Made by a program: the position numbers and the translations under genes | The notes under the pieces: generated by a model | Databases searched by the model: none | Told to the model about the DNA's origin: nothing | The model's input: only the letters and a program-made list of their open reading frames with translations | In this document: positions 1 to 64,000 of the stretch, in pieces | Numbering within the stretch: position 1 is the first letter of the stretch | Layout of the letters: each line of letters begins with the position of its first letter | Assembly: GCA_026390835.1 (NCBI GenBank) | Contig: JAPLFD010000016.1 | Location: 1-64,000 of the forward strand | Length of the DNA: 64,000 nt | From: Sphingobacteriales bacterium | Lineage (GTDB): Bacteria > Bacteroidota > Bacteroidia > Sphingobacteriales > Sphingobacteriaceae | Direction: 5' to 3'

Positions 1-1
1 T

Positions 2-1849
2 GCTTTAACCTCTATATTAACTGGTCAGTCGTACGCTACCAGTGCAGAAATGGCAGCCGTTAAAGGTCCATTTAAAATGTTTGAGAAAAACAAAAAGCAC
101 ATGATGCGTGTAATGCGTAACCACCGTTATGCAGCCTACAATGCTAGCGATGCTGCATATGAAGGGTTAGAAATTACGCCACAAGGTATCGACCCTAAAT
201 ATTGCCCTGATTATTTATTAGCAGCTGCCTGCAATTCGTGGGATAAAGCAGTTGAATTGGGCGAAAAATACGGTTACCGTAACGCACAAACTACCGTAAT
301 TGCACCAACTGGAACCATCGGTTTGGTAATGGATTGCGATACTACTGGAGTAGAACCAGATTTTGCTTTGGTTAAATTCAAAAAATTATCGGGTGGTGGT
401 TATTTCAAAATTATTAACCAATGTGTGCCAGCAGCTTTACGCAACCTGGGGTATACCGAAGATCAAATTACAACCATTGTAAACTATGCTAAAGGTGCTG
501 CTACTTTAGCAGGAGCGCCACATATTAACGCACAAACCTTAGCCGACAAAGGCTTTACACAAGACGAAATTGAAAAAATAGAAAAATCACTACTGTCTGC
601 GTTCGAAATTGGCTTTGTGTTTAACCAATGGACCCTGGGTGAAGATTGCCTAAAACGCTTAGGTTTTAAACCTAGCCAATACAATGCACCAAGCTTTAAT
701 TTATTACGTTCATTGGGCTTTAACCGAGCGCAAATACAAGATGCAAACGAATATATTTGCGGTACTATGACCGTAGAAGGTGCCCCGTTCTTAAAAGCGG
801 AGCACTACCCAGTATTTGATTGCGCCAACAAATGCGGTACCAAGGGCGAACGTTACATCCATGCGCATGGCCACATTAAAATGATGGCTGCTGCACAACC
901 GTTCTTATCGGGTGCTATTTCTAAAACCATTAACCTGCCAAACGAGGCTACTGTTGAAGAAATTAAAGATTGCTACGAGTTATCGTGGAAATTGGGTACC
1001 AAAGCCAATGCTATTTATAGAGATGGAAGTAAATTATCACAACCCTTATCTACAAAATCTGCCGATTCTAAAGAAGATCAATTAGATACCGTAGAAGAAG
1101 TATTGGGTGAAGCAGCCAATGTGAGATTGAGCGACTTAACTCCAGAACAAGTATTAGAAGCCGCTCGTGCTATCTTAGATCGTTCAACGGATACCGAATT
1201 TAAACGCCAATTATCATCGGTGGTAGAGAAAAAAAGTATGCCAGCCCGCAGAAGTGGATTTACCCAAAAAGCTTCTGTAGGAGGCCAAACCATTTTTGTA
1301 CGCACCGGCGAATACGAAGACGGAACATTAGGAGAAATTTTTGTGGATATGCACAAAGAAGGTGCAACCTTCCGTTCATTAATGAATTGTTTTGCCATTG
1401 CTGTATCGGTAGGACTACAATATGGCGTGCCTTTAGATGAATTTGTAAATAAATTTACCTTCACACGTTTCGAACCTTCGGGTATGGTTGGAGGCCATAG
1501 CAACATTAAATCTGCTACCTCAATTATCGATTACATTTTCCGCATGTTGGGTTACGAATACCTTGGCCGAGAAGATTTAGTGCACGTACTAACCGAAACC
1601 AAAGTGGTATTGGGAAATCCACAAATGTTGGATGACGACCACAACCCTGCTGATGATGAATTAATTGAAGAACCTGCACCTGTTAAAGTAAGTGAAGTGG
1701 TGGCCGACAAAACCCTAAAGCCGGTATTGGATATTTCGGGTGGTGGCCAATCAGATGCACCGGCATGTAGCAATTGCGGACACATTATGGTGCGCTCGGG
1801 TACTTGCTACAAATGCTTAAACTGCGGTACACAAGGCGGTTGTTCCTAA
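2..1849 (+). CDS. nrdJ: Ribonucleoside-diphosphate reductase, adenosylcobalamin-dependent (class II), 3' part
   Basis: The reading frame is open from the left edge, so this is the C-terminal 615 residues of a longer protein. It reduces ribonucleotides to deoxyribonucleotides with a B12-generated thiyl radical. The sequence shows the loop APTGTIG followed by DCDTTGVEPDF, typical of class II enzymes, and a C-terminal Cys-rich tail (CSNCGH, then CYKCLNCGTQGGCS) that would carry the reducing cysteines and a zinc-ribbon-like fold. Residues about 385-540 hold the extra TSCPD-like domain seen in long class II enzymes (RRSGFTQKASVGGQTIFVRT onward). No small beta subunit lies next to it, as expected for class II. 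A strong hairpin terminator follows. The family assignment is firm; the true start is outside the window. Confidence 0.93.
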   Translation, partial: ALTSILTGQSYATSAEMAAVKGPFKMFEKNKKHMMRVMRNHRYAAYNASDAAYEGLEITPQGIDPKYCPDYLLAAACNSWDKAVELGEKYGYRNAQTTVIAPTGTIGLVMDCDTTGVEPDFALVKFKKLSGGGYFKIINQCVPAALRNLGYTEDQITTIVNYAKGAATLAGAPHINAQTLADKGFTQDEIEKIEKSLLSAFEIGFVFNQWTLGEDCLKRLGFKPSQYNAPSFNLLRSLGFNRAQIQDANEYICGTMTVEGAPFLKAEHYPVFDCANKCGTKGERYIHAHGHIKMMAAAQPFLSGAISKTINLPNEATVEEIKDCYELSWKLGTKANAIYRDGSKLSQPLSTKSADSKEDQLDTVEEVLGEAANVRLSDLTPEQVLEAARAILDRSTDTEFKRQLSSVVEKKSMPARRSGFTQKASVGGQTIFVRTGEYEDGTLGEIFVDMHKEGATFRSLMNCFAIAVSVGLQYGVPLDEFVNKFTFTRFEPSGMVGGHSNIKSATSIIDYIFRMLGYEYLGREDLVHVLTETKVVLGNPQMLDDDHNPADDELIEEPAPVKVSEVVADKTLKPVLDISGGGQSDAPACSNCGHIMVRSGTCYKCLNCGTQGGCS

Positions 1850-1869
1850 ACCCCAAAATACCTATTATT

Positions 1870-1903
1870 AAAAAAGCCCGCTAGATACCTAGCGGGCTTT
1901 TTT
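1870..1903. terminator. Bidirectional intrinsic terminator
   Basis: A perfect 9-bp stem (GCCCGCTAG / CTAGCGGGC, 1876-1884 with 1889-1897) around the loop ATAC, flanked by six A on the left and six T on the right. It can stop transcription from the reductase gene on the plus strand and from the lipoprotein gene that ends at 1917 on the minus strand. Confidence 0.9.
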
Positions 1904-1916
1904 ATGTGCTGTTCTA

Positions 1917-2414
1917 TTAAGGATTAACGACTATGAGGTCTACGTTATTGGAATTTATAAAAATTTTAGGATTAGATCTTAAAAAAATTGAGCAAGAACC
2001 TGCATCAACATCGTGCTCTCCAGACCAAGAGGAGAAATCATCAAAATCGGCTTGAATGGTTACTTGTTTTTTGGATATAAATTCAACACCAGCATCGGTA
2101 TAAGCTGAGTAATTAAAAACCAAATGAGTGACGCTTGCACTCAATATCTCAAGCTTAGCATAATGAAGCGTAGGATTTTGGTTTCTCAAAAAAAGAATAC
2201 TGCCTGTTTTAAACGTGCGGTTTTCAGTAGGATCGTTGTAGTAAATGGCCCCAGTATTAGTAGGGTCGTTAAACTCTACAGTCTGGGCCTTAATGTCGGC
2301 TAGCGTTATTTGATCAAAAGTTGAGGAAACAGGAGTAGTTTTGTTCTTTTTACAGCCGGTACTTGCCGCGGCCATACAAAAAAACAGCAGAATAAGTGTT
2401 TTAATAGGTTTCAT
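1917..2414 (-). CDS. Putative lipoprotein, unknown function (165 aa)
   Basis: I do not recognise the family. The N-terminus is a signal sequence (KTLILLFFCMAAASTGCKKN) ending in a Cys followed by CKKNK, the usual Bacteroidota lipoprotein start, so the mature protein is probably anchored by lipid at Cys21. The rest is about 140 residues, polar and rich in Asp, Asn and Thr, with predicted beta character (SVTHLVFNYSAYTDAG). It lies downstream of a second lipoprotein gene on the same strand (gap 68 bp), so the two may be cotranscribed. It ends at the shared bidirectional terminator. Confidence 0.7.
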   Translation of the reverse strand: MKPIKTLILLFFCMAAASTGCKKNKTTPVSSTFDQITLADIKAQTVEFNDPTNTGAIYYNDPTENRTFKTGSILFLRNQNPTLHYAKLEILSASVTHLVFNYSAYTDAGVEFISKKQVTIQADFDDFSSWSGEHDVDAGSCSIFLRSNPKIFINSNNVDLIVVNP

Positions 2415-2482
2415 TGTGTAAGGGTTTTGCTTTGTTTAAAGAAAATTTAACGTACTAAGTGGGCATTTAGTACAGGTATACC

Positions 2483-3553
2483 TTATTTCGAAACTATTTC
2501 TATAAACTTCGCTGCAGACTTTGGCCTATTTAAATCAATAAGAGTGGCGCCTTGCCAATAGCAGGCTTTATCACTGAGTATTCCCGAAACATAAACATCA
2601 TTGTAATAAAAAGTGAGGTTGGTAGCATTTGAAGGATCTGTACTAAGGATGGTTTTTATCCCATTTACAAACACACAAGCCTTAGAAGTTGCACTAGAAT
2701 TATCATCGCCAGCCAAAAAAATTTTCCCGTCGGCATTAACCCTAAATTTATTTATTGAAAAATTTTGACCAGTTAAATAAGCGAAGTTTTGTAATTGGCC
2801 ATTTTTCCAATATACCTCTTGATTTTGAACATTTCCCAAAATGTAAACATCATTTTGTACCAGATCTAAACCATAAGTAGAACCGGAAGAATTATCTAAA
2901 TTGTGCCATATAATTTGATAATTGAGATTTAGGGGAGGATATTCTGCTAACCAATAACCTGGTTTACCACTAGCGTGATCTCCTACTATATAAAGCTTAG
3001 TATCTGGAGCAACTAGCATACCCGCCAATTGATAGTTAAACGAAACGTCTGAAAAGGTATAAGTATTGTACTTCGCTTGCACATCTCCGCCTTCTGGTTG
3101 CCAAATAGTAGCTATAAAATTAAGATGGCTGACATAAGATATTTGCCCAATAAAGGTCGGAATTGGTGTAATGTCGTTCAACCCAGCCCCCCTAAATAGT
3201 GCCATAGCGGTTGCTTTTGAGCCTGGTTTAAACACAAAGTTATTCGGATTTGGCAGATAATGAAGTACCCCATCTTTCCAATAACACGGCTGATCATTGT
3301 ATTGCCCCACTAAATACACCGAACCGTTCAACACCTTCATATCATAGGCGTTTGAAGCTTTAGAACTATCTTTAACCGGGAAAAATTCTCCGTTTTTCCA
3401 ATAGCAAGCGGAGGTGCTTACCCCATCTTTAAGGGTATAAGTTCCACCAATGTATACATCGGGTGGAGTAACTTTTTTGTCTTTTTTACAAGCAAAAATT
3501 AAAATAAAAAAGGGGATGAATAATACTGTGTGTTTAATAATACATGTTTTCAT
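2483..3553 (-). CDS. Lipoprotein with seven propeller-like repeats (356 aa)
   Basis: The signal sequence ends in the lipobox IFAC followed by KKDKK, so this is a surface or periplasmic lipoprotein. After it come about seven repeats of 40-55 residues, each opening with a strand of the type VYIGGTY, VYLVGQY, TFIGQIS, LYIVGDH, VYILGNV, IFLAGDD, VYVSGIL. Five or more carry an aromatic turn such as CYWKNG or CYWKDG about ten residues later. Seven such units would suit a seven-bladed beta-propeller. No catalytic motif is visible; binding of a protein or glycan partner is inference. A Cys recurs before YW in repeats 1, 2 and 7. The next gene downstream on the strand is another lipoprotein. Confidence 0.75.
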   Translation of the reverse strand: MKTCIIKHTVLFIPFFILIFACKKDKKVTPPDVYIGGTYTLKDGVSTSACYWKNGEFFPVKDSSKASNAYDMKVLNGSVYLVGQYNDQPCYWKDGVLHYLPNPNNFVFKPGSKATAMALFRGAGLNDITPIPTFIGQISYVSHLNFIATIWQPEGGDVQAKYNTYTFSDVSFNYQLAGMLVAPDTKLYIVGDHASGKPGYWLAEYPPLNLNYQIIWHNLDNSSGSTYGLDLVQNDVYILGNVQNQEVYWKNGQLQNFAYLTGQNFSINKFRVNADGKIFLAGDDNSSATSKACVFVNGIKTILSTDPSNATNLTFYYNDVYVSGILSDKACYWQGATLIDLNRPKSAAKFIEIVSK

Positions 3554-3665
3554 AACGCAACGGAATTACTTTTTGTGAGTTATAACGCAAAAAAAAATAC
3601 TTTAGTTTATACTACGCTGCAAAAAATTGGGTTGTAAATACCAGTATAAATGCCTTATTTTAAGC

Positions 3666-3857
3666 ATGCTATTTAAGTTGCTCATACCTGCTTATATACT
3701 GGTGAATCTATTAGGCGTTTGGGGAATAAAATCACTCTTAAAAAAGCGCCTAAAAAGTAACCTAAGTGCTTGGTTTTACAGTATCTCGTTAAGCCTAAGC
3801 CTTACCTTTATAGTGGCATTGGGTGTGGTGGTATACCTCTTGCAACATCTACGATAA
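3666..3857 (+). CDS. Small membrane protein, unknown function (63 aa)
   Basis: A short frame with two hydrophobic segments: residues about 2-20 (FKLLIPAYILVNLLGVWGI) and about 38-60 (SISLSLSLTFIVALGVVVYLL), separated by a basic loop KSLLKKRLKS. The frame also extends upstream to a TTG at 3627, but the ATG at 3666 gives the more natural membrane start. It stops 4 nt before the ATG of the GH3 gene, so the two are probably cotranscribed. No family recognised. It could be spurious, but the hydrophobic pattern and tight spacing favour a real gene. Confidence 0.5.
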   Translation: MLFKLLIPAYILVNLLGVWGIKSLLKKRLKSNLSAWFYSISLSLSLTFIVALGVVVYLLQHLR

Positions 3858-3861
3858 CCCT

Positions 3862-5568
3862 ATGAGAAAAGTTAAAGTAGTTGGTTTTAGTATGTTGATT
3901 TGCTTGTTGCTTGCGCAGGGTAAGGTACAGGCACAATCATATATTCAAACACTACAACAGCCCAATCATTGGGCCGATTCGGTTTTTAAACGTTTAAGCC
4001 ACAAACAACGTATTGCCCAATTGTTTTTTGTGCGGGCACATACCGATAAGGGCAAAGTCTACGAAGATTCTATAGCCCGGGTAATTAAAAAAGAAAAAAT
4101 TGGCGGCCTGGTGTTTTTTCAAGGAGGACCTGTAAGACAAGCAAGCCTAACTCAACAGTACCAAGCACAGAGCAAGGTGCCCCTACTTATTGCTATGGAT
4201 GCCGAGTGGGGAGTGGGTATGCGCTTAGACAGCACCATAAGTTACCCCTACCAAATGACCTTGGGGGCCGTTCAAAACAATCAGCTCATTGAAAAAATGG
4301 GGAATCTAATTGCGCAAGACATGAAACTATTGGGTATGCACCTTAATTTTGCCCCAGTAGTAGATATCAATAACAACCCTAAAAATCCGGTTATTGGCTT
4401 TCGTTCTTTTGGCGACGATAAATACAAGGTTGCTGAAAAAGCCAGCGCTTATTTGCGTGGAATGCAGGAAGAAGGTTTGTTAACCAGCCTCAAACACTTC
4501 CCTGGCCATGGTGATACCGACCTAGATTCTCACTTTGATTTACCCCAATTGCCATTTACTAAACAGCGATTGGATAGCTTGGAACTCTATCCATTTAAAC
4601 AATTAATCGCCGCAGGCGCCAGTGGTGTCATGGTGGCGCACATGAATATTCCGAGTTTAGATAGTACAGCAAACCTGCCATCTACGCTTTCTAAACCCAT
4701 TATAACTGACTTATTAAAAGAACAATTAGGCTTTAAGGGACTTATAATTTCAGATGCCATGGGCATGAAGGGGGTAATAAAATATTTCCCTGGTGGCGAA
4801 GCAGATGTACGGGCACTATTAGCTGGTAATGACGTGTTGGAGCTTTCCGAAAATTCGAAAAGAGGGGTTAAACTAATTAGAAGGGCTATTCGCAAACAAC
4901 AACTAAGCTGGGAGGAAATAAATGAACGAGTGATAAAAGTACTCAAAGCAAAATACTGGGCGGGATTGGCCAACCCATATCAGCCCGATTTACAAAACCT
5001 GGTACCGAAATTAAACCGAACAGAGGCATTGGCCTTAAACCAACAATTGGCCGACGAGGCAGTAACTGTTTTAGGAAGTATGGAGGGTATTCAATCACTC
5101 TCAAAAACCAAAAAAACGGCAATAATTAGTATTGGTTCAGGCGCAGAAGACGTGTTCGAACGAGATGTAAAAAATCACTTTAGCAACTTTACTAGCATAA
5201 CTATTGCTAAAAATGCAAGCGCTAAAGACTTGGAACAGCTTGAAAATAAACTAAGTGGTTTTGAGCAACTTATTCTGAGCATACACGATACCCGTAAACG
5301 GCCAGCATCCACTCTCGATTATAGCGCATCAGTACAAGCGTTTTTAGAAAAAATAAGTTCAACTGTGCAAGCAACGATGGTATTTGCTAGCCCCTATACG
5401 CTTAATGGTTTACCAAAAGGTTTGCTTAACCACACCCTAATACTAGCTTATCAAAATAGCGCAGAATTGCAGCATGCAGCAGTAAAAATACTTGTAGGGG
5501 ATATGACCCAAAAAGGAAAACTACCCGTAAATATAAATTCCCTTTTTAAAAACGGAGCTGGCCTGTAA
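3862..5568 (+). CDS. Secreted glycoside hydrolase family 3 protein, beta-N-acetylhexosaminidase type
   Basis: 568 residues with a signal peptide (MRKVKVVGFSMLICLLLAQGKVQA). The GH3 N-terminal barrel carries the NagZ-type motif KHFPGHGDTDLDSH at about 211-224, with the His/Asp pair that acts as general acid/base, and the nucleophile Asp in ISDAMGMKG at about 298. It probably removes N-acetylglucosamine from peptidoglycan fragments in the periplasm. The last 180 residues look like the GH3 C-terminal domain. Many Bacteroidota NagZ-like proteins are fused to a beta-lactamase-type domain of about 350 residues; this one has none. The start at 3862 is preferred to an in-frame ATG at 3823 because it begins the signal peptide. 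It ends exactly where the convergent desaturase gene ends. Confidence 0.88.
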   Translation: MRKVKVVGFSMLICLLLAQGKVQAQSYIQTLQQPNHWADSVFKRLSHKQRIAQLFFVRAHTDKGKVYEDSIARVIKKEKIGGLVFFQGGPVRQASLTQQYQAQSKVPLLIAMDAEWGVGMRLDSTISYPYQMTLGAVQNNQLIEKMGNLIAQDMKLLGMHLNFAPVVDINNNPKNPVIGFRSFGDDKYKVAEKASAYLRGMQEEGLLTSLKHFPGHGDTDLDSHFDLPQLPFTKQRLDSLELYPFKQLIAAGASGVMVAHMNIPSLDSTANLPSTLSKPIITDLLKEQLGFKGLIISDAMGMKGVIKYFPGGEADVRALLAGNDVLELSENSKRGVKLIRRAIRKQQLSWEEINERVIKVLKAKYWAGLANPYQPDLQNLVPKLNRTEALALNQQLADEAVTVLGSMEGIQSLSKTKKTAIISIGSGAEDVFERDVKNHFSNFTSITIAKNASAKDLEQLENKLSGFEQLILSIHDTRKRPASTLDYSASVQAFLEKISSTVQATMVFASPYTLNGLPKGLLNHTLILAYQNSAELQHAAVKILVGDMTQKGKLPVNINSLFKNGAGL

Positions 5569-6297
5569 TTAGACCTTACGGAGTTTTAATACCCCTAAGC
5601 CATGCAAACCCTTAATGATATAATACACAGGATCTATTTCGAACCAACGTTGGGCAAAATTAGCACTATTGGGATACATATGGTGGTTATTTTGGAATAA
5701 CTCTCCCAACATCAACACATCTATTGGAGTGGTATTTTTAGAATGATCGTGGTTATTAAAATTGGAATAGCCATACATGTGGCCACACCAATTTACAATA
5801 GCTCCTTGTATGGGTCCCATTAAAAAATGTATAGGTAGAAATAAAAACATCCACCAATGGGTAGCAAAAACTACATAAAAAATAACGTACAACACACCAA
5901 AAGCTAGTCGAGAATAGGTGCTCGAACCAATGGTATCTATCAGTGGCCATTCGGGATAATTGCCTTTAAACTGGCTTTCAGGCTCTTTTGCTCGAAGCAA
6001 AAACTGCCGAAAAATACCACCGGTGGTATACATCATTATAAAAATGTTTTTAAAATAATGGGGAGAATGGGGGTCTTTCTCCGTATCGCTATAGGCATGG
6101 TGCATGCGGTGCAACACGGCATAGGCTCTGGGGTTTAAAAAACTAGAGCCCTGAAAGATAAAAGTGAGGATATAAAAAAATTTCTCCCAAAACGGATTGA
6201 GTGTAAACATTTTGTGAGAAGCGTAGCGGTGTAAAAAGAAGGTTTGGAAAAAGAGGGAAAGAAACCAATGGGCAATTAAAAAAACAAAAATAATCAT
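5569..6297 (-). CDS. Membrane fatty-acid (acyl-CoA type) desaturase
   Basis: 242 residues with the three histidine boxes of the membrane di-iron desaturases: HRYASH near residue 24, HRMHH near 63 and NNHHM near 206. Four hydrophobic stretches lie between them (for example MIIFVFLIAHWFLSLFF and FGVLYVIFYVVFATHWW). The family inserts a double bond in acyl chains, usually at delta-9, to adjust membrane fluidity. The length is at the short end but normal for Bacteroidota members. It stands alone on the minus strand; its stop codon abuts that of the GH3 gene with no gap. Confidence 0.88.
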   Translation of the reverse strand: MIIFVFLIAHWFLSLFFQTFFLHRYASHKMFTLNPFWEKFFYILTFIFQGSSFLNPRAYAVLHRMHHAYSDTEKDPHSPHYFKNIFIMMYTTGGIFRQFLLRAKEPESQFKGNYPEWPLIDTIGSSTYSRLAFGVLYVIFYVVFATHWWMFLFLPIHFLMGPIQGAIVNWCGHMYGYSNFNNHDHSKNTTPIDVLMLGELFQNNHHMYPNSANFAQRWFEIDPVYYIIKGLHGLGVLKLRKV

Positions 6298-6366
6298 GCA
6301 CGTATCGTTTTTAGCGGGTTGAGCTATAAGGATACGGTTTATTTATCAGATAATCAGTATTTTATT

Positions 6367-6402
6367 AAAAAAATGCCATATCCGTTAAAAGATATGGCAT
6401 TT
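6367..6402 (-). terminator. Intrinsic terminator of the membrane-protein gene
   Basis: A perfect 12-bp stem (AAATGCCATATC / GATATGGCATTT, 6371-6382 with 6391-6402) and an 8-nt loop. The A-run 6367-6373 becomes a T-run on the minus strand, so it serves the gene ending at 6426. Confidence 0.8.
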
Positions 6403-6425
6403 GTGTGTAAAAGGTAGTGGTGGGC

Positions 6426-6845
6426 TTATTTTGTAGGGCCTGCACCGAGCACCCAAGCCACCACAGCTCCGGTAATCGAAGCCATCACGGTGGCGGCTAA
6501 TATGTCTACCGCTACTGCGTTAAGTGTAGTAATATTGGTGGTTCCATACATGGTGAAATCTATCGCACCGGCCACCAAAAACCCAACCCATGCACCCGAT
6601 TTGGCTCCTGTGGCAGCGGTTTTAACCTGCCCTACGCAAGAAAAAATATAGGAAAGGAAAAATCCATACAATAAACTGCCCAAGCCAATTGACCAGAGTA
6701 ACATGTCTACACGGTTTACCCCCAATGCCAAGCCAGCATTTTCTTCCATGTAATCCATTAATAACATGCCGTAAATAAGCCAGCCAAGCAAAAAGTGAAC
6801 AATACCGCCTAAAATTCCTGCTAAAAAGTAATTTTTTGAGTTCAT
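6426..6845 (-). CDS. Small four-helix membrane protein, unknown function (139 aa)
   Basis: Four hydrophobic helices are visible (residues about 7-27, 50-70, 80-102, 108-134), rich in Gly and Ala, with short loops. The composition resembles the DUF1761-type small membrane proteins, but I cannot confirm that family. No catalytic or metal motif is seen. It is transcribed alone: its own terminator follows, and a TATTTTTG box lies on the minus strand at 6915-6908, about 60 nt upstream of the ATG. Confidence 0.65.
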   Translation of the reverse strand: MNSKNYFLAGILGGIVHFLLGWLIYGMLLMDYMEENAGLALGVNRVDMLLWSIGLGSLLYGFFLSYIFSCVGQVKTAATGAKSGAWVGFLVAGAIDFTMYGTTNITTLNAVAVDILAATVMASITGAVVAWVLGAGPTK

Positions 6846-6985
6846 AAATCAATAAAATTAAGTAAATAATGAGTTAATTACCATTAGGTTATGCTATTCA
6901 TCTATTTCAAAAATACCGAACCTAATTATAATTCTTAACGTATCCGAGGCTATATTATTGGCTGCTTAAAAAATTAGACCAATGA

Positions 6986-7016
6986 TTTGAAATTTAAGAG
7001 AATAAGGCTATCTTTG
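6986..7016 (+). promoter_or_regulatory. Promoter of the rplM-rpsI-rpsB block
   Basis: TTTG at 6986-6989, a 19-nt spacer, and TATCTTTG at 7009-7016: an exact match to the Bacteroidota consensus TTTG-N19-TAnnTTTG. It leaves a leader of about 50 nt before the GTG of rplM. The leader holds a small hairpin, GTCCCCAA / TTGGGAAC (7019-7038, one mismatch), that could serve ribosomal-protein autoregulation; that role is inference. Confidence 0.8.
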
Positions 7017-7071
7017 CAGTCCCCAATTTTTTGGGAACAACTAAATTTATTAATTAAATAAACAAAAGCAA

Positions 7072-7515
7072 GTGAATACGTTAAGTTACAAAACTGTCTC
7101 TGCCAAGAAAACGACCGTTAACAAACAATGGGTAGTTGTTGACGCTCAAGGAGAGATTTTGGGGCGCTTGTCTTCTAAAATCGCAATGATTGTAAGAGGA
7201 AAAAACAAGCCATCGTACACCCCACACGTAGACTGCGGAGATAACGTAATTGTTATTAATGCAGACAAGGTTAAACTGACCGGAAACAAATTCAGCGAAA
7301 AGCAGTATGTTTCCTATACCGGCTATCCAGGCGGTCAGCGTTTCATTTCTCCGAAGGAGTTAATGGCAAAACATCCGGAACGTGTAGTAGAAAAAGCCGT
7401 TCGCGGTATGTTACCTAAAAATCGTTTGGGCCGTGCAATTTACAAGAACCTGTATGTATATGCAGGAACTGATCATCCGCACGCTGCACAAAATCCTACA
7501 ACCATTAAACTTTAA
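7072..7515 (+). CDS. rplM: 50S ribosomal protein L13
   Basis: 147 residues, full length for L13. Recognised by WVVVDAQGEILGRLSSKIA near the N-terminus, the motif YTPHVDCGDNVIVINADKV, and the C-terminal PKNRLGRAIYKNLYVYAG. It binds 23S rRNA early in 50S assembly. The start is a GTG (7072), with no Shine-Dalgarno sequence. It is the first gene of the rplM-rpsI pair (gap 11 nt), the near-universal order, under the strong promoter at 6986-7016. Confidence 0.97.
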   Translation: MNTLSYKTVSAKKTTVNKQWVVVDAQGEILGRLSSKIAMIVRGKNKPSYTPHVDCGDNVIVINADKVKLTGNKFSEKQYVSYTGYPGGQRFISPKELMAKHPERVVEKAVRGMLPKNRLGRAIYKNLYVYAGTDHPHAAQNPTTIKL

Positions 7516-7526
7516 GGAGAAAGAAA

Positions 7527-7913
7527 ATGTCAACAACAAACACTTCGGGAAGAAGAAAAACTGCTGTTGCCCGCATTTATTTAACTGAGGGTAGCGGCAA
7601 CATTACCGTAAACGGTAAAGATTACAAAGAATATTTTCCAACATTGCCCTTGCAGTACATTGTTACTCAATCAACAGAAGTTAGCGGTTCTACCGGTAAA
7701 TTTGATGTAAAAGTAAATGTAGCAGGTGGTGGTGTTAAAGGACAGGCAGAAGCCGTTCGTTTAGCAATTGCGAAAGCAATTGTGGAGCTAGATCCGGAAA
7801 CTAAACCTTCATTGAGAGCTAAAGGCATTATGACCCGCGATGACCGTATGGTTGAGCGTAAGAAACCAGGTCGTAAGAAAGCACGTAAGCGCTTCCAATT
7901 CAGTAAACGTTAA
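7527..7913 (+). CDS. rpsI: 30S ribosomal protein S9
   Basis: 128 residues, normal length. Signature RRKTAVARIYL at the N-terminus and the C-terminal basic tail ending KARKRFQFSKR, whose last residues contact the P-site tRNA. An AAGGAG Shine-Dalgarno sequence lies at 7514-7519, 7 nt before the ATG, which is unusual in this window. Cotranscribed with rplM upstream and probably rpsB downstream (gap 19 nt). Confidence 0.97.
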   Translation: MSTTNTSGRRKTAVARIYLTEGSGNITVNGKDYKEYFPTLPLQYIVTQSTEVSGSTGKFDVKVNVAGGGVKGQAEAVRLAIAKAIVELDPETKPSLRAKGIMTRDDRMVERKKPGRKKARKRFQFSKR

Positions 7914-7932
7914 TTTCAGGAGGATCAAAAAA

Positions 7933-8775
7933 ATGGCTAGAACAACATATCAAGACTTATTGGATGCAGGTGTACACTTTGGACACCTTACCCGCAAATG
8001 GGATCCAAAAATGGCGCCTTACATTTTCATGGAACGTAATGGCATCCATATTATCGATTTAAATAAAACATTAACTAAGTTAGAAGAAGGTGCTGCCGCG
8101 ATTAAACAAATTGTTAAATCGGGCCGTAAAGTACTTTTCGTATCTACTAAAAAACAAGCGAAAGATATCGTAGCTGAACAAGCGAAATCTGTTGGCATGC
8201 CTTACGTAACCGAACGTTGGTTAGGTGGTATGTTAACCAATTTTGCTACTGTACGCAAGTCCATTAAAAAGATGTCTAACATCGATAAAATGACTCAAGA
8301 TGGTACCTACGATGTATTGTCGAAAAAAGAAAAATTAATGATTCAGCGTGAGCGTATCAAATTAGAATCTCTATTAGGAGGTATCGCCGATTTGAACCGT
8401 TTACCTGCCGCATTATTTTTAGTTGATGTGAAAAAAGAACACATTGCAGTGGCAGAAGCATTGAAGTTGAATATCCCAACCTTTGCAATGGTGGATACGA
8501 ACTCAGATCCTTCCAATATCGATTTCCCAATTCCGGCAAACGATGACGCTACCAAATCTATTACCTTAATTACCGATATCATTATCAAAGCAATTCAGGA
8601 AGGTTTAGAAGAGCGTAAACGTGAGAAAGACGAAGAAACCGACAAAGAAGGTGCAGCTGAAAAAGCAAAAGTAGATGCCGCTCCGGCAACAGAAGTAGCT
8701 AGCGCTACTCCAGGTAAAAGAGCACGCAAAACTACCGCTAAAGCAGAAACTGAAACCGAAAAAACAGAAGAGTAA
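7933..8775 (+). CDS. rpsB: 30S ribosomal protein S2
   Basis: 280 residues. Begins MARTTYQDLLDAGVHFGHLTRKWDPKM, the classic S2 N-terminus, and includes LGGMLTNFATVRKSI and the DLNRLPAALFLVDVKKE segment. A longer frame opens at 7840 inside rpsI, but the ATG at 7933, preceded by AGGAGGA at 7918-7924, is clearly the start. The last 50 residues are a low-complexity Ala/Lys/Glu/Thr tail (EEGAAEKAKVD... region), longer than in Escherichia coli, a common feature of Bacteroidota S2. tsf follows after 97 nt that hold a repeat-like hairpin. Confidence 0.97.
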   Translation: MARTTYQDLLDAGVHFGHLTRKWDPKMAPYIFMERNGIHIIDLNKTLTKLEEGAAAIKQIVKSGRKVLFVSTKKQAKDIVAEQAKSVGMPYVTERWLGGMLTNFATVRKSIKKMSNIDKMTQDGTYDVLSKKEKLMIQRERIKLESLLGGIADLNRLPAALFLVDVKKEHIAVAEALKLNIPTFAMVDTNSDPSNIDFPIPANDDATKSITLITDIIIKAIQEGLEERKREKDEETDKEGAAEKAKVDAAPATEVASATPGKRARKTTAKAETETEKTEE

Positions 8776-8783
8776 TATTTAAT

Positions 8784-8842
8784 TGTGGGTTGCAGGTTGT
8801 GTGTTGTGGGGCTTACTTGCAACCCATAACTTACAACCCACA
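8784..8842. repeat. Imperfect REP-like palindrome between rpsB and tsf
   Basis: Arms 8784-8806 and 8820-8842 (23 nt each) pair imperfectly; the outer 9 bp TGTGGGTTG / CAACCCACA are perfect, and about five mismatches lie inside. Each arm itself repeats GGTTG/CAACC-type words. There is no T-run, so it is not a classic terminator. It looks like a dispersed intergenic element of the GGGTTGTAAGTT type, inserted in a conserved operon. Confidence 0.55.
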
Positions 8843-8872
8843 TGTATTTAAAACCTATTAAAAGAGAAAAAA

Positions 8873-9712
8873 ATGTCTACAGTACAAATTTCTGCAGCAG
8901 ATGTAAATAAACTACGTCAACAAACAGGCGCTGGCATGATGGATTGCAAAAAAGCTTTAGTAGAAGCAAACGGCGATTTTGATGCAGCTGTTGATTATTT
9001 ACGTAAAAAAGGAGCTAAAGTAGCCGCCAGCCGTTCAGACCGTGAGTCTAACGAAGGAGTAGTTATTGCTAAAACTACTGCCGATGGTAAAAGAGGTATT
9101 ATCGTTGAGGTAAACTGCGAAACAGATTTCGTAGCTAAAAATACCGACTTCATTGCCTTTGCAACTAGTATTGCCGATTTAGCCATTGCTAACAATCCGG
9201 TAAGCATTGAAGCGCTAACTGATTTAGAATTAAATGGCATTAAATTAGCCGATCAAATTTTAGATCAAACTGGTAAAATTGGCGAAAAAATTGGCGTATC
9301 TAAATACGAAGTAATAAGCGGCGAAAAAGTAGTAGCCTACATTCACGGAAACTACCGCTTAGGTGTATTGGTTTCTTTAAGCACTAACGTAGCCGATGCT
9401 GATGAAGCAGGAAAAGACGTTGCCATGCAAATTGCCGCCATGAATCCGGTTGCGCTTGATAAAGGTGATGTAGATTCCCGCACCATTGAACGTGAATTAG
9501 AAATTGCTAAAGATCAAATTCGTGCCGAAGGTAAACCAGAAGATATGGTAGAAAAAATTGCCGCCGGTAAATTAAATAAGTTCTACAAAGAATCAACCTT
9601 GTTAAACCAAGAGTTTGTAAAAGACTCATCAAAAACCGTTTCTCAATTCCTAGACGGGGTTTCGAAAGGATTAACCGTTGTAAGCTTTAAACGAGTACAA
9701 CTAGGTGCTTAA
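8873..9712 (+). CDS. tsf: Translation elongation factor Ts
   Basis: 279 residues, normal length. The N-terminal UBA-like domain has VNKLRQQTGAGMMDCKKAL; the core has the TDFVAKN motif (CETDFVAKNTDF), which contacts EF-Tu and promotes GDP release. It follows rpsB in the standard order, with the palindrome at 8784-8842 between them, and is closed by a strong terminator at 9715-9747, so pyrH is probably transcribed separately. Confidence 0.97.
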   Translation: MSTVQISAADVNKLRQQTGAGMMDCKKALVEANGDFDAAVDYLRKKGAKVAASRSDRESNEGVVIAKTTADGKRGIIVEVNCETDFVAKNTDFIAFATSIADLAIANNPVSIEALTDLELNGIKLADQILDQTGKIGEKIGVSKYEVISGEKVVAYIHGNYRLGVLVSLSTNVADADEAGKDVAMQIAAMNPVALDKGDVDSRTIERELEIAKDQIRAEGKPEDMVEKIAAGKLNKFYKESTLLNQEFVKDSSKTVSQFLDGVSKGLTVVSFKRVQLGA

Positions 9713-9714
9713 TT

Positions 9715-9747
9715 AAAAATCCCCCGAAAAATCGGGGGATTTTTTTT
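9715..9747 (+). terminator. Intrinsic terminator after tsf
   Basis: Perfect 9-bp stem ATCCCCCGA / TCGGGGGAT (9719-9727 with 9732-9740), loop AAAA, followed by seven T. Confidence 0.9.
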
Positions 9748-9775
9748 GATCATATTTTTCTATCGCTATTTTTTT

Positions 9776-9783
9776 TATTTTTG
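9776..9783 (+). promoter_or_regulatory. Probable -7 box of pyrH-frr
   Basis: TATTTTTG, an exact TAnnTTTG match 17 nt before the pyrH ATG and directly after the tsf terminator. No good TTTG lies at the expected upstream distance, so the call rests on the -7 box and context. Confidence 0.45.
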
Positions 9784-9800
9784 ACAAACCTCTCCAAGCA

Positions 9801-10505
9801 ATGAAATACAAACGTATCCTCCTAAAACTTAGCGGCGAAGCCTTAATGGGCGAAAAACAATACGGTATTGATATTGACCGTGTAGCCCAATATGCCAAAG
9901 ATATACAAGCCGTACACGCAGAAGGCATAGAAATTGCATTGGTAATTGGTGGTGGAAACATCTACAGAGGCCTTAGTGCCGAAAAAGCCGGAATGGATCG
10001 TGTACAGGCCGATTATATGGGGATGTTGGCTACTGTAATTAATAGCATGGCCCTGCAAGATGCACTCGAAAAAGTAGGTGTAAAAACCCGTTTACTTACC
10101 GCCATTAAAATGGAACAAATTTGCGAACCATTTATTCGTCGCAGAGCCGTACGCCACCTCGAAAAAGGACGTATTGTTATTTTTGGCGCCGGAACCGGTA
10201 ACCCCTACTTTACTACCGATACAGCCGCCTCCTTACGTGCCGTAGAAATTAATGCCGATGTGGTATTAAAAGGAACCCGAGTAGATGGTATTTACAGCGC
10301 CGACCCAGAAAAAGATACTACCGCTACCCGTTTCGATGAAATTAGTTTTGCCGATGTATACAGCAAAAACCTCAACGTGATGGATATGACGGCCTTTACC
10401 CTCTGCCAAGAAAATAATTTGCCCATTATTGTGTTTGATATGAACAAACCAGGTAACTTCTTAAAATTGGCCAAGGGCGAACCCATAGGAACTTTAGTGA
10501 AATAA
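9801..10505 (+). CDS. pyrH: Uridylate kinase (UMP kinase)
   Basis: 234 residues, normal for the bacterial hexameric UMP kinase of the amino-acid kinase fold. Motifs: [11 protein letters not shown] (phosphate-binding Lys), IGGGNIYRG, and [13 protein letters not shown]. It phosphorylates UMP to UDP for pyrimidine nucleotide synthesis and is usually regulated by GTP and UTP. frr follows after 17 nt and the two are likely one transcript. Confidence 0.96.
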
Positions 10506-10522
10506 TAAAAGATTGATAAATC

Positions 10523-11086
10523 ATGAGCGAACTCATTAAAAAACAATTAGAAGATGCCAAGGCCACTATGGACAAGGCAATCGATCATACCGAAGCAGAA
10601 TTAAGCAAAATTCGGGCAGGGAAGGCCACGCCCTCTATGTTAGATGGCTTGATGGTAGATTATTACGGTACCCCAACACCCTTGAGCCAAATAGGTACGG
10701 TAAACACCCCAGATGCCCGTACGTTGGTTATTCAGCCATGGGAAAAAAGCTTATTAGCGGTCATCGAAAAGTGTATTATGGAATCAAACTTGGGCTTAAA
10801 TCCACAAAATGATGGAAGCATTATCCGCTTAAACATACCGCCATTAACCGAAGAGCGTAGAAAAGACTTGGTAAAAAAGGTGAAAGAAGAAGCAGAAAAA
10901 GGGCGCATTGCCGTGCGCAATATTCGTAAAGATGCCAACGAAAAAATTAAAAAGTTAAAAGCCGAGGGCGTATCAGACGATGAGATTAAAGTAGGCGAAG
11001 CGGATGTTCAAAAATTAACCGATACCTATATAGCCAAGGTAGATGCGCATGCAGAAGCCAAAGAAAAAGATATCATGACGGTTTAA
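10523..11086 (+). CDS. frr: Ribosome recycling factor
   Basis: 187 residues, normal length. Signatures include LSKIRAGKATPSMLDGL, the LNIPPLTEERRKDLVKK segment and RNIRKDANEKIKKL. With EF-G it splits post-termination ribosomes. It is the last gene of the rpsB-tsf-pyrH-frr order typical of bacteria. A hairpin with a T-rich tail follows at 11108-11148. Confidence 0.97.
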   Translation: MSELIKKQLEDAKATMDKAIDHTEAELSKIRAGKATPSMLDGLMVDYYGTPTPLSQIGTVNTPDARTLVIQPWEKSLLAVIEKCIMESNLGLNPQNDGSIIRLNIPPLTEERRKDLVKKVKEEAEKGRIAVRNIRKDANEKIKKLKAEGVSDDEIKVGEADVQKLTDTYIAKVDAHAEAKEKDIMTV

Positions 11087-11107
11087 TAGCAATAAAAAAG
11101 TCATAAG

Positions 11108-11148
11108 CAAAGGGAATGGGGAAATACCTCGTTCCCTTTGTTATTTTT
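11108..11148 (+). terminator. Terminator-like hairpin after frr
   Basis: Stem CAAAGGGAA / TTCCCTTTG (11108-11116 with 11132-11140), a 15-nt loop, then TTATTTTT. The T-rich tail overlaps the TATTTTTG box (11142-11149) that probably drives the next gene. Confidence 0.65.
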
Positions 11149-11149
11149 G
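11142..11149 (+). promoter_or_regulatory. -7 box of the ABC exporter gene
   Basis: TATTTTTG, an exact TAnnTTTG match that ends 6 nt before the ATG at 11156, so the transcript would start at or near the start codon. Confidence 0.5.
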
Positions 11150-11155
11150 TAACAC

Positions 11156-12904
11156 ATGAATATATTACTGCAATATTTAAAAAATTATAAGGGTTTATTG
11201 GCGCTAGCACTTTTACTAGCCGCCCTCAATATGGTATTCTCCCTTCTCGATCCACATATTACGGGTAAAATAGTCGATAATTTTATCGAGAAACGGAGTA
11301 CGCTTGGTCGTTCGGAATTTATTGGTGGCATTTTACGCCTTATTGGCTTAGCCGTTGGTGCTGCCATGGTATCTAGAATTGCCAAGAATTTACAAGATTA
11401 TTATACCAATATTATTGTACAAAGGCTTGGTGCGCAATTGTATGCCGATGGTTTAAAACATTCCTTAGAATTACCTTACCAAACCTTCGAAGACCAACGC
11501 AGTGGCGAAACACTAGGTATCTTACAAAAAGTACGTACCGATACCGAACGCTTTATTACTGCCTTTATCAGTATTTTGTTTATCAGTTTGGTGGGGATGA
11601 TTTTTGTGGTGGTATATTCCCTAAACGTAAGCTATAAAGTAACACTGGTTTATTTTGCCGCTGTTCCGGTAATTGCCATAACCAGCTGGTTATTGAGCCG
11701 TAAAATTAAAACAGTACAAAAAAACATTGTAAAAGAAACCACCGGATTGGCAGGCTCTACCACCGAATCGCTACGCAATATTGAATTGGTAAAAAGCTTG
11801 GGTTTAGCCAATCAAGAAATAGAACGATTAAATGCTACCACCTATAAAATTTTAGGCCTAGAGCTCAAGAAAATTAAATACGTACGCAGCATGTCGTTCT
11901 TACAAGGCACTACCGTAAATTTTGTGCGTAGCGCCATGGTGGTGGTGCTTATGATTTTAATTTTTGATCAAGAAATATCACCAGGTAAATATTTTACTTT
12001 CTTATTTTATTCCTTCTTTTTATTTAACCCTTTACAAGAACTAGGCAATGTAATTGTAGCCTGGCGGGAAGCAGAGGTGTCACTCACTAATTTTAACCGG
12101 ATTTTGAGCATGCCTAAAGAGGCAAAACCAACCAAACCGAAAGCATTAGGGCCTATTGATACCCTGGCTTTTGATAAGGTGAGCTTTAAGCATTTAACGG
12201 CCAACCGAAATGCCTTAACCGAAATTTCGTTTAGTACAAAAGTGGGTGAAACTATTGCCTTTGTTGGACCATCGGGGTCTGGAAAAACCACCTTGGTGAA
12301 ATTATTGGTGGGTTTATATCAGCCTTTAAGCGGAGAGATTTTGTATAATAAACACGCCAGTAGCGCCATTGATTTGGATGAATTAAGAGAGAAAATTGGT
12401 TTTGTTACGCAAGACACGCAATTATTTTCGGGTACAATTAGAGAAAACCTATTGTTTGTACGCCCCACTGCCACCGATGAGGAATGCATGGATGTATTAC
12501 ATAAAGCAGCTTGTGAAAATTTATTAGCTAGAGCAAGTAAAGGCCTCGATACGGTAATTGGCGAAGGTGGTGTAAAAGTTTCTGGTGGAGAAAAACAACG
12601 TTTGTCTATTGCACGGGCCTTGTTGCGCCAACCCGATATTTTAGTATTTGATGAGGCTACTTCTTCTTTAGATTCGTTAACGGAAGAAGAAATTACGGTA
12701 ACCATCCGCGATGTTTCGGTATTAAAAAATCACATTACCATTCTAATTGCACACCGTTTGTCTACCATTATGCACGCAGATCGCATTTACGTACTCGAAA
12801 AAGGGCAGATTGTAGAATCGGGTAAGCATAAGGAATTATTGGAAGAGAAAGGCTTGTATTACGCGATGTGGCGGCAACAAATTGGGGAAAACACCCTAGC
12901 ATAA
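11156..12904 (+). CDS. ABC exporter (fused permease and ATPase half-transporter)
   Basis: 582 residues in the usual exporter order: about six membrane helices in residues 1-310, then a nucleotide-binding domain. Walker A is GPSGSGKTT (about 370), the signature is VSGGEKQR and Walker B is ILVFDEATSSLD, followed by the H-loop AHRLS. It would work as a homodimer or with a partner, moving a lipid, peptide or drug; the substrate cannot be told from sequence. It stands alone between its own -7 box and a bidirectional terminator. Confidence 0.92.
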   Translation: MNILLQYLKNYKGLLALALLLAALNMVFSLLDPHITGKIVDNFIEKRSTLGRSEFIGGILRLIGLAVGAAMVSRIAKNLQDYYTNIIVQRLGAQLYADGLKHSLELPYQTFEDQRSGETLGILQKVRTDTERFITAFISILFISLVGMIFVVVYSLNVSYKVTLVYFAAVPVIAITSWLLSRKIKTVQKNIVKETTGLAGSTTESLRNIELVKSLGLANQEIERLNATTYKILGLELKKIKYVRSMSFLQGTTVNFVRSAMVVVLMILIFDQEISPGKYFTFLFYSFFLFNPLQELGNVIVAWREAEVSLTNFNRILSMPKEAKPTKPKALGPIDTLAFDKVSFKHLTANRNALTEISFSTKVGETIAFVGPSGSGKTTLVKLLVGLYQPLSGEILYNKHASSAIDLDELREKIGFVTQDTQLFSGTIRENLLFVRPTATDEECMDVLHKAACENLLARASKGLDTVIGEGGVKVSGGEKQRLSIARALLRQPDILVFDEATSSLDSLTEEEITVTIRDVSVLKNHITILIAHRLSTIMHADRIYVLEKGQIVESGKHKELLEEKGLYYAMWRQQIGENTLA

Positions 12905-12937
12905 AAAAAGCCCTCCAAACTAGGAGGGCTTTTTTTA
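12903..12937. terminator. Bidirectional intrinsic terminator
   Basis: AAAAAAAGCCCTCC (12903-12916), loop AAACTA, then GGAGGGCTTTTTTT (12923-12936). It serves the exporter gene and the convergent protease gene, overlapping the exporter stop codon. Confidence 0.9.
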
Positions 12938-15076
12938 TTACTTTTTAAGGGAGATAAAATCGGCGATGATTTTTAAACTCTCGTCCTGTATAAAATCAAA
13001 CTCGTCGGAAGGTTTCACCTCTCCTTTTTTCAAAGGAGCTAAACCTCGGCTTGCTCTTCGTTTATTCTCACGAGCTAAATTTTTGGCCTCTTGTGCATCC
13101 CGATCAGCTTTCAGAGTGGCTTCGTTCACAGAAACACTGGTTTCGGCATCACGCTTTCTAAAGTTGGCAATATCGTCTAATAAATAGGTGTATTCATCCG
13201 AAGATTTCATACGCTGTTCGTGCAATTTAACTAAGCTTGTATTCACTGAAGTTAAATTAGCAACAGGGCTGTATTTAGAGGGCTTCACCGTATCCCAAGG
13301 AAGGGCGGCAGGTTCTGCACTTTCTCCGTATTTATCCGCTGGGTAAACCATCGGGAATTGAATATCGGGTAGTACGCCTTTATGCTGGGTGCTGCTACCA
13401 TTCACTCGGTAAAATTTGGCCATGGTTAAATTAATTTGACCAAATTGAGGTGCATTTTGACGAGCTACCGTACCATTTTTACCGTTTTCTTCCTGTTTTT
13501 CATTCAATAGCATCAACTTATCGGTAGTGCTAATAATTTTAGAAACATCGATAGTGGATTGAACGGTTCCCTTACCATAGGTTTGAGTACCAATAATTAC
13601 GCCGCGACCATAATCTTGTATGGCGCCAGCAAAAATTTCTGAAGCAGATGCGCTAAAGCGATCTACCATAACGGCTAATGGACCATCATAAGCTATAGTG
13701 GGATTTTCATCATTATTAATTTCTACTCCACGACGATCTTTTACCTGCACTACCGGACCGCTTTTAATAAACAAACCGGTTAGTTCAATGGCTTCTAATA
13801 AAGATCCACCTCCATTAGAACGCAAATCAATAATTACTCCATCAACTTTCTGAGCTTTTAGGGTATCTAACAAGAGTTTCACATCTCTTGTGGTCGATTT
13901 GTAATTGGGATCTCCAGCTTGGTAGGCTTTAAAATCTGCATAAAATGCCGGCACTTCAATAACACCAATTTTTAAGGTTTTTGTTCCCGATTTTACCGTT
14001 TTAATACTTTTTTTAGCCGATTGATCTTCTAAAATGATTTTATCTCGAAGCAATTCTATGATCACTGGTTTAGCACTTAGCTCTTGCCCAGCAGGAATAA
14101 CTTTTAAACGTACCAAAGTGCCTTTTGGGCCTTTAATTTTAGATACGGTATTTTCAATTCTCCACCCTATCACATCCACAAATTCACCATCTTTACCTTG
14201 AGCAACGGCTACAATACGATCGTTTACATTAAGGATTTTAGCTTTGAACGCCGGGCCACCGGCCATCACCTCAATTACTTTCACCACCTCATTATCCACT
14301 TGTAGTCGGGCACCAATACCCTCGTAGGTACGGGCCATATCTTCGTTAAACTCTTGCGCCCGAATAGGCACAAAGTAATTGGTATGTGGATCTATGGTTT
14401 CGGTGAAGGCATTCATGATCAACTGATAAACATCTTGGTTATTGGTTTTAGTAGCCTGAGAAACCAAGTTATCGTAGCGTTGTTTTAGTGTTTGAAGATT
14501 TTTAGCCGCATCGCCACCGGCCATTTTAAGATTTAATAAATCGTATTTTACACGAAGTGCCCACACCTTATCGGCTTCTTCAGTGCTGCTAAACCAAGCT
14601 AATTTCTCACGATCGTAGGGGTAGCTCTCATTTGCAGTAAAATCAATGGGTTGATTCATTTTACCAAGTGCAAACCGAAGGCGCTCGTTGTAACGTTTCT
14701 GAAAAACATTAAATATGTAAAAGGGTACACTTAAATCTCCAGCCTTTAGATCATCGTCAAACGTACTGCGGTACTGATTAAAATCGTCTATATCTGCTTT
14801 AACAAAATAATTTCGGCCAGCATCTAAACTTTTTAGGTAGGTATCGAATATAATAGTAGATATGGAATCGTTTAGTGCTACTTGTTTGTAGTGGTAATTT
14901 TCTAGTAAAGCGGCTAATTCTTTAGTAACTACGGCCTGCTGTGCATCGGGTTTTAAATTAAAAGATCCTGGTACCTCAACTTTTACCCTCGGATCGGCGG
15001 TACAGGCTAAACTGGCAGCAATAAATAGTCCTAAAAATATTTTTTTAAGCATTTCTTTAAATTTTTTAATTGTCAT
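12938..15076 (-). CDS. prc: Carboxy-terminal processing protease (tail-specific, S41 family)
   Basis: 712 residues, close to Prc/Tsp of Escherichia coli (about 680). The N-terminus (LKKIFLGLFIAASLAC) is a signal sequence ending in Cys, so it may be a lipoprotein. A PDZ domain spans about 240-340 (IGARLQVDNEVVKVIEVMAG). The S41 domain has the catalytic Ser in FSASASEIFAGA and Lys in YGKGTVQ, plus the substrate-pocket stretch VIIDLRSNGGG. The C-terminus is the charged Prc-specific extension. It degrades periplasmic proteins by their C-termini. The start could also be the ATG at 15052. It is transcribed alone, downstream of a TPR gene on the same strand. Confidence 0.92.
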   Translation of the reverse strand: MTIKKFKEMLKKIFLGLFIAASLACTADPRVKVEVPGSFNLKPDAQQAVVTKELAALLENYHYKQVALNDSISTIIFDTYLKSLDAGRNYFVKADIDDFNQYRSTFDDDLKAGDLSVPFYIFNVFQKRYNERLRFALGKMNQPIDFTANESYPYDREKLAWFSSTEEADKVWALRVKYDLLNLKMAGGDAAKNLQTLKQRYDNLVSQATKTNNQDVYQLIMNAFTETIDPHTNYFVPIRAQEFNEDMARTYEGIGARLQVDNEVVKVIEVMAGGPAFKAKILNVNDRIVAVAQGKDGEFVDVIGWRIENTVSKIKGPKGTLVRLKVIPAGQELSAKPVIIELLRDKIILEDQSAKKSIKTVKSGTKTLKIGVIEVPAFYADFKAYQAGDPNYKSTTRDVKLLLDTLKAQKVDGVIIDLRSNGGGSLLEAIELTGLFIKSGPVVQVKDRRGVEINNDENPTIAYDGPLAVMVDRFSASASEIFAGAIQDYGRGVIIGTQTYGKGTVQSTIDVSKIISTTDKLMLLNEKQEENGKNGTVARQNAPQFGQINLTMAKFYRVNGSSTQHKGVLPDIQFPMVYPADKYGESAEPAALPWDTVKPSKYSPVANLTSVNTSLVKLHEQRMKSSDEYTYLLDDIANFRKRDAETSVSVNEATLKADRDAQEAKNLARENKRRASRGLAPLKKGEVKPSDEFDFIQDESLKIIADFISLKK

Positions 15077-15161
15077 ATATACCCCGAATAATTATTTGGA
15101 GGCCTTAAGATACAGACAAAATATGTGGTTTTTTGTTAAAAATACTAAAATTAGCTAGCTG

Positions 15162-16145
15162 CTATAATCCGGGGTTCAGCAAAATGTCTTTTAGCTGGAT
15201 ATACTCTGTGCTGTATTGAACTACCTTATCGGCATTACCCAGGGCTGTATATGTTTGTTCGAGTTTATATTTCAGCAACAATAACAAAGGTAACTCATGA
15301 GCTTGAATGGCTACCCATTCAGCAGCACGCAAGTCTTTAATGGCGGGCTCAAAATCAGTTAACGCACATTTAAAATCTGCCAAAGCGATGTTAGCTAAAA
15401 TGATTCCTCTAGCATCGTTTTTTTGTTTAGCTAGTGTTAACGATTGTAAATAAAACCACTTGGCTTGCACAAATAATTCCTGAACTTCATAGGCATAGGC
15501 CAATTCTCTATAACATAAAATAAGTGGGCCTTTATCTTTTAATTTACTCACTAAAGGCAAGGCATTTTTTAACAAATAGGCTTCTGCAAGTACACCATCA
15601 CCTTGTTCGGAAGCAAGCTTACCCAATTGAATGTATGTTTGTGCCTTAAGTATTGTACTGTTCGTGGTAATGGCACTAGCTAAAATTTGTTTTTGATAGC
15701 CAATTGCTTGGGTATAGTGGCCCTTTAACGCATATAAACTACTCAGTTGCGTGGCAAGGCCACTGCTTAAAGACGAAACATTTTTCACAATATTCCAGGT
15801 TGCTAGGTTTTCAAATAAACTGATACTGGCGTCTATATTCCCGGCTAAGGCGTGATGAAAGGCAGCATTAAGCTTGGTTTGTTGGGCAACATTCCAGTTC
15901 GTACTAATGGCTTTAAATTCCTGATTAAATTGGTTGGTTTGAGTAATAAACTCGGTGCGTTTTAAGTAATTTTGAACATCAACCGGATCGGTATCTAAAC
16001 CCACTCGTAATAAGAAATAAGATTTTAAACCCGTGGTATGGGTAGAATCCGATTTATTTTGTGCGGATATCCTTGAAGGCATCAACAAAAAACCCAGTAA
16101 TACAAAGTTTAGTATAAAGCTATAGTTGTTTGTTGGTCTTTTCAT
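15162..16145 (-). CDS. Secreted TPR-repeat protein, unknown function (327 aa)
   Basis: Starts MKRPTNNYSFILNFVLLGFL and continues to a signal-peptide end at SRISAQ. The frame is open upstream to 16277, but that would overlap rarA on the other strand and lacks a signal start, so 16145 is preferred. The mature part is all helical, with repeated Ala/Leu/Tyr-rich units (for example LASEQGDGVLAEAYLLKNAL and YAYEVQELFVQAKWFYLQSL), typical of tetratricopeptide repeats at about 110-310. It probably acts as a periplasmic scaffold; resemblance to the N-terminal TPR sensor part of Bacteroidota kinases is possible, but no kinase domain is attached. Confidence 0.75.
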   Translation of the reverse strand: MKRPTNNYSFILNFVLLGFLLMPSRISAQNKSDSTHTTGLKSYFLLRVGLDTDPVDVQNYLKRTEFITQTNQFNQEFKAISTNWNVAQQTKLNAAFHHALAGNIDASISLFENLATWNIVKNVSSLSSGLATQLSSLYALKGHYTQAIGYQKQILASAITTNSTILKAQTYIQLGKLASEQGDGVLAEAYLLKNALPLVSKLKDKGPLILCYRELAYAYEVQELFVQAKWFYLQSLTLAKQKNDARGIILANIALADFKCALTDFEPAIKDLRAAEWVAIQAHELPLLLLLKYKLEQTYTALGNADKVVQYSTEYIQLKDILLNPGL

Positions 16146-16198
16146 AGGGTGTACGGTATTACTACGTGGTAATTTACTATTAAATTTTAACAGCATTT

Positions 16199-16206
16199 TA
16201 AATTTG
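16199..16206 (+). promoter_or_regulatory. -7 box of rarA
   Basis: TAAATTTG, an exact TAnnTTTG match 15 nt before the rarA ATG, in the gap between divergent genes. Confidence 0.5.
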
Positions 16207-16221
16207 ATGATATTGTAGCCT

Positions 16222-17505
16222 ATGTTAGCAAACACCCCGCCCTTGGCAGAACGCATGCGGCCGCAAAGCCTCGACACCTATATTGGCCAACAACACTTGG
16301 TGGGCAGTGGCGGTGTATTACGCAAAGCCATTGAATTGGGGAGCATCCCTTCTTTATTGCTTTGGGGACCTCCCGGTGTAGGCAAAACAACCTTAGCTCT
16401 AATTATCTCTAAACAGCTTAAACGTCCGTTTTTTAGTTTAAGTGCCATTAATGCTGGGGTTAAAGATATTCGGGCAATTATTGATGAGGCTATCGAATTA
16501 AAAAAGCAAAATAAAGCTTTACCCATTTTATTTATTGATGAGATTCACCGCTTCTCTAAATCGCAACAAGACTCTTTATTAGGCGCAGTGGAAAGTGGCA
16601 TTATTACCTTAATTGGTGCCACTACAGAAAACCCCTCTTTCGAAGTAATTTCTGCCTTACTATCTAGGTGCCAAGTATATGTTTTACAACAATTAAGCAG
16701 CGATGAATTGGTGGCATTGGTAGAACAAGCCATTACACAGGATGAGCTGCTGCAAAGAAAGAAAATACACATTGTGGAGCAGGATGCATTACTCCGTTTA
16801 TCGGGTGGCGATGGGCGTAAATTATTAAACGTATTGGAATTGGTAGTGCAAACGGTAGATAAGGCCGAAATAAGCATTACCAATGAGGTAGTGTTGCAAC
16901 AAGTGCAGCAGCACCTTGCTATGTACGATAAGACCGGGGAGCAGCACTACGATATCATATCGGCTTTCATAAAATCTATTCGGGGTAGCGATCCTAATGC
17001 CGCAGTGTATTGGTTAGCTCGTATGATAGCCGGCGGAGAAGAGCCCGGATTTATAGCACGGCGCTTGCTTATTTTAGCTTCAGAAGATATTGGGAACGCC
17101 AATCCTAATGCGCTTTTATTGGCAAAAACATGTTTTGATGCCGTTCATGTAATTGGTTGGCCCGAATCGAGAATTATTTTATCGCAAACGGTTACCTATT
17201 TGGCTTCTTCGGCTAAAAGCAACGCAAGTTATGAAGCCATTGGTAAGGCGCAGGAGATGGTAAAAAAGTACGGCGATTTGTCGGTTCCTTTACATTTACG
17301 CAATGCCCCTACCAGCCTTATGAAAAACCTCGATTATGGGAAAGGATATAAATATGCCCATAGTTATGAGGGAAATTTTGCAGAGCAAGAATTCTTCCCG
17401 GAGCAACTTTGCGGTACCACGCTTTTCATTCCAGGAGAAAACCAAGCTGAAGCGAAACTCCGAGAATTTCTTAAAGCCCGTTGGAAAGATAAATACGGCT
17501 ATTAA
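16222..17505 (+). CDS. rarA: Replication-associated recombination protein A (AAA+ ATPase)
   Basis: 427 residues, normal length. Starts PPLAERMRPQSLDTYIGQQHL, the RarA/MgsA/WRNIP1 signature. Walker A is GPPGVGKTTLA, Walker B is ILFIDEIHRFSKSQQD, sensor 1 is GATTENPSFEV. The C-terminal part (DPNAAVYWLARMIAGGEEPGFIARRL) is the tetramerisation domain. It works with clamp loader and SSB at stalled replication forks. Its stop overlaps the stop of the convergent LytTR regulator gene by 4 nt (TTAA). Confidence 0.95.
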   Translation: MLANTPPLAERMRPQSLDTYIGQQHLVGSGGVLRKAIELGSIPSLLLWGPPGVGKTTLALIISKQLKRPFFSLSAINAGVKDIRAIIDEAIELKKQNKALPILFIDEIHRFSKSQQDSLLGAVESGIITLIGATTENPSFEVISALLSRCQVYVLQQLSSDELVALVEQAITQDELLQRKKIHIVEQDALLRLSGGDGRKLLNVLELVVQTVDKAEISITNEVVLQQVQQHLAMYDKTGEQHYDIISAFIKSIRGSDPNAAVYWLARMIAGGEEPGFIARRLLILASEDIGNANPNALLLAKTCFDAVHVIGWPESRIILSQTVTYLASSAKSNASYEAIGKAQEMVKKYGDLSVPLHLRNAPTSLMKNLDYGKGYKYAHSYEGNFAEQEFFPEQLCGTTLFIPGENQAEAKLREFLKARWKDKYGY

Positions 17506-18257
17506 ATATTAAAACGCTCTCTTAGGTTACTACTATAAGACCGGCTAGAATTCAACCGAGTAGCAATTTTATCTTTCAGGGTAAATACTAATGAGCCATT
17601 AAAACTTTTTCGTATTTCTCTAATAGATTCGATATTGAGGATAAAACTCCGGTGAACACGTACAAAATGATCTGGCAAATTTTGCTCTAAATGATTCAAT
17701 GTAAAATCTGTTAAATGACTTAATCCTTCGAGATCGTGCAAAAAAACGTACTTATCTTCGGCTTCAATAAATGCAATATCTTCGAGTTTAACCAGCATAA
17801 TTTTGTCGCCTAGGTGAACGGTAATGGTTTTAATTTCTGCTTTAGGTTTAATGCTATCAATTAAACTTTGTAATACATGAAGGTCTGGTGTAAATGCCGT
17901 TGCACTTTGTAATTTATGAACTGTTAAATCTAACCGTTCTTTCTCAATTGGTTTCAATAAGTAATCGATAGAATTTTCTTCAAAAGCCTTAATAGCATAC
18001 TGATCAAAAGCTGTTGTAAAAATTACCTTGGGGTGGTGCATCACTAAGCGCAACATTTCAAAACCGTTCATCACGGGCATCTCAATATCTAAAAAAATAA
18101 CATCGGGCTTAAGTGATTCAATCAGCTCTAGGCCTTCTCTTCCATTAGATGCTTCTGCAACTACATCAAATAGTTGATACGTGCCCAATAGTCTTTTTAA
18201 ACGTTGAAGGCCTATGACCTCATCGTCAATAATAATGGTTTTTAAGAGCGTACTCAT
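17502..18257 (-). CDS. LytTR-family response regulator
   Basis: 251 residues: receiver domain 1-120 with the acidic pair DDE at 11-13, phospho-Asp57 in FLDIEMPVMNG and Lys in YLLKPIEKE, then a LytTR DNA-binding domain at about 145-248 (IAFIEAEDKYVFLHDLEG, then VRVHRSFILNIESIREI). It is probably activated by one or both LytS-type kinases encoded upstream on the same strand (the gap to the nearest is 104 nt). Such pairs in Bacteroidota often control surface polysaccharide or growth-phase genes, but the target here is unknown. Confidence 0.9.
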   Translation of the reverse strand: MSTLLKTIIIDDEVIGLQRLKRLLGTYQLFDVVAEASNGREGLELIESLKPDVIFLDIEMPVMNGFEMLRLVMHHPKVIFTTAFDQYAIKAFEENSIDYLLKPIEKERLDLTVHKLQSATAFTPDLHVLQSLIDSIKPKAEIKTITVHLGDKIMLVKLEDIAFIEAEDKYVFLHDLEGLSHLTDFTLNHLEQNLPDHFVRVHRSFILNIESIREIRKSFNGSLVFTLKDKIATRLNSSRSYSSNLRERFNI

Positions 18258-18361
18258 AATGCAGGGGGTTTAAAATTGGTATACAGGTTAAATAGTATCA
18301 AATGGTTTGCCAAACAGATGCTAGTTATATCCGAAGTAAACAAACTATAGGTTATTTTGGT

Positions 18362-19432
18362 TTATGTTGGTTTACTAATTAATGGAAATGTAATTCTAAT
18401 GTGTTTATTAGGCCTATTCAGTAATTGAAATTGATAATTTTTAGGAAAAAGTAATTCTAGCTTTTCTTTGGTATTGAAAAACCCACTGCCTCCGGTAATG
18501 TGTTGGGGAAAAGCTTGCCCACTATCAAATAATTCTACACGTGTAGCGTTGTTTATTTCGCTCTGAATGCAAAGTTTAATAAAGCCTGGCTCCGCTTGCG
18601 TAGAAAGCCCGTGTTTTAAGGCATTTTCTACCAAGGGTTGTAGTAAAAAACGAGGAAAATAACCAGCCAATAGGTTTTCATCTGCCTTCAACTCAAACTG
18701 TAGCTTGGGCCCTAAACGAATTTTTTCGATTGATAGATAAACATGTAGCATTTCCAACTCCTCGGACAGGGTAGTAAAATGTTGTTCCGAATAATTGATG
18801 CTGTATCTAAATAACTTAGAAAGTTTAAGGGTAAGCTCTTCGGCCAATACCGCATCGGTATATACCAAACCGGCAATGGTATTTAGAGAATTGTATAAAA
18901 AATGTGGATTTATTTTTGATTGCAGAGTTTCCAATTCCTCCTTTACCTTTAATTGTTTCATCCGAAGAATTTCAATTTCCTTTTTTTGGAAATGGTTGAT
19001 ATAGCTGATTCGCTGCGATTCGTATAACAATATCAAAGCGCTAATAATAATGCACACGCTAAAATTGCTAACTGCTTGATTGAGCAGCATGCCCATTTCA
19101 TACTGCTGATGGGAGAGGAAAGAGAATGCATAAAATGAAACCGCTGTAGCGGTAAGTGTACCGATAATGCCCAGTAAAAACAACAAGGGCACTTTAATCC
19201 ATCTCTGTGCAATTCGTGCATTTAACGTTTCTGTATAAAAAGAAATTACCGCAGCCATAAGCAAGCCATGGGTAGTGCAAAAGAGTACAACGCCTAACCC
19301 GCCAATACAATTAAATTTGTTCATGGTTATTTGCACTCCAATAATACATGCCGCAACCACACCACCGGTTAGTAAAGCATTGCTATACTTAAAACGCCAG
19401 TCACTACTATAAAATTTCCGTGGTATAATCAT
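18362..19432 (-). CDS. LytS-type sensor histidine kinase (first of a tandem pair)
   Basis: 356 residues from the ATG at 19432; the open frame runs on to 19537 but that part overlaps the neighbouring kinase gene. The N-terminal 150 residues hold four hydrophobic helices. A coiled stretch (KKEIEILRMKQLKVKEELETL) leads to the His_kinase motif SKINPHFLYNSLNTIAGL, with the phospho-His, and the ATPase domain has the N-box FLLQPLVENALKHGL and a G-box GGSGFFNTKEKL. It should phosphorylate the LytTR regulator downstream. The second kinase gene ends 7 nt upstream, and the two are clear paralogues in layout. Confidence 0.87.
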   Translation of the reverse strand: MIIPRKFYSSDWRFKYSNALLTGGVVAACIIGVQITMNKFNCIGGLGVVLFCTTHGLLMAAVISFYTETLNARIAQRWIKVPLLFLLGIIGTLTATAVSFYAFSFLSHQQYEMGMLLNQAVSNFSVCIIISALILLYESQRISYINHFQKKEIEILRMKQLKVKEELETLQSKINPHFLYNSLNTIAGLVYTDAVLAEELTLKLSKLFRYSINYSEQHFTTLSEELEMLHVYLSIEKIRLGPKLQFELKADENLLAGYFPRFLLQPLVENALKHGLSTQAEPGFIKLCIQSEINNATRVELFDSGQAFPQHITGGSGFFNTKEKLELLFPKNYQFQLLNRPNKHIRITFPLISKPT

Positions 19433-19439
19433 GTATGTA

Positions 19440-20510
19440 TTAACTAGGTAAGGGTGAAAGTGGCAATAGCAAGCTGATACATTTTTGTGGCTGGTTAGCC
19501 ACTTTAATAGCATAATCAGATCCATAGTGTATACCAAGTCGGGTATAAATACTTCTTAAACCATAACCAGCAGTAATTTTTGAGGGAAATTTTCCGCCAT
19601 CATCAAAAACCTCTATTTGAATCTTTTCGCCCAGCTTAGCAATTTCTACCCGAATTAAAATATGAGCTTCTTGTGCAGTGGCCAAACCATGTTTAACAGC
19701 ATTTTCTAATAAGGGCTGTACTAAAAATCTAGGAATATTGGCTTTTAATAAGTCGGCATCGCAGGTGAATTCATAATTCAATAATTCACCAAAGCGCACG
19801 TGTTCAATTTCTAAATAGTTTTTAGCAATGTGCAACTCTTCTTGTATGGTAATCCACTGCTCATCATTTACATCATAGCGATAAAGCTGAGCTAAACGCA
19901 TAGTCATATCCTCAGCTTTAGAACTATCTACCTGAATTAAACCTGCAATTGAGTTAAGTGCATTATACAAGAGGTGTGGATTAATTTTAGTTTGAATCGC
20001 TTTTAATCGAGCCTGTTTAGTTAACCGATCTAATTTTAGCACTTCTACATCCTGGCTAACCTCTTTTTTTTGATTTCTAGCTGCCTGGCACTCATACAAC
20101 TGAATACCCAAACAAACCACAAGCGAAGCTAATAAAGTGAGAAAAAGCAATCCTAGATGAGTACTAATAAAAGATATAGAAAAAAATAATGTAGCAGACG
20201 CAAAACCAACTATAACACCCACCAATAGGCCTAGGGTGCTAAAAACATAAAAAGCTAAAATTGGACTTTGATATACAAACTTGGCAAAAGCAGGCAAAGA
20301 AATAGACATGGAAAGCGTATTGGCCATTGTACACAACACAAACACACTTACCCAAAGTACTAAAGCAGATTCAGGTAATTCTATAGGGTTACCCGTAAAA
20401 AGTGTATTGAATAAAATAATGCTATGGCCAACCAACAAGCCCAACAGTAAACCATATAGATTAACGTATTTCCAACCTCCTTCAAAATGTTGTTGTGGAC
20501 TCAAAGGCAA
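19440..20510 (-). CDS. LytS-type sensor histidine kinase (second of a tandem pair)
   Basis: 356 residues with the same plan as its neighbour: four N-terminal helices, coiled linker, TKINPHLLYNALNSIAGL with the phospho-His, and the N-box FLVQPLLENAVKHGL. No ATG begins this frame; the first start is a TTG at 20510 (another TTG at 20504). The segment GGWKYVNLYGLLLG lines up with SSDWRFKYSNALLTG of the sister kinase, so the upstream start is supported. An ATG at 20520 is one frame off. A TATTTTTG box lies at 20538-20531, 20 nt upstream. Kinase assignment is firm, start is not. Confidence 0.83.
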   Translation of the reverse strand: MPLSPQQHFEGGWKYVNLYGLLLGLLVGHSIILFNTLFTGNPIELPESALVLWVSVFVLCTMANTLSMSISLPAFAKFVYQSPILAFYVFSTLGLLVGVIVGFASATLFFSISFISTHLGLLFLTLLASLVVCLGIQLYECQAARNQKKEVSQDVEVLKLDRLTKQARLKAIQTKINPHLLYNALNSIAGLIQVDSSKAEDMTMRLAQLYRYDVNDEQWITIQEELHIAKNYLEIEHVRFGELLNYEFTCDADLLKANIPRFLVQPLLENAVKHGLATAQEAHILIRVEIAKLGEKIQIEVFDDGGKFPSKITAGYGLRSIYTRLGIHYGSDYAIKVANQPQKCISLLLPLSPLPS

Positions 20511-20530
20511 ATAATTTCATTGATGCGATA

Positions 20531-20538
20531 CAAAAATA
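20531..20538 (-). promoter_or_regulatory. -7 box of the twin-kinase/LytTR operon
   Basis: On the minus strand 20538-20531 reads TATTTTTG, an exact TAnnTTTG match, in the AT-rich gap between the kinase operon and the divergent OmpA-like gene. The remainder of that gap (20539-20745) shows only AT-rich sequence. Confidence 0.5.
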
Positions 20539-20745
20539 TAAAATTAAATAATTATTTAATTTATCTTTAATAATATTTCTTTATTTGTTTTAATTATTAA
20601 ACTCAATACCTATTTATACAATCAAAATATAGAGGTGCAGGCTGAAAGGCTTAACACATACAACACACTATTTCTATTTATCGTGCGTTTAGGTTTTGAT
20701 AAGCACCGTGGTGCAATAACTATTTAACCCTTTACACGAAATCTT

Positions 20746-21429
20746 ATGAGAAATACGGCTACAAAAAAAATACTTGCGCTAAGTTTACTATGTGTTTTTA
20801 CACTCACCTATTTACAAAGTTGCTCCACCACCAGTAAAACCACAAAAGGTACCGTTATTGGTGCATTGGCTGGTGGTACCGTGGGAGCGCTTATTGGTAA
20901 AAAGGCTGGCAATACCGCGGTTGGTGCGCTTATTGGAGGAGCTGTTGGCGGAACTGCCGGTGCCTTTATTGGCCGTGGTATGGATAGACAAGCCGAACAA
21001 TTGAAACAAACTATTCCGGGAGCAGAAGTAATTCGTGAAGGCGAAGGAATTATTGTGAAGTTTGATTCGGGAATACTATTTGATGTAAGCAAGTCGGAGC
21101 TCAAAACCGCTGCTATGACCAATATTCAAAACTTAGCCAAATCGCTAAAAGAAAATCCGGATACCGATGTAACCATTATTGGCCATACGGATAATAGTGG
21201 CAGCGATGAATACAACAACCGCCTTTCGGAACGCCGGGCTGAAGCTGTAAAAACCTTTACTATAAACCAAGGAATAAGTGCCAGTCGCATAAACACGAGG
21301 GGAAAAGGCGAAAGTGAGCCCATTGCCGATAATAGTAACGAAGAGGGAAAGGCTAAAAACAGACGAGTAGAAATTGTGATTGTGGCAAATGATAAAATGA
21401 AGGCCGATGCGCAAAAAAATGCAGGTTAA
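20746..21429 (+). CDS. OmpA-family lipoprotein with glycine-zipper segment
   Basis: 227 residues. The signal sequence ends LTYLQSCSTTSK, with Cys as the likely lipid anchor. Residues about 35-80 are a Gly-zipper membrane segment (GTVIGALAGGTVGALIGKKAG and a second GALIGGAVGGTAGAFIG). The C-terminal OmpA domain has the peptidoglycan-binding pattern TIIGHTDNSGSDEYNNRLSERRAEAV and KNRRVEIVI. The layout matches YiaD-type proteins, which tether the outer membrane to peptidoglycan. Divergent from the kinase operon; the following gene has its own -7 box 39 nt downstream. Confidence 0.88.
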   Translation: MRNTATKKILALSLLCVFTLTYLQSCSTTSKTTKGTVIGALAGGTVGALIGKKAGNTAVGALIGGAVGGTAGAFIGRGMDRQAEQLKQTIPGAEVIREGEGIIVKFDSGILFDVSKSELKTAAMTNIQNLAKSLKENPDTDVTIIGHTDNSGSDEYNNRLSERRAEAVKTFTINQGISASRINTRGKGESEPIADNSNEEGKAKNRRVEIVIVANDKMKADAQKNAG

Positions 21430-21460
21430 TTCTTTGAAAAAAGTATAAACTGATTTCTCG

Positions 21461-21468
21461 TATATTTG
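21461..21468 (+). promoter_or_regulatory. -7 box of the HYC_CC_PP cluster
   Basis: TATATTTG, an exact TAnnTTTG match that ends 4 nt before the ATG at 21473. TTTG at 21433-21436 is 24 nt upstream, somewhat farther than usual. Confidence 0.5.
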
Positions 21469-21472
21469 AACA

Positions 21473-21856
21473 ATGGGAAAAAGAGCACTCAGTTTGGTTT
21501 TTGTAGGCTTCTATGTGCTAAGCATAGTGGGTCTATCTTTAAACTTCCATTACTGTGGCACCAAGTTAGCCCAAGTGCAATTCCAAAGCCAAGAAATACG
21601 TGCCTGTTGTTCAGAAAAAGTTGAAAAAACTGCAAAATGTTGCAAAAACCAAGCTATAACTTATAAAGTAAAAGATCAACACCTCCGTAATTCAAGCATG
21701 TATGTGCCTGCATTCATTGTCTTTTTATCAACTAATCAGGATGTAAATACAGGCTACACGAAAGTGGTAAATACAGATAAGTACGCCTTTAAACTGCAAA
21801 AACCACCTCCAAATAACATTTCCAAAGGGGTATTGTATGGCGTTTTTCGAATTTGA
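21473..21856 (+). CDS. HYC_CC_PP family protein (127 aa)
   Basis: Carries the three marks that name this Bacteroidota family: HYCG after the N-terminal hydrophobic segment (residues about 25-28), Cys pairs (ACCSEK, then KCCKN), and a Pro-rich end (KPPPN). The N-terminus is a signal or membrane helix (LSLVFVGFYVLSIVGLSL), so the cysteines lie in the periplasm. The Cys/His content suggests binding of a soft metal such as copper; this is inference. It is followed after 71 nt by a protein with a heavy-metal-associated domain, then an outer-membrane protein, which supports a metal-related role. Confidence 0.8.
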   Translation: MGKRALSLVFVGFYVLSIVGLSLNFHYCGTKLAQVQFQSQEIRACCSEKVEKTAKCCKNQAITYKVKDQHLRNSSMYVPAFIVFLSTNQDVNTGYTKVVNTDKYAFKLQKPPPNNISKGVLYGVFRI

Positions 21857-21927
21857 TAACTGGTTGAATTTATGAAAAGCGTAGCTCAGCTATGCACAAC
21901 ATTCATCTTCACTATTTATCAAAAATC

Positions 21928-22449
21928 ATGAAAAAAAGAACATACTTAGGGCTACTCATAGCCCTACTACTCAATAGCCTATATACCCAAGCACAAGTAA
22001 GCAAAGCCGATATGCAAGTAAGCGGACTAACCTGTTCCATGTGTCAGTTAGCAACACAAAAAGCCGTCAAAACACTCGATTTTGTGGCCGATATTCAGCC
22101 CGATTTGAACAACACAAACTTTGTAATTACGTTTAAAAAAGGTAAAACAGTAAATCCAGATTTACTAGCCAAAAAAGTAAAAGGTGCCGGATTTTCTGTA
22201 AGTAAATTGGTACTGACGTATACTTTTTCTGACTTAAAAATAGCCAATGGAACCTCTTTTACTTATGGGGGTGCACAATTTAGTTTTTTAAACGTGGCTG
22301 CAAAAACACTAGATGGGGCCACCAAAATTACGCTATTAGATAAAGATTTTGTTTCTGCGGGAACCTATAAACAATTGGCCAGTAAGGGTGGAGAAAGCTA
22401 CCGAACCGGAAAAATGGGTAACACCAGAAATTACCATATAGGCCTATAA
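21928..22449 (+). CDS. Secreted heavy-metal-associated (HMA) domain protein
   Basis: 173 residues from the ATG at 21928, which begins a signal peptide (MKKRTYLGLLIALLLNSLYTQAQ); an in-frame ATG at 21892 is too far upstream. The HMA fold shows VSGLTCSMCQLATQKAV with the CxxC metal pair at about residues 35-38, then the beta-alpha pattern to about 95. The C-terminal 75 residues are not recognised. It should bind a soft metal ion such as Cu+ in the periplasm. The next gene starts 1 nt after its stop, so they are translated from one mRNA. Confidence 0.8.
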   Translation: MKKRTYLGLLIALLLNSLYTQAQVSKADMQVSGLTCSMCQLATQKAVKTLDFVADIQPDLNNTNFVITFKKGKTVNPDLLAKKVKGAGFSVSKLVLTYTFSDLKIANGTSFTYGGAQFSFLNVAAKTLDGATKITLLDKDFVSAGTYKQLASKGGESYRTGKMGNTRNYHIGL

Positions 22450-22450
22450 T

Positions 22451-23254
22451 ATGAAACGATTTGCTATAGCACTGGTGCTGCTTCTTGGCGGTACCAGCGC
22501 CTACACACAAGAATTGTATGTAGCCACAGAGCCAGCCAGCAACATGCCCCAAAATGCCCTAGGTATTCGGCTAACGCAAGAAGCCGTGTTTAGAAACGGA
22601 TATATGGCCAAAATTATTCCTGAAGCTATGTTGGGACTTACAAAAAATCTGATGATACACCAGAGTTTATTTATAAATAATGTTCAACAAAATAGTTTTA
22701 AAACAACTGGGGGAGCATTTTATGCCAAGTATCGTTTTTTAAGTATTGATAGCATGCATAGCCATTTTAGAGGTGCCATTTATGGCGGCTATGCTACGGC
22801 AAACGGGGTTATTAGTGCCCGTGAAATTAGCTTAGATGGAGACAACACGGGTTGGCAGGGGGGCATTGTATTTACCCAATTGTTACACAAACTAGCCCTT
22901 TCCGGATCGGTAAGTTATACCAAGGCGCTAAACAACAAAAAGGGGAATTTGCTTCCTGCAGATTTTGGATCGGAGAGTTTAGGGTATACGCTTTCAAGCG
23001 GATTATTGGTTTATCCCAAAAGCTATCGAAGTTATAAACAAACAAACGTGAATGTGTATCTAGAATTTTTGGGCAAGAGCAACCTGGGTAAAAAGGAGCA
23101 CGTCCTAGATGCTGCTCCAGCCCTACAATTCATCATCAATAGTAATTTTAGGATCGATGTTTCTCAACGGGTTCAATTGTGGAGTAGTATGACGAGGAAT
23201 CAGAAGAATTTACTTTTGCTTCGGTTAGAATACAACCTATTTAATTTGTGGTAG
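22451..23254 (+). CDS. Outer-membrane beta-barrel protein, unknown function (267 aa)
   Basis: Signal peptide MKRFAIALVLLLGGTSAYTQ, then alternating hydrophobic strands ending in aromatic residues (GAFYAKYRFLSI, FRGAIYGGYATAN, NVNVYLEFLGKS), and a C-terminal strand LLLRLEYNLFNLW ending in an aromatic residue, as outer-membrane barrels do. About 12-14 strands would fit. It starts 1 nt after the HMA gene, which suggests a role with that metal-binding protein. A bidirectional terminator closes the unit. Confidence 0.72.
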   Translation: MKRFAIALVLLLGGTSAYTQELYVATEPASNMPQNALGIRLTQEAVFRNGYMAKIIPEAMLGLTKNLMIHQSLFINNVQQNSFKTTGGAFYAKYRFLSIDSMHSHFRGAIYGGYATANGVISAREISLDGDNTGWQGGIVFTQLLHKLALSGSVSYTKALNNKKGNLLPADFGSESLGYTLSSGLLVYPKSYRSYKQTNVNVYLEFLGKSNLGKKEHVLDAAPALQFIINSNFRIDVSQRVQLWSSMTRNQKNLLLLRLEYNLFNLW

Positions 23255-23257
23255 CGC

Positions 23258-23293
23258 AAAAAAGGAGTAGCCGATTTAGCTACTCCTTTTTTT
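23258..23293. terminator. Bidirectional intrinsic terminator
   Basis: AAAAAAGGAGTAGC (23258-23271), 7-nt loop, GCTACTCCTTTTTTT (23279-23293). It serves the barrel-protein gene and the convergent aldehyde dehydrogenase gene, whose stop codon overlaps its right end. Confidence 0.9.
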
Positions 23294-24680
23294 AAAACAT
23301 TTTTTTTAGCCAGGGGAGCAAACCAACCTTATAGGGCGGATAAACCATCCAATTAAAATCTACAGCACTTTGGTACATCACCGAACGTTCGTGAGAAAAG
23401 GCCTTAAAGCCATAAAAACCGTGGCAGCTACCTGTACCACTAGACTGCACCCCACCAAAAGGTAAATTGGGATTGCTAATATGCACCAACACATCGTTTA
23501 CCAAGGTGCCTCCGGCAGAAGTTTGAGAAATTACTTGCTTGGCAATAGCCGAATTTCCGAACACATACAAAGCAAGTGGTTTGCCTTGCGCATTTATGCG
23601 GGAAATAGCCTCATCTAAGCTTTTATAAGTGATTAAAGGCAGCAATGGACCAAAAATTTCTTCTTGCATTAATCCCGAATCGGGCGATACATTGCTGAGG
23701 ACCGTAGGGCTTATGCGTAAAGCATCGGCATCAAACTGCCCACCAATACGCAGCTTTGCTCCTTTGGCAATGGCATCGTCAAACAATTTTTTCTGACGAT
23801 CGAAATGACGGCTATTAATGATATTTCCATAGGCCTCGGTATTGAGCTGGCCATTGAGCGTAAATAGTTTGTTTATGTTTTCGGCAGCCAAGTCAACAAA
23901 TTTTTCAAGCAAATGCTCGGGCAGCATTACATAATCGGGGGCTATGCATGTTTGCCCAACATTGAGGAATTTACCCCACACAATTTTTTCGGCAGCTTTT
24001 TCTAGGGCCGCACTTTCGGTAATAACCGCTGGTGATTTTCCACCCAATTCTAAGGTTACCGAGGCCAAATGATCGGCAGCGGCTTTCATCACCACCTTGC
24101 CAATGGCGGTACTTCCGGTGAAGAAAATATGATCAAAAGGTAAAGACAAAAGTTCTTTTGCTACTTCTGCATCGCCTTCTATACAAGAGATTTCTTCTGC
24201 AGCAAAATTATCGGAAATAAGGGTATATAATAAAGCACTCGTGGCTGGACTTAATTCTGAAGGTTTTATTACGGCCGCATTTCCCGCCGCAATGGCAGAT
24301 ACTAATGGCGAAATAGCTAACTGAAAAGGGTAATTCCAAGGGGAAATAATTAAGGAAAGACCCTTGGGCTCATACAAAATTCTGTTTTTAGTAAACAAAC
24401 TGGTTAAGGTGGGAGCCACCCGTTGTGGTTTCATCCAACTAGACAAATGCTTAAGGGCAAAGTCGATTTCAGCATACACAAAATACACTTCGGTAACCGC
24501 AGCCTCAAAGAGGGGTTTCCCTAAATCTTGTTTAAGGGCCTCAAATATGGTCGATTCGTTTTGTTGAATAAGTGCTTTCAGTTTTTTTAACGTTTGCTTT
24601 CTTTGGGCAACACTGCTTGTTTTGAGCGTGCTTTGATTCGCTTTTTGAGCGGCAAAAAGTTGAGAAATGGGTGTTTTCAT
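23292..24680 (-). CDS. Aldehyde dehydrogenase family protein
   Basis: 462 residues, the short form of the superfamily (class 3 / fatty-aldehyde type). Catalytic Cys is in NVGQTCIAPDY, the general-base Glu in TLELGGKSP, and the NAD-binding turn is FTGSTAIGK. Oxidises an aldehyde to the acid with NAD(P)+; the substrate is probably a long-chain or aromatic aldehyde. The C-terminus (PPYKVGLLPWLKKMF) is hydrophobic and basic and could touch the membrane. Transcribed alone. Confidence 0.92.
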   Translation of the reverse strand: MKTPISQLFAAQKANQSTLKTSSVAQRKQTLKKLKALIQQNESTIFEALKQDLGKPLFEAAVTEVYFVYAEIDFALKHLSSWMKPQRVAPTLTSLFTKNRILYEPKGLSLIISPWNYPFQLAISPLVSAIAAGNAAVIKPSELSPATSALLYTLISDNFAAEEISCIEGDAEVAKELLSLPFDHIFFTGSTAIGKVVMKAAADHLASVTLELGGKSPAVITESAALEKAAEKIVWGKFLNVGQTCIAPDYVMLPEHLLEKFVDLAAENINKLFTLNGQLNTEAYGNIINSRHFDRQKKLFDDAIAKGAKLRIGGQFDADALRISPTVLSNVSPDSGLMQEEIFGPLLPLITYKSLDEAISRINAQGKPLALYVFGNSAIAKQVISQTSAGGTLVNDVLVHISNPNLPFGGVQSSGTGSCHGFYGFKAFSHERSVMYQSAVDFNWMVYPPYKVGLLPWLKKMF

Positions 24681-24774
24681 TCTAATGTGTAAAGTGTGTA
24701 TAGCTAGTCAAAAATTGCTTTGGTAATTAAATTTAGGTAAAGAAAGCTTAAATTCACCACGTACAAATCAATTC

Positions 24775-25977
24775 ATGAAAAAATTCTATTGCTTCTTCCT
24801 ATTATTTTGCCTCGGGGCGCATGCTAGTTTTGCTCAAAAGCTCCGCACCGATGTGTGTGTATATGGCAACACTACAGCTGCCTTAGCGGCTGGCATACAA
24901 TCTGCACGTTCGGGTGTACAAACCCTTTTAATCAGTACTAGTGATTCTTGGATAAATCCAGCATCACTTGCCGATTGGGAGAGCGCCGGCATAGCCTCTG
25001 GTATGGGCACTGAATTGCTAAAAAAATACACGCAACTAGAAAAACACAAAGAGCTAAAGGCCGACTCTCTATTACAGTCTATTAAAGCCTTAGCAGATAC
25101 CGTAAAAAATCTGAAAATCATCAGCGCTAGCGCTATTGAAGAGATAAAAGAATCGGGAAAAGGGTGGGAGTTGAACTTAAAAGGCGGACAAAAGATTAAA
25201 GCTTTGATACTTGTTGATGGGGATACAAACCATGCCCTACTAAAACAATTGGGGCTAAAACCTTCGGCCAACTCTGCCGTAGCCTTTGATATAACCAACC
25301 CTCTTACAAAAACAAGTGTGGCCATTCTGGGCCCCAATAGCCTACTCCCCTTACAGGCATTGGTGGTCGAAAAACAAGCAAATATCGTTTGTATTCCCAG
25401 TGAAGTTTCCGCTTTTGCCCAGCTCAACGCCGGCCAAGCTGCAGGTGCCACTGCGGCCTTCTGTGCCTTTTTTAAAACAACTACAGAACACCTCAACGTA
25501 CGACTCATTCAAGGAGAATTACTTACGTATAAAGCCACGTTGCTTCCCTTTAAAGACATGCACCAAACCGATAGTAATTTTGTAGCCCTAACACATGTGG
25601 CCCTAACCGGATTATTAAATAGCGGCATAGTGCAACAAGAGGGGACTTACCAATGGATGGGAAACAACAACCTTCATGCCGATGAAATTAAAGTTTCGAT
25701 GAAAAAGCTATACAGTCGCAGCCAAATTTGGTTTGCCGATCATGCAGATGTAAAAGAATTAAGTATTGGCGATGCCATCAGTTTAATTACCTATACCGCT
25801 ACACGGGGTACGGAATTGAAAATAGAAATTGAACGTGGCTGGAAAAGCACGCTTGGGCTTTCTGGAAGCTTTAACGAAAATCGGAAAATTAGCAGGAATG
25901 AATTCTCAGTATTGCTCGAAGCCTATTTGCAACCCTTTGCCACCCAAGTAGATCTCCAAGGAGAGCTTATTAACTAG
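24775..25977 (+). CDS. Secreted FAD-dependent-oxidoreductase-like protein (400 aa)
   Basis: Signal peptide ends ASFAQ. Immediately after it comes DVCVYGNTTAALAAGIQSARSG, which follows the pattern of the dinucleotide-binding start of secreted FAD-dependent oxidoreductases (DVVVYGGTPAGIAAAIAAARxG), but with Asn-Thr in place of the usual second Gly, so FAD binding may be weakened or lost. A middle segment (GWELNLKGGQKIKALILVDGD) fits the second FAD-contact strand. No known substrate motif is visible. It may be a degenerate member kept for another job. The kinase gene starts 8 nt after its stop. Confidence 0.65.
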   Translation: MKKFYCFFLLFCLGAHASFAQKLRTDVCVYGNTTAALAAGIQSARSGVQTLLISTSDSWINPASLADWESAGIASGMGTELLKKYTQLEKHKELKADSLLQSIKALADTVKNLKIISASAIEEIKESGKGWELNLKGGQKIKALILVDGDTNHALLKQLGLKPSANSAVAFDITNPLTKTSVAILGPNSLLPLQALVVEKQANIVCIPSEVSAFAQLNAGQAAGATAAFCAFFKTTTEHLNVRLIQGELLTYKATLLPFKDMHQTDSNFVALTHVALTGLLNSGIVQQEGTYQWMGNNNLHADEIKVSMKKLYSRSQIWFADHADVKELSIGDAISLITYTATRGTELKIEIERGWKSTLGLSGSFNENRKISRNEFSVLLEAYLQPFATQVDLQGELIN

Positions 25978-25985
25978 TACCCGTA

Positions 25986-27233
25986 ATGAACCCATACGCT
26001 CAAAAACGATTTTGGAAATTTACACTGCTAGCCTTTGCGGTGCTTATTGCAGGAGCCTCTTTATGGTATACCAATTATTTGGTAAAAAACATTTCTGTGG
26101 CCGAACGCACCCGGGCAGAGATTTGGGCATTGAGTAACAAGAAAATTTTAGAAGTTGTAGATGTAAACGATGAATTTATTACGTTCATTTATTCCATACG
26201 AGATAGCCTAGAAGTACCCGCCATTGTAACCAACAGTAGCGGTAAAATTATATTTTGGAAAGGCTTAGATAGCACCAAAACAAATATGAAACTAGAGGCA
26301 CAAGAACGTAACATAGATAGGCTTAAACGAAAAAAATACGACCCCGAATACTTTAAGACAGAACTGGAGCAAATGAAGGCCCAGCACGAACCCATCCATA
26401 TACGGGTAACCTCTTTTGGCGTAAACGACGAGCAATTGGTATACTACAAAGATTCTGTTTTGCTCACCCGCTTACGCATATTCCCCTATATCCAACTAAC
26501 GCTAATTGCGCTGTTTTTACTCATCGCTTATTTCGTATTTAATTCTGCCCGTAAATCGGAGCAAAATTTGGTATGGGTGGGTATGGCCAAAGAAACCGCA
26601 CACCAATTGGGTACCCCCATTTCTTCCTTATTGGCTTGGGTTGAATTACTAAAAGCTAAATTTCCTGCCGATGATGAGCACTTATTATTAGAGATGGAGA
26701 ACGATATGAAAAGGCTAGAAATTGTAGCCGATCGCTTTTCTAAAATAGGCTCAAAACCAGTACTAGAAAATCAGGTAGTATACGCAGTTGTGTCTGATTT
26801 TGTGAACTATTTTAAATTTAGAAGTAGTGATAAAATTAGCTTTCAGGTACACGGAGATAAACAAGCCCAGGCCTTACTAAATATTCCACTATTTGATTGG
26901 GTACTCGAAAATTTATTAAAAAATGCAGTAAACGCACTCGATGGCGCCGGGAGCATTGACGTACATATTCTCGATAATTTAGTAAAAGAGCAAGTAATTA
27001 TAGACATTAGCGATAGCGGAAAGGGTATACCAAAAAACAAATTTGAAACTATTTTTCAACCTGGCTATACCACCCGGAAACGTGGCTGGGGTTTGGGTTT
27101 ATCCTTAACTCGGCGAATTATACAAAATTACCATAGCGGACAAATTTTTGTGAAAGATTCTGAACTTGGAAAAGGGACCACTTTTCGCATCATTTTAAAA
27201 AGCAATGCCAACTATGAACCCACCACAGCCTAG
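25986..27233 (+). CDS. Membrane sensor histidine kinase
   Basis: 415 residues. Helices at about 10-30 (FTLLAFAVLIAGASLWYTNYL) and about 165-187 (IQLTLIALFLLIAYFVF) flank a periplasmic sensor domain of about 130 residues. The HisKA motif is MAKETAHQLGTPISSLLAWVE with the phospho-His, and the ATPase domain has ENLLKNAVNALDG, DSGKGIP and GWGLGLSLTRRI. No response-regulator gene is adjacent, so it is an orphan or acts on a distant partner. It follows the FAD-like gene by 8 nt and overlaps the DinB gene, so the three form one operon. Confidence 0.9.
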   Translation: MNPYAQKRFWKFTLLAFAVLIAGASLWYTNYLVKNISVAERTRAEIWALSNKKILEVVDVNDEFITFIYSIRDSLEVPAIVTNSSGKIIFWKGLDSTKTNMKLEAQERNIDRLKRKKYDPEYFKTELEQMKAQHEPIHIRVTSFGVNDEQLVYYKDSVLLTRLRIFPYIQLTLIALFLLIAYFVFNSARKSEQNLVWVGMAKETAHQLGTPISSLLAWVELLKAKFPADDEHLLLEMENDMKRLEIVADRFSKIGSKPVLENQVVYAVVSDFVNYFKFRSSDKISFQVHGDKQAQALLNIPLFDWVLENLLKNAVNALDGAGSIDVHILDNLVKEQVIIDISDSGKGIPKNKFETIFQPGYTTRKRGWGLGLSLTRRIIQNYHSGQIFVKDSELGKGTTFRIILKSNANYEPTTA

Positions 27234-27726
27234 CGAATACCCAGCCTTTTGTAAACCCTATATTGCTACCGTTTCAGCAGATGTATGGGCGGAATTTAGG
27301 CAACAAGAAATTACATTTTCGAGCTTTATTTCTCAAATTCCTAAAGAGAAAGAAAACTACGCCTATGCATCCGAAAAATGGACGGTAAAAGAAGTAATTG
27401 GGCACTTGCTAGACACCGAACGGATTATGGCTTACCGAGCCTTGCGTTTTGCCAGAAACGACCAACACGAGTTGGCCGGCTTTGAAGAAAATGAATATGT
27501 AGCCAACTCAAATTATACAGCAAGAAGTTTACAAAGCCTAGCCGAAGAGTTTGGAGCCATTAGAACGAGTAACCTGTATCTATTTAGTCAATTTACAGAG
27601 CAAGAATGGAGTAGAACTGGCCAAGCAAATCAGAATTTTGTATCGGTAAAGGCCTTACTATTCATCCTTGTTGGGCATATCAATCACCACCAAAGAATAC
27701 TGCAAGAGCGTTATTTAACTAGCTAA
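27214..27726 (+). CDS. DinB family protein
   Basis: 170 residues from the ATG at 27214 (an in-frame ATG at 27205 is also possible). Four-helix bundle with the metal-binding His of the DinB/YfiT type in VIGHLLDTERIM and the pair in ILVGHINHHQRIL near the C-terminus. Members are metal-dependent hydrolases or bacillithiol-type transferases; the substrate here is unknown. Its start overlaps the kinase gene by 20 nt and its end overlaps the convergent DCC gene by 8 nt. Confidence 0.85.
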   Translation: MNPPQPSEYPAFCKPYIATVSADVWAEFRQQEITFSSFISQIPKEKENYAYASEKWTVKEVIGHLLDTERIMAYRALRFARNDQHELAGFEENEYVANSNYTARSLQSLAEEFGAIRTSNLYLFSQFTEQEWSRTGQANQNFVSVKALLFILVGHINHHQRILQERYLTS

Positions 27727-28072
27727 AAAACCTGCGATTTCGGGCAATAAAGCTATATATTGGGCGGGCTAACCAAATAAAAGGAGCCAACAAAAACAGT
27801 TTAGCAAAAAAAGAAGACCAGTGCCCAGCTTGTTTCCAAATTTCTAACACGGCATCGGCACCACTTAGCACTTTCCCCTGGGCAGTTACCAAATGAAGTT
27901 CTTTTTCGCAAGCCTCGGCACTTAGTTGAGGGTATTGGGCCAAAATTTCTGCATTTTGATAGGGCACCAACTTGAACTGACTTTTGCCATCAATGCGACT
28001 AAGCCAGCCACTTACACCCACGCACATAGGGCAAGCGTCATCAAAAAAAACTACTATTTGTTTCGCACTCAT
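27719..28072 (-). CDS. DCC-family thiol-disulfide oxidoreductase (DUF393)
   Basis: 117 residues. The family mark is VFFDDACPMCVGVSGWL, an Asp-Asp-x-Cys-x-x-Cys motif in a thioredoxin-like start, and the later segment KLVPYQN fits. The function of the family is not settled; a redox role is inferred from the CxxC. The ATG at 28072 is chosen over 28090 because a TATCTTTG box (28085-28078) lies just before it and would be inside the longer version. Confidence 0.82.
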   Translation of the reverse strand: MSAKQIVVFFDDACPMCVGVSGWLSRIDGKSQFKLVPYQNAEILAQYPQLSAEACEKELHLVTAQGKVLSGADAVLEIWKQAGHWSSFFAKLFLLAPFIWLARPIYSFIARNRRFFS

Positions 28073-28077
28073 GTAAA

Positions 28078-28085
28078 CAAAGATA
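28078..28085 (-). promoter_or_regulatory. -7 box of the DCC gene
   Basis: On the minus strand 28085-28078 reads TATCTTTG, an exact TAnnTTTG match ending 5 nt before the ATG at 28072. It fixes the start choice. Confidence 0.55.
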
Positions 28086-28112
28086 CCCATCTAAATTTAA
28101 GCTGCGGATGTT

Positions 28113-28120
28113 TACCTTTG
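28113..28120 (+). promoter_or_regulatory. -7 box of the metallo-hydrolase gene
   Basis: TACCTTTG, an exact TAnnTTTG match that ends 4 nt before the ATG at 28125. It diverges from the DCC box 27 nt away. Confidence 0.55.
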
Positions 28121-28124
28121 GGCT

Positions 28125-28763
28125 ATGATTTCTGTTCAATCCTTTACGGCGAATCCCTATCAAGAAAATGGTTACGTGTTGTTCGATGAAAGCAAAGACT
28201 GTGTCATCATAGATCCTGGAGCCTATACATCGCAAGAGCAAAACGAACTTAGCCGCTTTATTGAAAGCCAGAAATTAACTCCGGTAAAACTACTAAATAC
28301 CCATTGCCATATTGACCATGTGTTGGGCAATGCCTTTGTGCATAGCCTCTATGGATTGCTACCCGAATTTCATAAGCTCGAATTAGAACTGCTCCATGCT
28401 ATTCCGGGCTATGCTCCCCAAATGGGCATACGCTATGAGCTTTCGCCACTACCAAAAACATTCTTGTCCGAAAGCGGAAAAATAGCCTTTGGCCAAAGTG
28501 AATTGGAATTAATTTTTGCACCTGGGCATTCACCAGGGCACCTGTGTTTTCACAGCTCCGTCGATAATTTTCTCATTGGGGGCGATGTGTTATTTTATCA
28601 AAGTATTGGCCGCACCGATTTGCCGGGAGGCAACCATCAACAATTACTAGATAACATTAAACACAAACTGTTTAACTTACCTAACGATTGTGTGGTGTAT
28701 CCGGGTCATGGGCCAAGCACTCAAATAGGTTTCGAAAAAGCGCACAATCCATTTTTACTATAA
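28125..28763 (+). CDS. Metallo-beta-lactamase-fold hydrolase (glyoxalase II-like)
   Basis: 212 residues. Metal ligands are visible in order: THCHIDHVLGN (HxHxDH), GHSPGHL, GGDVLF and the C-terminal YPGHGPST. This arrangement is that of the small glyoxalase II-like hydrolases of Bacteroidota, which cleave thioesters or related bonds; the physiological substrate cannot be read from sequence. The permease gene starts 3 nt after the stop, so the two are one transcript. Confidence 0.92.
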   Translation: MISVQSFTANPYQENGYVLFDESKDCVIIDPGAYTSQEQNELSRFIESQKLTPVKLLNTHCHIDHVLGNAFVHSLYGLLPEFHKLELELLHAIPGYAPQMGIRYELSPLPKTFLSESGKIAFGQSELELIFAPGHSPGHLCFHSSVDNFLIGGDVLFYQSIGRTDLPGGNHQQLLDNIKHKLFNLPNDCVVYPGHGPSTQIGFEKAHNPFLL

Positions 28764-28766
28764 GCT

Positions 28767-29996
28767 TTGAATACTGCACACTATATAGCCAGGAGATACC
28801 TTTTTTCTAAAAAATCGGTAAACGCTATTCACATTATTTCTGGCATTTCTATGTTGGGGGTAATGGTGGGGAGTGCCGCTCTTATCATTATTCTATCGGT
28901 ATTTAATGGCTTTGAGGGAATCATCTTATCCATGTACAACAACTTGGGTCCCGATATAGAAATAACAGCCGCACAATCAAAACATTTTAATCCAAATAGC
29001 ACAACCATACAAGAACTGGCCAAAGATAAACGGGTGCTTAATTATACCGAAGTGCTTCAGGAAAAAGCACTAATTCGTTATGGGAATACCCAATTTATTG
29101 GGAAGATAAAAGGAGTGAGTGCAGATTTTGCAAAAGGAAAAGCAGTAGATAGTGTGTTACTAAGCGGTGATTTTGTGTTAGAGCAAAATGGAGAGCCAAC
29201 AGCGGTAATTGGCGCTTCGGTGCAATCGTACCTCTCGGTAAACATTGGCGATCAATTTCAAACGCTTGATATTTACGCTCCAAGAAAGGGAGTAAGTAAC
29301 GGTCTTACCCCTGCCGATGAGTTTGCAGTACGTTCTGTTTTTCCGGTAGGTGTTTTACGCATACAACAAGAGGTAAACGATATGGTTTGGGTACCCATTG
29401 CTCTGGCAAGAGAGTTATTGGGCGAACCCAATGCCTGTACTAGCCTTGAAATTAGTGTAAAACCAGGTATAAATACCGATGATTTTCAGGAAGAATTAAC
29501 TAAAAAATTAGGGAACAACTTTGTAGTAAAAAACCGCATTCAGCAAAATGAACTCTTGTATAAAATTCTTAATTCAGAGAAATGGGCCATTTTTCTCATC
29601 TTAACTTTTGTGCTCATTATTGCCATTTTTAACATTATTGGCTCTTTAACCATGCTGGTTATTGATAAGCGAAAAGATATTGCTATTCTGAGCAGTATGG
29701 GGGCTGGCAAATCACTCATTCGACGTATTTTCTTTTTAGAAGGAATGATGATTTCGGGAATTGGCTGTGTAATAGGGCTGGCATTGGCCCTAGCATTTTG
29801 CCTCATTCAACAAAAAACAGGTTTTGTAAAAATGGATGAAGGGCCCAATCCGCTCATAGAGGCGTACCCTATTGGTTTAAAAATCAGCGATTTTGCGTTG
29901 GTGACGCTAACCGTTTTTAGTATTTCAGCAATTGCATCGGCTATTTCTTCAAGCTTGAGTGTAAAAACGCTCGATCAAGTGAAAGAATCGCTTTAG
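28767..29996 (+). CDS. LolC/LolE-family ABC transporter permease
   Basis: 409 residues. The N-terminus YIARRYLFSKKSVNAIHIISGISMLGVMVGSAA is the LolC/E signature, with one helix, a periplasmic domain of about 220 residues, and three helices at the C-terminus (FLILTFVLIIAIFNIIGSL onward). With a LolD-type ATPase it would extract lipoproteins from the inner membrane; Bacteroidota usually have one such permease type. The start is a TTG at 28767; no ATG fits. No ATPase is adjacent. It ends with a 4-nt overlap (TTAG) with convergent mqnD. Confidence 0.88.
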   Translation: MNTAHYIARRYLFSKKSVNAIHIISGISMLGVMVGSAALIIILSVFNGFEGIILSMYNNLGPDIEITAAQSKHFNPNSTTIQELAKDKRVLNYTEVLQEKALIRYGNTQFIGKIKGVSADFAKGKAVDSVLLSGDFVLEQNGEPTAVIGASVQSYLSVNIGDQFQTLDIYAPRKGVSNGLTPADEFAVRSVFPVGVLRIQQEVNDMVWVPIALARELLGEPNACTSLEISVKPGINTDDFQEELTKKLGNNFVVKNRIQQNELLYKILNSEKWAIFLILTFVLIIAIFNIIGSLTMLVIDKRKDIAILSSMGAGKSLIRRIFFLEGMMISGIGCVIGLALALAFCLIQQKTGFVKMDEGPNPLIEAYPIGLKISDFALVTLTVFSISAIASAISSSLSVKTLDQVKESL

Positions 29997-30835
29997 CTAA
30001 GAAAAAGCTGCTCGGTAGACGCAGAAATAAGCCCCGCCGACTGGCCTTTTTCAAAAAGCACCCGAATAGCTTGTTTGCCCAAATTGCCCAAATCAATACT
30101 GTATTTATTTACATATAAATCGATGTGTTGCTTGCGCACGGATTCATCCAACTCTTGTGCATGGTGGCGCACAAAATCGCTACTGGCCTCGGGGTTTGCA
30201 AATGCATATTCTACACTTTTACGAATTAAGCGGTTTACGGTATGTTGTGTTTCTGTATCGATGTTTCGTTTAATCAAAATACCTCCTAGCGGTATGGGCA
30301 TGCCTGTTTCTTGCTCCCAATAATCGCCTAAATCCATAACCTTGTGAAGGCCTTTTTGCGCATAGGTAAACCTATTCTCATGAATAATTACGCCCAAATT
30401 GACTGCTTCGTTTAACAACGATTCTTCAATAGCCGAAAACACCAACTCTTTTTTATTCTGTAGTGCTGGGAAAGCTATTCCGAGTAAGAAATTAGCGGTA
30501 GTATAGGTTCCAGGTATGCCTACGCAAAGGCTAGGTTTGCTTTTTACTTCTTCGGGAGTGTAGGCTGTTTTTGAAATAAGCAAGGGGCCTACGCCAAAAC
30601 CAAGAGCACTACCGGCATCGAGCAGCACATACTTATCGCTTACATGAGCAAAAGCATGAAAGCTCAGCTTGGTAATATCCAATTCACCTTGTAAGGCTTT
30701 TTTATTAAGCGTTTCTACATCGTCGAAAAAAACATCAAACTCTAGACCCTCGGTGTCAATTTTATGATGAATAAGTGCATCAAAAATAAAGGTATCGTTG
30801 GGGCAGGGAGAAAACCCTAAACTCAGCTTTTTCAT
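29993..30835 (-). CDS. mqnD: 1,4-dihydroxy-6-naphthoate synthase (futalosine pathway)
   Basis: 280 residues from the ATG at 30835; the frame is open to 30925 but that part belongs to mqnB. Begins KLSLGFSPCPNDTFIFDAL, the MqnD signature, with FDDVETLNKKALQGELDITKLSFHA and the segment LGVIIHENRFTYAQKGL. It converts cyclic dehypoxanthinyl futalosine to dihydroxynaphthoate, the precursor of menaquinone. Its ATG shares one base with the stop of mqnB (TAATG), so the two are translationally coupled. Confidence 0.94.
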   Translation of the reverse strand: MKKLSLGFSPCPNDTFIFDALIHHKIDTEGLEFDVFFDDVETLNKKALQGELDITKLSFHAFAHVSDKYVLLDAGSALGFGVGPLLISKTAYTPEEVKSKPSLCVGIPGTYTTANFLLGIAFPALQNKKELVFSAIEESLLNEAVNLGVIIHENRFTYAQKGLHKVMDLGDYWEQETGMPIPLGGILIKRNIDTETQHTVNRLIRKSVEYAFANPEASSDFVRHHAQELDESVRKQHIDLYVNKYSIDLGNLGKQAIRVLFEKGQSAGLISASTEQLFLS

Positions 30836-31479
30836 TATTCGCTTAGTAATTGTTCTACGCTTTGATTTAAGTTGGCAATAGCTAGCGGAATGTTCCAAGC
30901 ATCGCGATTGCGGGGTTCTACCCAATTAGAAATAGCTCTTAACTGAATAGAGGGTACTTGAGCTTGGGCACAACTGTAAAAAAAAGCGGCACCTTCCATG
31001 CTTTCAACTTGAACATTGTAGTTAGAAGTAGTGGTGGCAATGGAACTTGCATGACCATGAACTTTATTTACGGTTATGGCGCTGGCTTTTTGTATATTTT
31101 CTAAAAAAGGAAACGGAATAGCCGATGTAAGGGCTTGAGTGTATTGCGTACCAAAACCTAGCGTATCTATGGGTATAAATCCATCTGCATCTTCTGCACC
31201 CAATTCAGCAAAAGTATCGTCACTGATATGTAAAACCTTACCTAACGGAATGCTACGATCGAAAGAACCCCCAATGCCGGCATTAATAGCTAAATCATAC
31301 GCATTTTTAGTTAATTCTTGCCCCAAGGCAAAAGCTGTAGAAACCATTCCTACACCCGTTATAAGTACGTTTACTTGGTGCTTACCCAGGGTAAATGAGT
31401 CGGTATTTTGCCCTAAAAAGTACTTGGTAAGTAGGGGTGCTATTTCGGCAGAAGTGGCGGCAACTAGCAAAATTTTCAT
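30835..31479 (-). CDS. mqnB: Futalosine hydrolase
   Basis: 214 residues of the nucleoside-phosphorylase fold (MKILLVAATSAEIAPLLTKY, GVGMVSTAFALGQEL, INAGIGGSFDRSIPLG, and ISNWVEPRNRDAWNIP, which is characteristic of MqnB). It removes hypoxanthine from futalosine in menaquinone synthesis. It lies directly upstream of mqnD and overlaps it by one base. With mqnD it shows that this organism makes menaquinone by the futalosine route rather than by MenFDHCEB; the other mqn genes are not in the window. Confidence 0.93.
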   Translation of the reverse strand: MKILLVAATSAEIAPLLTKYFLGQNTDSFTLGKHQVNVLITGVGMVSTAFALGQELTKNAYDLAINAGIGGSFDRSIPLGKVLHISDDTFAELGAEDADGFIPIDTLGFGTQYTQALTSAIPFPFLENIQKASAITVNKVHGHASSIATTTSNYNVQVESMEGAAFFYSCAQAQVPSIQLRAISNWVEPRNRDAWNIPLAIANLNQSVEQLLSE

Positions 31480-31532
31480 GCTGTAAAGTTAAACACTATC
31501 CAGCTTTCCTGTCGTGCTTCGTAGGGTTTATT

Positions 31533-31540
31533 TATATTTG
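31533..31540 (+). promoter_or_regulatory. -7 box of queD-folE
   Basis: TATATTTG, an exact TAnnTTTG match 19 nt before the queD ATG at 31560. Confidence 0.45.
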
Positions 31541-31559
31541 CTACATAATAGCAAGAAAA

Positions 31560-31973
31560 ATGATTTTTATAACCCGTAGAGAGCGATTTAATGCCGCTCA
31601 CAAATTATACCGCGAAGATTGGTCGGTAGAAAAAAATAACGACACTTTTGGCAAGTGTGCTAACCCAAACTGGCACGGCCACAATTACGAATTATTTGTA
31701 ACCATTAAGGGCGGAATTAATCCGGAAACGGGTTTTGTAATTGATTTAAAAGACCTTAAAAAAATAATTATTGCCAACGTAATAGATCCCTTGGATCATA
31801 AAAACATCAACTTAGATGTAGACTTTATGAAGGGGAAATTAGCCTCCACTGAAATTTTAGCGGTGGAAATTTGGAATCAACTAGAGCAGCCTATTAAGCA
31901 ACTAGGTGTGGCCTTACACCGCATTAAACTGTTCGAAACAGAAAATAATTACGTAGAATATTTCGGTGCATAA
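31560..31973 (+). CDS. queD: 6-carboxytetrahydropterin synthase (6-pyruvoyl-tetrahydropterin synthase family)
   Basis: 137 residues from the ATG at 31560; the open frame begins 123 nt earlier but that stretch lies over mqnB. Zinc ligands are the His of RFNAAHKLY and the pair in HGHNY; the catalytic Cys is in [14 protein letters not shown], and the base is in DPLDHKNIN. It converts dihydroneopterin triphosphate toward queuosine or tetrahydropterin. folE, encoding the enzyme that makes its substrate, follows after 10 nt, so the pair forms a small pterin operon. Confidence 0.9.
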
Positions 31974-31983
31974 CAACCCTAAC

Positions 31984-32619
31984 ATGAACAAATTTGACCA
32001 CCTCGACGATGAGGAAATATTAAACGGATATACCAAGATAGATCGTTACAATCAAGATAGGATTGATGACATTGCCCGCCACTATGCCGCAATTTTGCCG
32101 CAATTGGGTGAAGATCCATCAAGAGAAGGATTACTTAAAACCCCAGAACGTGTAGCCAAGGCCTTGCAGTTTTTAACCCAGGGTTACGACATGGATCCGG
32201 CGACAATTTTAAAAAGCGCCATGTTTACAGAAGATTACAGCCAAATGGTGGTTGTAAAAGATATTGAGGTATTCTCTATGTGCGAACACCATATGTTGCC
32301 TTTTTTCGGCAAGGCACACATTGCATACATTCCCAACGGTCACATTGTGGGTTTAAGTAAACTGCCTCGTGTGGTAGATGCCTTTGCTCGTAGGTTACAA
32401 GTACAAGAACGCTTAACCAACGAAATTCGTGATTGCATACAAGACACCTTAAATCCTGTTGGGGTTGCCGTTGTTATTGAGTGCAAACATTTATGTATGG
32501 CCATGCGGGGGGTGCAAAAACAGAATTCAGTAACCACCACATCGGCATTTACAGGAGCGTTTGAAGAGGATAAAACACGAGCGGAATTTTTACGTTTAAT
32601 TACCGCTAGCCTAGATTAA
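31984..32619 (+). CDS. folE: GTP cyclohydrolase I
   Basis: 211 residues, normal length. Zinc site: Cys and His in [12 protein letters not shown], and Cys in [11 protein letters not shown]. Also [23 protein letters not shown] and [14 protein letters not shown]. Turns GTP into dihydroneopterin triphosphate, the entry to folate and, with QueD just upstream, to queuosine. An in-frame ATG at 31966 would overlap queD by 8 nt; the ATG at 31984 is preferred because the family N-terminus starts near here. fabD follows after 12 nt. Confidence 0.95.
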
Positions 32620-32631
32620 TTTTAAAAATAG

Positions 32632-33516
32632 ATGAAAGCATACATTTTTCCTGGACAAGGAGCACAATTTGTAGGCATGGGCAAAGAATTGTACGAACAA
32701 TCTGCCGAAGCAAAAGTGCTATTTGAGCAAGCCAACTCTATTTTAGGTTTTCGAATTACAGATATCATGTTTAACGGTACCGAAGAAGATTTAAAAGAAA
32801 CCAAGGTAACCCAGCCTGCTATTTTTCTTCACTCGGTAATTTTAGCAAAAGTATTAGGGGCTTCATTTAAACCGGATATGGTTGCTGGACATAGCTTGGG
32901 TGAGTTTTCTGCACTAGTAGCTGCAGGAGCATTATCGTTCGAAGATGGCTTACGCTTAGTAGCCACTCGTGCCAATGCCATGCAAAAAGCGTGTGAACTA
33001 AACCCATCAACCATGGCGGCAATTTTAGGTCTTGAAGATGCTATTGTAGAAGAAATTTGTGCCAAAATAGACGATGTAGTGGTGCCGGCAAATTACAACT
33101 GCCCAGGCCAATTGGTTATTTCGGGTAGTATTGCCGGTATTGATAAAGCCTGTGAACTATTAACCGAAGCCGGTGCTAAAAGAGCGCTAAAACTAAATGT
33201 TGGGGGTGCATTTCACTCTCCGCTTATGGAATCGGCTCGTGCCGAATTACAGGCGGCAATTGAGAACACCGACATAAATTCGCCCATTTGCCCTATTTAC
33301 CAAAACATAGATGCGAAACCTTATACCGATTCGGAAAGCATTAAGAAAAACCTAATTGCCCAGCTTACTGGTGCTGTACGCTGGACCCAAATTGTACAAC
33401 ATATGCTGCAAAATGGCGCAAGCTCCTTCACTGAAGTAGGCCCAGGAAACGTACTGCAGGGTTTGGTAAAAAAAGTAGATCGTGCTATGGAAACAACAAG
33501 CGCTAGTATCGCTTAA
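32632..33516 (+). CDS. fabD: Malonyl-CoA:acyl-carrier-protein transacylase
   Basis: 294 residues, normal length. N-terminus AYIFPGQGAQFVGMGKEL, nucleophile Ser in VAGHSLGEFSALVAAGAL, His in VGGAFHSPLMESA. Loads malonyl units on acyl-carrier protein for fatty-acid synthesis. It follows folE by 12 nt; no -7 box lies between them, so it is probably transcribed with queD and folE. No other fab genes are adjacent. Confidence 0.95.
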   Translation: MKAYIFPGQGAQFVGMGKELYEQSAEAKVLFEQANSILGFRITDIMFNGTEEDLKETKVTQPAIFLHSVILAKVLGASFKPDMVAGHSLGEFSALVAAGALSFEDGLRLVATRANAMQKACELNPSTMAAILGLEDAIVEEICAKIDDVVVPANYNCPGQLVISGSIAGIDKACELLTEAGAKRALKLNVGGAFHSPLMESARAELQAAIENTDINSPICPIYQNIDAKPYTDSESIKKNLIAQLTGAVRWTQIVQHMLQNGASSFTEVGPGNVLQGLVKKVDRAMETTSASIA

Positions 33517-33547
33517 TTAAAAAAACCACATAAAAGTCAATCCCGAA

Positions 33548-34438
33548 TTATTTTAAGGTAACTTTTCCGGCACCCAACACATACCCATCGGCATACATGG
33601 TAATGGTATAATCACCTTTTACAAAAGCTTCGGGGTTATTCCAACCCAAAGTATATGTACGGCCGTCATTTGCAAATTCAATAGCGGTTTTGTACGAGAA
33701 ATTTATCATCTCTCCTGATGCTAAGGTGCTATTACCGGTGGCACCGACTACGTTTCCACTTGGATCAAGTACACGCATAAAAATCGTGTGAAGTGCCTTT
33801 TGTGCGAAATCATTATCTACAAAATTAAAAGTGATGTTTAATTTTTGAGCGGGGTCCGCTCTGCTTACGCTCGACTCTTTACCACTCGATTTAATGCGTA
33901 CCGCCGTAACAGAAACACCAAATGCTTTTAGAGCGGTTGCAGCACTAACCTTTTTGTTCAAATCTTTGTTTTGGCCTTCTAAAGATCTTACCTGTTCATT
34001 GGCTACTGCCACACTTGTTTTTAAGCTCTCGTTTTCTTGCCTCAATACCTCAATATCGGCTACGTACTTGGTAACAAAATAGCGAAGCTGTTTCACATCT
34101 TCTTGAGCTAAACTTAATTGTTTTTGAGTAAGCTCTCCTTTGCGCAAGGCTTCACGCAATTGGCTTATTTTTACACGGGCAATCCCTTGTTCTTTTTTCA
34201 TTGAATCAGACAATGAAGCGTAATCGGTGTTCGCTTTATCTAAATCTGCCTCAATTTTATCAATCTCGGTTTGCATGCGTGTTTTATCATCGCTAAGTTG
34301 AACCACACGCACATCGGCTTTTTTATTACGAATGTATAAAATTGCGTTTGTGGTAAATAATGCCAAAACAACTACCAATAAAAGGTAAATTTTATTATTA
34401 TTTTTTTTGGATTCTTGAAATTTGTTGGTGCTTTCCAT
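33548..34438 (-). CDS. Membrane-anchored coiled-coil protein, unknown function (296 aa)
   Basis: One N-terminal helix (KIYLLLVVVLALFTTNAILYI, about 17-37), then a coiled coil at about 45-165 (heptads such as LSDDKTRMQTEIDKIEADLDKAN and LEGQNKDLNKK), then a beta-rich domain at about 175-296 (NITFNFVDNDFAQKALHTIFM). Faces the periplasm if the N-terminus is inside. The type occurs across Bacteroidota but I know no function. A DUF1844 gene lies 6 nt upstream on the same strand; the two are cotranscribed. Confidence 0.75.
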   Translation of the reverse strand: MESTNKFQESKKNNNKIYLLLVVVLALFTTNAILYIRNKKADVRVVQLSDDKTRMQTEIDKIEADLDKANTDYASLSDSMKKEQGIARVKISQLREALRKGELTQKQLSLAQEDVKQLRYFVTKYVADIEVLRQENESLKTSVAVANEQVRSLEGQNKDLNKKVSAATALKAFGVSVTAVRIKSSGKESSVSRADPAQKLNITFNFVDNDFAQKALHTIFMRVLDPSGNVVGATGNSTLASGEMINFSYKTAIEFANDGRTYTLGWNNPEAFVKGDYTITMYADGYVLGAGKVTLK

Positions 34439-34444
34439 AGGGTA

Positions 34445-34708
34445 TTATTGGTTAATATCTTTTAGTTCGTCAACATAATTTAAACGTAAATCGGTTAAAA
34501 ACTGATCTAATAAGCGGCTAAGTTCTGGTGAAATATTGCCTTTGCTTTTCTCTTTCAACATTTCTAGCATATCAATGCTCTCTTTAGCTTGTATAGTATT
34601 TATCTCTATTTTTTGGCTTACGGGGTTCATTAGCTTACCTAGTCCCTGCATGCCGGTGGTGTGAAAAAGATACAATAGTGAACCAAATAACTGATCGTGC
34701 TTATCCAT
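34445..34708 (-). CDS. DUF1844-type small protein (87 aa)
   Basis: All-helical, with LFGSLLYLFHTTGMQGLGKLMNPV at the N-terminus and the segment AKESIDMLEMLKEKSKGNISPELSRLLDQFLTDL, which fits the DUF1844 pattern (SLxxxAxxxLG...). Function of the family is unknown. It is the first gene of a two-gene minus-strand unit with the coiled-coil protein (gap 6 nt). Confidence 0.7.
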   Translation of the reverse strand: MDKHDQLFGSLLYLFHTTGMQGLGKLMNPVSQKIEINTIQAKESIDMLEMLKEKSKGNISPELSRLLDQFLTDLRLNYVDELKDINQ

Positions 34709-34839
34709 ACGGGGTTGCTATGTGAACGTATTTAACGCTTGTTTATTTTAAAATTATACCCGACAAAGATAAAAAAGTTTAAACAATGATGTTGTTGATT
34801 TAATTGGAAGAGATTTAGGGTAAAAAAACACCATTTAAC

Positions 34840-34847
34840 TATATTTG
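34840..34847 (+). promoter_or_regulatory. -7 box of the GHL10 hydrolase gene
   Basis: TATATTTG, an exact TAnnTTTG match 18 nt before the ATG at 34866. Confidence 0.45.
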
Positions 34848-34865
34848 AGCTATCAAATACAAACC

Positions 34866-36398
34866 ATGCGCCTATCCACCATATTTAAAATTTTTTTTAC
34901 GCTTTCTTTTGTCTGTTCACAGCTTCGGGCGCAAATAGTAGATCATCCCAAAAGAGAGCTTAGGGGAGTTTGGGTGGCTACGGTAGTAAACATCGATTGG
35001 CCATCTAAGGCAGTTTTAAGTAGTGAAGAGCAGCAAAAAGAACTGATTGCCATACTAAATCAGCATCAAAAAAGCGGTATCAACGCCATCATGTTACAAA
35101 TACGCCCCGCAGCCGATGCGTTTTATGGGCAAAGCATGGAACAATGGAGTCGGTTTTTAACCGGCCAACAGGGTAAAGCTCCAAAACCCTATTACGATCC
35201 TTTAAGTTTTGCTATTAAAGAGGCGCATAAACGGGGCATGGAGTTGCATGCGTGGTTTAACCCCTATAGGGCTACTTTTGATTTGATAGATTCGCACACG
35301 CATCCGCTTCACATAAGCAAGCAAAAACCACATTGGTTAATTACTTACGGGGGCAAAAAACTGTTTAACCCCGGCTTGCCGGAAGTTCGCGAATACATTA
35401 CCTCTATTATTATGGATGTAGTACGCAATTACGACATCGATGGGGTGCATTTTGACGACTATTTTTATCCTTATCCGGAAGCCAACCAGGTGCTCAATGA
35501 TGCGAAAACATTTCAACAATACGGCCAAGGTTTTAGCTCCATAAACGATTGGAGACGACAAAATGTGGATACCCTTATTCATAGTATTTCCGATAGCATT
35601 CATCGCGTAAAAAAATATGTAAAGTTTGGCATAAGCCCTTTTGGTATTTGGCGAAACAAATCTCAAGACCCCGGTGGCTCTGAAACTAATGGGCTTGATG
35701 GCTATGGGAAGTTATTTGCCGATGCCCGGAAATGGGTAAAAATGGGTTGGATTGATTATGTGAATCCGCAGATTTATTTTCCCTTTAATTATAGCGCCGC
35801 CGCCTATGAGAAGCTTGTAGATTGGTGGGCCAATAATAGCTTTGGGAAACACTTTTATGTGGGAATTGGAGCTTATAGAGCCTTAGAAAACAGACCGGGT
35901 TGGCGTGATAAAAACCAATTGCCCCGACAAATTAGGTATTTGAGAGAAAATCAAAATACACAAGGTGCCGTGTTTTTTAGTTCTAAATCTTTACGAGATA
36001 ATTTGGCCGGTTTTAACGATTCGTTGAAAACCGATCTTTATAAATATCCAGCTCTACCACCCAGCATGTCATGGTTAGATGCCATTAAACCAAATGCGCC
36101 ACTACTTAACGAAGCCATATACACCAAAAATGGGCTAAGCTTAACCTGGCAAATACCCAGCCCAGCAAAAGATGGCGATACCGCCAGTGGTTTTGTGATT
36201 TACCGCTTTAACGATGGAGAATTGATAAACACCGCCCGGGTAGGTGCTATTCTTAAGATTAGTTTTGATGCAGATTTACGGACTTTTATAGACGAAAAAG
36301 CCGAAAAAGGCAAGAAATATAGCTATGTTATTACAGCACTAGATCGCATTAAAAATGAAAGTGAGCCTTCTAACAGTGTAACGATAAAAGTAAATTAG
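34866..36398 (+). CDS. Secreted family 10-like glycosyl hydrolase (GHL10/YngK) with C-terminal FN3 domain
   Basis: 510 residues with a signal peptide ending LRAQ. The catalytic barrel begins PKRELRGVWVATVVNIDWPSK, the GHL10 signature, and holds AWFNPYRATF and IDGVHFDDYFYPYP, with likely acidic catalytic residues. Residues about 415-508 form a fibronectin type III domain (GLSLTWQIPSPAKDGDTASGFVIYRF). Acts outside the cytoplasm, probably on peptidoglycan or polysaccharide. The start is the ATG at 34866; the longer frame opens with TTG inside the promoter spacer. It overlaps the convergent SDR gene by 4 nt. Confidence 0.9.
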   Translation: MRLSTIFKIFFTLSFVCSQLRAQIVDHPKRELRGVWVATVVNIDWPSKAVLSSEEQQKELIAILNQHQKSGINAIMLQIRPAADAFYGQSMEQWSRFLTGQQGKAPKPYYDPLSFAIKEAHKRGMELHAWFNPYRATFDLIDSHTHPLHISKQKPHWLITYGGKKLFNPGLPEVREYITSIIMDVVRNYDIDGVHFDDYFYPYPEANQVLNDAKTFQQYGQGFSSINDWRRQNVDTLIHSISDSIHRVKKYVKFGISPFGIWRNKSQDPGGSETNGLDGYGKLFADARKWVKMGWIDYVNPQIYFPFNYSAAAYEKLVDWWANNSFGKHFYVGIGAYRALENRPGWRDKNQLPRQIRYLRENQNTQGAVFFSSKSLRDNLAGFNDSLKTDLYKYPALPPSMSWLDAIKPNAPLLNEAIYTKNGLSLTWQIPSPAKDGDTASGFVIYRFNDGELINTARVGAILKISFDADLRTFIDEKAEKGKKYSYVITALDRIKNESEPSNSVTIKVN

Positions 36399-37144
36399 CT
36401 ATTCATTACCGACCCACAGTTGATATCAATGCTTTGTCCGGTTATGGATTCTTGATTGACTAAATAGCTCACCAAATTGGCTATTTCTTCAGGCTCACTC
36501 ATCTTTTTAAGCGGTACGCTTTGCATGGCAATGTCGTAAAATTCGGCTTTGCTCATGCCTAAACCATCGGCAATGCCTTGCAAACCTTCTTGTGCCATAT
36601 TCGTGTTTACCCAACCGGGGCAAATGGCATTTACTAAAATATGTTGTGGAGCAAACTGAACCGCCCAGGAGCGCATTAAGCCCAAAAGGCCTGCTTTACT
36701 AGCGCAATACGCACTGTAATTGGCCACACCCAAACGGGCCAATACCGACGAAGTAATCACAATATGGGTGTAGGTACTTTTCGCTAAAGCCAAATTGGGT
36801 AAAAATGTTTGTACCAATTGGTAGGTGCCCGTTAAATTGGTGTCTACAATTTCAGACCACCGATCTTCGGGGCCCCAATAATTTTCGCCACCTACACCAG
36901 CATTGGCAATAATGCCGTGTAAAGCTTGGCCCTCAAGCAAATTAGCTACCGCTTGTAAATCGGAAACAGAGCGAACATCGGCTTGAAAAGCAGTATGATT
37001 GCCAGGTAATTTAGCCACTACTTTTTGTAGCTTTTCTAAATTTCTACCCAATAAAATACAGGTATCGCCACCGGCGGCAAGTTTTTGCGCCATGGCCAAA
37101 CCTATGCCACTTCCGGCGCCACTATTGAGGTATGTTTTATTCAT
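36395..37144 (-). CDS. Short-chain dehydrogenase/reductase
   Basis: 249 residues. Cofactor motif SGAGSGIG near the N-terminus (usual form TGxxxGIG, here with Ser for Thr), NAGVGG, catalytic Ser in VITSSVLA, and YxxxK in YSAYCASKAG. C-terminal SITGQSIDINCGS fits the classical SDR family. The substrate cannot be told; it resembles 3-oxoacyl-ACP reductase-type enzymes. Only 4 bp overlap with the GHL10 gene; transcribed alone, with the M16 terminator just upstream. Confidence 0.88.
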   Translation of the reverse strand: MNKTYLNSGAGSGIGLAMAQKLAAGGDTCILLGRNLEKLQKVVAKLPGNHTAFQADVRSVSDLQAVANLLEGQALHGIIANAGVGGENYWGPEDRWSEIVDTNLTGTYQLVQTFLPNLALAKSTYTHIVITSSVLARLGVANYSAYCASKAGLLGLMRSWAVQFAPQHILVNAICPGWVNTNMAQEGLQGIADGLGMSKAEFYDIAMQSVPLKKMSEPEEIANLVSYLVNQESITGQSIDINCGSVMNS

Positions 37145-37231
37145 AGAGCAAGTATTAAACTACTAAAGTATACATTTTTACTGGCCGTATATGGTACGAA
37201 TTATTTCAAAACCACGTTAAAAAAATTATAC

Positions 37232-37261
37232 AAAAAAACCGGCCAATTTCTTGGCCGGTTT
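37232..37261 (-). terminator. Intrinsic terminator of the M16 peptidase gene
   Basis: Perfect 10-bp stem AACCGGCCAA / TTGGCCGGTT (37237-37246 with 37251-37260), loop TTTC. On the minus strand the A-run 37232-37238 becomes a T-run, so it ends the peptidase gene. Confidence 0.85.
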
Positions 37262-37282
37262 AATTTAGAGAAATGCTCTCCT

Positions 37283-40162
37283 TTATTTTTTGTCTGGCTG
37301 TAAAACCAATTGAATCACGTTAGTTCCGCTTAGGTATCTATTGGCGGCGGCTTTTAATGCCTCTGGGCTAATTGCTTTTAGCGCATTTAAGTGATTTAAA
37401 ATTAATTTAGGGTCTTCGTTGTTTTGGTATTGATTTACCATGTAACTCAACCAGAAACTATTTTCTTTTAACTGCACTTCGGTAGAGCGACTTTCTTCGG
37501 CTACAAATTTTTCGATATCTAGTGCTTGAGCACCATTTTTACGAATCTTGGCAATTTCATCTAAAGAAGCTGCTATTAATTTGTCAACATTTTCTGGACC
37601 ACAACCAAAGGCGATGGTAAAACTGTAGCGACCAGTAGGGTATTTGCTGTAATTAAAAAATGCACCCGGGCTGTAAACACCACCCTCATCTTCACGCAGG
37701 CGTTCTATTAATTTAATTTGCAATACCTCTCCAAGGGCATCTAATAGGTTGTTGTTTTCTTCGTTGTAGGTATAATCGCCTGCAAACACTAAACGAACAG
37801 TTGATTTTGGCTCAGAGCCTTTATATACGGTCTTCTTTACTACACCGGCAGGGGCCTTAATGCCCAAATCTTTGGCACTTTCTACTCGTTTTACCGAAGG
37901 CAGTCCGCCTAAATACTGCGCAAGCAGCGGTTTTATTTTCTCTACCTCAAAATTACCTACAAACACATACGTAAAATCGCTGGCATCGGTAAAGCGTTCT
38001 TTGTAAATCTCAAAAGCTCTATCTAAATTAATTTGATCTAGCTTTTGTAAAGTTGGGCCAGTACGGCGGACATTGTAATTACCCAATACTGCAGAAACTG
38101 TATCGCTATACACGTTATTCGGATCGTTTTCTCGGTTTGCCAAGGCGCCTTTTTGCTGTGCCATAAAGCCTTTAAATATTTCAGCGTCTTTACGAGGAGC
38201 GGTGAAATACAGGTAATTTAATTGCAAGGCAGTTTCTAAATCTTTTGGTGACGTAAAACCAGATATACCTTCAGATCGCTCGGTAATGTAGGGCGAAACC
38301 GATACCTTTTTACCGTTTAGCAACTTTGGTAACTGTAATGCGTCAAATTCGCCTAAGCCACTACCACGTACAATACCGGCTGCACTGCTAGCTGATTGAA
38401 AATCGGCATCGCTATATAACGAAGTGCCACCTGGACTGAATGCGGTAAAGTTTATTTCATCGTTTTTAAAATCGGTTGGCTTTAAAATGGCTTTTACTCC
38501 ATTGCTAAATACCAATTCGGTAATGCCCAATTCGGTAGTTTTAGTTTCAGAAACGATAGTTCCGGCTTTTGGCTTGGTAGCTAATAGCGGTTTGTCTGAT
38601 ACTTTATCTACATAAGCCTCAAGGTTTGATGTGGCTACACTTTGTGCCCAAGCATTTACGGTAGCTTCCGTTGGTAAATTGGCTTTATCTTTTTCCGGGC
38701 CCATTACTATAATGTCGCGGTTCTTATCTACAATATATTTTTTAGCCAAGTCATTAACCTCGGCAAGGGTAATTTCGGGCGTTTGTTTTTGCGACAATGT
38801 GTATTCATACGCTATACCCGGAGCGGCTTGCTCCTTTAAGAAATATTGTAAATATTCATTCACATAGGCATCCGATTGTGTTTTATCTTTTTCTTTAAAA
38901 GAAGATTCCACTTGCAACAGGTAGGATTGTTTGGCTCTATCTAATTCTGTTTGGGTATAACCAAATTTCTTAATACGCTCCGACTCGGTAAAAGCAGCCT
39001 TAAATCCTTTTTCCAACTCACCTGGTTTAGCCACCATAAATAAAGTAAAAGCATCTAAGCCGGCTAAGAAACCACTAACGTTACCTCCAGCTTGTAAAAA
39101 GGGAGGATTAGCCTGTTTAGTTAATTCCACAAAACGGGCCTGCATCATCCGGTTAAATAGCGTTTGAATAATGCTGGCTCGGTAATCGGCATCGGTGCGA
39201 ATTACTTGTTCGGGATGTTTAATAATCATTTGTACCACTGTAACCGGAAACTCTTTATCGGTAACAGCAATAAATTGATTGGTACCGCTTAGGGGAATGT
39301 TGTATTGGGTACGCGGTTTTGCTTTAGCTGGCTTTTTTAAATCGGAAAACTGTGCTTTAATTTGTTTTTCTACCGCATCCACATCTATATCGCCAACCAC
39401 AATAAGCGCTTGCAAATCGGGGCGATACCAATCGGTGTAGAATGATTTTATGGTTTCGGGTTTAAAATTCTTCAATACCTCTTCGGTACCAATGGGTAAA
39501 CGATTTGCATATCTTGAACCGTTAAAAATTACTGGCAAATATTGTTGTTGCATACGTTGTGCAGCACCTTTTCCTAAGCGTTTTTCTTCTAAAACTACAC
39601 CTCGTTCTTTGTTAATTTCATCCACGTCTAGTGTAGCATCTTGCGCCCAATCACGCATAATTTGCATGCCGTTTTTAAACACTTCAGGGTCGTCGGTTGG
39701 TATAGGTAATTGATATACCGTTTCATCAAAACTGGTGTATGCATTTAAATCGGCACCAAAACGAACACCGGCTTTTTGTAAATAACCAACTAAATCGTTT
39801 TTGGGATAATTCTTGGTTCCATTAAAGCTCATGTGCTCCATAAAGTGAGCCAAGCCTTGTTGGTCATCGTTCTCTAAAATAGAACCTACTTTATTAGCTA
39901 AATAGAGGGTTGCTCTATTTTTAGGCTCTACATTTTTTCGGATATAGTAAGTAAAGCCATTGGCTAAACGGCCAGTTTTTACATTGGGGTCTAGTGGTAA
40001 AATTTGGCTAGGGGCGTTGGGCAGATTTGCTGAGGGGTCTAGTGGTAAAATTTGGCTAGGGGCGCTGGCCTTATTTGGTGAGTACTTTTTCTTTTGAGCC
40101 TGAGCGGTTAACGTTAGCGCAACCAGGGCGGCTAAAACATAAATTTTAAGTGTGCTTTTCAT
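37283..40162 (-). CDS. M16 family zinc metallopeptidase (959 aa, secreted)
   Basis: Signal peptide MKSTLKIYVLAALVALTLTAQAQ. The first M16 domain has the inverted zinc motif HFMEHMSFNG (HxxEH) and the downstream Glu in EEKRLGKG. The second M16 domain (about 530-955) lacks the motif, as usual for the two-domain pitrilysin type of Bacteroidota. It cleaves peptides in the periplasm or at the surface. An exact duplication of the stretch APSQILPLDP sits between the signal peptide and the first domain (two copies, period 16 residues). Transcribed alone. Confidence 0.92.
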   Translation of the reverse strand: MKSTLKIYVLAALVALTLTAQAQKKKYSPNKASAPSQILPLDPSANLPNAPSQILPLDPNVKTGRLANGFTYYIRKNVEPKNRATLYLANKVGSILENDDQQGLAHFMEHMSFNGTKNYPKNDLVGYLQKAGVRFGADLNAYTSFDETVYQLPIPTDDPEVFKNGMQIMRDWAQDATLDVDEINKERGVVLEEKRLGKGAAQRMQQQYLPVIFNGSRYANRLPIGTEEVLKNFKPETIKSFYTDWYRPDLQALIVVGDIDVDAVEKQIKAQFSDLKKPAKAKPRTQYNIPLSGTNQFIAVTDKEFPVTVVQMIIKHPEQVIRTDADYRASIIQTLFNRMMQARFVELTKQANPPFLQAGGNVSGFLAGLDAFTLFMVAKPGELEKGFKAAFTESERIKKFGYTQTELDRAKQSYLLQVESSFKEKDKTQSDAYVNEYLQYFLKEQAAPGIAYEYTLSQKQTPEITLAEVNDLAKKYIVDKNRDIIVMGPEKDKANLPTEATVNAWAQSVATSNLEAYVDKVSDKPLLATKPKAGTIVSETKTTELGITELVFSNGVKAILKPTDFKNDEINFTAFSPGGTSLYSDADFQSASSAAGIVRGSGLGEFDALQLPKLLNGKKVSVSPYITERSEGISGFTSPKDLETALQLNYLYFTAPRKDAEIFKGFMAQQKGALANRENDPNNVYSDTVSAVLGNYNVRRTGPTLQKLDQINLDRAFEIYKERFTDASDFTYVFVGNFEVEKIKPLLAQYLGGLPSVKRVESAKDLGIKAPAGVVKKTVYKGSEPKSTVRLVFAGDYTYNEENNNLLDALGEVLQIKLIERLREDEGGVYSPGAFFNYSKYPTGRYSFTIAFGCGPENVDKLIAASLDEIAKIRKNGAQALDIEKFVAEESRSTEVQLKENSFWLSYMVNQYQNNEDPKLILNHLNALKAISPEALKAAANRYLSGTNVIQLVLQPDKK
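39986..40064. repeat. 31-bp direct repeat inside the M16 gene
   Basis: Identical 31-bp copies at 39986-40016 and 40034-40064 (start to start 48 bp, a multiple of three). They encode the repeated APSQILPLDP linker. The identity suggests recent slippage or gene conversion. Confidence 0.9.
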
Positions 40163-40270
40163 ATACGTGTGTTTGATTTTTAAAGGTCTGAAACAAAAGG
40201 TATAAATCCTAAATTTAGAGCAAATTAGTGCTGAAAAGTTACACGGCTAATTAGCAAAAATGCTTTTTAG

Positions 40271-40278
40271 TATCTTCG
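40271..40278 (+). promoter_or_regulatory. Near-consensus -7 box of anmK
   Basis: TATCTTCG (one mismatch to TAnnTTTG) that ends 5 nt before the anmK ATG at 40284. Confidence 0.4.
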
Positions 40279-40283
40279 TTTTT

Positions 40284-41462
40284 ATGAATAAAAACCTAAC
40301 CAAGCTTTTCAGTATTTGCCAAAAACCTGAGCGTAGCATTTTGGGCTTAATGTCGGGCACTTCGCTCGATGGATTGGATATGGCCCTGTGTACCATAAAG
40401 GGCTCTGGCAGAGAAACTCAGGTAGAACTAGAACGCTTTAAAACTAGCCCTTATACGGATGTATTTAAGGCGCATATTCGTGCGGTTTTTGCAAAGCAAC
40501 AAGTCGATTTACAAACACTAACCCTCTTACATGGTGCCATTGCACAAGAGCATGCCAATTTGGTACTGGCTACTTTGACTGAGTGGAACATACAGCCTTC
40601 GGAAGTGGATGTATTGGCCAGCCACGGGCAAACGGTGTACCACGCTCCAGCACATTTTCATCAAAACCCAGACTTTGGAAACGCCACCTTACAACTGGGC
40701 GACGGGGACCATTTAGCGGTAAAAACGGGTATACTTACCCTCAGCGATTTTAGGCAAAAACACATTGCTTTTGGAGGAGAAGGTGCGCCACTGGTTCCTT
40801 ATGGCGATTATTTACTATACAGCAGTTCCACCGAGCATCGTATTTTGTTGAACTTGGGCGGAATTGCCAATTTTACATATTTGGCTAGGAATGGTCAATC
40901 GGAGGATGTAGTAGCCAGTGATCTTGGACCAGCAAACACCCTTATAGACCAGGTGGTAAAAAAAGAATTCGGGAAAGAGTATGATGAAGATGGGGCATTG
41001 GCTCAATCGGGTACGGTAAACAAGGCGGTATTGGATGCGCTCATGCAATTGCCTTTTATTAAAGCGCCTTTACCAAAATCTACCGGCCCTGAATTGTTTA
41101 ATTTAGAAAGCTTGAACGAGCTACTAAGCCAACATGCTATAAGCATAGCACCCCTTGATTTATTGGCTACGCTTACCCAATTTACCGCAACTGCTATTGC
41201 CCAACAACTACAGCCATTCATCCACAAAAATACGAGTATATACTGCAGTGGTGGTGGAGTTCGAAATACCTACTTCATGCGTTTGCTTCAGCAAGCCATT
41301 CCGGATACCCCCATTAAAACGGTGGAAGATCTGGGGATAAAATCGGAAGCGAAAGAAGCGGTTTTATTTGCCGTATTGGCCAACGAAACGCTAGTGGGTA
41401 ATCCCTTTGCATTGGGAACTATGCCTGCCCTAAGCATGGGGAAATTGAGTTTTCCTAGTTAG
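40284..41462 (+). CDS. anmK: Anhydro-N-acetylmuramic acid kinase
   Basis: 392 residues from the ATG at 40284 (an in-frame ATG at 40260 lies ahead of the box). The ATP-binding motif is ILGLMSGTSLDGLDMAL; also DVLASHGQTVYHAPA, LNLGGIANFTYL, DLGPANTLID and the C-terminal YCSGGGVRNTYFMRLL. Phosphorylates anhydro-MurNAc released in cell-wall turnover. The GH3 hexosaminidase at 3862 is a possible partner in that pathway. The gene-poor repeat stretch follows directly. Confidence 0.95.
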   Translation: MNKNLTKLFSICQKPERSILGLMSGTSLDGLDMALCTIKGSGRETQVELERFKTSPYTDVFKAHIRAVFAKQQVDLQTLTLLHGAIAQEHANLVLATLTEWNIQPSEVDVLASHGQTVYHAPAHFHQNPDFGNATLQLGDGDHLAVKTGILTLSDFRQKHIAFGGEGAPLVPYGDYLLYSSSTEHRILLNLGGIANFTYLARNGQSEDVVASDLGPANTLIDQVVKKEFGKEYDEDGALAQSGTVNKAVLDALMQLPFIKAPLPKSTGPELFNLESLNELLSQHAISIAPLDLLATLTQFTATAIAQQLQPFIHKNTSIYCSGGGVRNTYFMRLLQQAIPDTPIKTVEDLGIKSEAKEAVLFAVLANETLVGNPFALGTMPALSMGKLSFPS

Positions 41463-41480
41463 GTGATGTTTGGGGTTCCT

Positions 41481-41652
41481 TTTTGCTTAATCAAAATTAT
41501 TCAATCTTCTTCCTTTTGCTTGACCAAAAGGAAGCAAAACTCAAGGCAGAACGATGCTTCTGCCCACAGGCCTTTACCTTGGCCCGCCGTTCTGCCGGGC
41601 CTGGCTTTTTTTTCGTTTTTTTCTTTTTGTCATCCTGAGCTTGTCGAAGGAT
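41481..41652. repeat. Cluster of hairpins and REP-like motifs after anmK
   Basis: Four inverted repeats follow in order: TTTTG/CAAAA (41481-41496, loop CTTAAT); CTTCCTTTTG/CAAAAGGAAG (41509-41534, loop CTTGAC); GGCAGAA/TTCTGCC (41545-41564); GGCCCG/CGGGCC (41581-41601), followed by eight T. Then comes ATCCTGAGCTTGTCGAAGGAT (ends ATCCT/AGGAT, 41632-41652), a motif type that recurs as a palindromic repeat in many genomes. The first two loops are near copies (CTTAAT, CTTGAC). An open frame crosses the block but looks accidental. Confidence 0.75.
41581..41613 (+). terminator. Terminator-like hairpin within the repeat cluster
   Basis: GGCCCG (41581-41586), 9-nt loop, CGGGCC (41596-41601), TGGC, then a run of T to 41613. 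It may end anmK transcription, or be part of a mobile repeat. Confidence 0.55.
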
Positions 41653-41677
41653 TTGGCAAACCGCTTTTAAGCAGTTG

Positions 41678-41908
41678 CATCGGCGCAGTAGCGGGTTGCA
41701 CTGCCACAGTTACAAGTTTCATCAGCGCAGTAGCGGGTTGCACTGCCACAGTAAGAGTTTACACTGCCACAGTTACAAGTTTCATCAGCGCAGTAAGACA
41801 TTACACTGCCACAGTTACAAGGTTCATTGGCGCAGTGAGGTATTGCACTGCCACAGTAAGGAGTTTCATCGGCGCAGCAGCGGTTTACACTAACAAAGTA
41901 AGCATGTA
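41678..41908. repeat. Tandem array of 42-bp units
   Basis: Units start at 41678 (42 nt), 41720 (41 nt), then a 22-nt half unit at 41761, then 41783 (42), 41825 (42), and a degenerate last copy at 41867-41908. Each unit runs CATCGGCGCAGTAGCGGGTT, then GCACTGCCACAGTTACAAG and a TT-rich end, with changes mainly in the middle. No unique spacers lie between units, so it is not CRISPR. As 42 is a multiple of three, frames stay open across it, which explains the apparent Cys/His/Ser-rich reading frames. Confidence 0.85.
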
Positions 41909-42150
41909 GGCTATATTTTTAGTTTTCTTCGCTTTTTGGGTGAAGGGAATGCTGCTGAATGGCTAAATACGTATAGGGAATGGGGGCTGCTTTTAAATAT
42001 GTTCTGAAAGGTATAGCTAATAAATAAATTGGATTAAGCCCCCTAAACCCTATGTTAGAGGTGCGCTAAGCTAACACCGCCAAGGGCAAAAACCTACGAT
42101 TTCTCCAACTAAAAAAGCCTGCTAAAAACAGCTACATATTGCTATCAATG
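41909..42150. other. Intergenic DNA without recognisable content
   Basis: About 240 nt, AT-rich, with stops in all frames and no hairpin followed by a T-run. I see no gene, RNA or binding site here. Confidence 0.5.
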
Positions 42151-42153
42151 TAT

Positions 42154-42161
42154 TATTTTTG
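42154..42161 (+). promoter_or_regulatory. -7 box of the CsbD-like gene
   Basis: TATTTTTG, an exact TAnnTTTG match that ends 6 nt before the ATG at 42168. Confidence 0.5.
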
Positions 42162-42167
42162 CTGGGC

Positions 42168-42383
42168 ATGAACGAACTACACATCAGTACAGCCGATTGG
42201 CAGCGTTTAAAACTCAAATTAAAACGCAAATACATTTACTTAAGTGAAGCCGATTTATTTTTTGAAGAAGGAAAAGAAGAAGCCCTCATTTCGCACTTAA
42301 TGGAGCGTTTGCACCGCAACCGAGAATATGTAGTTTTTACCCTAAAAAAAGGATTGGCCTATATTGATACCAACAGGCTATAA
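42168..42383 (+). CDS. CsbD-like small protein (71 aa)
   Basis: Pattern WQRLKLKLKRKYIYLSEADLFFEEGKEEALISHLMERL follows that of Bacteroidota CsbD-like stress proteins (W...K.KLK.KY..L...DL...EGK.e.l...L). Strongly charged and helical, no Cys. The C-terminus departs from the family (VVFTLKKGLAYIDTNRL). CsbD proteins are abundant under general stress; their action is unknown. It stands alone in the repeat-rich stretch. The ATG at 42168 is used; the frame also has a TTG at 42159, inside the -7 box. Confidence 0.65.
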   Translation: MNELHISTADWQRLKLKLKRKYIYLSEADLFFEEGKEEALISHLMERLHRNREYVVFTLKKGLAYIDTNRL

Positions 42384-42384
42384 G

Positions 42385-42537
42385 CTAATCGTCTGCGGCC
42401 TTTGCCGAAGCACCATCGGTATACTCACCGGCTCTCGAATAGACATTTCTGCGTATTAGGGGTACGTGTAGGATTTGATACAACTCGTCTAATCCGAGTA
42501 AACTGCCATTGCTTAGGTTGCTCAAAAACAATGTCCA
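42385..42537 (-). pseudogene. Possible remnant of a coding sequence (C-terminal 50 codons)
   Basis: On the minus strand a frame runs from a TAA at 42540-42538 to a TAG at 42387-42385 with no start codon. Its 50 residues look protein-like (LSNGSLLGLDELYQILHVPL, then RRNVYSRAGEYTDG). I do not recognise a family. It may be the tail of a lost gene or chance. Nothing else is visible between 42538 and 42663. Confidence 0.25.
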
Positions 42538-42663
42538 TTAGGGCCCAAGAAGAAAAACGCCTAGTATAGGGGTGTGAAAATTAGAAATAATTGGAGGTAA
42601 AAATCGAAAAGGATTTTGAACATTTTAGACCTCCGCTAATCGTGCGTTTGGAATAAAAAAAGT

Positions 42664-42671
42664 TAAATTTG
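42664..42671 (+). promoter_or_regulatory. -7 box of fumC
   Basis: TAAATTTG, an exact TAnnTTTG match 21 nt before the fumC ATG. A TTTG lies at 42647-42650, but only 13 nt upstream. Confidence 0.45.
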
Positions 42672-42692
42672 TGAGCGTTTAAGAATCAAGCC

Positions 42693-44090
42693 ATGACATA
42701 CAGAATTGAACACGACACTATGGGAGAGGTACAAGTACCCGCCGATAGGTATTGGGGAGCACAAACGGAACGCTCACGCAACAACTTTAAAATTGGTCCG
42801 GAGGCTTCTATGCCGAAGGAAATTATTGAGGCCTTTGCTTTTTTAAAAAAGGCGGCAGCCTATACCAATACCGATTGCGGTATTCTATCTACAGATAAAC
42901 GGGATTTAATAGCCCAAGTGTGTGATGAAATTTTAGCCGGTAAACTTACCGACCAATTCCCCTTGGTAATTTGGCAAACCGGTTCGGGCACACAATCTAA
43001 CATGAATGTGAACGAGGTGGTGTCTAACCGAGCACACGTACTTCAAGGAAATAAATTGGGAGAAGGAACCCCTTTTATTCACCCAAACGACGATGTAAAT
43101 AAATCGCAATCTTCTAACGATACCTACCCAACTGCCATGCACATTGCGGCATATAAAACGGTACTAGAAATAACCATTCCGGGAGTAGAAAAACTTCGCG
43201 ATACGCTTCAGGCAAAATCAACCGCTTTTAAAGAGGTGGTTAAAATTGGCCGCACCCACCTTATGGATGCTACGCCACTTACCCTGGGGCAAGAATTTTC
43301 TGGATACGTTTCGCAATTAAACCACGGTTTAAAAGCTTTAAAAAATACACTAGACCACCTAGCCGAATTGGCTTTGGGTGGAACTGCAGTAGGTACCGGC
43401 ATTAACACCCCGAAAGGCTACGATGTAAAAGTGGCAGCATATATTGCCCAATTCACCAATATTCCATTCCGTACTGCCGAGAATAAGTTTGAGGCCCTAG
43501 CCGCACACGATGCTCTAGTAGAAACCCACGGTGCCTTAAAACAATTGGCCGTATCGCTCATGAAAATTGGAAACGATATCCGCATGATGGCTTCTGGTCC
43601 ACGTTCTGGTATTGGCGAAATCTACATTCCCGAAAACGAACCGGGTTCATCTATTATGCCTGGTAAAGTAAACCCCACTCAAAACGAAGCGCTTACCATG
43701 GTGGCTACTCAAGTAATGGGTAACGATGTAACCATTAGCATTGCTGGCTCTAACGGACATTACGAATTAAACGTATTTAAACCAGTTATGGCTGCCAATT
43801 TCTTGCAATCGGCTCGTTTGTTGGGCGATGCCTGCGTTTCTTTTAACGATCATTGTGCTGTGGGTATTGAGCCGAATTACGAGGGTATTAAAAAACACGT
43901 GGATAATTCCTTGATGTTGGTTACTGCATTAAACCCGCACATTGGCTACGAAAACGCAGCCAAAATTGCCAAAAAAGCACACAAAGAGAATAAGTCATTA
44001 AGGGAAGCAGCTTTAGAATTAGGCTTACTCACCAACGAACAATTCGACGCTTGGGTGCGCCCAGAAGATATGATTGGCGGTCTAAAATAA
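42693..44090 (+). CDS. fumC: Fumarate hydratase, class II
   Basis: 465 residues, normal length. Signature [17 protein letters not shown] near residue 320, with [13 protein letters not shown] and the catalytic region [17 protein letters not shown]. Iron-independent homotetramer converting fumarate to malate in the citric acid cycle. A lipoprotein gene starts 1 nt after its stop, so the two share a transcript. Confidence 0.96.
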
Positions 44091-44091
44091 T

Positions 44092-44589
44092 ATGCGAAAG
44101 GGATTTATACTTTTCTTATTAGCAAGTGTGTTGTTGGTAGCTTGTCGCTTTAACCCCAATTATCAGGGTAAGGGGGCTAGCCGCATTCAGGGCTTATGGG
44201 AAGAGGTTCCCCCAAGCTATAAAAATGAATTATTGCAATACACCCAACATCAATTTCGCTTTACATGCGATTCGTTTTATGTGAAATTAAATACCACGGC
44301 CAAAAACAACGTATATGCCGATAGTTGCTTTAACAATGGGCAATGGGAAGAATATGCTCGGGGCATTTACGAATCTCAGAACGATACCTTATACCTTAGC
44401 GGAACCTACACCAAGGCAAATGGTAAACAAAAAATTTCGGGTTGCTACCGCATTGGTCAATACCTAAACACACTTATAATTGAAAAAGCCAAGGGCGATA
44501 CCTTGACGCTTAAAAGTTTGAATCAACAAAATCCCATCGCTTTAAAACTAATCCAATCTTGGGAATGTACACCCAAGCCTCTAAACTAA
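44092..44589 (+). CDS. Putative lipoprotein next to fumC, unknown function (165 aa)
   Basis: Signal sequence with lipobox LLVAC (MRKGFILFLLASVLLVACRFNP). The mature part of about 147 residues is beta-rich and has three further cysteines (TCDSFY, DSCFNN, GCYRIG) and one near the end (WECTP); they could form disulfides. The pattern of a small beta domain (GLWEEVPPSYKNELLQYTQH, DTLYLSGTYTKANGK) fits a lipocalin-like fold, but I cannot confirm it. It starts 1 nt after fumC and is followed after 5 nt by the S1/P1 nuclease gene. Confidence 0.7.
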   Translation: MRKGFILFLLASVLLVACRFNPNYQGKGASRIQGLWEEVPPSYKNELLQYTQHQFRFTCDSFYVKLNTTAKNNVYADSCFNNGQWEEYARGIYESQNDTLYLSGTYTKANGKQKISGCYRIGQYLNTLIIEKAKGDTLTLKSLNQQNPIALKLIQSWECTPKPLN

Positions 44590-44594
44590 AACAG

Positions 44595-45392
44595 ATGAAA
44601 ACTTCTCTATTAAACAAACTCCTAGTGTTCGGAGTGTTGCTTTACCTTCCAGCGCAAACTATGGCTTGGGGCATGTTGGGCCACCGAGTAGTGGCACAAA
44701 TAGCCGATGTAAATTTAAACCCAAAAGCACGGTTAGCTATCAAGAGTATTTTGGGTAACGAGAGCTTAGCTATGAGCAGTAACTGGGCCGATTTTGTAAA
44801 ATCGGATAAAAACTACGATTACCTATACAATTGGCATTTTGTAAATTTTGCTGCCGGCCTTAGCTCCGCCGATATCAATGGACTGTTAAAAGCCGATACC
44901 GCGGTAAATGCATACACAAAAATTAATTTCTTAGTAAACGAACTGAAGAAGAAAAACCTACCCAAAGCACAAAAAATAATTTATATACGCCTACTGGTAC
45001 ACATGGTGGGCGATGTGCACCAACCCATGCACACCGGTCGTGCCGAAGATAAGGGGGGAAACGATGTGAAACTAACTTGGTTCGGAAAATCGAGTAATTT
45101 ACACAGCATTTGGGATACCGAATTGGTAGAATCGCAACAACTCAGTTATACCGAATACACCCAGGCCATTAATTTTTGCAGTGCGAAACAGAAAGCCGAT
45201 TGGCAAAACGCACCTATTAATGCATGGATTACCGAAACCTACGGTATGGCGCAAAACATTTACGGCGGCGTAACCCTTGGCGATAAATTGAGCTACCGCT
45301 ACATTTACGATAATCTAGAAACCGTAAATACCCAATTGCTAAAAGGCGGTATTCGCTTGGCAGGAGTATTAAACCAAATTTTCGGTAGCTAA
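44595..45392 (+). CDS. S1/P1 family nuclease, secreted
   Basis: 265 residues from the ATG at 44595. The signal peptide ends AQTMA, leaving Trp as the first mature residue (WGMLGHRVVAQIAD), whose amino group binds zinc in this family. Other zinc ligands: HFVNF, HMVGDVHQPMH, NLHSIWDTEL. Cleaves single-stranded nucleic acid outside the cytoplasm, probably for phosphate or nucleotide scavenging. Part of the fumC-lipoprotein-nuclease-phosphatase run (gaps 1, 5 and 3 nt). Confidence 0.92.
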   Translation: MKTSLLNKLLVFGVLLYLPAQTMAWGMLGHRVVAQIADVNLNPKARLAIKSILGNESLAMSSNWADFVKSDKNYDYLYNWHFVNFAAGLSSADINGLLKADTAVNAYTKINFLVNELKKKNLPKAQKIIYIRLLVHMVGDVHQPMHTGRAEDKGGNDVKLTWFGKSSNLHSIWDTELVESQQLSYTEYTQAINFCSAKQKADWQNAPINAWITETYGMAQNIYGGVTLGDKLSYRYIYDNLETVNTQLLKGGIRLAGVLNQIFGS

Positions 45393-45395
45393 TTC

Positions 45396-45842
45396 ATGAA
45401 AATACTACTGGTTTGTTTGGGTAATATTTGTCGTTCGCCTTTGGCGCATGGTATACTAGAACACCTGGCAAACACAGAAGGTTTGGGCTGGGAAATTGAT
45501 TCGGCCGGAACCGGTGATTGGCACATTGGCCACCCACCCGATAGCCGCTCGGTAGCTGTAGCCCGCAAAATGGGCGTAGATATTTCTGAGCAACGTGCCC
45601 GTCAATTTGAACAAGCAGACTTCAAGCGTTTCGATCATATTTTGGTGATGGACGACCAAAACCTAAAAAATGTAGTGGCTTTAGCCCAAACAGAAGAAGA
45701 GAAACAAAAGGTGCGCCTACTACTCGGCACCGATTTTGTTCCCGATCCGTATTTTGATGATGCACTCTTTGAACCCGTTTATCAACTCATAGAACAGGGC
45801 TGCAAACAATTCATAGCACAGGCAAAAAGCAATAAAAGCTGA
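45396..45842 (+). CDS. Low-molecular-weight protein-tyrosine phosphatase
   Basis: 148 residues. The P-loop CLGNICRS (Cx5R) lies at residues 7-14, and the general acid Asp is in VPDPYFDD near residue 115. Dephosphorylates phosphotyrosine; in bacteria often linked to capsule export, although no such genes lie here. Starts 3 nt after the nuclease gene. hisS follows after 20 nt with its own -7-like box. Confidence 0.93.
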   Translation: MKILLVCLGNICRSPLAHGILEHLANTEGLGWEIDSAGTGDWHIGHPPDSRSVAVARKMGVDISEQRARQFEQADFKRFDHILVMDDQNLKNVVALAQTEEEKQKVRLLLGTDFVPDPYFDDALFEPVYQLIEQGCKQFIAQAKSNKS

Positions 45843-45849
45843 TTTTTAC

Positions 45850-45857
45850 TACCTTTA
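45850..45857 (+). promoter_or_regulatory. Near-consensus -7 box of hisS
   Basis: TACCTTTA (last base differs from TAnnTTTG) that ends 5 nt before the hisS ATG at 45863. Confidence 0.35.
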
Positions 45858-45862
45858 TATCC

Positions 45863-47248
45863 ATGACCACTACCAAACCCACACTTCCTAAAGGCACCCG
45901 CGATTTTTCGCCCGAAGAAATGGTGAAACGAAATTTTATTTTCGATACCATTAAAAGCGTGTTTCGCAAGTTTGGTTACCAGGAAATTCAAACGCCTAGC
46001 ATGGAAAACCTGGAAACCTTAACCGGTAAATATGGCGATGAAGGTGATAAGTTGATTTTCAAAATCCTCAATTCCGGAGATTTCTTATCTAAGGTAAGTG
46101 CCGAAGAATTACAAACAGCCGATGCCAAAAAGCTTACCAGCAAAGTATCTGAAAAAGCATTGCGTTACGATTTAACCGTACCCTTTGCCCGCTATGTGGT
46201 GGCTCATCAAAACGATATTTCCTTACCCTTTAAGCGTTTTCAAATACAGCCCGTTTGGCGTGCCGATAGGCCGCAAAAAGGCCGCTATAGAGAATTTTAT
46301 CAATGCGATGCCGACGTGGTGGGCTCAGAAAGTTTGCTAAACGAAGCAGAATTTGTGCTTATTTACCAAGAAGCCTTAAGCCAATTGGGCTTAAAAGATT
46401 TCAGTATCCTTATAAATAACCGCAAAATATTATCGGGTATTGCCGAAATTATTGGGAAACCCGAACTCATTATTGATATGACCGTAGCCATTGATAAGCT
46501 GGATAAAATTGGCTTTGATGGTGTATGCAAAGAATTATTGGAGCGTGGCTTTACACAAAGTGATATAGAAAAATTGCAACCCATTATTGAGTTAAAGGGT
46601 AGCAACTCAGAAAAAATTAAAGCACTTAAAAAAGTGTTGGCTTCTTCGGAAATTGGGCAAAAAGGGATTGAAGAGTTAGAAACCATTTTTACCTATATCC
46701 AACAACTTCAAACACCTAAGGCTACACTACCAAATATAACCTTAGATATCACCTTGGCTCGTGGTTTAAACTATTATACCGGTGCTATTTTTGAAGTAAA
46801 AAGTAACGAGGTTGCTATGGGTAGCATTGGTGGTGGTGGCCGCTACGACGATTTAACCAGCATGTTTGGCTTAAAAAACCTAAGTGGTGTGGGCATTTCT
46901 TTTGGTGCCGACCGCATTTACGATGTATTAGAAGAGTTAAACGCCTTCCCTAAAAACACCACCGAAAGTACCAAAGTGCTCATTAGTAATTTCGACGAGG
47001 CTGCCGAGAAATTTGCGCTTCCTATTTTAAGCCAATTGCGTGCTGCAGGCATTGCAACGGAACTTTACCCACAGGCCGCCAAGCTTAAAAAACAATTGGG
47101 CTACGCCGATGCTAAACGCATTCCTTATGTATTACTTATTGGCGATGAGGAAATGACCTCGGGTTTATTAAGCTTAAAGAATATGGAAAGCGGGGAGCAA
47201 AGTACCCTTTCTATACAAGCCCTATTAGCCCAATTAGGCTCATTTTAG
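45863..47248 (+). CDS. hisS: Histidyl-tRNA synthetase
   Basis: 461 residues, normal length. Class II motifs: motif 1 in PKGTRDFSPEEM and FGYQEIQTPSMENLE, motif 2 in RFQIQPVWRADRPQKGRYREFYQCD, the histidine-A motif LDITLARGLNYYTGAIFEV, and motif 3 in GGGGRYDDLTSMFG. C-terminal anticodon-binding domain at about 370-455. Charges tRNA-His. The window also encodes a full histidine breakdown pathway. Confidence 0.96.
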   Translation: MTTTKPTLPKGTRDFSPEEMVKRNFIFDTIKSVFRKFGYQEIQTPSMENLETLTGKYGDEGDKLIFKILNSGDFLSKVSAEELQTADAKKLTSKVSEKALRYDLTVPFARYVVAHQNDISLPFKRFQIQPVWRADRPQKGRYREFYQCDADVVGSESLLNEAEFVLIYQEALSQLGLKDFSILINNRKILSGIAEIIGKPELIIDMTVAIDKLDKIGFDGVCKELLERGFTQSDIEKLQPIIELKGSNSEKIKALKKVLASSEIGQKGIEELETIFTYIQQLQTPKATLPNITLDITLARGLNYYTGAIFEVKSNEVAMGSIGGGGRYDDLTSMFGLKNLSGVGISFGADRIYDVLEELNAFPKNTTESTKVLISNFDEAAEKFALPILSQLRAAGIATELYPQAAKLKKQLGYADAKRIPYVLLIGDEEMTSGLLSLKNMESGEQSTLSIQALLAQLGSF

Positions 47249-47306
47249 GGTATCGAATACCAATTGGCTTAATTTTTGCGTTTTATCGGTATTGAAATAA
47301 TTCATC

Positions 47307-47864
47307 ATGAATAAGAAAGCACTTTTACTTAGCCTACTAATGGGTATTGGCATTTTACAAATGTTTGCCCAAGAAAATGTGGTATCAACCACCAAAGGAG
47401 AAATAACATTCTTTTCTAGTGCACCGCTCGAAGATATTGATGCTAAAAACAAGCACGTAATTTCTATGCTAAATACGCAAAGCTTGGAAATTTTGGTCCG
47501 GGTTCCCATCAATCAGTTTGAGTTTCAAAACAAACTCATGCAAGAACATTTTAATGAAAAATACTTAGAAAGCGACCGCTACCCTTATGCCACCTTTAAG
47601 GGTAAAATAAGTGCAGGCACAGATTTTTCTAAAGATGGTGTGTACGATGTTTCGGCGGTGGGTGTATTAAATCTACACGGAGTTGATCAAAAGCGGACTT
47701 TAACGGGTAAAATAACCGTAAGCAAAGGGGGAATAAAACTTGATACCCGCTTTAACCTTAGCTTGGCCGATCATAAAATTGATATCCCTAAATTGGTGTT
47801 TAATAAAATTGCCGAGCGAATTGCCGTAAACGCTACCCTAAATTACCTCCCTTTCAAAAATTAA
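47307..47864 (+). CDS. YceI family secreted protein
   Basis: 185 residues with signal peptide (LLLSLLMGIGILQMFAQ). The lipocalin-like YceI fold shows GEITFFSSAPLEDIDAKNKH, SDRYPYATFKGKIS and LNLHGVDQKRTLTGKI. Family members bind long-chain isoprenoids or fatty acids in the periplasm. Transcribed downstream of hisS (gap 58 nt) on the same strand. Confidence 0.88.
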   Translation: MNKKALLLSLLMGIGILQMFAQENVVSTTKGEITFFSSAPLEDIDAKNKHVISMLNTQSLEILVRVPINQFEFQNKLMQEHFNEKYLESDRYPYATFKGKISAGTDFSKDGVYDVSAVGVLNLHGVDQKRTLTGKITVSKGGIKLDTRFNLSLADHKIDIPKLVFNKIAERIAVNATLNYLPFKN

Positions 47865-47913
47865 TTCCTTTTATTGATTCCTTTTTTACATTTTTGGGTA
47901 CCAATTAGAAAGA

Positions 47914-49404
47914 ATGAAAACATTCGCCATAGGCAACCAAGCGCTTTCTCTTTCAATTATTAAAGAGATTATTGAAAGCAAATGCACACTAACTATTAGT
48001 CCCGAAACAGAAGAAAAAATTGAAGCTTGTCGTGCATTTTTAGATCAAAAAATGGCTAAAAGTTCCGAGCCAATTTATGGTATCAATACGGGCTTTGGAT
48101 ACCTACAAAACGTAAAAGTATCCGATGATCAATTGATAGATTTGCAACACAATCTATTGCTATCACATGCTTGCGGCACCGGCGAATTTGTGCCCCAAGA
48201 GGTGGTGAAATTAATGCTTCTGCTAAAAATTCAATCGCTGGCTTATGGGCATTCGGGAATAGCACTAAAAACCGTAGAGCTTTTGATTGCTTTTTACAAT
48301 AAGAATATAATCCCGGTTATTTATACGCAAGGTTCATTGGGTGCTTCGGGAGATTTAGCCCCGTTGGCACACTTGGCGCTGCCGCTTATTGGCGAAGGGG
48401 AGGTTTGGGAAGGCGAAAAACAAGTGCCTGCAAAAACGGCTCTAACTAAACACGGACTTAAACCACTTCAATTACAATCTAAAGAAGGTTTGGCACTCAT
48501 CAATGGCACCCAATTTATGTTGGCCTATGGTGTATATATCTTATTAAAAACACAAAAATTAGCTGTCTGGGCCGATATTGCGGGTAGTATTTCGGCTGAT
48601 GGCTTTAATTGCCGTATAGATCCGTTTAAACCCGAAAGCCACCGTATTCGCCCCCATCTTGGGCAGGTAGAAACCGCCAATCGACTTTTTAATTTATTAA
48701 AGGATAGCGAATTGCTAAACGAGCCCGGCAAACAGGTGCAAGACCCCTATTCTTTTCGCTGTATGCCTCAGGTGCACGGAGCTAGCAAAGATACCTTGCA
48801 TTATGTAAGCTCAGTAATTGAAATAGAGTTAAACTCGGTAACCGACAATCCGAACATCTTCCCCGAAAGCGGCGAAATTATTTCAGCAGGTAATTTTCAC
48901 GGGCAACCCTTGGCATTAGCGCTAGACTTTTTAAGTATTGCTTTGGCGGAATGGGGTTCTATTTCCGAAAGACGTATTTTTCAATTGATATCGGGTCAGC
49001 GTGGTTTGCCTCCATTTTTAATAGAAGAAGCTGGTGTAAATTCTGGATACATGATTCCGCAATACACCGCAGCCAGTATAGCCAGCGAAAATAAACAACT
49101 GTGTACGCCAAGTTCGGTAGATTCTATTGTATCGAGCAATGGACAGGAGGACCATGTAAGTATGGGCGCTAACGGAGCCACTAAATGTTTGCGGGTATGT
49201 AGCAATGTAGAGCGCATTTTAGCCATCGAAATCATGAATGCTTGCCAAGCGCTTTCTTTTAGACGACCGAAGAAAAGCTCTCCAGCTTTAGAAAAAATTG
49301 TAACGGCCTACCGAGCGGTGGTGCCAGTTTTAGAAAAAGATCACTTTTTAGCTCCGGATATAGAAAAATCGGTACAGTTTTTAAGATCGTACCCAATTGC
49401 ATAG
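47914..49404 (+). CDS. hutH: Histidine ammonia-lyase
   Basis: 496 residues, normal length. The Ala-Ser-Gly that forms the MIO cofactor is in QGSLGASGDLAPLAHLAL (about residue 145). Also NGTQFMLAYGV, GNFHGQPLALALDFL and the C-terminal HVSMGANGATKCLRV. Turns histidine to urocanate and ammonia, the first step of histidine breakdown; the other hut genes lie 9-16 kb further on, on the minus strand. Its stop is 2 nt from that of the convergent tsaE gene. Confidence 0.96.
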   Translation: MKTFAIGNQALSLSIIKEIIESKCTLTISPETEEKIEACRAFLDQKMAKSSEPIYGINTGFGYLQNVKVSDDQLIDLQHNLLLSHACGTGEFVPQEVVKLMLLLKIQSLAYGHSGIALKTVELLIAFYNKNIIPVIYTQGSLGASGDLAPLAHLALPLIGEGEVWEGEKQVPAKTALTKHGLKPLQLQSKEGLALINGTQFMLAYGVYILLKTQKLAVWADIAGSISADGFNCRIDPFKPESHRIRPHLGQVETANRLFNLLKDSELLNEPGKQVQDPYSFRCMPQVHGASKDTLHYVSSVIEIELNSVTDNPNIFPESGEIISAGNFHGQPLALALDFLSIALAEWGSISERRIFQLISGQRGLPPFLIEEAGVNSGYMIPQYTAASIASENKQLCTPSSVDSIVSSNGQEDHVSMGANGATKCLRVCSNVERILAIEIMNACQALSFRRPKKSSPALEKIVTAYRAVVPVLEKDHFLAPDIEKSVQFLRSYPIA

Positions 49405-49406
49405 CA

Positions 49407-49829
49407 TTATCCTATTTTCTCTAATTGTATGTGCCGCTTTTGCGGATCTACTTGGTGGCTAATGCTAATTTTAAGGTAACTACTTGGTAAAAAATCGGCT
49501 ATTTTTTCGGGCCATTCCATAAAACAATAGCTATCAGAACTCAGATATTCTTCTATACCAAAATCGAGAGCTTCGGTAGGTGTTTTTAATCGGTAACAAT
49601 CGAAATGATACACCAAACCTCCCGGGTATTCGTATTCATTTACCAAAGAGAAAGTAGGGCTACTCACCGCTGAATTTACACCCAAAGATTTGCAAATAGC
49701 CTTAATGAGTGTGGTTTTACCGGCTCCCATATCACCAAAGAACAAAAGCGTTTTATACGCACCTGCATACTGGAGTACCTCTTGTGCGGCTTCATCAAGT
49801 TTTTCTATAGAAGAAACGAGTGTAATCAT
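49407..49829 (-). CDS. tsaE: tRNA threonylcarbamoyladenosine biosynthesis ATPase TsaE
   Basis: 140 residues, normal length. Walker A is FGDMGAGKTTLIKAI; also SPTFSLVNEYEYPGGLVYHFDCYRL and FMEWPEKIADFLP. Works with TsaB and TsaD in the t6A modification of tRNAs that read ANN codons. Lies 11 nt downstream of porX on the same strand, so the two are probably cotranscribed. Confidence 0.95.
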   Translation of the reverse strand: MITLVSSIEKLDEAAQEVLQYAGAYKTLLFFGDMGAGKTTLIKAICKSLGVNSAVSSPTFSLVNEYEYPGGLVYHFDCYRLKTPTEALDFGIEEYLSSDSYCFMEWPEKIADFLPSSYLKISISHQVDPQKRHIQLEKIG

Positions 49830-49840
49830 GTCGCAAATTA

Positions 49841-51394
49841 CTATTTAGGTAAATACGTAGCAAAGGGAATGATCATTTCTTCCAAGGAAATACCCCCATG
49901 CTGGAAAGTATCGTTGTAGTGGTTTACAAAATGATTGTAGTTGTTGGGGTACACAAAAAAGTCGTCGGGCTTGGCAAAAATAAAGCTAGAGCTTAAATGT
50001 TGTAGTGGCAGTTTGGCGTCGCTAGGCTTTTTAACCAAAAAAACCTCTTTGGGGTTAAAATTGAGATTTTTGCCTTGTTTATACCTCAAATTGGTATTGG
50101 TATTTCTGTCTCCAATTACCTTTACGGGTTGTTTTATCCGAATGGTTCCGTGATCGGTAGTGAGAATAATTTTTACTTTTTTCTTAGCTAATTTTTTGAG
50201 CGTATCCAATAGTGGTGAATGCATAAACCACGAAAGTGTAAGCGAACGGTAGGCCGATTCGTCGCTAGCTAATTCTTTAATCATGGCCATATCTGTACGG
50301 GCATGCGAAAGCATATCTACAAAATTATATACCAACACATTGAGTTCATTTGATAGTAAGTTGCTGATATTATCCGTTAATTCGCGGCCCTTATCTGCTG
50401 TTAAAATTTTATGGTAACTAAATCGACATTCTTTGCGGTATACCTGTGCTATTTGTTCTCTTAAAAAATCTGCTTCATGTAAATTTTTTCCACCTTCATC
50501 CTCATCATTTTGCCAATATTGAGGAAACTTTTTTTCCATTTCTGCGGGCATTAAGCCCGAAAAAATAGCATTTCGGGCATATTGAGTGGCAGTGGGTAAA
50601 ATACTGTAATAATGATCCTCAGCTTCTAGTCGAAAATATTCGGTAATTACCGAATTAAGCACCCGCCACTGGTCGTAGCGTAAATTATCTACAAGAATAA
50701 AAAATGTGGGCTGCGCTGTGTTGAGTTCGGGGAATACTTTTTTTCTAAATAGTTGATCGGAGGTTAGTGGCCCATCGTTGGGGTTTTTAACCCAGTGCAC
50801 ATATTGTTTCTCTATAAATTTAAAAAACTGGGCATTGGCTTCTTCTTTTTGTGTAGTTAAGATTTCGTGCATGCCGGCATCTTCCAAATTATCTAAAGAA
50901 AGCTCCCAAAAAACTAGTTTTTTATATACATCAGCCCATTCATCGTGATTCAGTTTTTCGTTCAAAATCATACCCAGGTTTCTAAAATCCTGTTGATAGG
51001 CCATGGAAGTTTTTTCACTCACCAAACGTTTATTATCAATCAGCTTTTTTATGGTGAGTAAAATTTGTTTGGGGTTAACGGGTTTTATCAGGTAATCATC
51101 AATTTTAAACCCAATGGCATCCTCCATTAAATATTCTTCTTCGCTCTTGGTAATTAATACGGCAGGTGTTTCGGGACTAATGTTTTTAATCTCCGTAAGG
51201 GTTTCCAGGCCGGTTAAGCCCGGCATGTTTTCATCTAAAAAAACAAGATCGAAATGTTCTTTTTTAAATACTTCGAGCGCATCGCGGCCATTGGTTACTG
51301 TTTTTACTTTATAACCCTTGTCGTTTAAAAACAAGATATGGGGGCGCAATAAATCAATTTCGTCGTCTGCCCAAAGTATATAAGTTTCTTGCAT
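49841..51394 (-). CDS. porX: Response regulator PorX with PglZ domain (type IX secretion control)
   Basis: 517 residues. Receiver domain 1-120 with DDE at 10-12, phospho-Asp54 in VFLDENMPG and Lys104 in YLIKPVNP. The rest is an alkaline-phosphatase-like PglZ domain (FFILVDNLRYDQWRVL, YSILPTATQYARNAIFSG, ILTTDHGTIRI), with metal-binding Asp and His. PorX with kinase PorY regulates the type IX secretion system in Bacteroidota; the PglZ part hydrolyses oligonucleotide-type substrates in known cases. No porY is adjacent. tsaE follows after 11 nt. Confidence 0.95.
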   Translation of the reverse strand: MQETYILWADDEIDLLRPHILFLNDKGYKVKTVTNGRDALEVFKKEHFDLVFLDENMPGLTGLETLTEIKNISPETPAVLITKSEEEYLMEDAIGFKIDDYLIKPVNPKQILLTIKKLIDNKRLVSEKTSMAYQQDFRNLGMILNEKLNHDEWADVYKKLVFWELSLDNLEDAGMHEILTTQKEEANAQFFKFIEKQYVHWVKNPNDGPLTSDQLFRKKVFPELNTAQPTFFILVDNLRYDQWRVLNSVITEYFRLEAEDHYYSILPTATQYARNAIFSGLMPAEMEKKFPQYWQNDEDEGGKNLHEADFLREQIAQVYRKECRFSYHKILTADKGRELTDNISNLLSNELNVLVYNFVDMLSHARTDMAMIKELASDESAYRSLTLSWFMHSPLLDTLKKLAKKKVKIILTTDHGTIRIKQPVKVIGDRNTNTNLRYKQGKNLNFNPKEVFLVKKPSDAKLPLQHLSSSFIFAKPDDFFVYPNNYNHFVNHYNDTFQHGGISLEEMIIPFATYLPK

Positions 51395-51490
51395 GCCGTA
51401 CTGCTTCTAGTTAAATGCTAAGATACACCAACATTGGCTGTTTTTTGTCTCATTTAATTTAGCAATTTTTGTAGTGTATATTGCATCGCT

Positions 51491-52720
51491 TTGAATAAGA
51501 AAAAAATCATCAACGACCCGGTTTACGGATTTATCAGCATACCTACAGCGCTGATTTTCGATTTACTGCAACACCCCTATATGCAGCGCTTGCGCTACAT
51601 TAAACAATTGGGAATGACGCACCTGGTATATCCAGGGGCATTACACACCCGTTTTCATCATGCATTAGGAGCCATGCACCTCATGGGTATGGCTGTAGAA
51701 ACCTTACGATCAAAGGGTACAGATGTTACGCCCGAAGAAGAAGAGGCGGTTCAAATTGCCATTTTACTGCACGATATTGGCCATGGGCCTTTTTCGCATG
51801 CCCTAGAACATGTGTTAATTGAGGGTGTATCGCATGAACACCTTTCCTCTCTATTAATGGATAGTTTAAATATCCAGTTTAGTGGCAAGTTGGATTTAGC
51901 CATTGCCATTTTTACCAAAAGATATCACAAAGTATTCCTTTCACAATTGATTTCCGGGCAATTGGATATAGATCGGATGGATTACCTCAATCGAGATAGT
52001 TTTTTTACCGGTGTTTCTGAGGGGGTAATTAGTTCAGACCGCATCATTAAAATGCTCACCGTGCATAACGGCCAATTGGTGGTAGAAGAAAAAGGCATTT
52101 ATTCTATCGAAAAATTTCTTATTGCCCGTAGGTTGATGTATTGGCAAGTGTATTTACACAAAACGGTTATTGCGGGTGAACAATTGCTAATTAAAATTTT
52201 AGAACGAGCAAGAGAACTTGCCTTAGACGGAAAAATATTGTTTGCTACACCCAGTTTAGCACATTTTCTAAACAATATTATCAAACAAGAAGACTTTTTA
52301 GATAACCCCATACACCTAGAACGCTTTGCGCTATTAGACGATCACGACATATTTACCTCCATAAAGGTATGGGCAGAAGATAGCGACCTTATTTTATCAA
52401 CGCTATGCAAGCACCTTATTTCTAGAAATTTATATCAGGTAGAAATAAGTAACCAAGCACCCGAATTACATGTAATTACCCAAATGGTAGAAAAAGCCAA
52501 AAGTGTATATCGTGTTTCTGAAGACGATGCCACGTATTTTGTATTTACAGACACCATTAAAAACAGCGCCTATCGCCCGGGAGACGGTAGTATTCAAATT
52601 TTGATGAAAGATGGCTCTGTGGTAGATATTGCCCAAGCATCTGATAATTCTAATTTGGAAGCATTGGCAAAAACAGTTAAGAAATACATTTTTTGTTATC
52701 TTAAAGAATTGGTGAATTAG
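51491..52720 (+). CDS. HD-domain phosphohydrolase
   Basis: 409 residues. Begins NKKKIINDPVYGFISIP, the common start of this family, so the TTG at 51491 must be the start codon; there is no ATG nearby. Metal site: HTRFHHALGAMHL, LLHDIGHGPFSHALEHVL, and Asp in GQLDIDRMDYLNRDS. Related proteins cleave dNTPs or similar phosphates (SAMHD1/dGTPase group); the substrate is not known. Divergent from porX; lpxD follows after 84 nt with its own -7 box. Confidence 0.9.
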   Translation: MNKKKIINDPVYGFISIPTALIFDLLQHPYMQRLRYIKQLGMTHLVYPGALHTRFHHALGAMHLMGMAVETLRSKGTDVTPEEEEAVQIAILLHDIGHGPFSHALEHVLIEGVSHEHLSSLLMDSLNIQFSGKLDLAIAIFTKRYHKVFLSQLISGQLDIDRMDYLNRDSFFTGVSEGVISSDRIIKMLTVHNGQLVVEEKGIYSIEKFLIARRLMYWQVYLHKTVIAGEQLLIKILERARELALDGKILFATPSLAHFLNNIIKQEDFLDNPIHLERFALLDDHDIFTSIKVWAEDSDLILSTLCKHLISRNLYQVEISNQAPELHVITQMVEKAKSVYRVSEDDATYFVFTDTIKNSAYRPGDGSIQILMKDGSVVDIAQASDNSNLEALAKTVKKYIFCYLKELVN

Positions 52721-52761
52721 CCATTAATTTAATTATTGTTAGGCTAAACACTAAATAAGGT

Positions 52762-52769
52762 TAACTTTG
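52762..52769 (+). promoter_or_regulatory. -7 box of the lpxD cluster
   Basis: TAACTTTG, an exact TAnnTTTG match 35 nt before the lpxD ATG; a TTG lies at 52736-52738, 23 nt upstream. Confidence 0.5.
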
Positions 52770-52804
52770 TGAGTTAAATACCAAGTTCAACAAAAACCTA
52801 AGGC

Positions 52805-53839
52805 ATGCAATTTACTGCTCAACAAATAGGGCAATTATTAAATGGAACCATAGAGGGAGATCCCCATGTGGCAGTAAGCAGGTTGGCCAAAATTGAGGAA
52901 GCACAAGCTGGCGACTTATCTTTTTTAGCCAATCCAAAATACGAACCCTATTTATTCAGTTCTAAAGCATCTATTGTTATTGTAAATGCAGATTTAGTAT
53001 GCACCCACGAGGTGAGCGCCACCCTTATTCGGGTAGCGGATGCCTATAGTGCATTTTCGGTGTTATTAGAAATGTACAACACCGCTAAAATGGATAAGCA
53101 CGGGATAGAAGAGCCTAGTTTTATACATCCGAGCGCAAAAATTGGTAAAAACGTATATATTGGAGCCTTTGCCTACATTGGTGCCAATACCGTAATTGGC
53201 GATAACAGCAAGATATACCCGCAGGTTTATGTGGGAGACAGTGTTTCAGTAGGCTCAGATTGTGTTTTCTTTCCTGGCGTAAAATTATATTTCGAAACCA
53301 GTATTGGAAACCGAGTAATTATTCATTCGGGAACTGTAGTAGGTAGCGATGGTTTTGGATTTGCACCCCTAGCTGATGGTAGCTACAATAAGGTGAGCCA
53401 AATTGGTAATGTAATTATTGAAGATGATGTTGAAATAGGAGCCAATACCGCTATTGATAGAGCCACCATGGGTTCTACCATTATTCACAAAGGGGTAAAG
53501 CTAGATAACCTCATTCAGGTAGCACACAATGTAGAAATAGGTGCCAATACGGTTATTGCATCTCAAACCGGCATTTCGGGAAGTGCTAAAGTTGGTGATC
53601 AAAATATAATTGGTGGGCAAGTGGGTATTGTGGGGCATATAAATATTGCCAGCGGTAGTCAAATACAAGCAAAATCGGGTATCACTCGGTCGCTTACAGA
53701 AGAAGGTAAGAAATGGGCTGGGGTTCCGGCCACACCATTTATCAATAATCAACGTTCTCAAGTAGTTTATCAGCGGTTGCCCGAACTAGAGCGCCGACTG
53801 GCTGAACTAGAAAGCGAATTAAAAAATTTAAAAAAATAA
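52805..53839 (+). CDS. lpxD: UDP-3-O-acylglucosamine N-acyltransferase LpxD
   Basis: 344 residues, normal length. Uridine-binding domain 1-100, then a left-handed beta-helix of hexapeptide repeats at about 105-310 (IGKNVYIGAFAYIGANTVIGD, GVKLDNLIQVAHNVEIGANT with the catalytic His), then a C-terminal helix (LPELERRLAELESELKNL). Adds the N-linked acyl chain in lipid A synthesis. It is the first gene of lpxD-lpxC/fabZ-lpxA-ABC. Confidence 0.95.
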   Translation: MQFTAQQIGQLLNGTIEGDPHVAVSRLAKIEEAQAGDLSFLANPKYEPYLFSSKASIVIVNADLVCTHEVSATLIRVADAYSAFSVLLEMYNTAKMDKHGIEEPSFIHPSAKIGKNVYIGAFAYIGANTVIGDNSKIYPQVYVGDSVSVGSDCVFFPGVKLYFETSIGNRVIIHSGTVVGSDGFGFAPLADGSYNKVSQIGNVIIEDDVEIGANTAIDRATMGSTIIHKGVKLDNLIQVAHNVEIGANTVIASQTGISGSAKVGDQNIIGGQVGIVGHINIASGSQIQAKSGITRSLTEEGKKWAGVPATPFINNQRSQVVYQRLPELERRLAELESELKNLKK

Positions 53840-53880
53840 AAGAGTACGCTCACTGAGATACCCTGCTATACAAAAGAACT

Positions 53881-55278
53881 ATGAATATCAAACAGCGAAC
53901 CATAAAATCATCTTTTTCGCTTTCGGGCGTAGGTTTACATACCGGAGAAGCGGTAAACATCACCTTTAAATCCGCTCCAGATAACCATGGGTATACATTT
54001 TCAAGAGTAGATTTACCTGGAAATCCCATTATAGATGCAGATGTAGACAATGTAACCGACACCTCCAGAGGAACCACTATTTCTCAGAATGGAGCCAGTG
54101 TAAGCACCATTGAGCATGTATTGGCTGCATTAGTGGGCTGTGAAGTAGATAACGTATTAATGGAATTAGATGGGCCTGAAGTTCCTATTATGGACGGCAG
54201 TTCCATTGAATTTATAGATGCACTAGAAAAAGCAGGTTTTGTAGATCAAGAAACCGATAGAGAATACTACACCATACCTGCTAATATTCACTACACCGAG
54301 CCCGATCGCAAAGTAGAAATGGTAGCCATGCCACTAGACGATTACCGATTTACCTGCATGATTGATTACAATTCACCCATTTTAGGAAGTCAGCATGCAG
54401 CCATTACCACGCTTGCTGAATTCAAAAAAGAAATTGCTTCTTGCCGTACGTTCTGTTTCTTACACGAATTAGAAATGTTGTTAGAAAACAATCTGATAAA
54501 AGGTGGCGATTTAAATAATGCGATTGTGGTGGTAGATAAAGAAGTAAGCAAAGAAGAGTTAAAACACTTAGCCAAAATTTTCAATAAAGACGATATTGAT
54601 GTGGCCCGAGAAGGTATTTTAAACAACATTAAATTACGTCACCAAAACGAACCCGCCCGTCATAAATTATTGGATATGATTGGCGATTTAGCCCTAGTGG
54701 GTGTTCCTATAAAAGGGCACATTATGGCGGCCCGCCCAGGCCATGCTGCCAACGTAGCCTTTGCAAAAAAGATTAAAGCACAGTGGAAAAAAGATACCAG
54801 TAAAAAACATGTGCCTAAATATGATTTGAACGCCACTCCGGTATACGATACGGTTCAAATTATGAATATTTTGCCACATCGTCCGCCTTTTTTATTGGTA
54901 GATAAAATTTTAGAATTAACCAAAAATCATGTGGTGGGCGTTAAAAACGTAAGTATGGGAGAGCCTTTTTTTGAGGGTCACTTCCCGGGCTCACCCGTAA
55001 TGCCAGGTGTATTACAAATTGAAGCAATGGCTCAAACCGGTGGCATTTTGGTACTGCACACTGTTCCCGATCCGGAAAACTATCTCACCTATTTCTTAAA
55101 AATAGAAAATGCACGCTTCAAAGAAAAGGTGCTTCCCGGAGATACCTTGGTATTTCGTTGCGATTTAATTACACCCATTAGACGAGGAATTGCTCAAATG
55201 AAAGGCGTGGGAACTGTGGGCGACAAAATTGTGGTAGAAGCAGAATTAATGGCGCAAATAATTAGAAAAACTCACTAA
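53881..55278 (+). CDS. lpxC/fabZ: Bifunctional UDP-3-O-acyl-N-acetylglucosamine deacetylase / 3-hydroxyacyl-ACP dehydratase
   Basis: 465 residues, two enzymes in one chain. LpxC part, about 1-320: KSSFSLSGVGLHTGE, zinc His in STIEHVLAALVG, MDGSSIEFIDAL, and ARHKLLDMIGDLAL with IKGHIMAARPGHAAN. FabZ part, about 325-465: ILPHRPPFLLVDKI and catalytic GHFPGSPVMPGVLQIEAMAQ. The fusion joins the committed step of lipid A with a dehydratase competing for the same hydroxyacyl-ACP, and is a hallmark of Bacteroidota. Downstream lpxA starts 4 nt after the stop. Confidence 0.97.
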   Translation: MNIKQRTIKSSFSLSGVGLHTGEAVNITFKSAPDNHGYTFSRVDLPGNPIIDADVDNVTDTSRGTTISQNGASVSTIEHVLAALVGCEVDNVLMELDGPEVPIMDGSSIEFIDALEKAGFVDQETDREYYTIPANIHYTEPDRKVEMVAMPLDDYRFTCMIDYNSPILGSQHAAITTLAEFKKEIASCRTFCFLHELEMLLENNLIKGGDLNNAIVVVDKEVSKEELKHLAKIFNKDDIDVAREGILNNIKLRHQNEPARHKLLDMIGDLALVGVPIKGHIMAARPGHAANVAFAKKIKAQWKKDTSKKHVPKYDLNATPVYDTVQIMNILPHRPPFLLVDKILELTKNHVVGVKNVSMGEPFFEGHFPGSPVMPGVLQIEAMAQTGGILVLHTVPDPENYLTYFLKIENARFKEKVLPGDTLVFRCDLITPIRRGIAQMKGVGTVGDKIVVEAELMAQIIRKTH

Positions 55279-55282
55279 ATCT

Positions 55283-56065
55283 ATGATTCAACCATTAGCA
55301 TATATACATCCACAAGCAAAAATTGCTGAAAATGTGGTTATTGACCCTTTCGTTACCATCCACAAAGATGTAGTAATAGGCGAAGGTACCTGGATTGGCT
55401 CTAACGCCACCATTATGAATGGTGCTCGGATTGGAAAAAACTGTCGTATTTTTCCAGGAGCGGTTATTTCTGCTGTACCACAAGATTTAAAATTTGGGGG
55501 CGAAGACACCTTAGTGGTTATTGGCGATAACACTACCATTAGAGAATGTGTAACCATTAACCGTGGAACATCAGACAGAAAAGAAACACGAGTAGGTAAC
55601 AATGTTTTATTAATGGCCTACACCCACATTGCACACGATTGTGTAGTAGGCAATAATTGTATTTTAGCAAATGGTGTGCAATTGGCCGGCCACATTACCG
55701 TTGATGATTTTGCCATTATTGGTGGAATGAGTGCGGTACACCAATTCGTAAGTATTGGTGCGCATGTCATGATTTCCGGTGGTTCTTTAGTGCGTAAAGA
55801 TGTACCACCTTATACCAAGGCGGGTAGAGAACCACTTTCGTATGTGGGTATCAACTCGGTTGGTTTACGTAGGCGTGGGTTTAGCTCCGAAAAAATAAAC
55901 GAAATACAAGACATCTATCGGGTTTTATTCTTAAAAAATAGCAATACAACCAAAGCTCTCGATTTAGTAGAAGCTGGTTTTAAACCCACCGAAGAGCGTG
56001 ATGAAATTATTAATTTTATTCGTAATTCCAACCGCGGGGTAATGAAAGGTTTTGGCAACGGCTAA
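55283..56065 (+). CDS. lpxA: UDP-N-acetylglucosamine O-acyltransferase LpxA
   Basis: 260 residues, normal length. Left-handed beta-helix of hexapeptide repeats (IAENVVIDPFVTIHKDVVIGE onward), catalytic His in MAYTHIAHDCVVGNNC, and the helical C-terminus starting GVNSVGLRRRGFSSEKI. First acyltransfer of lipid A synthesis. Sits 4 nt after lpxC/fabZ and 5 nt before the ABC ATPase gene. Confidence 0.96.
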   Translation: MIQPLAYIHPQAKIAENVVIDPFVTIHKDVVIGEGTWIGSNATIMNGARIGKNCRIFPGAVISAVPQDLKFGGEDTLVVIGDNTTIRECVTINRGTSDRKETRVGNNVLLMAYTHIAHDCVVGNNCILANGVQLAGHITVDDFAIIGGMSAVHQFVSIGAHVMISGGSLVRKDVPPYTKAGREPLSYVGINSVGLRRRGFSSEKINEIQDIYRVLFLKNSNTTKALDLVEAGFKPTEERDEIINFIRNSNRGVMKGFGNG

Positions 56066-56070
56066 CTAAC

Positions 56071-56694
56071 ATGAAGGTTGTTCTTGAAAATATCGGAAGA
56101 AGATTTAACCAAGAATGGATCTTTAAATCGCTGTCTTACACACTCGAACCCAAACAATCTTATGCCGTTTTAGGTAGCAATGGCAGTGGCAAATCAACCT
56201 TAATACAACTTATTGCCGGTAACCTAAGTTCATCTGAAGGAAAAATAAGCTACGAAATAGGGGGTAAAAAACTAGAACCCGAAGAGGTTTACCAATACAT
56301 CAGTTTAGCCGCACCCTATTTAGAACTCATTGAAGAGTTTACCCTCGAAGAACAACTAGACTTCCACTTTCAGTTTAAAAAACAACTTGCCGGGACCACT
56401 AAAGAAACTTTATTAGAAACCCTAAACCTAAAGGGAGCACAACACAAGGCTATTAAATACTTTTCGTCGGGCATGAAACAACGGGTAAAACTAGCTTTGG
56501 CGGTTTTCTCAGATACCCCACTCTTATTGCTGGACGAACCTACATCCAACCTCGATGAACAAGGAATTGATTGGTATCGTTCATTAATAAGCCAATATGG
56601 TGTAAATAGAACTTTGGTGGTTTGCTCTAACCAGCAACACGAATACGACTATTGTACACATCAAATACAACTTGCCGATTACAAAAAATTTTAG
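56071..56694 (+). CDS. ABC transporter ATP-binding protein (207 aa)
   Basis: Walker A GSNGSGKSTLIQLI, Q-loop region in YQYISLAAPYLELIEEF, signature FSSGMKQRVKL and Walker B LLLLDEPTSNLDEQG are all present. The protein is short and lacks membrane helices. No permease gene is adjacent; being the last gene of the lipid A cluster (5 nt after lpxA), it may serve a lipid-related or other export step, but this is inference. It resembles the small CcmA-like group. Confidence 0.88.
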   Translation: MKVVLENIGRRFNQEWIFKSLSYTLEPKQSYAVLGSNGSGKSTLIQLIAGNLSSSEGKISYEIGGKKLEPEEVYQYISLAAPYLELIEEFTLEEQLDFHFQFKKQLAGTTKETLLETLNLKGAQHKAIKYFSSGMKQRVKLALAVFSDTPLLLLDEPTSNLDEQGIDWYRSLISQYGVNRTLVVCSNQQHEYDYCTHQIQLADYKKF

Positions 56695-56742
56695 CACTGC
56701 ACCAATAGTATGGTAGCTATTGTTAAATAGTAAAAAACACCC

Positions 56743-56750
56743 TAAGTTTG
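56743..56750 (+). promoter_or_regulatory. Promoter of efp
   Basis: TTG at 56720-56722, a 20-nt spacer, and TAAGTTTG at 56743-56750, matching the Bacteroidota promoter pattern; efp starts 43 nt downstream. Confidence 0.65.
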
Positions 56751-56793
56751 CAACACAAAATGGCTGCATTAGGGCAACATTAATTCGGTTTTT

Positions 56794-57354
56794 ATGGCAA
56801 AAGCATCAGAGGTTAAAAGTGGTAACATTCTTCGGTTTAACGGAGAGTTGGTTACAGTAGAAGAATTTCTTCACCGCACACCGGGAAACCTTCGGGCTTT
56901 CTATCAGGCTCGAATGCGTAACGTAAAAACCGGAAAATTGGTAGAATACCGCTTCCGTACCGACGAAGAGGTGGAAATCTGTCGGGTAGAAACCAACGAT
57001 TACCAATACCTATACGAAGACGGCGATTATTTTGTGGTTATGGATAACACGTCTTTTGAGCAGTTTAACATTCCTAAATTTTTGTTTGGCGATGCCGCTC
57101 GATTTATGAAAGAGGGAATGAACGTAATTGTAGCCTTCGAAAGCGAAGAGCCCATTATGGCGCAAGCCCCAGCAAGTGTTGAATTAGAAATTACCTACAG
57201 CGAACCTGCTGTAAAAGGCGATACTTCTACCAATGCGCTTAAAAGTGCAACCGTAGAAACAGGCGTAGAAATTAGAGTGCCTCTATTTATTAACCAGGGT
57301 GAAAGAGTTAGAATAGACACCAAAACCGGCGAATACATTGAGCGGGTTAAATAA
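56794..57354 (+). CDS. efp: Translation elongation factor P
   Basis: 186 residues, normal length, three beta-barrel domains. Begins AKASEVKSGNILRFNGELV; C-terminal GEYIERVK. It rescues ribosomes stalled at polyproline stretches. The tip loop reads RTPGNLRAF where Escherichia coli has KPGKGQAF, so the residue that takes beta-lysine (Lys34 there) is Asn32 here; modification of the known Lys or Arg type at that position is not possible. Single-gene transcript with its own promoter and terminator. Confidence 0.95.
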   Translation: MAKASEVKSGNILRFNGELVTVEEFLHRTPGNLRAFYQARMRNVKTGKLVEYRFRTDEEVEICRVETNDYQYLYEDGDYFVVMDNTSFEQFNIPKFLFGDAARFMKEGMNVIVAFESEEPIMAQAPASVELEITYSEPAVKGDTSTNALKSATVETGVEIRVPLFINQGERVRIDTKTGEYIERVK

Positions 57355-57385
57355 GATATTTAATTAAGTTTAAGTTGATTATAGC

Positions 57386-57415
57386 CGGTCTTGGAGCAAT
57401 CTAAGGCCGTTTTTT
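57386..57415 (+). terminator. Intrinsic terminator after efp
   Basis: Stem CGGTCTTGG / CTAAGGCCG (57386-57394 with 57401-57409, two G-U pairs), loop AGCAAT, then six T (57410-57415). Confidence 0.75.
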
Positions 57416-57423
57416 ATTTTTAG

Positions 57424-57431
57424 TACCTTTA
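57424..57431 (+). promoter_or_regulatory. Near-consensus -7 box of the cyclo-ligase gene
   Basis: TACCTTTA, one mismatch to TAnnTTTG; it ends 4 nt before the GTG at 57436. Confidence 0.35.
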
Positions 57432-57435
57432 TAGT

Positions 57436-58005
57436 GTGAACAAAGCCGAAGCCAGAACTCATTCTTTAAACGTGCGTAAATCCTTGTCCGAAAAACAAGT
57501 AGAAGACGCCAATATGGCAATTCTTGCACATTTTAAAACACTAGATTTTTCGGGCATCAAATACCTTCATCTTTTTTTACCCATAACGGCCAAAAATGAG
57601 GTGAACACACTCCTATTAGCCGATTGGTTACGGGAACATCAACCGACTGTTCACCTGGTGCTCTCCAAAAGCGACACCAAAAAGCACACGCTGCAACATT
57701 TTATTTGGGATGAACGCACCACACTTCAAACCAACCAATGGGGCATTACAGAACCCGACGGCGGATTAGAGGTAAAAGAAAAAGAAGTAGATATGATACT
57801 GATTCCCTTGTTAGCGTACGATCTGCGGGGTAACCGAGTGGGTTACGGAAAAGGCTTTTATGACCGCTTTTTAGCCAAGTGCAATGCAAACGTTCAAAAA
57901 GTGGGGTTATCGTATTTTGAACCCATAGAGCGTATAGAAGATGTTGAGTCCTTCGATATTAAGCTGAACAGCTGCATTAACCCAGAAAAAATCTGGAAAT
58001 TTTAA
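57436..58005 (+). CDS. 5-formyltetrahydrofolate cyclo-ligase
   Basis: 189 residues, normal length. C-terminal motif LLAYDLRGNRVGYGKGFYDRFL binds ATP and folate; the N-terminus is KAEARTHSLNVRKSLSEKQ. Converts 5-formyl-THF to 5,10-methenyl-THF. The start is a GTG at 57436, just after the -7-like box. Its stop overlaps that of convergent hutG by 4 nt (TTAA). Confidence 0.92.
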   Translation: MNKAEARTHSLNVRKSLSEKQVEDANMAILAHFKTLDFSGIKYLHLFLPITAKNEVNTLLLADWLREHQPTVHLVLSKSDTKKHTLQHFIWDERTTLQTNQWGITEPDGGLEVKEKEVDMILIPLLAYDLRGNRVGYGKGFYDRFLAKCNANVQKVGLSYFEPIERIEDVESFDIKLNSCINPEKIWKF

Positions 58006-58979
58006 TTGCTTTGCGCTTTTATAAAATCACTCACCAAATAGCCAATAAGATTGGCTACTAGGTTATTTGCATTTGCTATGCCTTCGCAAATATGTAGGTA
58101 GCCCAGTTTTGTACCCTTAGTTTGGTAGATAAAAGAACGCACTTGCTCGGCGGTAAAACCGGTGGGGCTAGCTGCACTAGCTGAAATCCAGGCAATACTA
58201 TCCAAGTCTACTTCTAAACCACAAAGCCCACGAGTAAATACTAATGCATTTTCAAAGGCCTTTTCGGGTGTGGTTTTTCCTATTAAAAAATCTTCGAAAT
58301 AAGTCGCTTGTATACGATCCGGATTACTGCATAATTCGGTTCTTAAATACTGAGCGTTGTAATTTTCGTGTAGTCCCAATACGGCATATTTATGTAGAAA
58401 GCCCTCCTGAAAAGCATACGAAAATCCGTTGCCACTGTGTCGTCCTTCTAGCGCCCTAAAGTCGGCATGGGCATCAATATTAATCGTATTTACAAGTTGA
58501 TTATTAATCTGCGAAAATGCTTTTAAAATGGGATAAGCGTTGTTGTGGCCACCGCCAATAAAAATAGGCACCTTTCCGGCTGCAAAAATTGCTTCCGCTA
58601 ATTTCATCACCGCTTCATCAATACTATTAACCAGCGTTCTTAATTGTGTTGTATCGGCTTCTTTAGCTTGCTTCATTTCCTCTTCAAAGCTTAAACAACC
58701 CAAAAGCAATACATCGGTTCCGGACAATATTGCAATACTCTGTATGTTACACAATACCGGAAGAACTGCCGACCAGGTGTTGGCAGCACCGGGCTTCCCG
58801 CCATTCGCTAACACGCCAACATCTTCTGCTAAACCAACCACCACAAATTTTGCAGCACTGGTGGTCAACTGCTCCAAAGTAGAAACGGTAGCAAACTCTT
58901 GACCTAGTTTTGTCTCCCCCTCTCTGCAAGTAGTAAGCGCTAGTAGGTCGGCCGAACTGTAAGTATGTAGTCTACTCAT
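58002..58979 (-). CDS. hutG: Formimidoylglutamase (arginase family)
   Basis: 325 residues from the ATG at 58979, which overlaps the hutI stop by 8 nt; an upstream ATG at 59015 is less likely. Manganese-site motifs of the arginase family: FIGGGHNNAYP, NIDAHADFRALEGRHSGNGF and EVDLDSIAW. Given the hut neighbours it should cleave formiminoglutamate to glutamate and formamide, the last step of histidine breakdown. Length and gene context support HutG rather than arginase or agmatinase. Confidence 0.9.
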   Translation of the reverse strand: MSRLHTYSSADLLALTTCREGETKLGQEFATVSTLEQLTTSAAKFVVVGLAEDVGVLANGGKPGAANTWSAVLPVLCNIQSIAILSGTDVLLLGCLSFEEEMKQAKEADTTQLRTLVNSIDEAVMKLAEAIFAAGKVPIFIGGGHNNAYPILKAFSQINNQLVNTINIDAHADFRALEGRHSGNGFSYAFQEGFLHKYAVLGLHENYNAQYLRTELCSNPDRIQATYFEDFLIGKTTPEKAFENALVFTRGLCGLEVDLDSIAWISASAASPTGFTAEQVRSFIYQTKGTKLGYLHICEGIANANNLVANLIGYLVSDFIKAQSN

Positions 58980-60222
58980 TTTCGTAGCGTTTTCCGTTAA
59001 TAAATACTCCTTCAATTAGGTTTTCTCCAAATGAATATGGGAGATAAGCCAATGAAGGCAATGCTTTGGTATAAAAGAAATTGGCCACTTTACCCACACT
59101 TAAGCTACCGTACATATCCGACAGTTCCATGGCGGCAGCACCATTTAGGGTGGCGGCATTAATGGCCTCTTCGGGTAGCATTTTTTGGCGCATACAAGCC
59201 AGTGAAACCACCAAATTCATATTTCCCGAAGGAGAAGAACCTGGGTTATAATCGGAAGCTAGCGCTAGGCACACATTTTTAGCAAGCAAGCGGCGGGCAT
59301 TGGCAAAAGGGATGCCTAAAAATAACGAACAATTGGGCAAGAGGGTTGCAATGGTGTTGCCGTTGGCAAGTGCATCTTCCGCAGCGGCATTCATTTCCTC
59401 TAAATGATCTACCGAGAGGGCTTGGTGGCGCACCGCCAACTCTACTGCTCCGCTGGCAGATAATTGGTTGGCATGTATTTTAGGTTTTAAACCATACGCT
59501 GTAGCAGCTGTTAAAATTTGATCCGTTTCGTCTAAAGAAAAGAATCCTTGTTCACAAAATACATCTATATAATCGGCCAAACCCTCGGCACTAATTTGTG
59601 GCAAAAGGGTTTTAAGCAACAGTTCTATATATCCTTGGTGATTTTCTTTGAATTCTTGTGGGTAAGCATGGGCGCCCAAAAATGTGGCTTTTATAGGAAT
59701 GGGTGACCATTCCTTCAGGCGTTTTATTACCCGAAGCATTTTTAATTCGCCTTCTACACCTAAGCCATAGCCACTTTTTAGTTCGATAGCTCCGGTTCCC
59801 AAGGCCATTACTTTTTGCAAACGTTGTTTAGCCAAAGCAAACAGCTCATCTTCGGAACAGGCTTGGATTTTTTGGGCCGAGTCTAAAATGCCACCACCGG
59901 CAAGGGCAATCTCTTCATAACTTTTACCCTGAATTTTTAGCACAAATTCCTCTTCTCGGCTAGCAGCGAAAACCAAATGTGTGTGCGAATCGCACCAAGA
60001 TGGAAAAACCCAAGCACCATTTAATGAAATTTGATTGAGTTGCGAAGCGTTTGTGGGCAAAGCATCCATAGAACCAAAGGCAGCAATGCGACCATCTTTT
60101 ACAAGCAACCAGGCGTTTTTAAGACTGGGGAGTTGCGCCATATCGGCACCACGAAGCAGCCGAACATTGGCATCGTGTATACCCACTAGGGTGTTTATGT
60201 TGGTGAAAAGAGTTGTTTCCAT
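58972..60222 (-). CDS. hutI: Imidazolonepropionase
   Basis: 416 residues, normal length. Metal site HxH in WCDSHTHLVFAASRE, further ligands in KIHANQLSASGAVELAV and LALASDYNPGSSPSGNM, and KSGYGLGVEGELKML. Hydrolyses imidazolone propionate to formiminoglutamate. It is 1 nt downstream of xth and overlaps hutG by 8 nt, so all are on one mRNA. Confidence 0.95.
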   Translation of the reverse strand: METTLFTNINTLVGIHDANVRLLRGADMAQLPSLKNAWLLVKDGRIAAFGSMDALPTNASQLNQISLNGAWVFPSWCDSHTHLVFAASREEEFVLKIQGKSYEEIALAGGGILDSAQKIQACSEDELFALAKQRLQKVMALGTGAIELKSGYGLGVEGELKMLRVIKRLKEWSPIPIKATFLGAHAYPQEFKENHQGYIELLLKTLLPQISAEGLADYIDVFCEQGFFSLDETDQILTAATAYGLKPKIHANQLSASGAVELAVRHQALSVDHLEEMNAAAEDALANGNTIATLLPNCSLFLGIPFANARRLLAKNVCLALASDYNPGSSPSGNMNLVVSLACMRQKMLPEEAINAATLNGAAAMELSDMYGSLSVGKVANFFYTKALPSLAYLPYSFGENLIEGVFINGKRYENE

Positions 60223-60223
60223 A

Positions 60224-60991
60224 TTAAAAGGCTAACTCTACCAATACCGGGCAATGGTCCGAATGTTTGGCATCGGGTAAAATGGCGGCACGTTTTAAAT
60301 TTAATTTAAGGGATTCGCTCACCAACGTATAATCAATGCGCCAACCCAAATTCTTTGAGCGGGCACCTGCACGGTAACTCCACCAGGTGTAGTGGTGGGG
60401 TTCTTCGTTAAAATGCCTGAAAGAATCTACAAAACCACTTTGAATAAAATTTTCCATCCACTCCCGCTCTTCGGGTAAAAAACCAGAGGAGTTGACATTC
60501 GATTTTGGATTGTGAATATCAATCGGTTTGTGGCAAATATTATAGTCGCCACAGATTACTAAATTAGGAATGCTGGTTTTTAAGTCGTTGATATAAAGCT
60601 GAAAATCACTCAAAAATTGATACTTAAAAGCTTGGCGTTCATCGCCACTAGAACCCGAAGGAAAATAGGTGCTTAATACCGAGCAGTGTTCAAAATCGGC
60701 ACGAATTACTCTACCCTCCCGGTCATAATTGGGCAGGCCGCAGCCGTATTCTACATGTGTGGGTGTAATTTTGGTAAAAATAGCGGTACCACTATAGCCT
60801 TTCTTCTCGGCCGGATACCAATAATGCTGATAACCCAGTTCTTCAAGCAAATGTAAATCAACCAACTGGTCGGGGCTAGCCTTAATTTCTTGTAAGCACA
60901 CCACATCGGCTTGGGTGGCCTTTAGCCAATCTAACCAGTTTTTACTTAGTGCGGCCCGAATGCCGTTTACGTTATAGGTGATTATTTTCAT
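60224..60991 (-). CDS. xth: Exodeoxyribonuclease III
   Basis: 255 residues. Motifs: KIITYNVNGIRAAL, CLQEIKA, YFPSGSSGDERQ, CGDYNICHKPIDIHNPK, RIDYTLVS and SDHCPV. AP endonuclease and 3'-5' exonuclease for base-excision repair. It lies inside the hut run: it overlaps the cyclophilin gene by 4 nt upstream and hutI follows after 1 nt. The link to histidine use is probably only cotranscription. Confidence 0.94.
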   Translation of the reverse strand: MKIITYNVNGIRAALSKNWLDWLKATQADVVCLQEIKASPDQLVDLHLLEELGYQHYWYPAEKKGYSGTAIFTKITPTHVEYGCGLPNYDREGRVIRADFEHCSVLSTYFPSGSSGDERQAFKYQFLSDFQLYINDLKTSIPNLVICGDYNICHKPIDIHNPKSNVNSSGFLPEEREWMENFIQSGFVDSFRHFNEEPHHYTWWSYRAGARSKNLGWRIDYTLVSESLKLNLKRAAILPDAKHSDHCPVLVELAF

Positions 60992-61686
60992 GGTTTGCTA
61001 GCCAATCCTAGTGATTTTTCTAATTTTTTGGCTTCTTTTTTCTTTAAAACCGTTACAGTCATACGCACATCGTCTACCGGTCTATCGGCTGCACCTGTTT
61101 TTACGGCGGCTATCGTATCTATCATTTCAATGCCTTGAACCACCTCACCAAACACGGTATAGTTTTGGTCGAGATGCGGAATACCGCCCAATGTTTTATA
61201 CACCTTTCGTTGCCAAGTAGGGATTTTTCGTTTTAATTTATTTTGTTCTAACAAATCCAATTGCTCATCGGTAAACACTTTACCTTGCGCCAAATAAAAC
61301 TGGCAAGCGCTAGATGCTTTGCTTGGAATATCATCTCTAGCGGCCGCAATTACTCCTTTTTTATGAAAAAGGCTATCGCGAAATTCTGCAGGCACGGTAT
61401 AGCCCCAATCACCATCGCCAAGGGCTTGACCCGGTTTGGCTGTTTTAGAATCGGGATCGCCACCCTGAATCATAAAACTCTTAATTACCCGATGAAAAAG
61501 CGTGCCACTTAATTTTCCCTCTTGAGTAATTTTCACAAAATTATCACGATGTAGTGGTGTTTGGTTATATAATAATACGATACAGGTGCCCTTTTCGGTA
61601 CTAATGCGTACAAATTGATGTTTAGGTTTTGCTGCAAAGGCAGTCAAAGAAAGAAATACTAGGCAGGCAATAAGAGATTTTTTCAT
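60988..61686 (-). CDS. Periplasmic peptidyl-prolyl isomerase (cyclophilin type)
   Basis: 232 residues with a signal peptide (MKKSLIACLVFLSLTAFA). The cyclophilin core has FHRVIKSFMIQGGDPDS and the active-site Arg within it, and CQFYLAQGKVF. A loop around 135-160 is longer than in small cyclophilins. Helps folding of exported proteins. Overlaps xth by 4 nt (ATGA) and lies 29 nt after the unknown gene that follows hutU. Confidence 0.9.
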   Translation of the reverse strand: MKKSLIACLVFLSLTAFAAKPKHQFVRISTEKGTCIVLLYNQTPLHRDNFVKITQEGKLSGTLFHRVIKSFMIQGGDPDSKTAKPGQALGDGDWGYTVPAEFRDSLFHKKGVIAAARDDIPSKASSACQFYLAQGKVFTDEQLDLLEQNKLKRKIPTWQRKVYKTLGGIPHLDQNYTVFGEVVQGIEMIDTIAAVKTGAADRPVDDVRMTVTVLKKKEAKKLEKSLGLASKP

Positions 61687-61715
61687 AACATGCTGTTTTT
61701 ATAAATATAGGTTGT

Positions 61716-62054
61716 TTATTGATTGTCGAAATAAGTAACAATGAGTGATTTAAGTACTAATTCTTGCTCTAAAAGGGTATAAGCCGGAACGGGTTTTACT
61801 AATTTCCAATGTGGCCAACCATCCTGATCGAGGCCCTCTAATTCATAAAAGCCTAATTCGCTAAAAAGCCTGCAATTGGCAATATGCATCAGTTCTTCTT
61901 TTTGGCGCTTGCTGAATTTTTGAGGACCCTGGCCCAATTCCTGCACACCAATTAAAAAGAGAAAAACCTTTAAATCGGGTGCTTCACTTTCAAAATCTTG
62001 TGCAATGCGCTGCTGCAAAGCCTCAAATTGTTTATTTACTTCGCCAGGTCTCAT
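61716..62054 (-). CDS. Conserved-looking hut-linked protein, unknown function (112 aa)
   Basis: I do not recognise the family. Mostly helical, with [45 protein letters not shown] and an acidic-aromatic end ([30 protein letters not shown]). No signal peptide and one Cys. Its ATG overlaps the hutU stop (ATGA, 4 nt), so it is translationally coupled to urocanate hydratase, which points to a role in histidine use, for example regulation or cofactor handling; that is inference. Confidence 0.7.
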
Positions 62055-63724
62055 TTGCTTAAACGTTGTTTTAAATCTAATTTATGTTTTCTAGCAGTAT
62101 CTTTTGCTATATCGTAGCCGGCATCGGCATGGCGTATAACACCCATAGCCGGATCGTTGTGAAGTACGCGTTGAATTCTGCGTGCCGCATCAGCGGTTCC
62201 ATCGGCCACAATAACCATCCCGGCGTGAATAGAGTAACCAATACCCACCCCGCCGCCGTGGTGTAAAGACACCCAGCTGGCACCGCCAGCCGTGTTAATT
62301 AAGGCGTTTAAAATGGGCCAGTCGGCCACAGCATCAGAGCCGTCTTTCATGGCTTCGGTTTCTCTGTTCGGCGATGCTACCGAACCGGTGTCTAAATGGT
62401 CTCTACCAATTACAATAGGCGCTTTCACCTTGCCTTCTGCTACTAATTTATTAAAGGCCAAACCGGCTTTTTCTCGTTCACTTTGACCTAACCAGCAAAT
62501 TCTGGCGGGTAAACCCTGAAAAGCAATGCGTTCTTGCGCCATGGTAATCCACCGACGAAGGCCTTCATTTTCCGGGAAAAGATCGAGAATTACTTGATCG
62601 GTTACCGCAATATCGGCGGGATCGCCGCTGAGTGCTGCCCAGCGAAATGGGCCCTTGCCCTCACAGAAAAGCGGGCGGATATAGGCCGGAACAAATCCCG
62701 GAAAATCAAAGGCGTTTTTTACCCCAACCTCGAGCGCTCTGCCTCGAAGGTTATTCCCATAATCGAAGGTAATGGCGCCTCGTTTTTGCAACTCGAGCAT
62801 GCAGTGTACGTGCTTGGCCATAGTGGCATAGGATTGTTTGGTGTATTCGGCGGGGTTGCTTTCGCGAAGTACGTTTGCTTGTTCCACCGATAGCCCTTCG
62901 GGAAAGTAACCCACAAGAGGGTCATGGGCCGATGTTTGATCGGTAAGCGTATCCGGTGTAATATTTCGTTCAATCATGCGGTTTAATAAATCAACCGCAT
63001 TGGCTACTAGCCCGATGGATAGGGCCTTGCCCTCTTTTTTATACTGAAGTGCTCGATCGATGGCTTCATCAATATCGTAACAAATTTCATCTATATAGCG
63101 TGTTTCTAGTCGTTTCTGAATGCGCCATTCTTCTACTTCGGCAGCTAAACATACGCCCTCGTTCATGGTAATGGCTAAGGGTTGGGCACCACCCATGCCC
63201 CCTAAACCCGCAGTTACTGATAGGGTGTGTTTTAGGCTGCCGCCAAAATGCTGACGGGCCAATTCGCCGAATGTTTCGTAAGTGCCTTGTACAATTCCTT
63301 GCGAACCAATATAAATCCAAGAACCTGCAGTCATTTGTCCATACATCATAAGACCCTTGTCTTCCAATTCATCAAAATGTTGCTGGGTTGCCCAATGCGG
63401 CACCAATTGCGAATTGGAAATTATTACACGAGGGGCATCTTTGTGGGTGGGCAAAATACCTACTGGCTTACCCGACTGTATCAATAAGGTTTCGTCTTCT
63501 TCTAAATCTTGTAGTGCTTTAATAATTAGAGCTAGCGCTTCCGGATTTCGAGCCGCTTTTCCTCTACCTCCATAAACAATGAGATCTTCGGGTCGCTCGG
63601 CCACATCTGGGTCGAGATTATTTAATAGCATACGCAAAGCTGCTTCTTGAACCCAGCCCTTACAACTTAGTTTTGTACCTGTTGGCGTGTTTTTTACAGA
63701 CAGGTCTATTTTTTCGGTATTCAT
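62051..63724 (-). CDS. hutU: Urocanate hydratase
   Basis: 557 residues, normal length. NAD-binding and active-site stretches: [43 protein letters not shown], and the catalytic Cys in [12 protein letters not shown]. Converts urocanate to imidazolone propionate with tightly bound NAD+. First gene of a six-gene minus-strand run: hutU, unknown, cyclophilin, xth, hutI, hutG. A TACCTTCG box (one mismatch) lies at 63755-63748 upstream. Confidence 0.96.
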
Positions 63725-63791
63725 GGGTAGTGTTTTTATAACCTACACGAAGGTAGTAAAATTGTTTTTTTACTTAACTTAGCTAATAATA

Positions 63792-64000
63792 ATGAAAACA
63801 CTCAGAAATCGTGCGCTTTCGGTAATTCTTTTGCTGGCTTTTTCGCTAAGTGTAATTCCTATTGATTTTTTTCACGGACACCGAACGGTTTCGGATCAAC
63901 AAAATTCGTGTAGTAAAACTGCTGGACAAACCTGTCAGCATAAAAACCATTTAGCCTTAAAAAATAGTTTCTGCTGGGCCTGTTCGGTACATTTCGAAAA
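63792..64000 (+). CDS. Cys/His-rich small exported protein, 5' part only
   Basis: Open frame from the ATG at 63792 to the right edge (69 residues seen). The N-terminus is a signal or membrane helix (LSVILLLAFSLSVIPIDFF), followed by HGHR, NSC, TCQHKNH and FCWACSVHFE, so four Cys and several His in 40 residues. Such content suggests metal or redox function, but no family is recognised. Divergent from hutU; TAACTTAG (one mismatch) lies at 63775-63782. Confidence 0.6.
   Translation, partial: MKTLRNRALSVILLLAFSLSVIPIDFFHGHRTVSDQQNSCSKTAGQTCQHKNHLALKNSFCWACSVHFE

Follow-up and report, generated by a model that had tools for sequence, protein, structure and literature searches.

A dispersed intergenic repeat of Bacteroidota with a predicted pseudoknot head, inserted downstream of anmK and adjoined by a 21-bp satellite

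Which kind of sequence fills the space behind anmK in this Sphingobacteriales genome, and how did it come to lie there? The window, i.e., the whole stretch of 64,000 nucleotides analysed here, belongs to a genome (G000) of 1.46 Mb that is 88% complete, and the genomes of its genus (G000-G005) are mostly fragmented drafts, with G002 and G003 being about 99% complete. The anmK stop codon ends at 41462 and a block of repeats begins right after it. Approximately 640 bp of extra DNA separate anmK from the next gene in G000, whereas the same two genes are only about 55-110 bp apart in the sister species G003, whose AnmK is 85% identical, and in the congeners G002, G004, and G005. As all four congeners compared have this short gap, the DNA from 41463 to approximately 42108 is extra in G000 and constitutes an insertion in this lineage. 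A degenerate hairpin, a core of approximately 100 nt, a T-run, the palindrome GTCATCCTGAGCTTGTCGAAGGAT and a tandem array reaching to about 41908 follow anmK in this order. The right part of the insert, about 200 bp (41910-42108), is unique sequence within G000 and was rejected as a part of the element, as there is no second copy in the genome. The initial annotation was borne out in that the block, its hairpins, its array and its dispersal are real, but not in the unit length, in the independence of the hairpins and in the claim that this is the only gene-poor stretch, as further gaps of more than 1 kb between open reading frames of at least 120 aa are located at 15077-16221 and 19538-20745. 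The features of the insertion are the following:

41463-42108, no strand assigned: whole insertion, bordered on the left by the anmK stop and on the right by CTAAAAAAGC; empty site in the sister species G003 and in the congeners G002, G004, and G005
41480-41506, plus strand: lone, degenerate P1 hairpin copy, TTTTTGCTTAATCAAAATTATTCAATC; matching context at C17:130103-130162
41509-41534, plus strand: predicted P1 stem of 10 bp with the loop CTTGAC (41519-41524); covariation in 22 copies
41541-41545, plus strand: TCAAG, predicted pseudoknot partner of the loop CTTGA (41519-41523), preceded by the linker CAAAAC
41546-41595, plus strand: predicted P3 stem, GCAGAACG (41546-41553) with CGTTCTGC (41588-41595); covariation
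41569-41584, plus strand: predicted P4 stem GGCC/GGCC inside P3; weak covariation
41606-41613, plus strand: T-run 3′ of the core, terminator-like by its sequence
41629-41652, no strand assigned: dispersed palindromic module GTCATCCTGAGCTTGTCGAAGGAT; copies at other G000 loci
41664-41908, no strand assigned: 21-bp satellite of type A1 with alternating units CACTGCCACAGT... and CATCGGCGCAGT...; lag-21 autocorrelation without indels

Two further irregularities are found in the surroundings. Near the inserted block a serine hydrolase remnant (42384-42580) retains only both gene ends, about 1 kb of the interior being gone, and its counterpart in G003 is intact with 402 aa. The M16 peptidase gene has a 48-bp tandem duplication near its start (39986-40082).

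The hairpin row spans 41480-41652 and contains the two near-identical loops (GCTTAATC and GCTTGACC) that had been annotated; its members do not, however, represent five unconnected palindromes. Those in the middle are parts of a single structured core of approximately 100 nt (41505-41606) with a predicted pseudoknot. The hairpin at 41629-41652 is a dispersed palindrome in its own right, and the first hairpin is a degenerate extra P1, whose context is 95% identical to C17:130103-130162 with the trailing ATTATTCAATC included. The palindrome GTCATCCTGAGCTTGTCGAAGGAT recurs beside cores at several G000 loci and a variant at C15:38856 occurs without a core. The T-run was seen only in the genus of the window and is unconserved in other families. 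Single-molecule folding of two stretches of the block was no better than that of shuffles (z -0.79 and +1.11); single-copy folding is uninformative here and the evidence for the predicted structure is comparative throughout. When 22 core copies of the genus and family are aligned, pairing in the proposed helices amounts to 95%, and it falls to 49-57% if the partner strand is slid by one column. Double-sided changes are present at 12 pairs, a number reached by none of 500 shuffles. P1 shows changes on both sides at seven of its ten pairs. P3, which directly follows the pseudoknot partner, shows them at four of eight pairs with 98% of the cells paired (variants include GGCAGAACG/CGTTCTGCC versus GACCAAACG/CGTTTGGTC), and P4 is 83% paired with weak covariation.

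The P1 loop, which reads CTTGAY in the genus/family alignment, is complementary to the hexamer just 5′ of P3 across a short A-rich linker. This pairing is nearly invariant inside the genus, where covariation gives it no support. For the phylum a search pattern was used that left the sixth pseudoknot position free, and in the 126 copies retrieved the sixth pair is Watson-Crick in 124 (TA 75, CG 33, AT 16; CA 2), compared to a mean of 57 and a maximum of 73 matches out of 126 for shuffled partners, the 126 copies not being 126 independent events as they are related to one another. Furthermore, matches of a model without the pseudoknot revealed approximately four lineages in which both sides are changed (CTTGGC/GCCAAG, CGGGAC/GTCCTG, TTGTCC/GGACAA, and TGCCC/GGGCA). 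The predicted loop-linker pseudoknot was thereby shown to covary across the phylum. In the window copy the sixth pair is lost (C/C, unpaired), as it is in several relatives within its genus. Mismatches in P1 comprise 30 AC versus 6 GT, most of them at a single position that recurs across many species; as an AC mismatch corresponds to G-U on the other strand, this is a hint that the opposite strand might be the folded one. Covariation by itself fits an RNA and a single-stranded DNA fold alike.

The search of the whole genome and of related genomes proposed in the initial annotation revealed about 16 other core copies and two further arrays of the sequence type of the window array in G000. The core model matches 79 of 297 sampled Bacteroidota genomes, and the exact head pattern matched at least 120 stretches from GTDB species. 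Among the head-pattern matches listed, nearly all belong to Bacteroidota or Balneolota, including Parabacteroides, Tannerella, Pedobacter, Mucilaginibacter, Fodinibius, and others, and a few come from Propionigenium and Natroniella. The block is thus not the single copy without relatives that would have suggested a merely local expansion, as copies exist in G000 and across the phylum. An association with viruses was rejected, with just 2 matches in 2.9 million viral contigs. The 3′ domain beyond the head varies by lineage and extends the element up to approximately 260 bp in one Bacteroidales genome, which encodes four near-identical copies of this length with flanks unlike one another. Copy number differs strongly between close relatives, core copies are truncated at either end and some copies are arranged in plus/minus pairs (stretches L065 and L076). 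No Rfam family matched above its gathering score, the core giving only sub-threshold matches, and in open-licence papers no description was found by sequence or by topic. The element is apparently an undescribed repeat family for which no published name was found. Near the C16 cores the DUF805 RNA (RF03081) is present well above its gathering score (L042:2395-2464).

The tandem array had been described as about five 42-bp units, one of them partial; it is real, with conserved and variable parts as annotated, but its true unit is 21 bp and the window array (approximately 41664-41908) comprises roughly 11 units. Identity at lag 21 is 0.54 compared to about 0.25 at lags 20 and 22, and the impression of 42 bp arises because two 21-bp unit types alternate. 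CRISPR was ruled out, in line with the earlier remark on missing unique spacers, as the units are head-to-tail without spacers. Eight arrays were found in G000, with about 8-18 units each, all directly beside a core, so that the satellite adjoins 8 of about 12 core loci. The units have diverged substantially, yet they are spaced at 21 bp with almost no indels. No intergenic 21-bp array was found in 320 kb of core-free contigs or in the remaining window, and four weak lag-21 signals in core-free sequence resemble low-complexity coding sequence. The orthologous array at locus C9 has about 13 units in G000 and about 5 in G003. A mixed 21-bp array in G003 lies without an adjacent core; it suggests that the three satellite sequence types may be one evolving family. 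The lack of a core beside this array, together with the different orientations that the array types take relative to the core, means that satellite and core do not form a fixed unit. Unrelated 21-, 22- and 42-bp arrays adjoin heads in a few other genomes. A coding array of peptides with 7-residue periodicity was rejected, since several frames are open on both strands and no family was matched; for the 148-aa ORF no conserved product was found, with only a sub-threshold Glug match (14.6 versus 20.5 bits). Another A-rich repeat of about 21 bp, similar to AAAATAAAAACCACCATCCCC, occurs near cores of the genus (L041 4895-4950, L152 on the reverse strand at approximately 2290-2440, and L054).

The copies in G000 are of mixed age, as the loci C9, C12, C16, and C18b are common to G000 and G003 and the G003 counterparts of the core loci C17 and C18 lack a core; the additional kilobase of G000 at C17 also carries one more gene. 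Terminal inverted repeats were found neither around the composite nor at the ends of the near-identical copies. No clear target duplication was seen at C9 or at the window locus, where comparison of the borders CCTAGTTAG and CCAACTAA with the empty-site sequence CCGAGCTAA did not demonstrate one. A direct duplication of approximately 61 bp, taken from around the start of the adjacent gene, flanks core and satellite at G000:C9:147000-149600 (L043), also in G003; long flanking duplications as a rule were rejected, as they were found at this locus only. The element could not be linked with any transposase, integrase or reverse transcriptase. Gene order near the cores at C12:1-7500 (L041) differs from that of G003 (L152), which suggests recombination among repeats: a monooxygenase gene that is flanked by cores in G000 occupies the place of another G000 core in G003. 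In G003 this core-rich region also contains a duplication of the 3′ end of a gene resembling umuC. Integron-like cassette arrays, considered for the regular spacing of matches (about 300 bp) in G164 and others, were rejected as its source, as the spacing reflects mixed palindromic modules between ordinary genes; in the comparison with integron attC sites, both the core-rich C12:1-7500 and the G164 cluster contain ordinary chromosomal genes.

Orientation relative to genes was scored for 87 placed copies, using simple ORF calls that make distances rough. In co-directional gaps the element points with both genes in 23 cases and against both in 30, and a further 23 copies lie in convergent and 11 in divergent gaps. 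A fixed strand relative to the neighbouring gene, as for an intrinsic terminator or a 5′ leader, was not found among these copies. As the orientation is random, the element behaves like a dispersed one and unlike a leader or a terminator. One copy stands out. Located 5′ of a gene named lpxH by sequence resemblance, it is preserved in G002-G005, where the part from TCAAG to P3 is 81-96% identical, and both the spacer to lpxH (24-71%) and the lpxH start (63-80%) are below this. It retains its own P3, GACAAAACG, and thus was not homogenised by other copies. This conservation sits uneasily with a purely selfish or a purely neutral repeat, and a few old copies such as this one may, with less certainty, have been kept by selection.

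These results can be weighed against several explanations. The element might be a host-functional structured non-coding RNA, an sRNA or cis-acting, that is multicopy by chance and whose pseudoknot binds a protein or a ligand. The covariation including the pseudoknot, which the initial annotation had missed when it proposed a structured RNA, the conservation of the lpxH copy above its surroundings in four species with a P3 that was not homogenised, and the recurrent C-A mismatch in P1, which hints, albeit dominated by a single position, at an opposite-strand RNA, are in agreement with this. H-type pseudoknots of small structured RNAs, such as the preQ1 riboswitch and the pistol ribozyme, likewise pair a hairpin loop with sequence past an A-rich linker; the present element differs in being dispersed, in lacking an Rfam match and in having no consistent downstream gene. 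With the strand bias to genes absent, no Rfam family matched, copy number highly variable among close relatives and copies truncated at either end, we regard a host RNA as unlikely. That the copies result from local decay or expansion without function, i.e., from junk repeats that share a hot spot and spread by homologous recombination only, fits their mosaic and truncated modules and the rearranged gene order near cores. For the core this is hardly credible, as compensatory changes indicate that the fold is under selection, a strong counterargument, and as the lpxH copy is conserved; limited to the satellite, such a reading may apply.

REP and REPIN elements mobilised by RAYT (Y1) transposases are likewise short palindromic intergenic repeats with many copies, sometimes paired (PMC3116915; PMC3733652; PMC6006769), as seen here in L065 and L076, and the published class has been described only as atypical. 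The present element is approximately 100-260 nt long compared to 20-40 nt, shows no GTAG or CGTC tag and has a P1 foot of the TGTTAC/TGTTCC type in the phylum. A search of the genus did not reveal the REP-type transposase that the initial annotation had named as potential support: Y1/RAYT (PF01797) matches are absent from all six congeners, of which G000 is 88% and two are about 99% complete. The RAYT association suggested by PMC6006769 was likewise rejected around Y1 genes elsewhere, as a clear P1-pseudoknot head lies within about 0.5 kb of the match in only 1 of 20 stretches and different palindromes flank the gene at others. We consider such an origin improbable. The palindromes on the flanks of RAYT-like Y1 genes of Bacteroidota (L310, L317, L319, and L320), among them GGGATTACAAATCCC and GCAGGGTCTCTCGCAGAGGACCCTGC, are possible cognate REPs. 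BrickBuilt, a MITE with a 23-nt minisatellite in Porphyromonas gingivalis, has about 19 copies and an array of variable length; it has IS5-like terminal inverted repeats plus a tail and occurs only in P. gingivalis and P. gulae (PMC4596501). A comparable MITE of a DDE transposon would share with the present element the phylum, the intergenic location, a similar copy number and a leader that precedes a short tandem array of variable length with units of about 21-23 bp. Such a MITE is even less probable, since no terminal inverted repeats were found, the internal fold covaries across the phylum, and the array, with its 21-bp unit, is separable from the core.

The preferred reading, to which we assign a probability of about 0.6, is that the block was inserted between genes and has at its centre one copy of a dispersed, non-autonomous, pseudoknot-headed repeat that is widespread in Bacteroidota and gathers other repeats. 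Of the earlier interpretations, which were supported in part, a non-autonomous repeat element and a REP/palindrome cluster that collected further repeats fit best, given the many copies, the empty site and the nested repeat types. The fold, as RNA or as single-stranded DNA, would be recognised by a trans-acting enzyme that copies or moves the element. After its insertion into a permissive intergenic site, the element could serve as a landing spot and recombination substrate for other short repeats including the 21-bp satellite, which might then expand and contract via unit slippage or unequal recombination. A broader proposal, to which we give slightly less than even odds, is a phylum-wide family of mobile nucleic acids with an invariant H-type pseudoknot that spreads by reading of its fold instead of terminal repeats and is occasionally domesticated, as before lpxH. 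If true, a common intergenic repeat of the Bacteroidota, which are abundant in gut, soil, and water, would be a conserved pseudoknot missing from Rfam. Selection of a dispersed element for its three-dimensional shape could then be tested directly, and one could ask in the same system why the satellites that arise beside it have a period of exactly two helical turns (21 bp).
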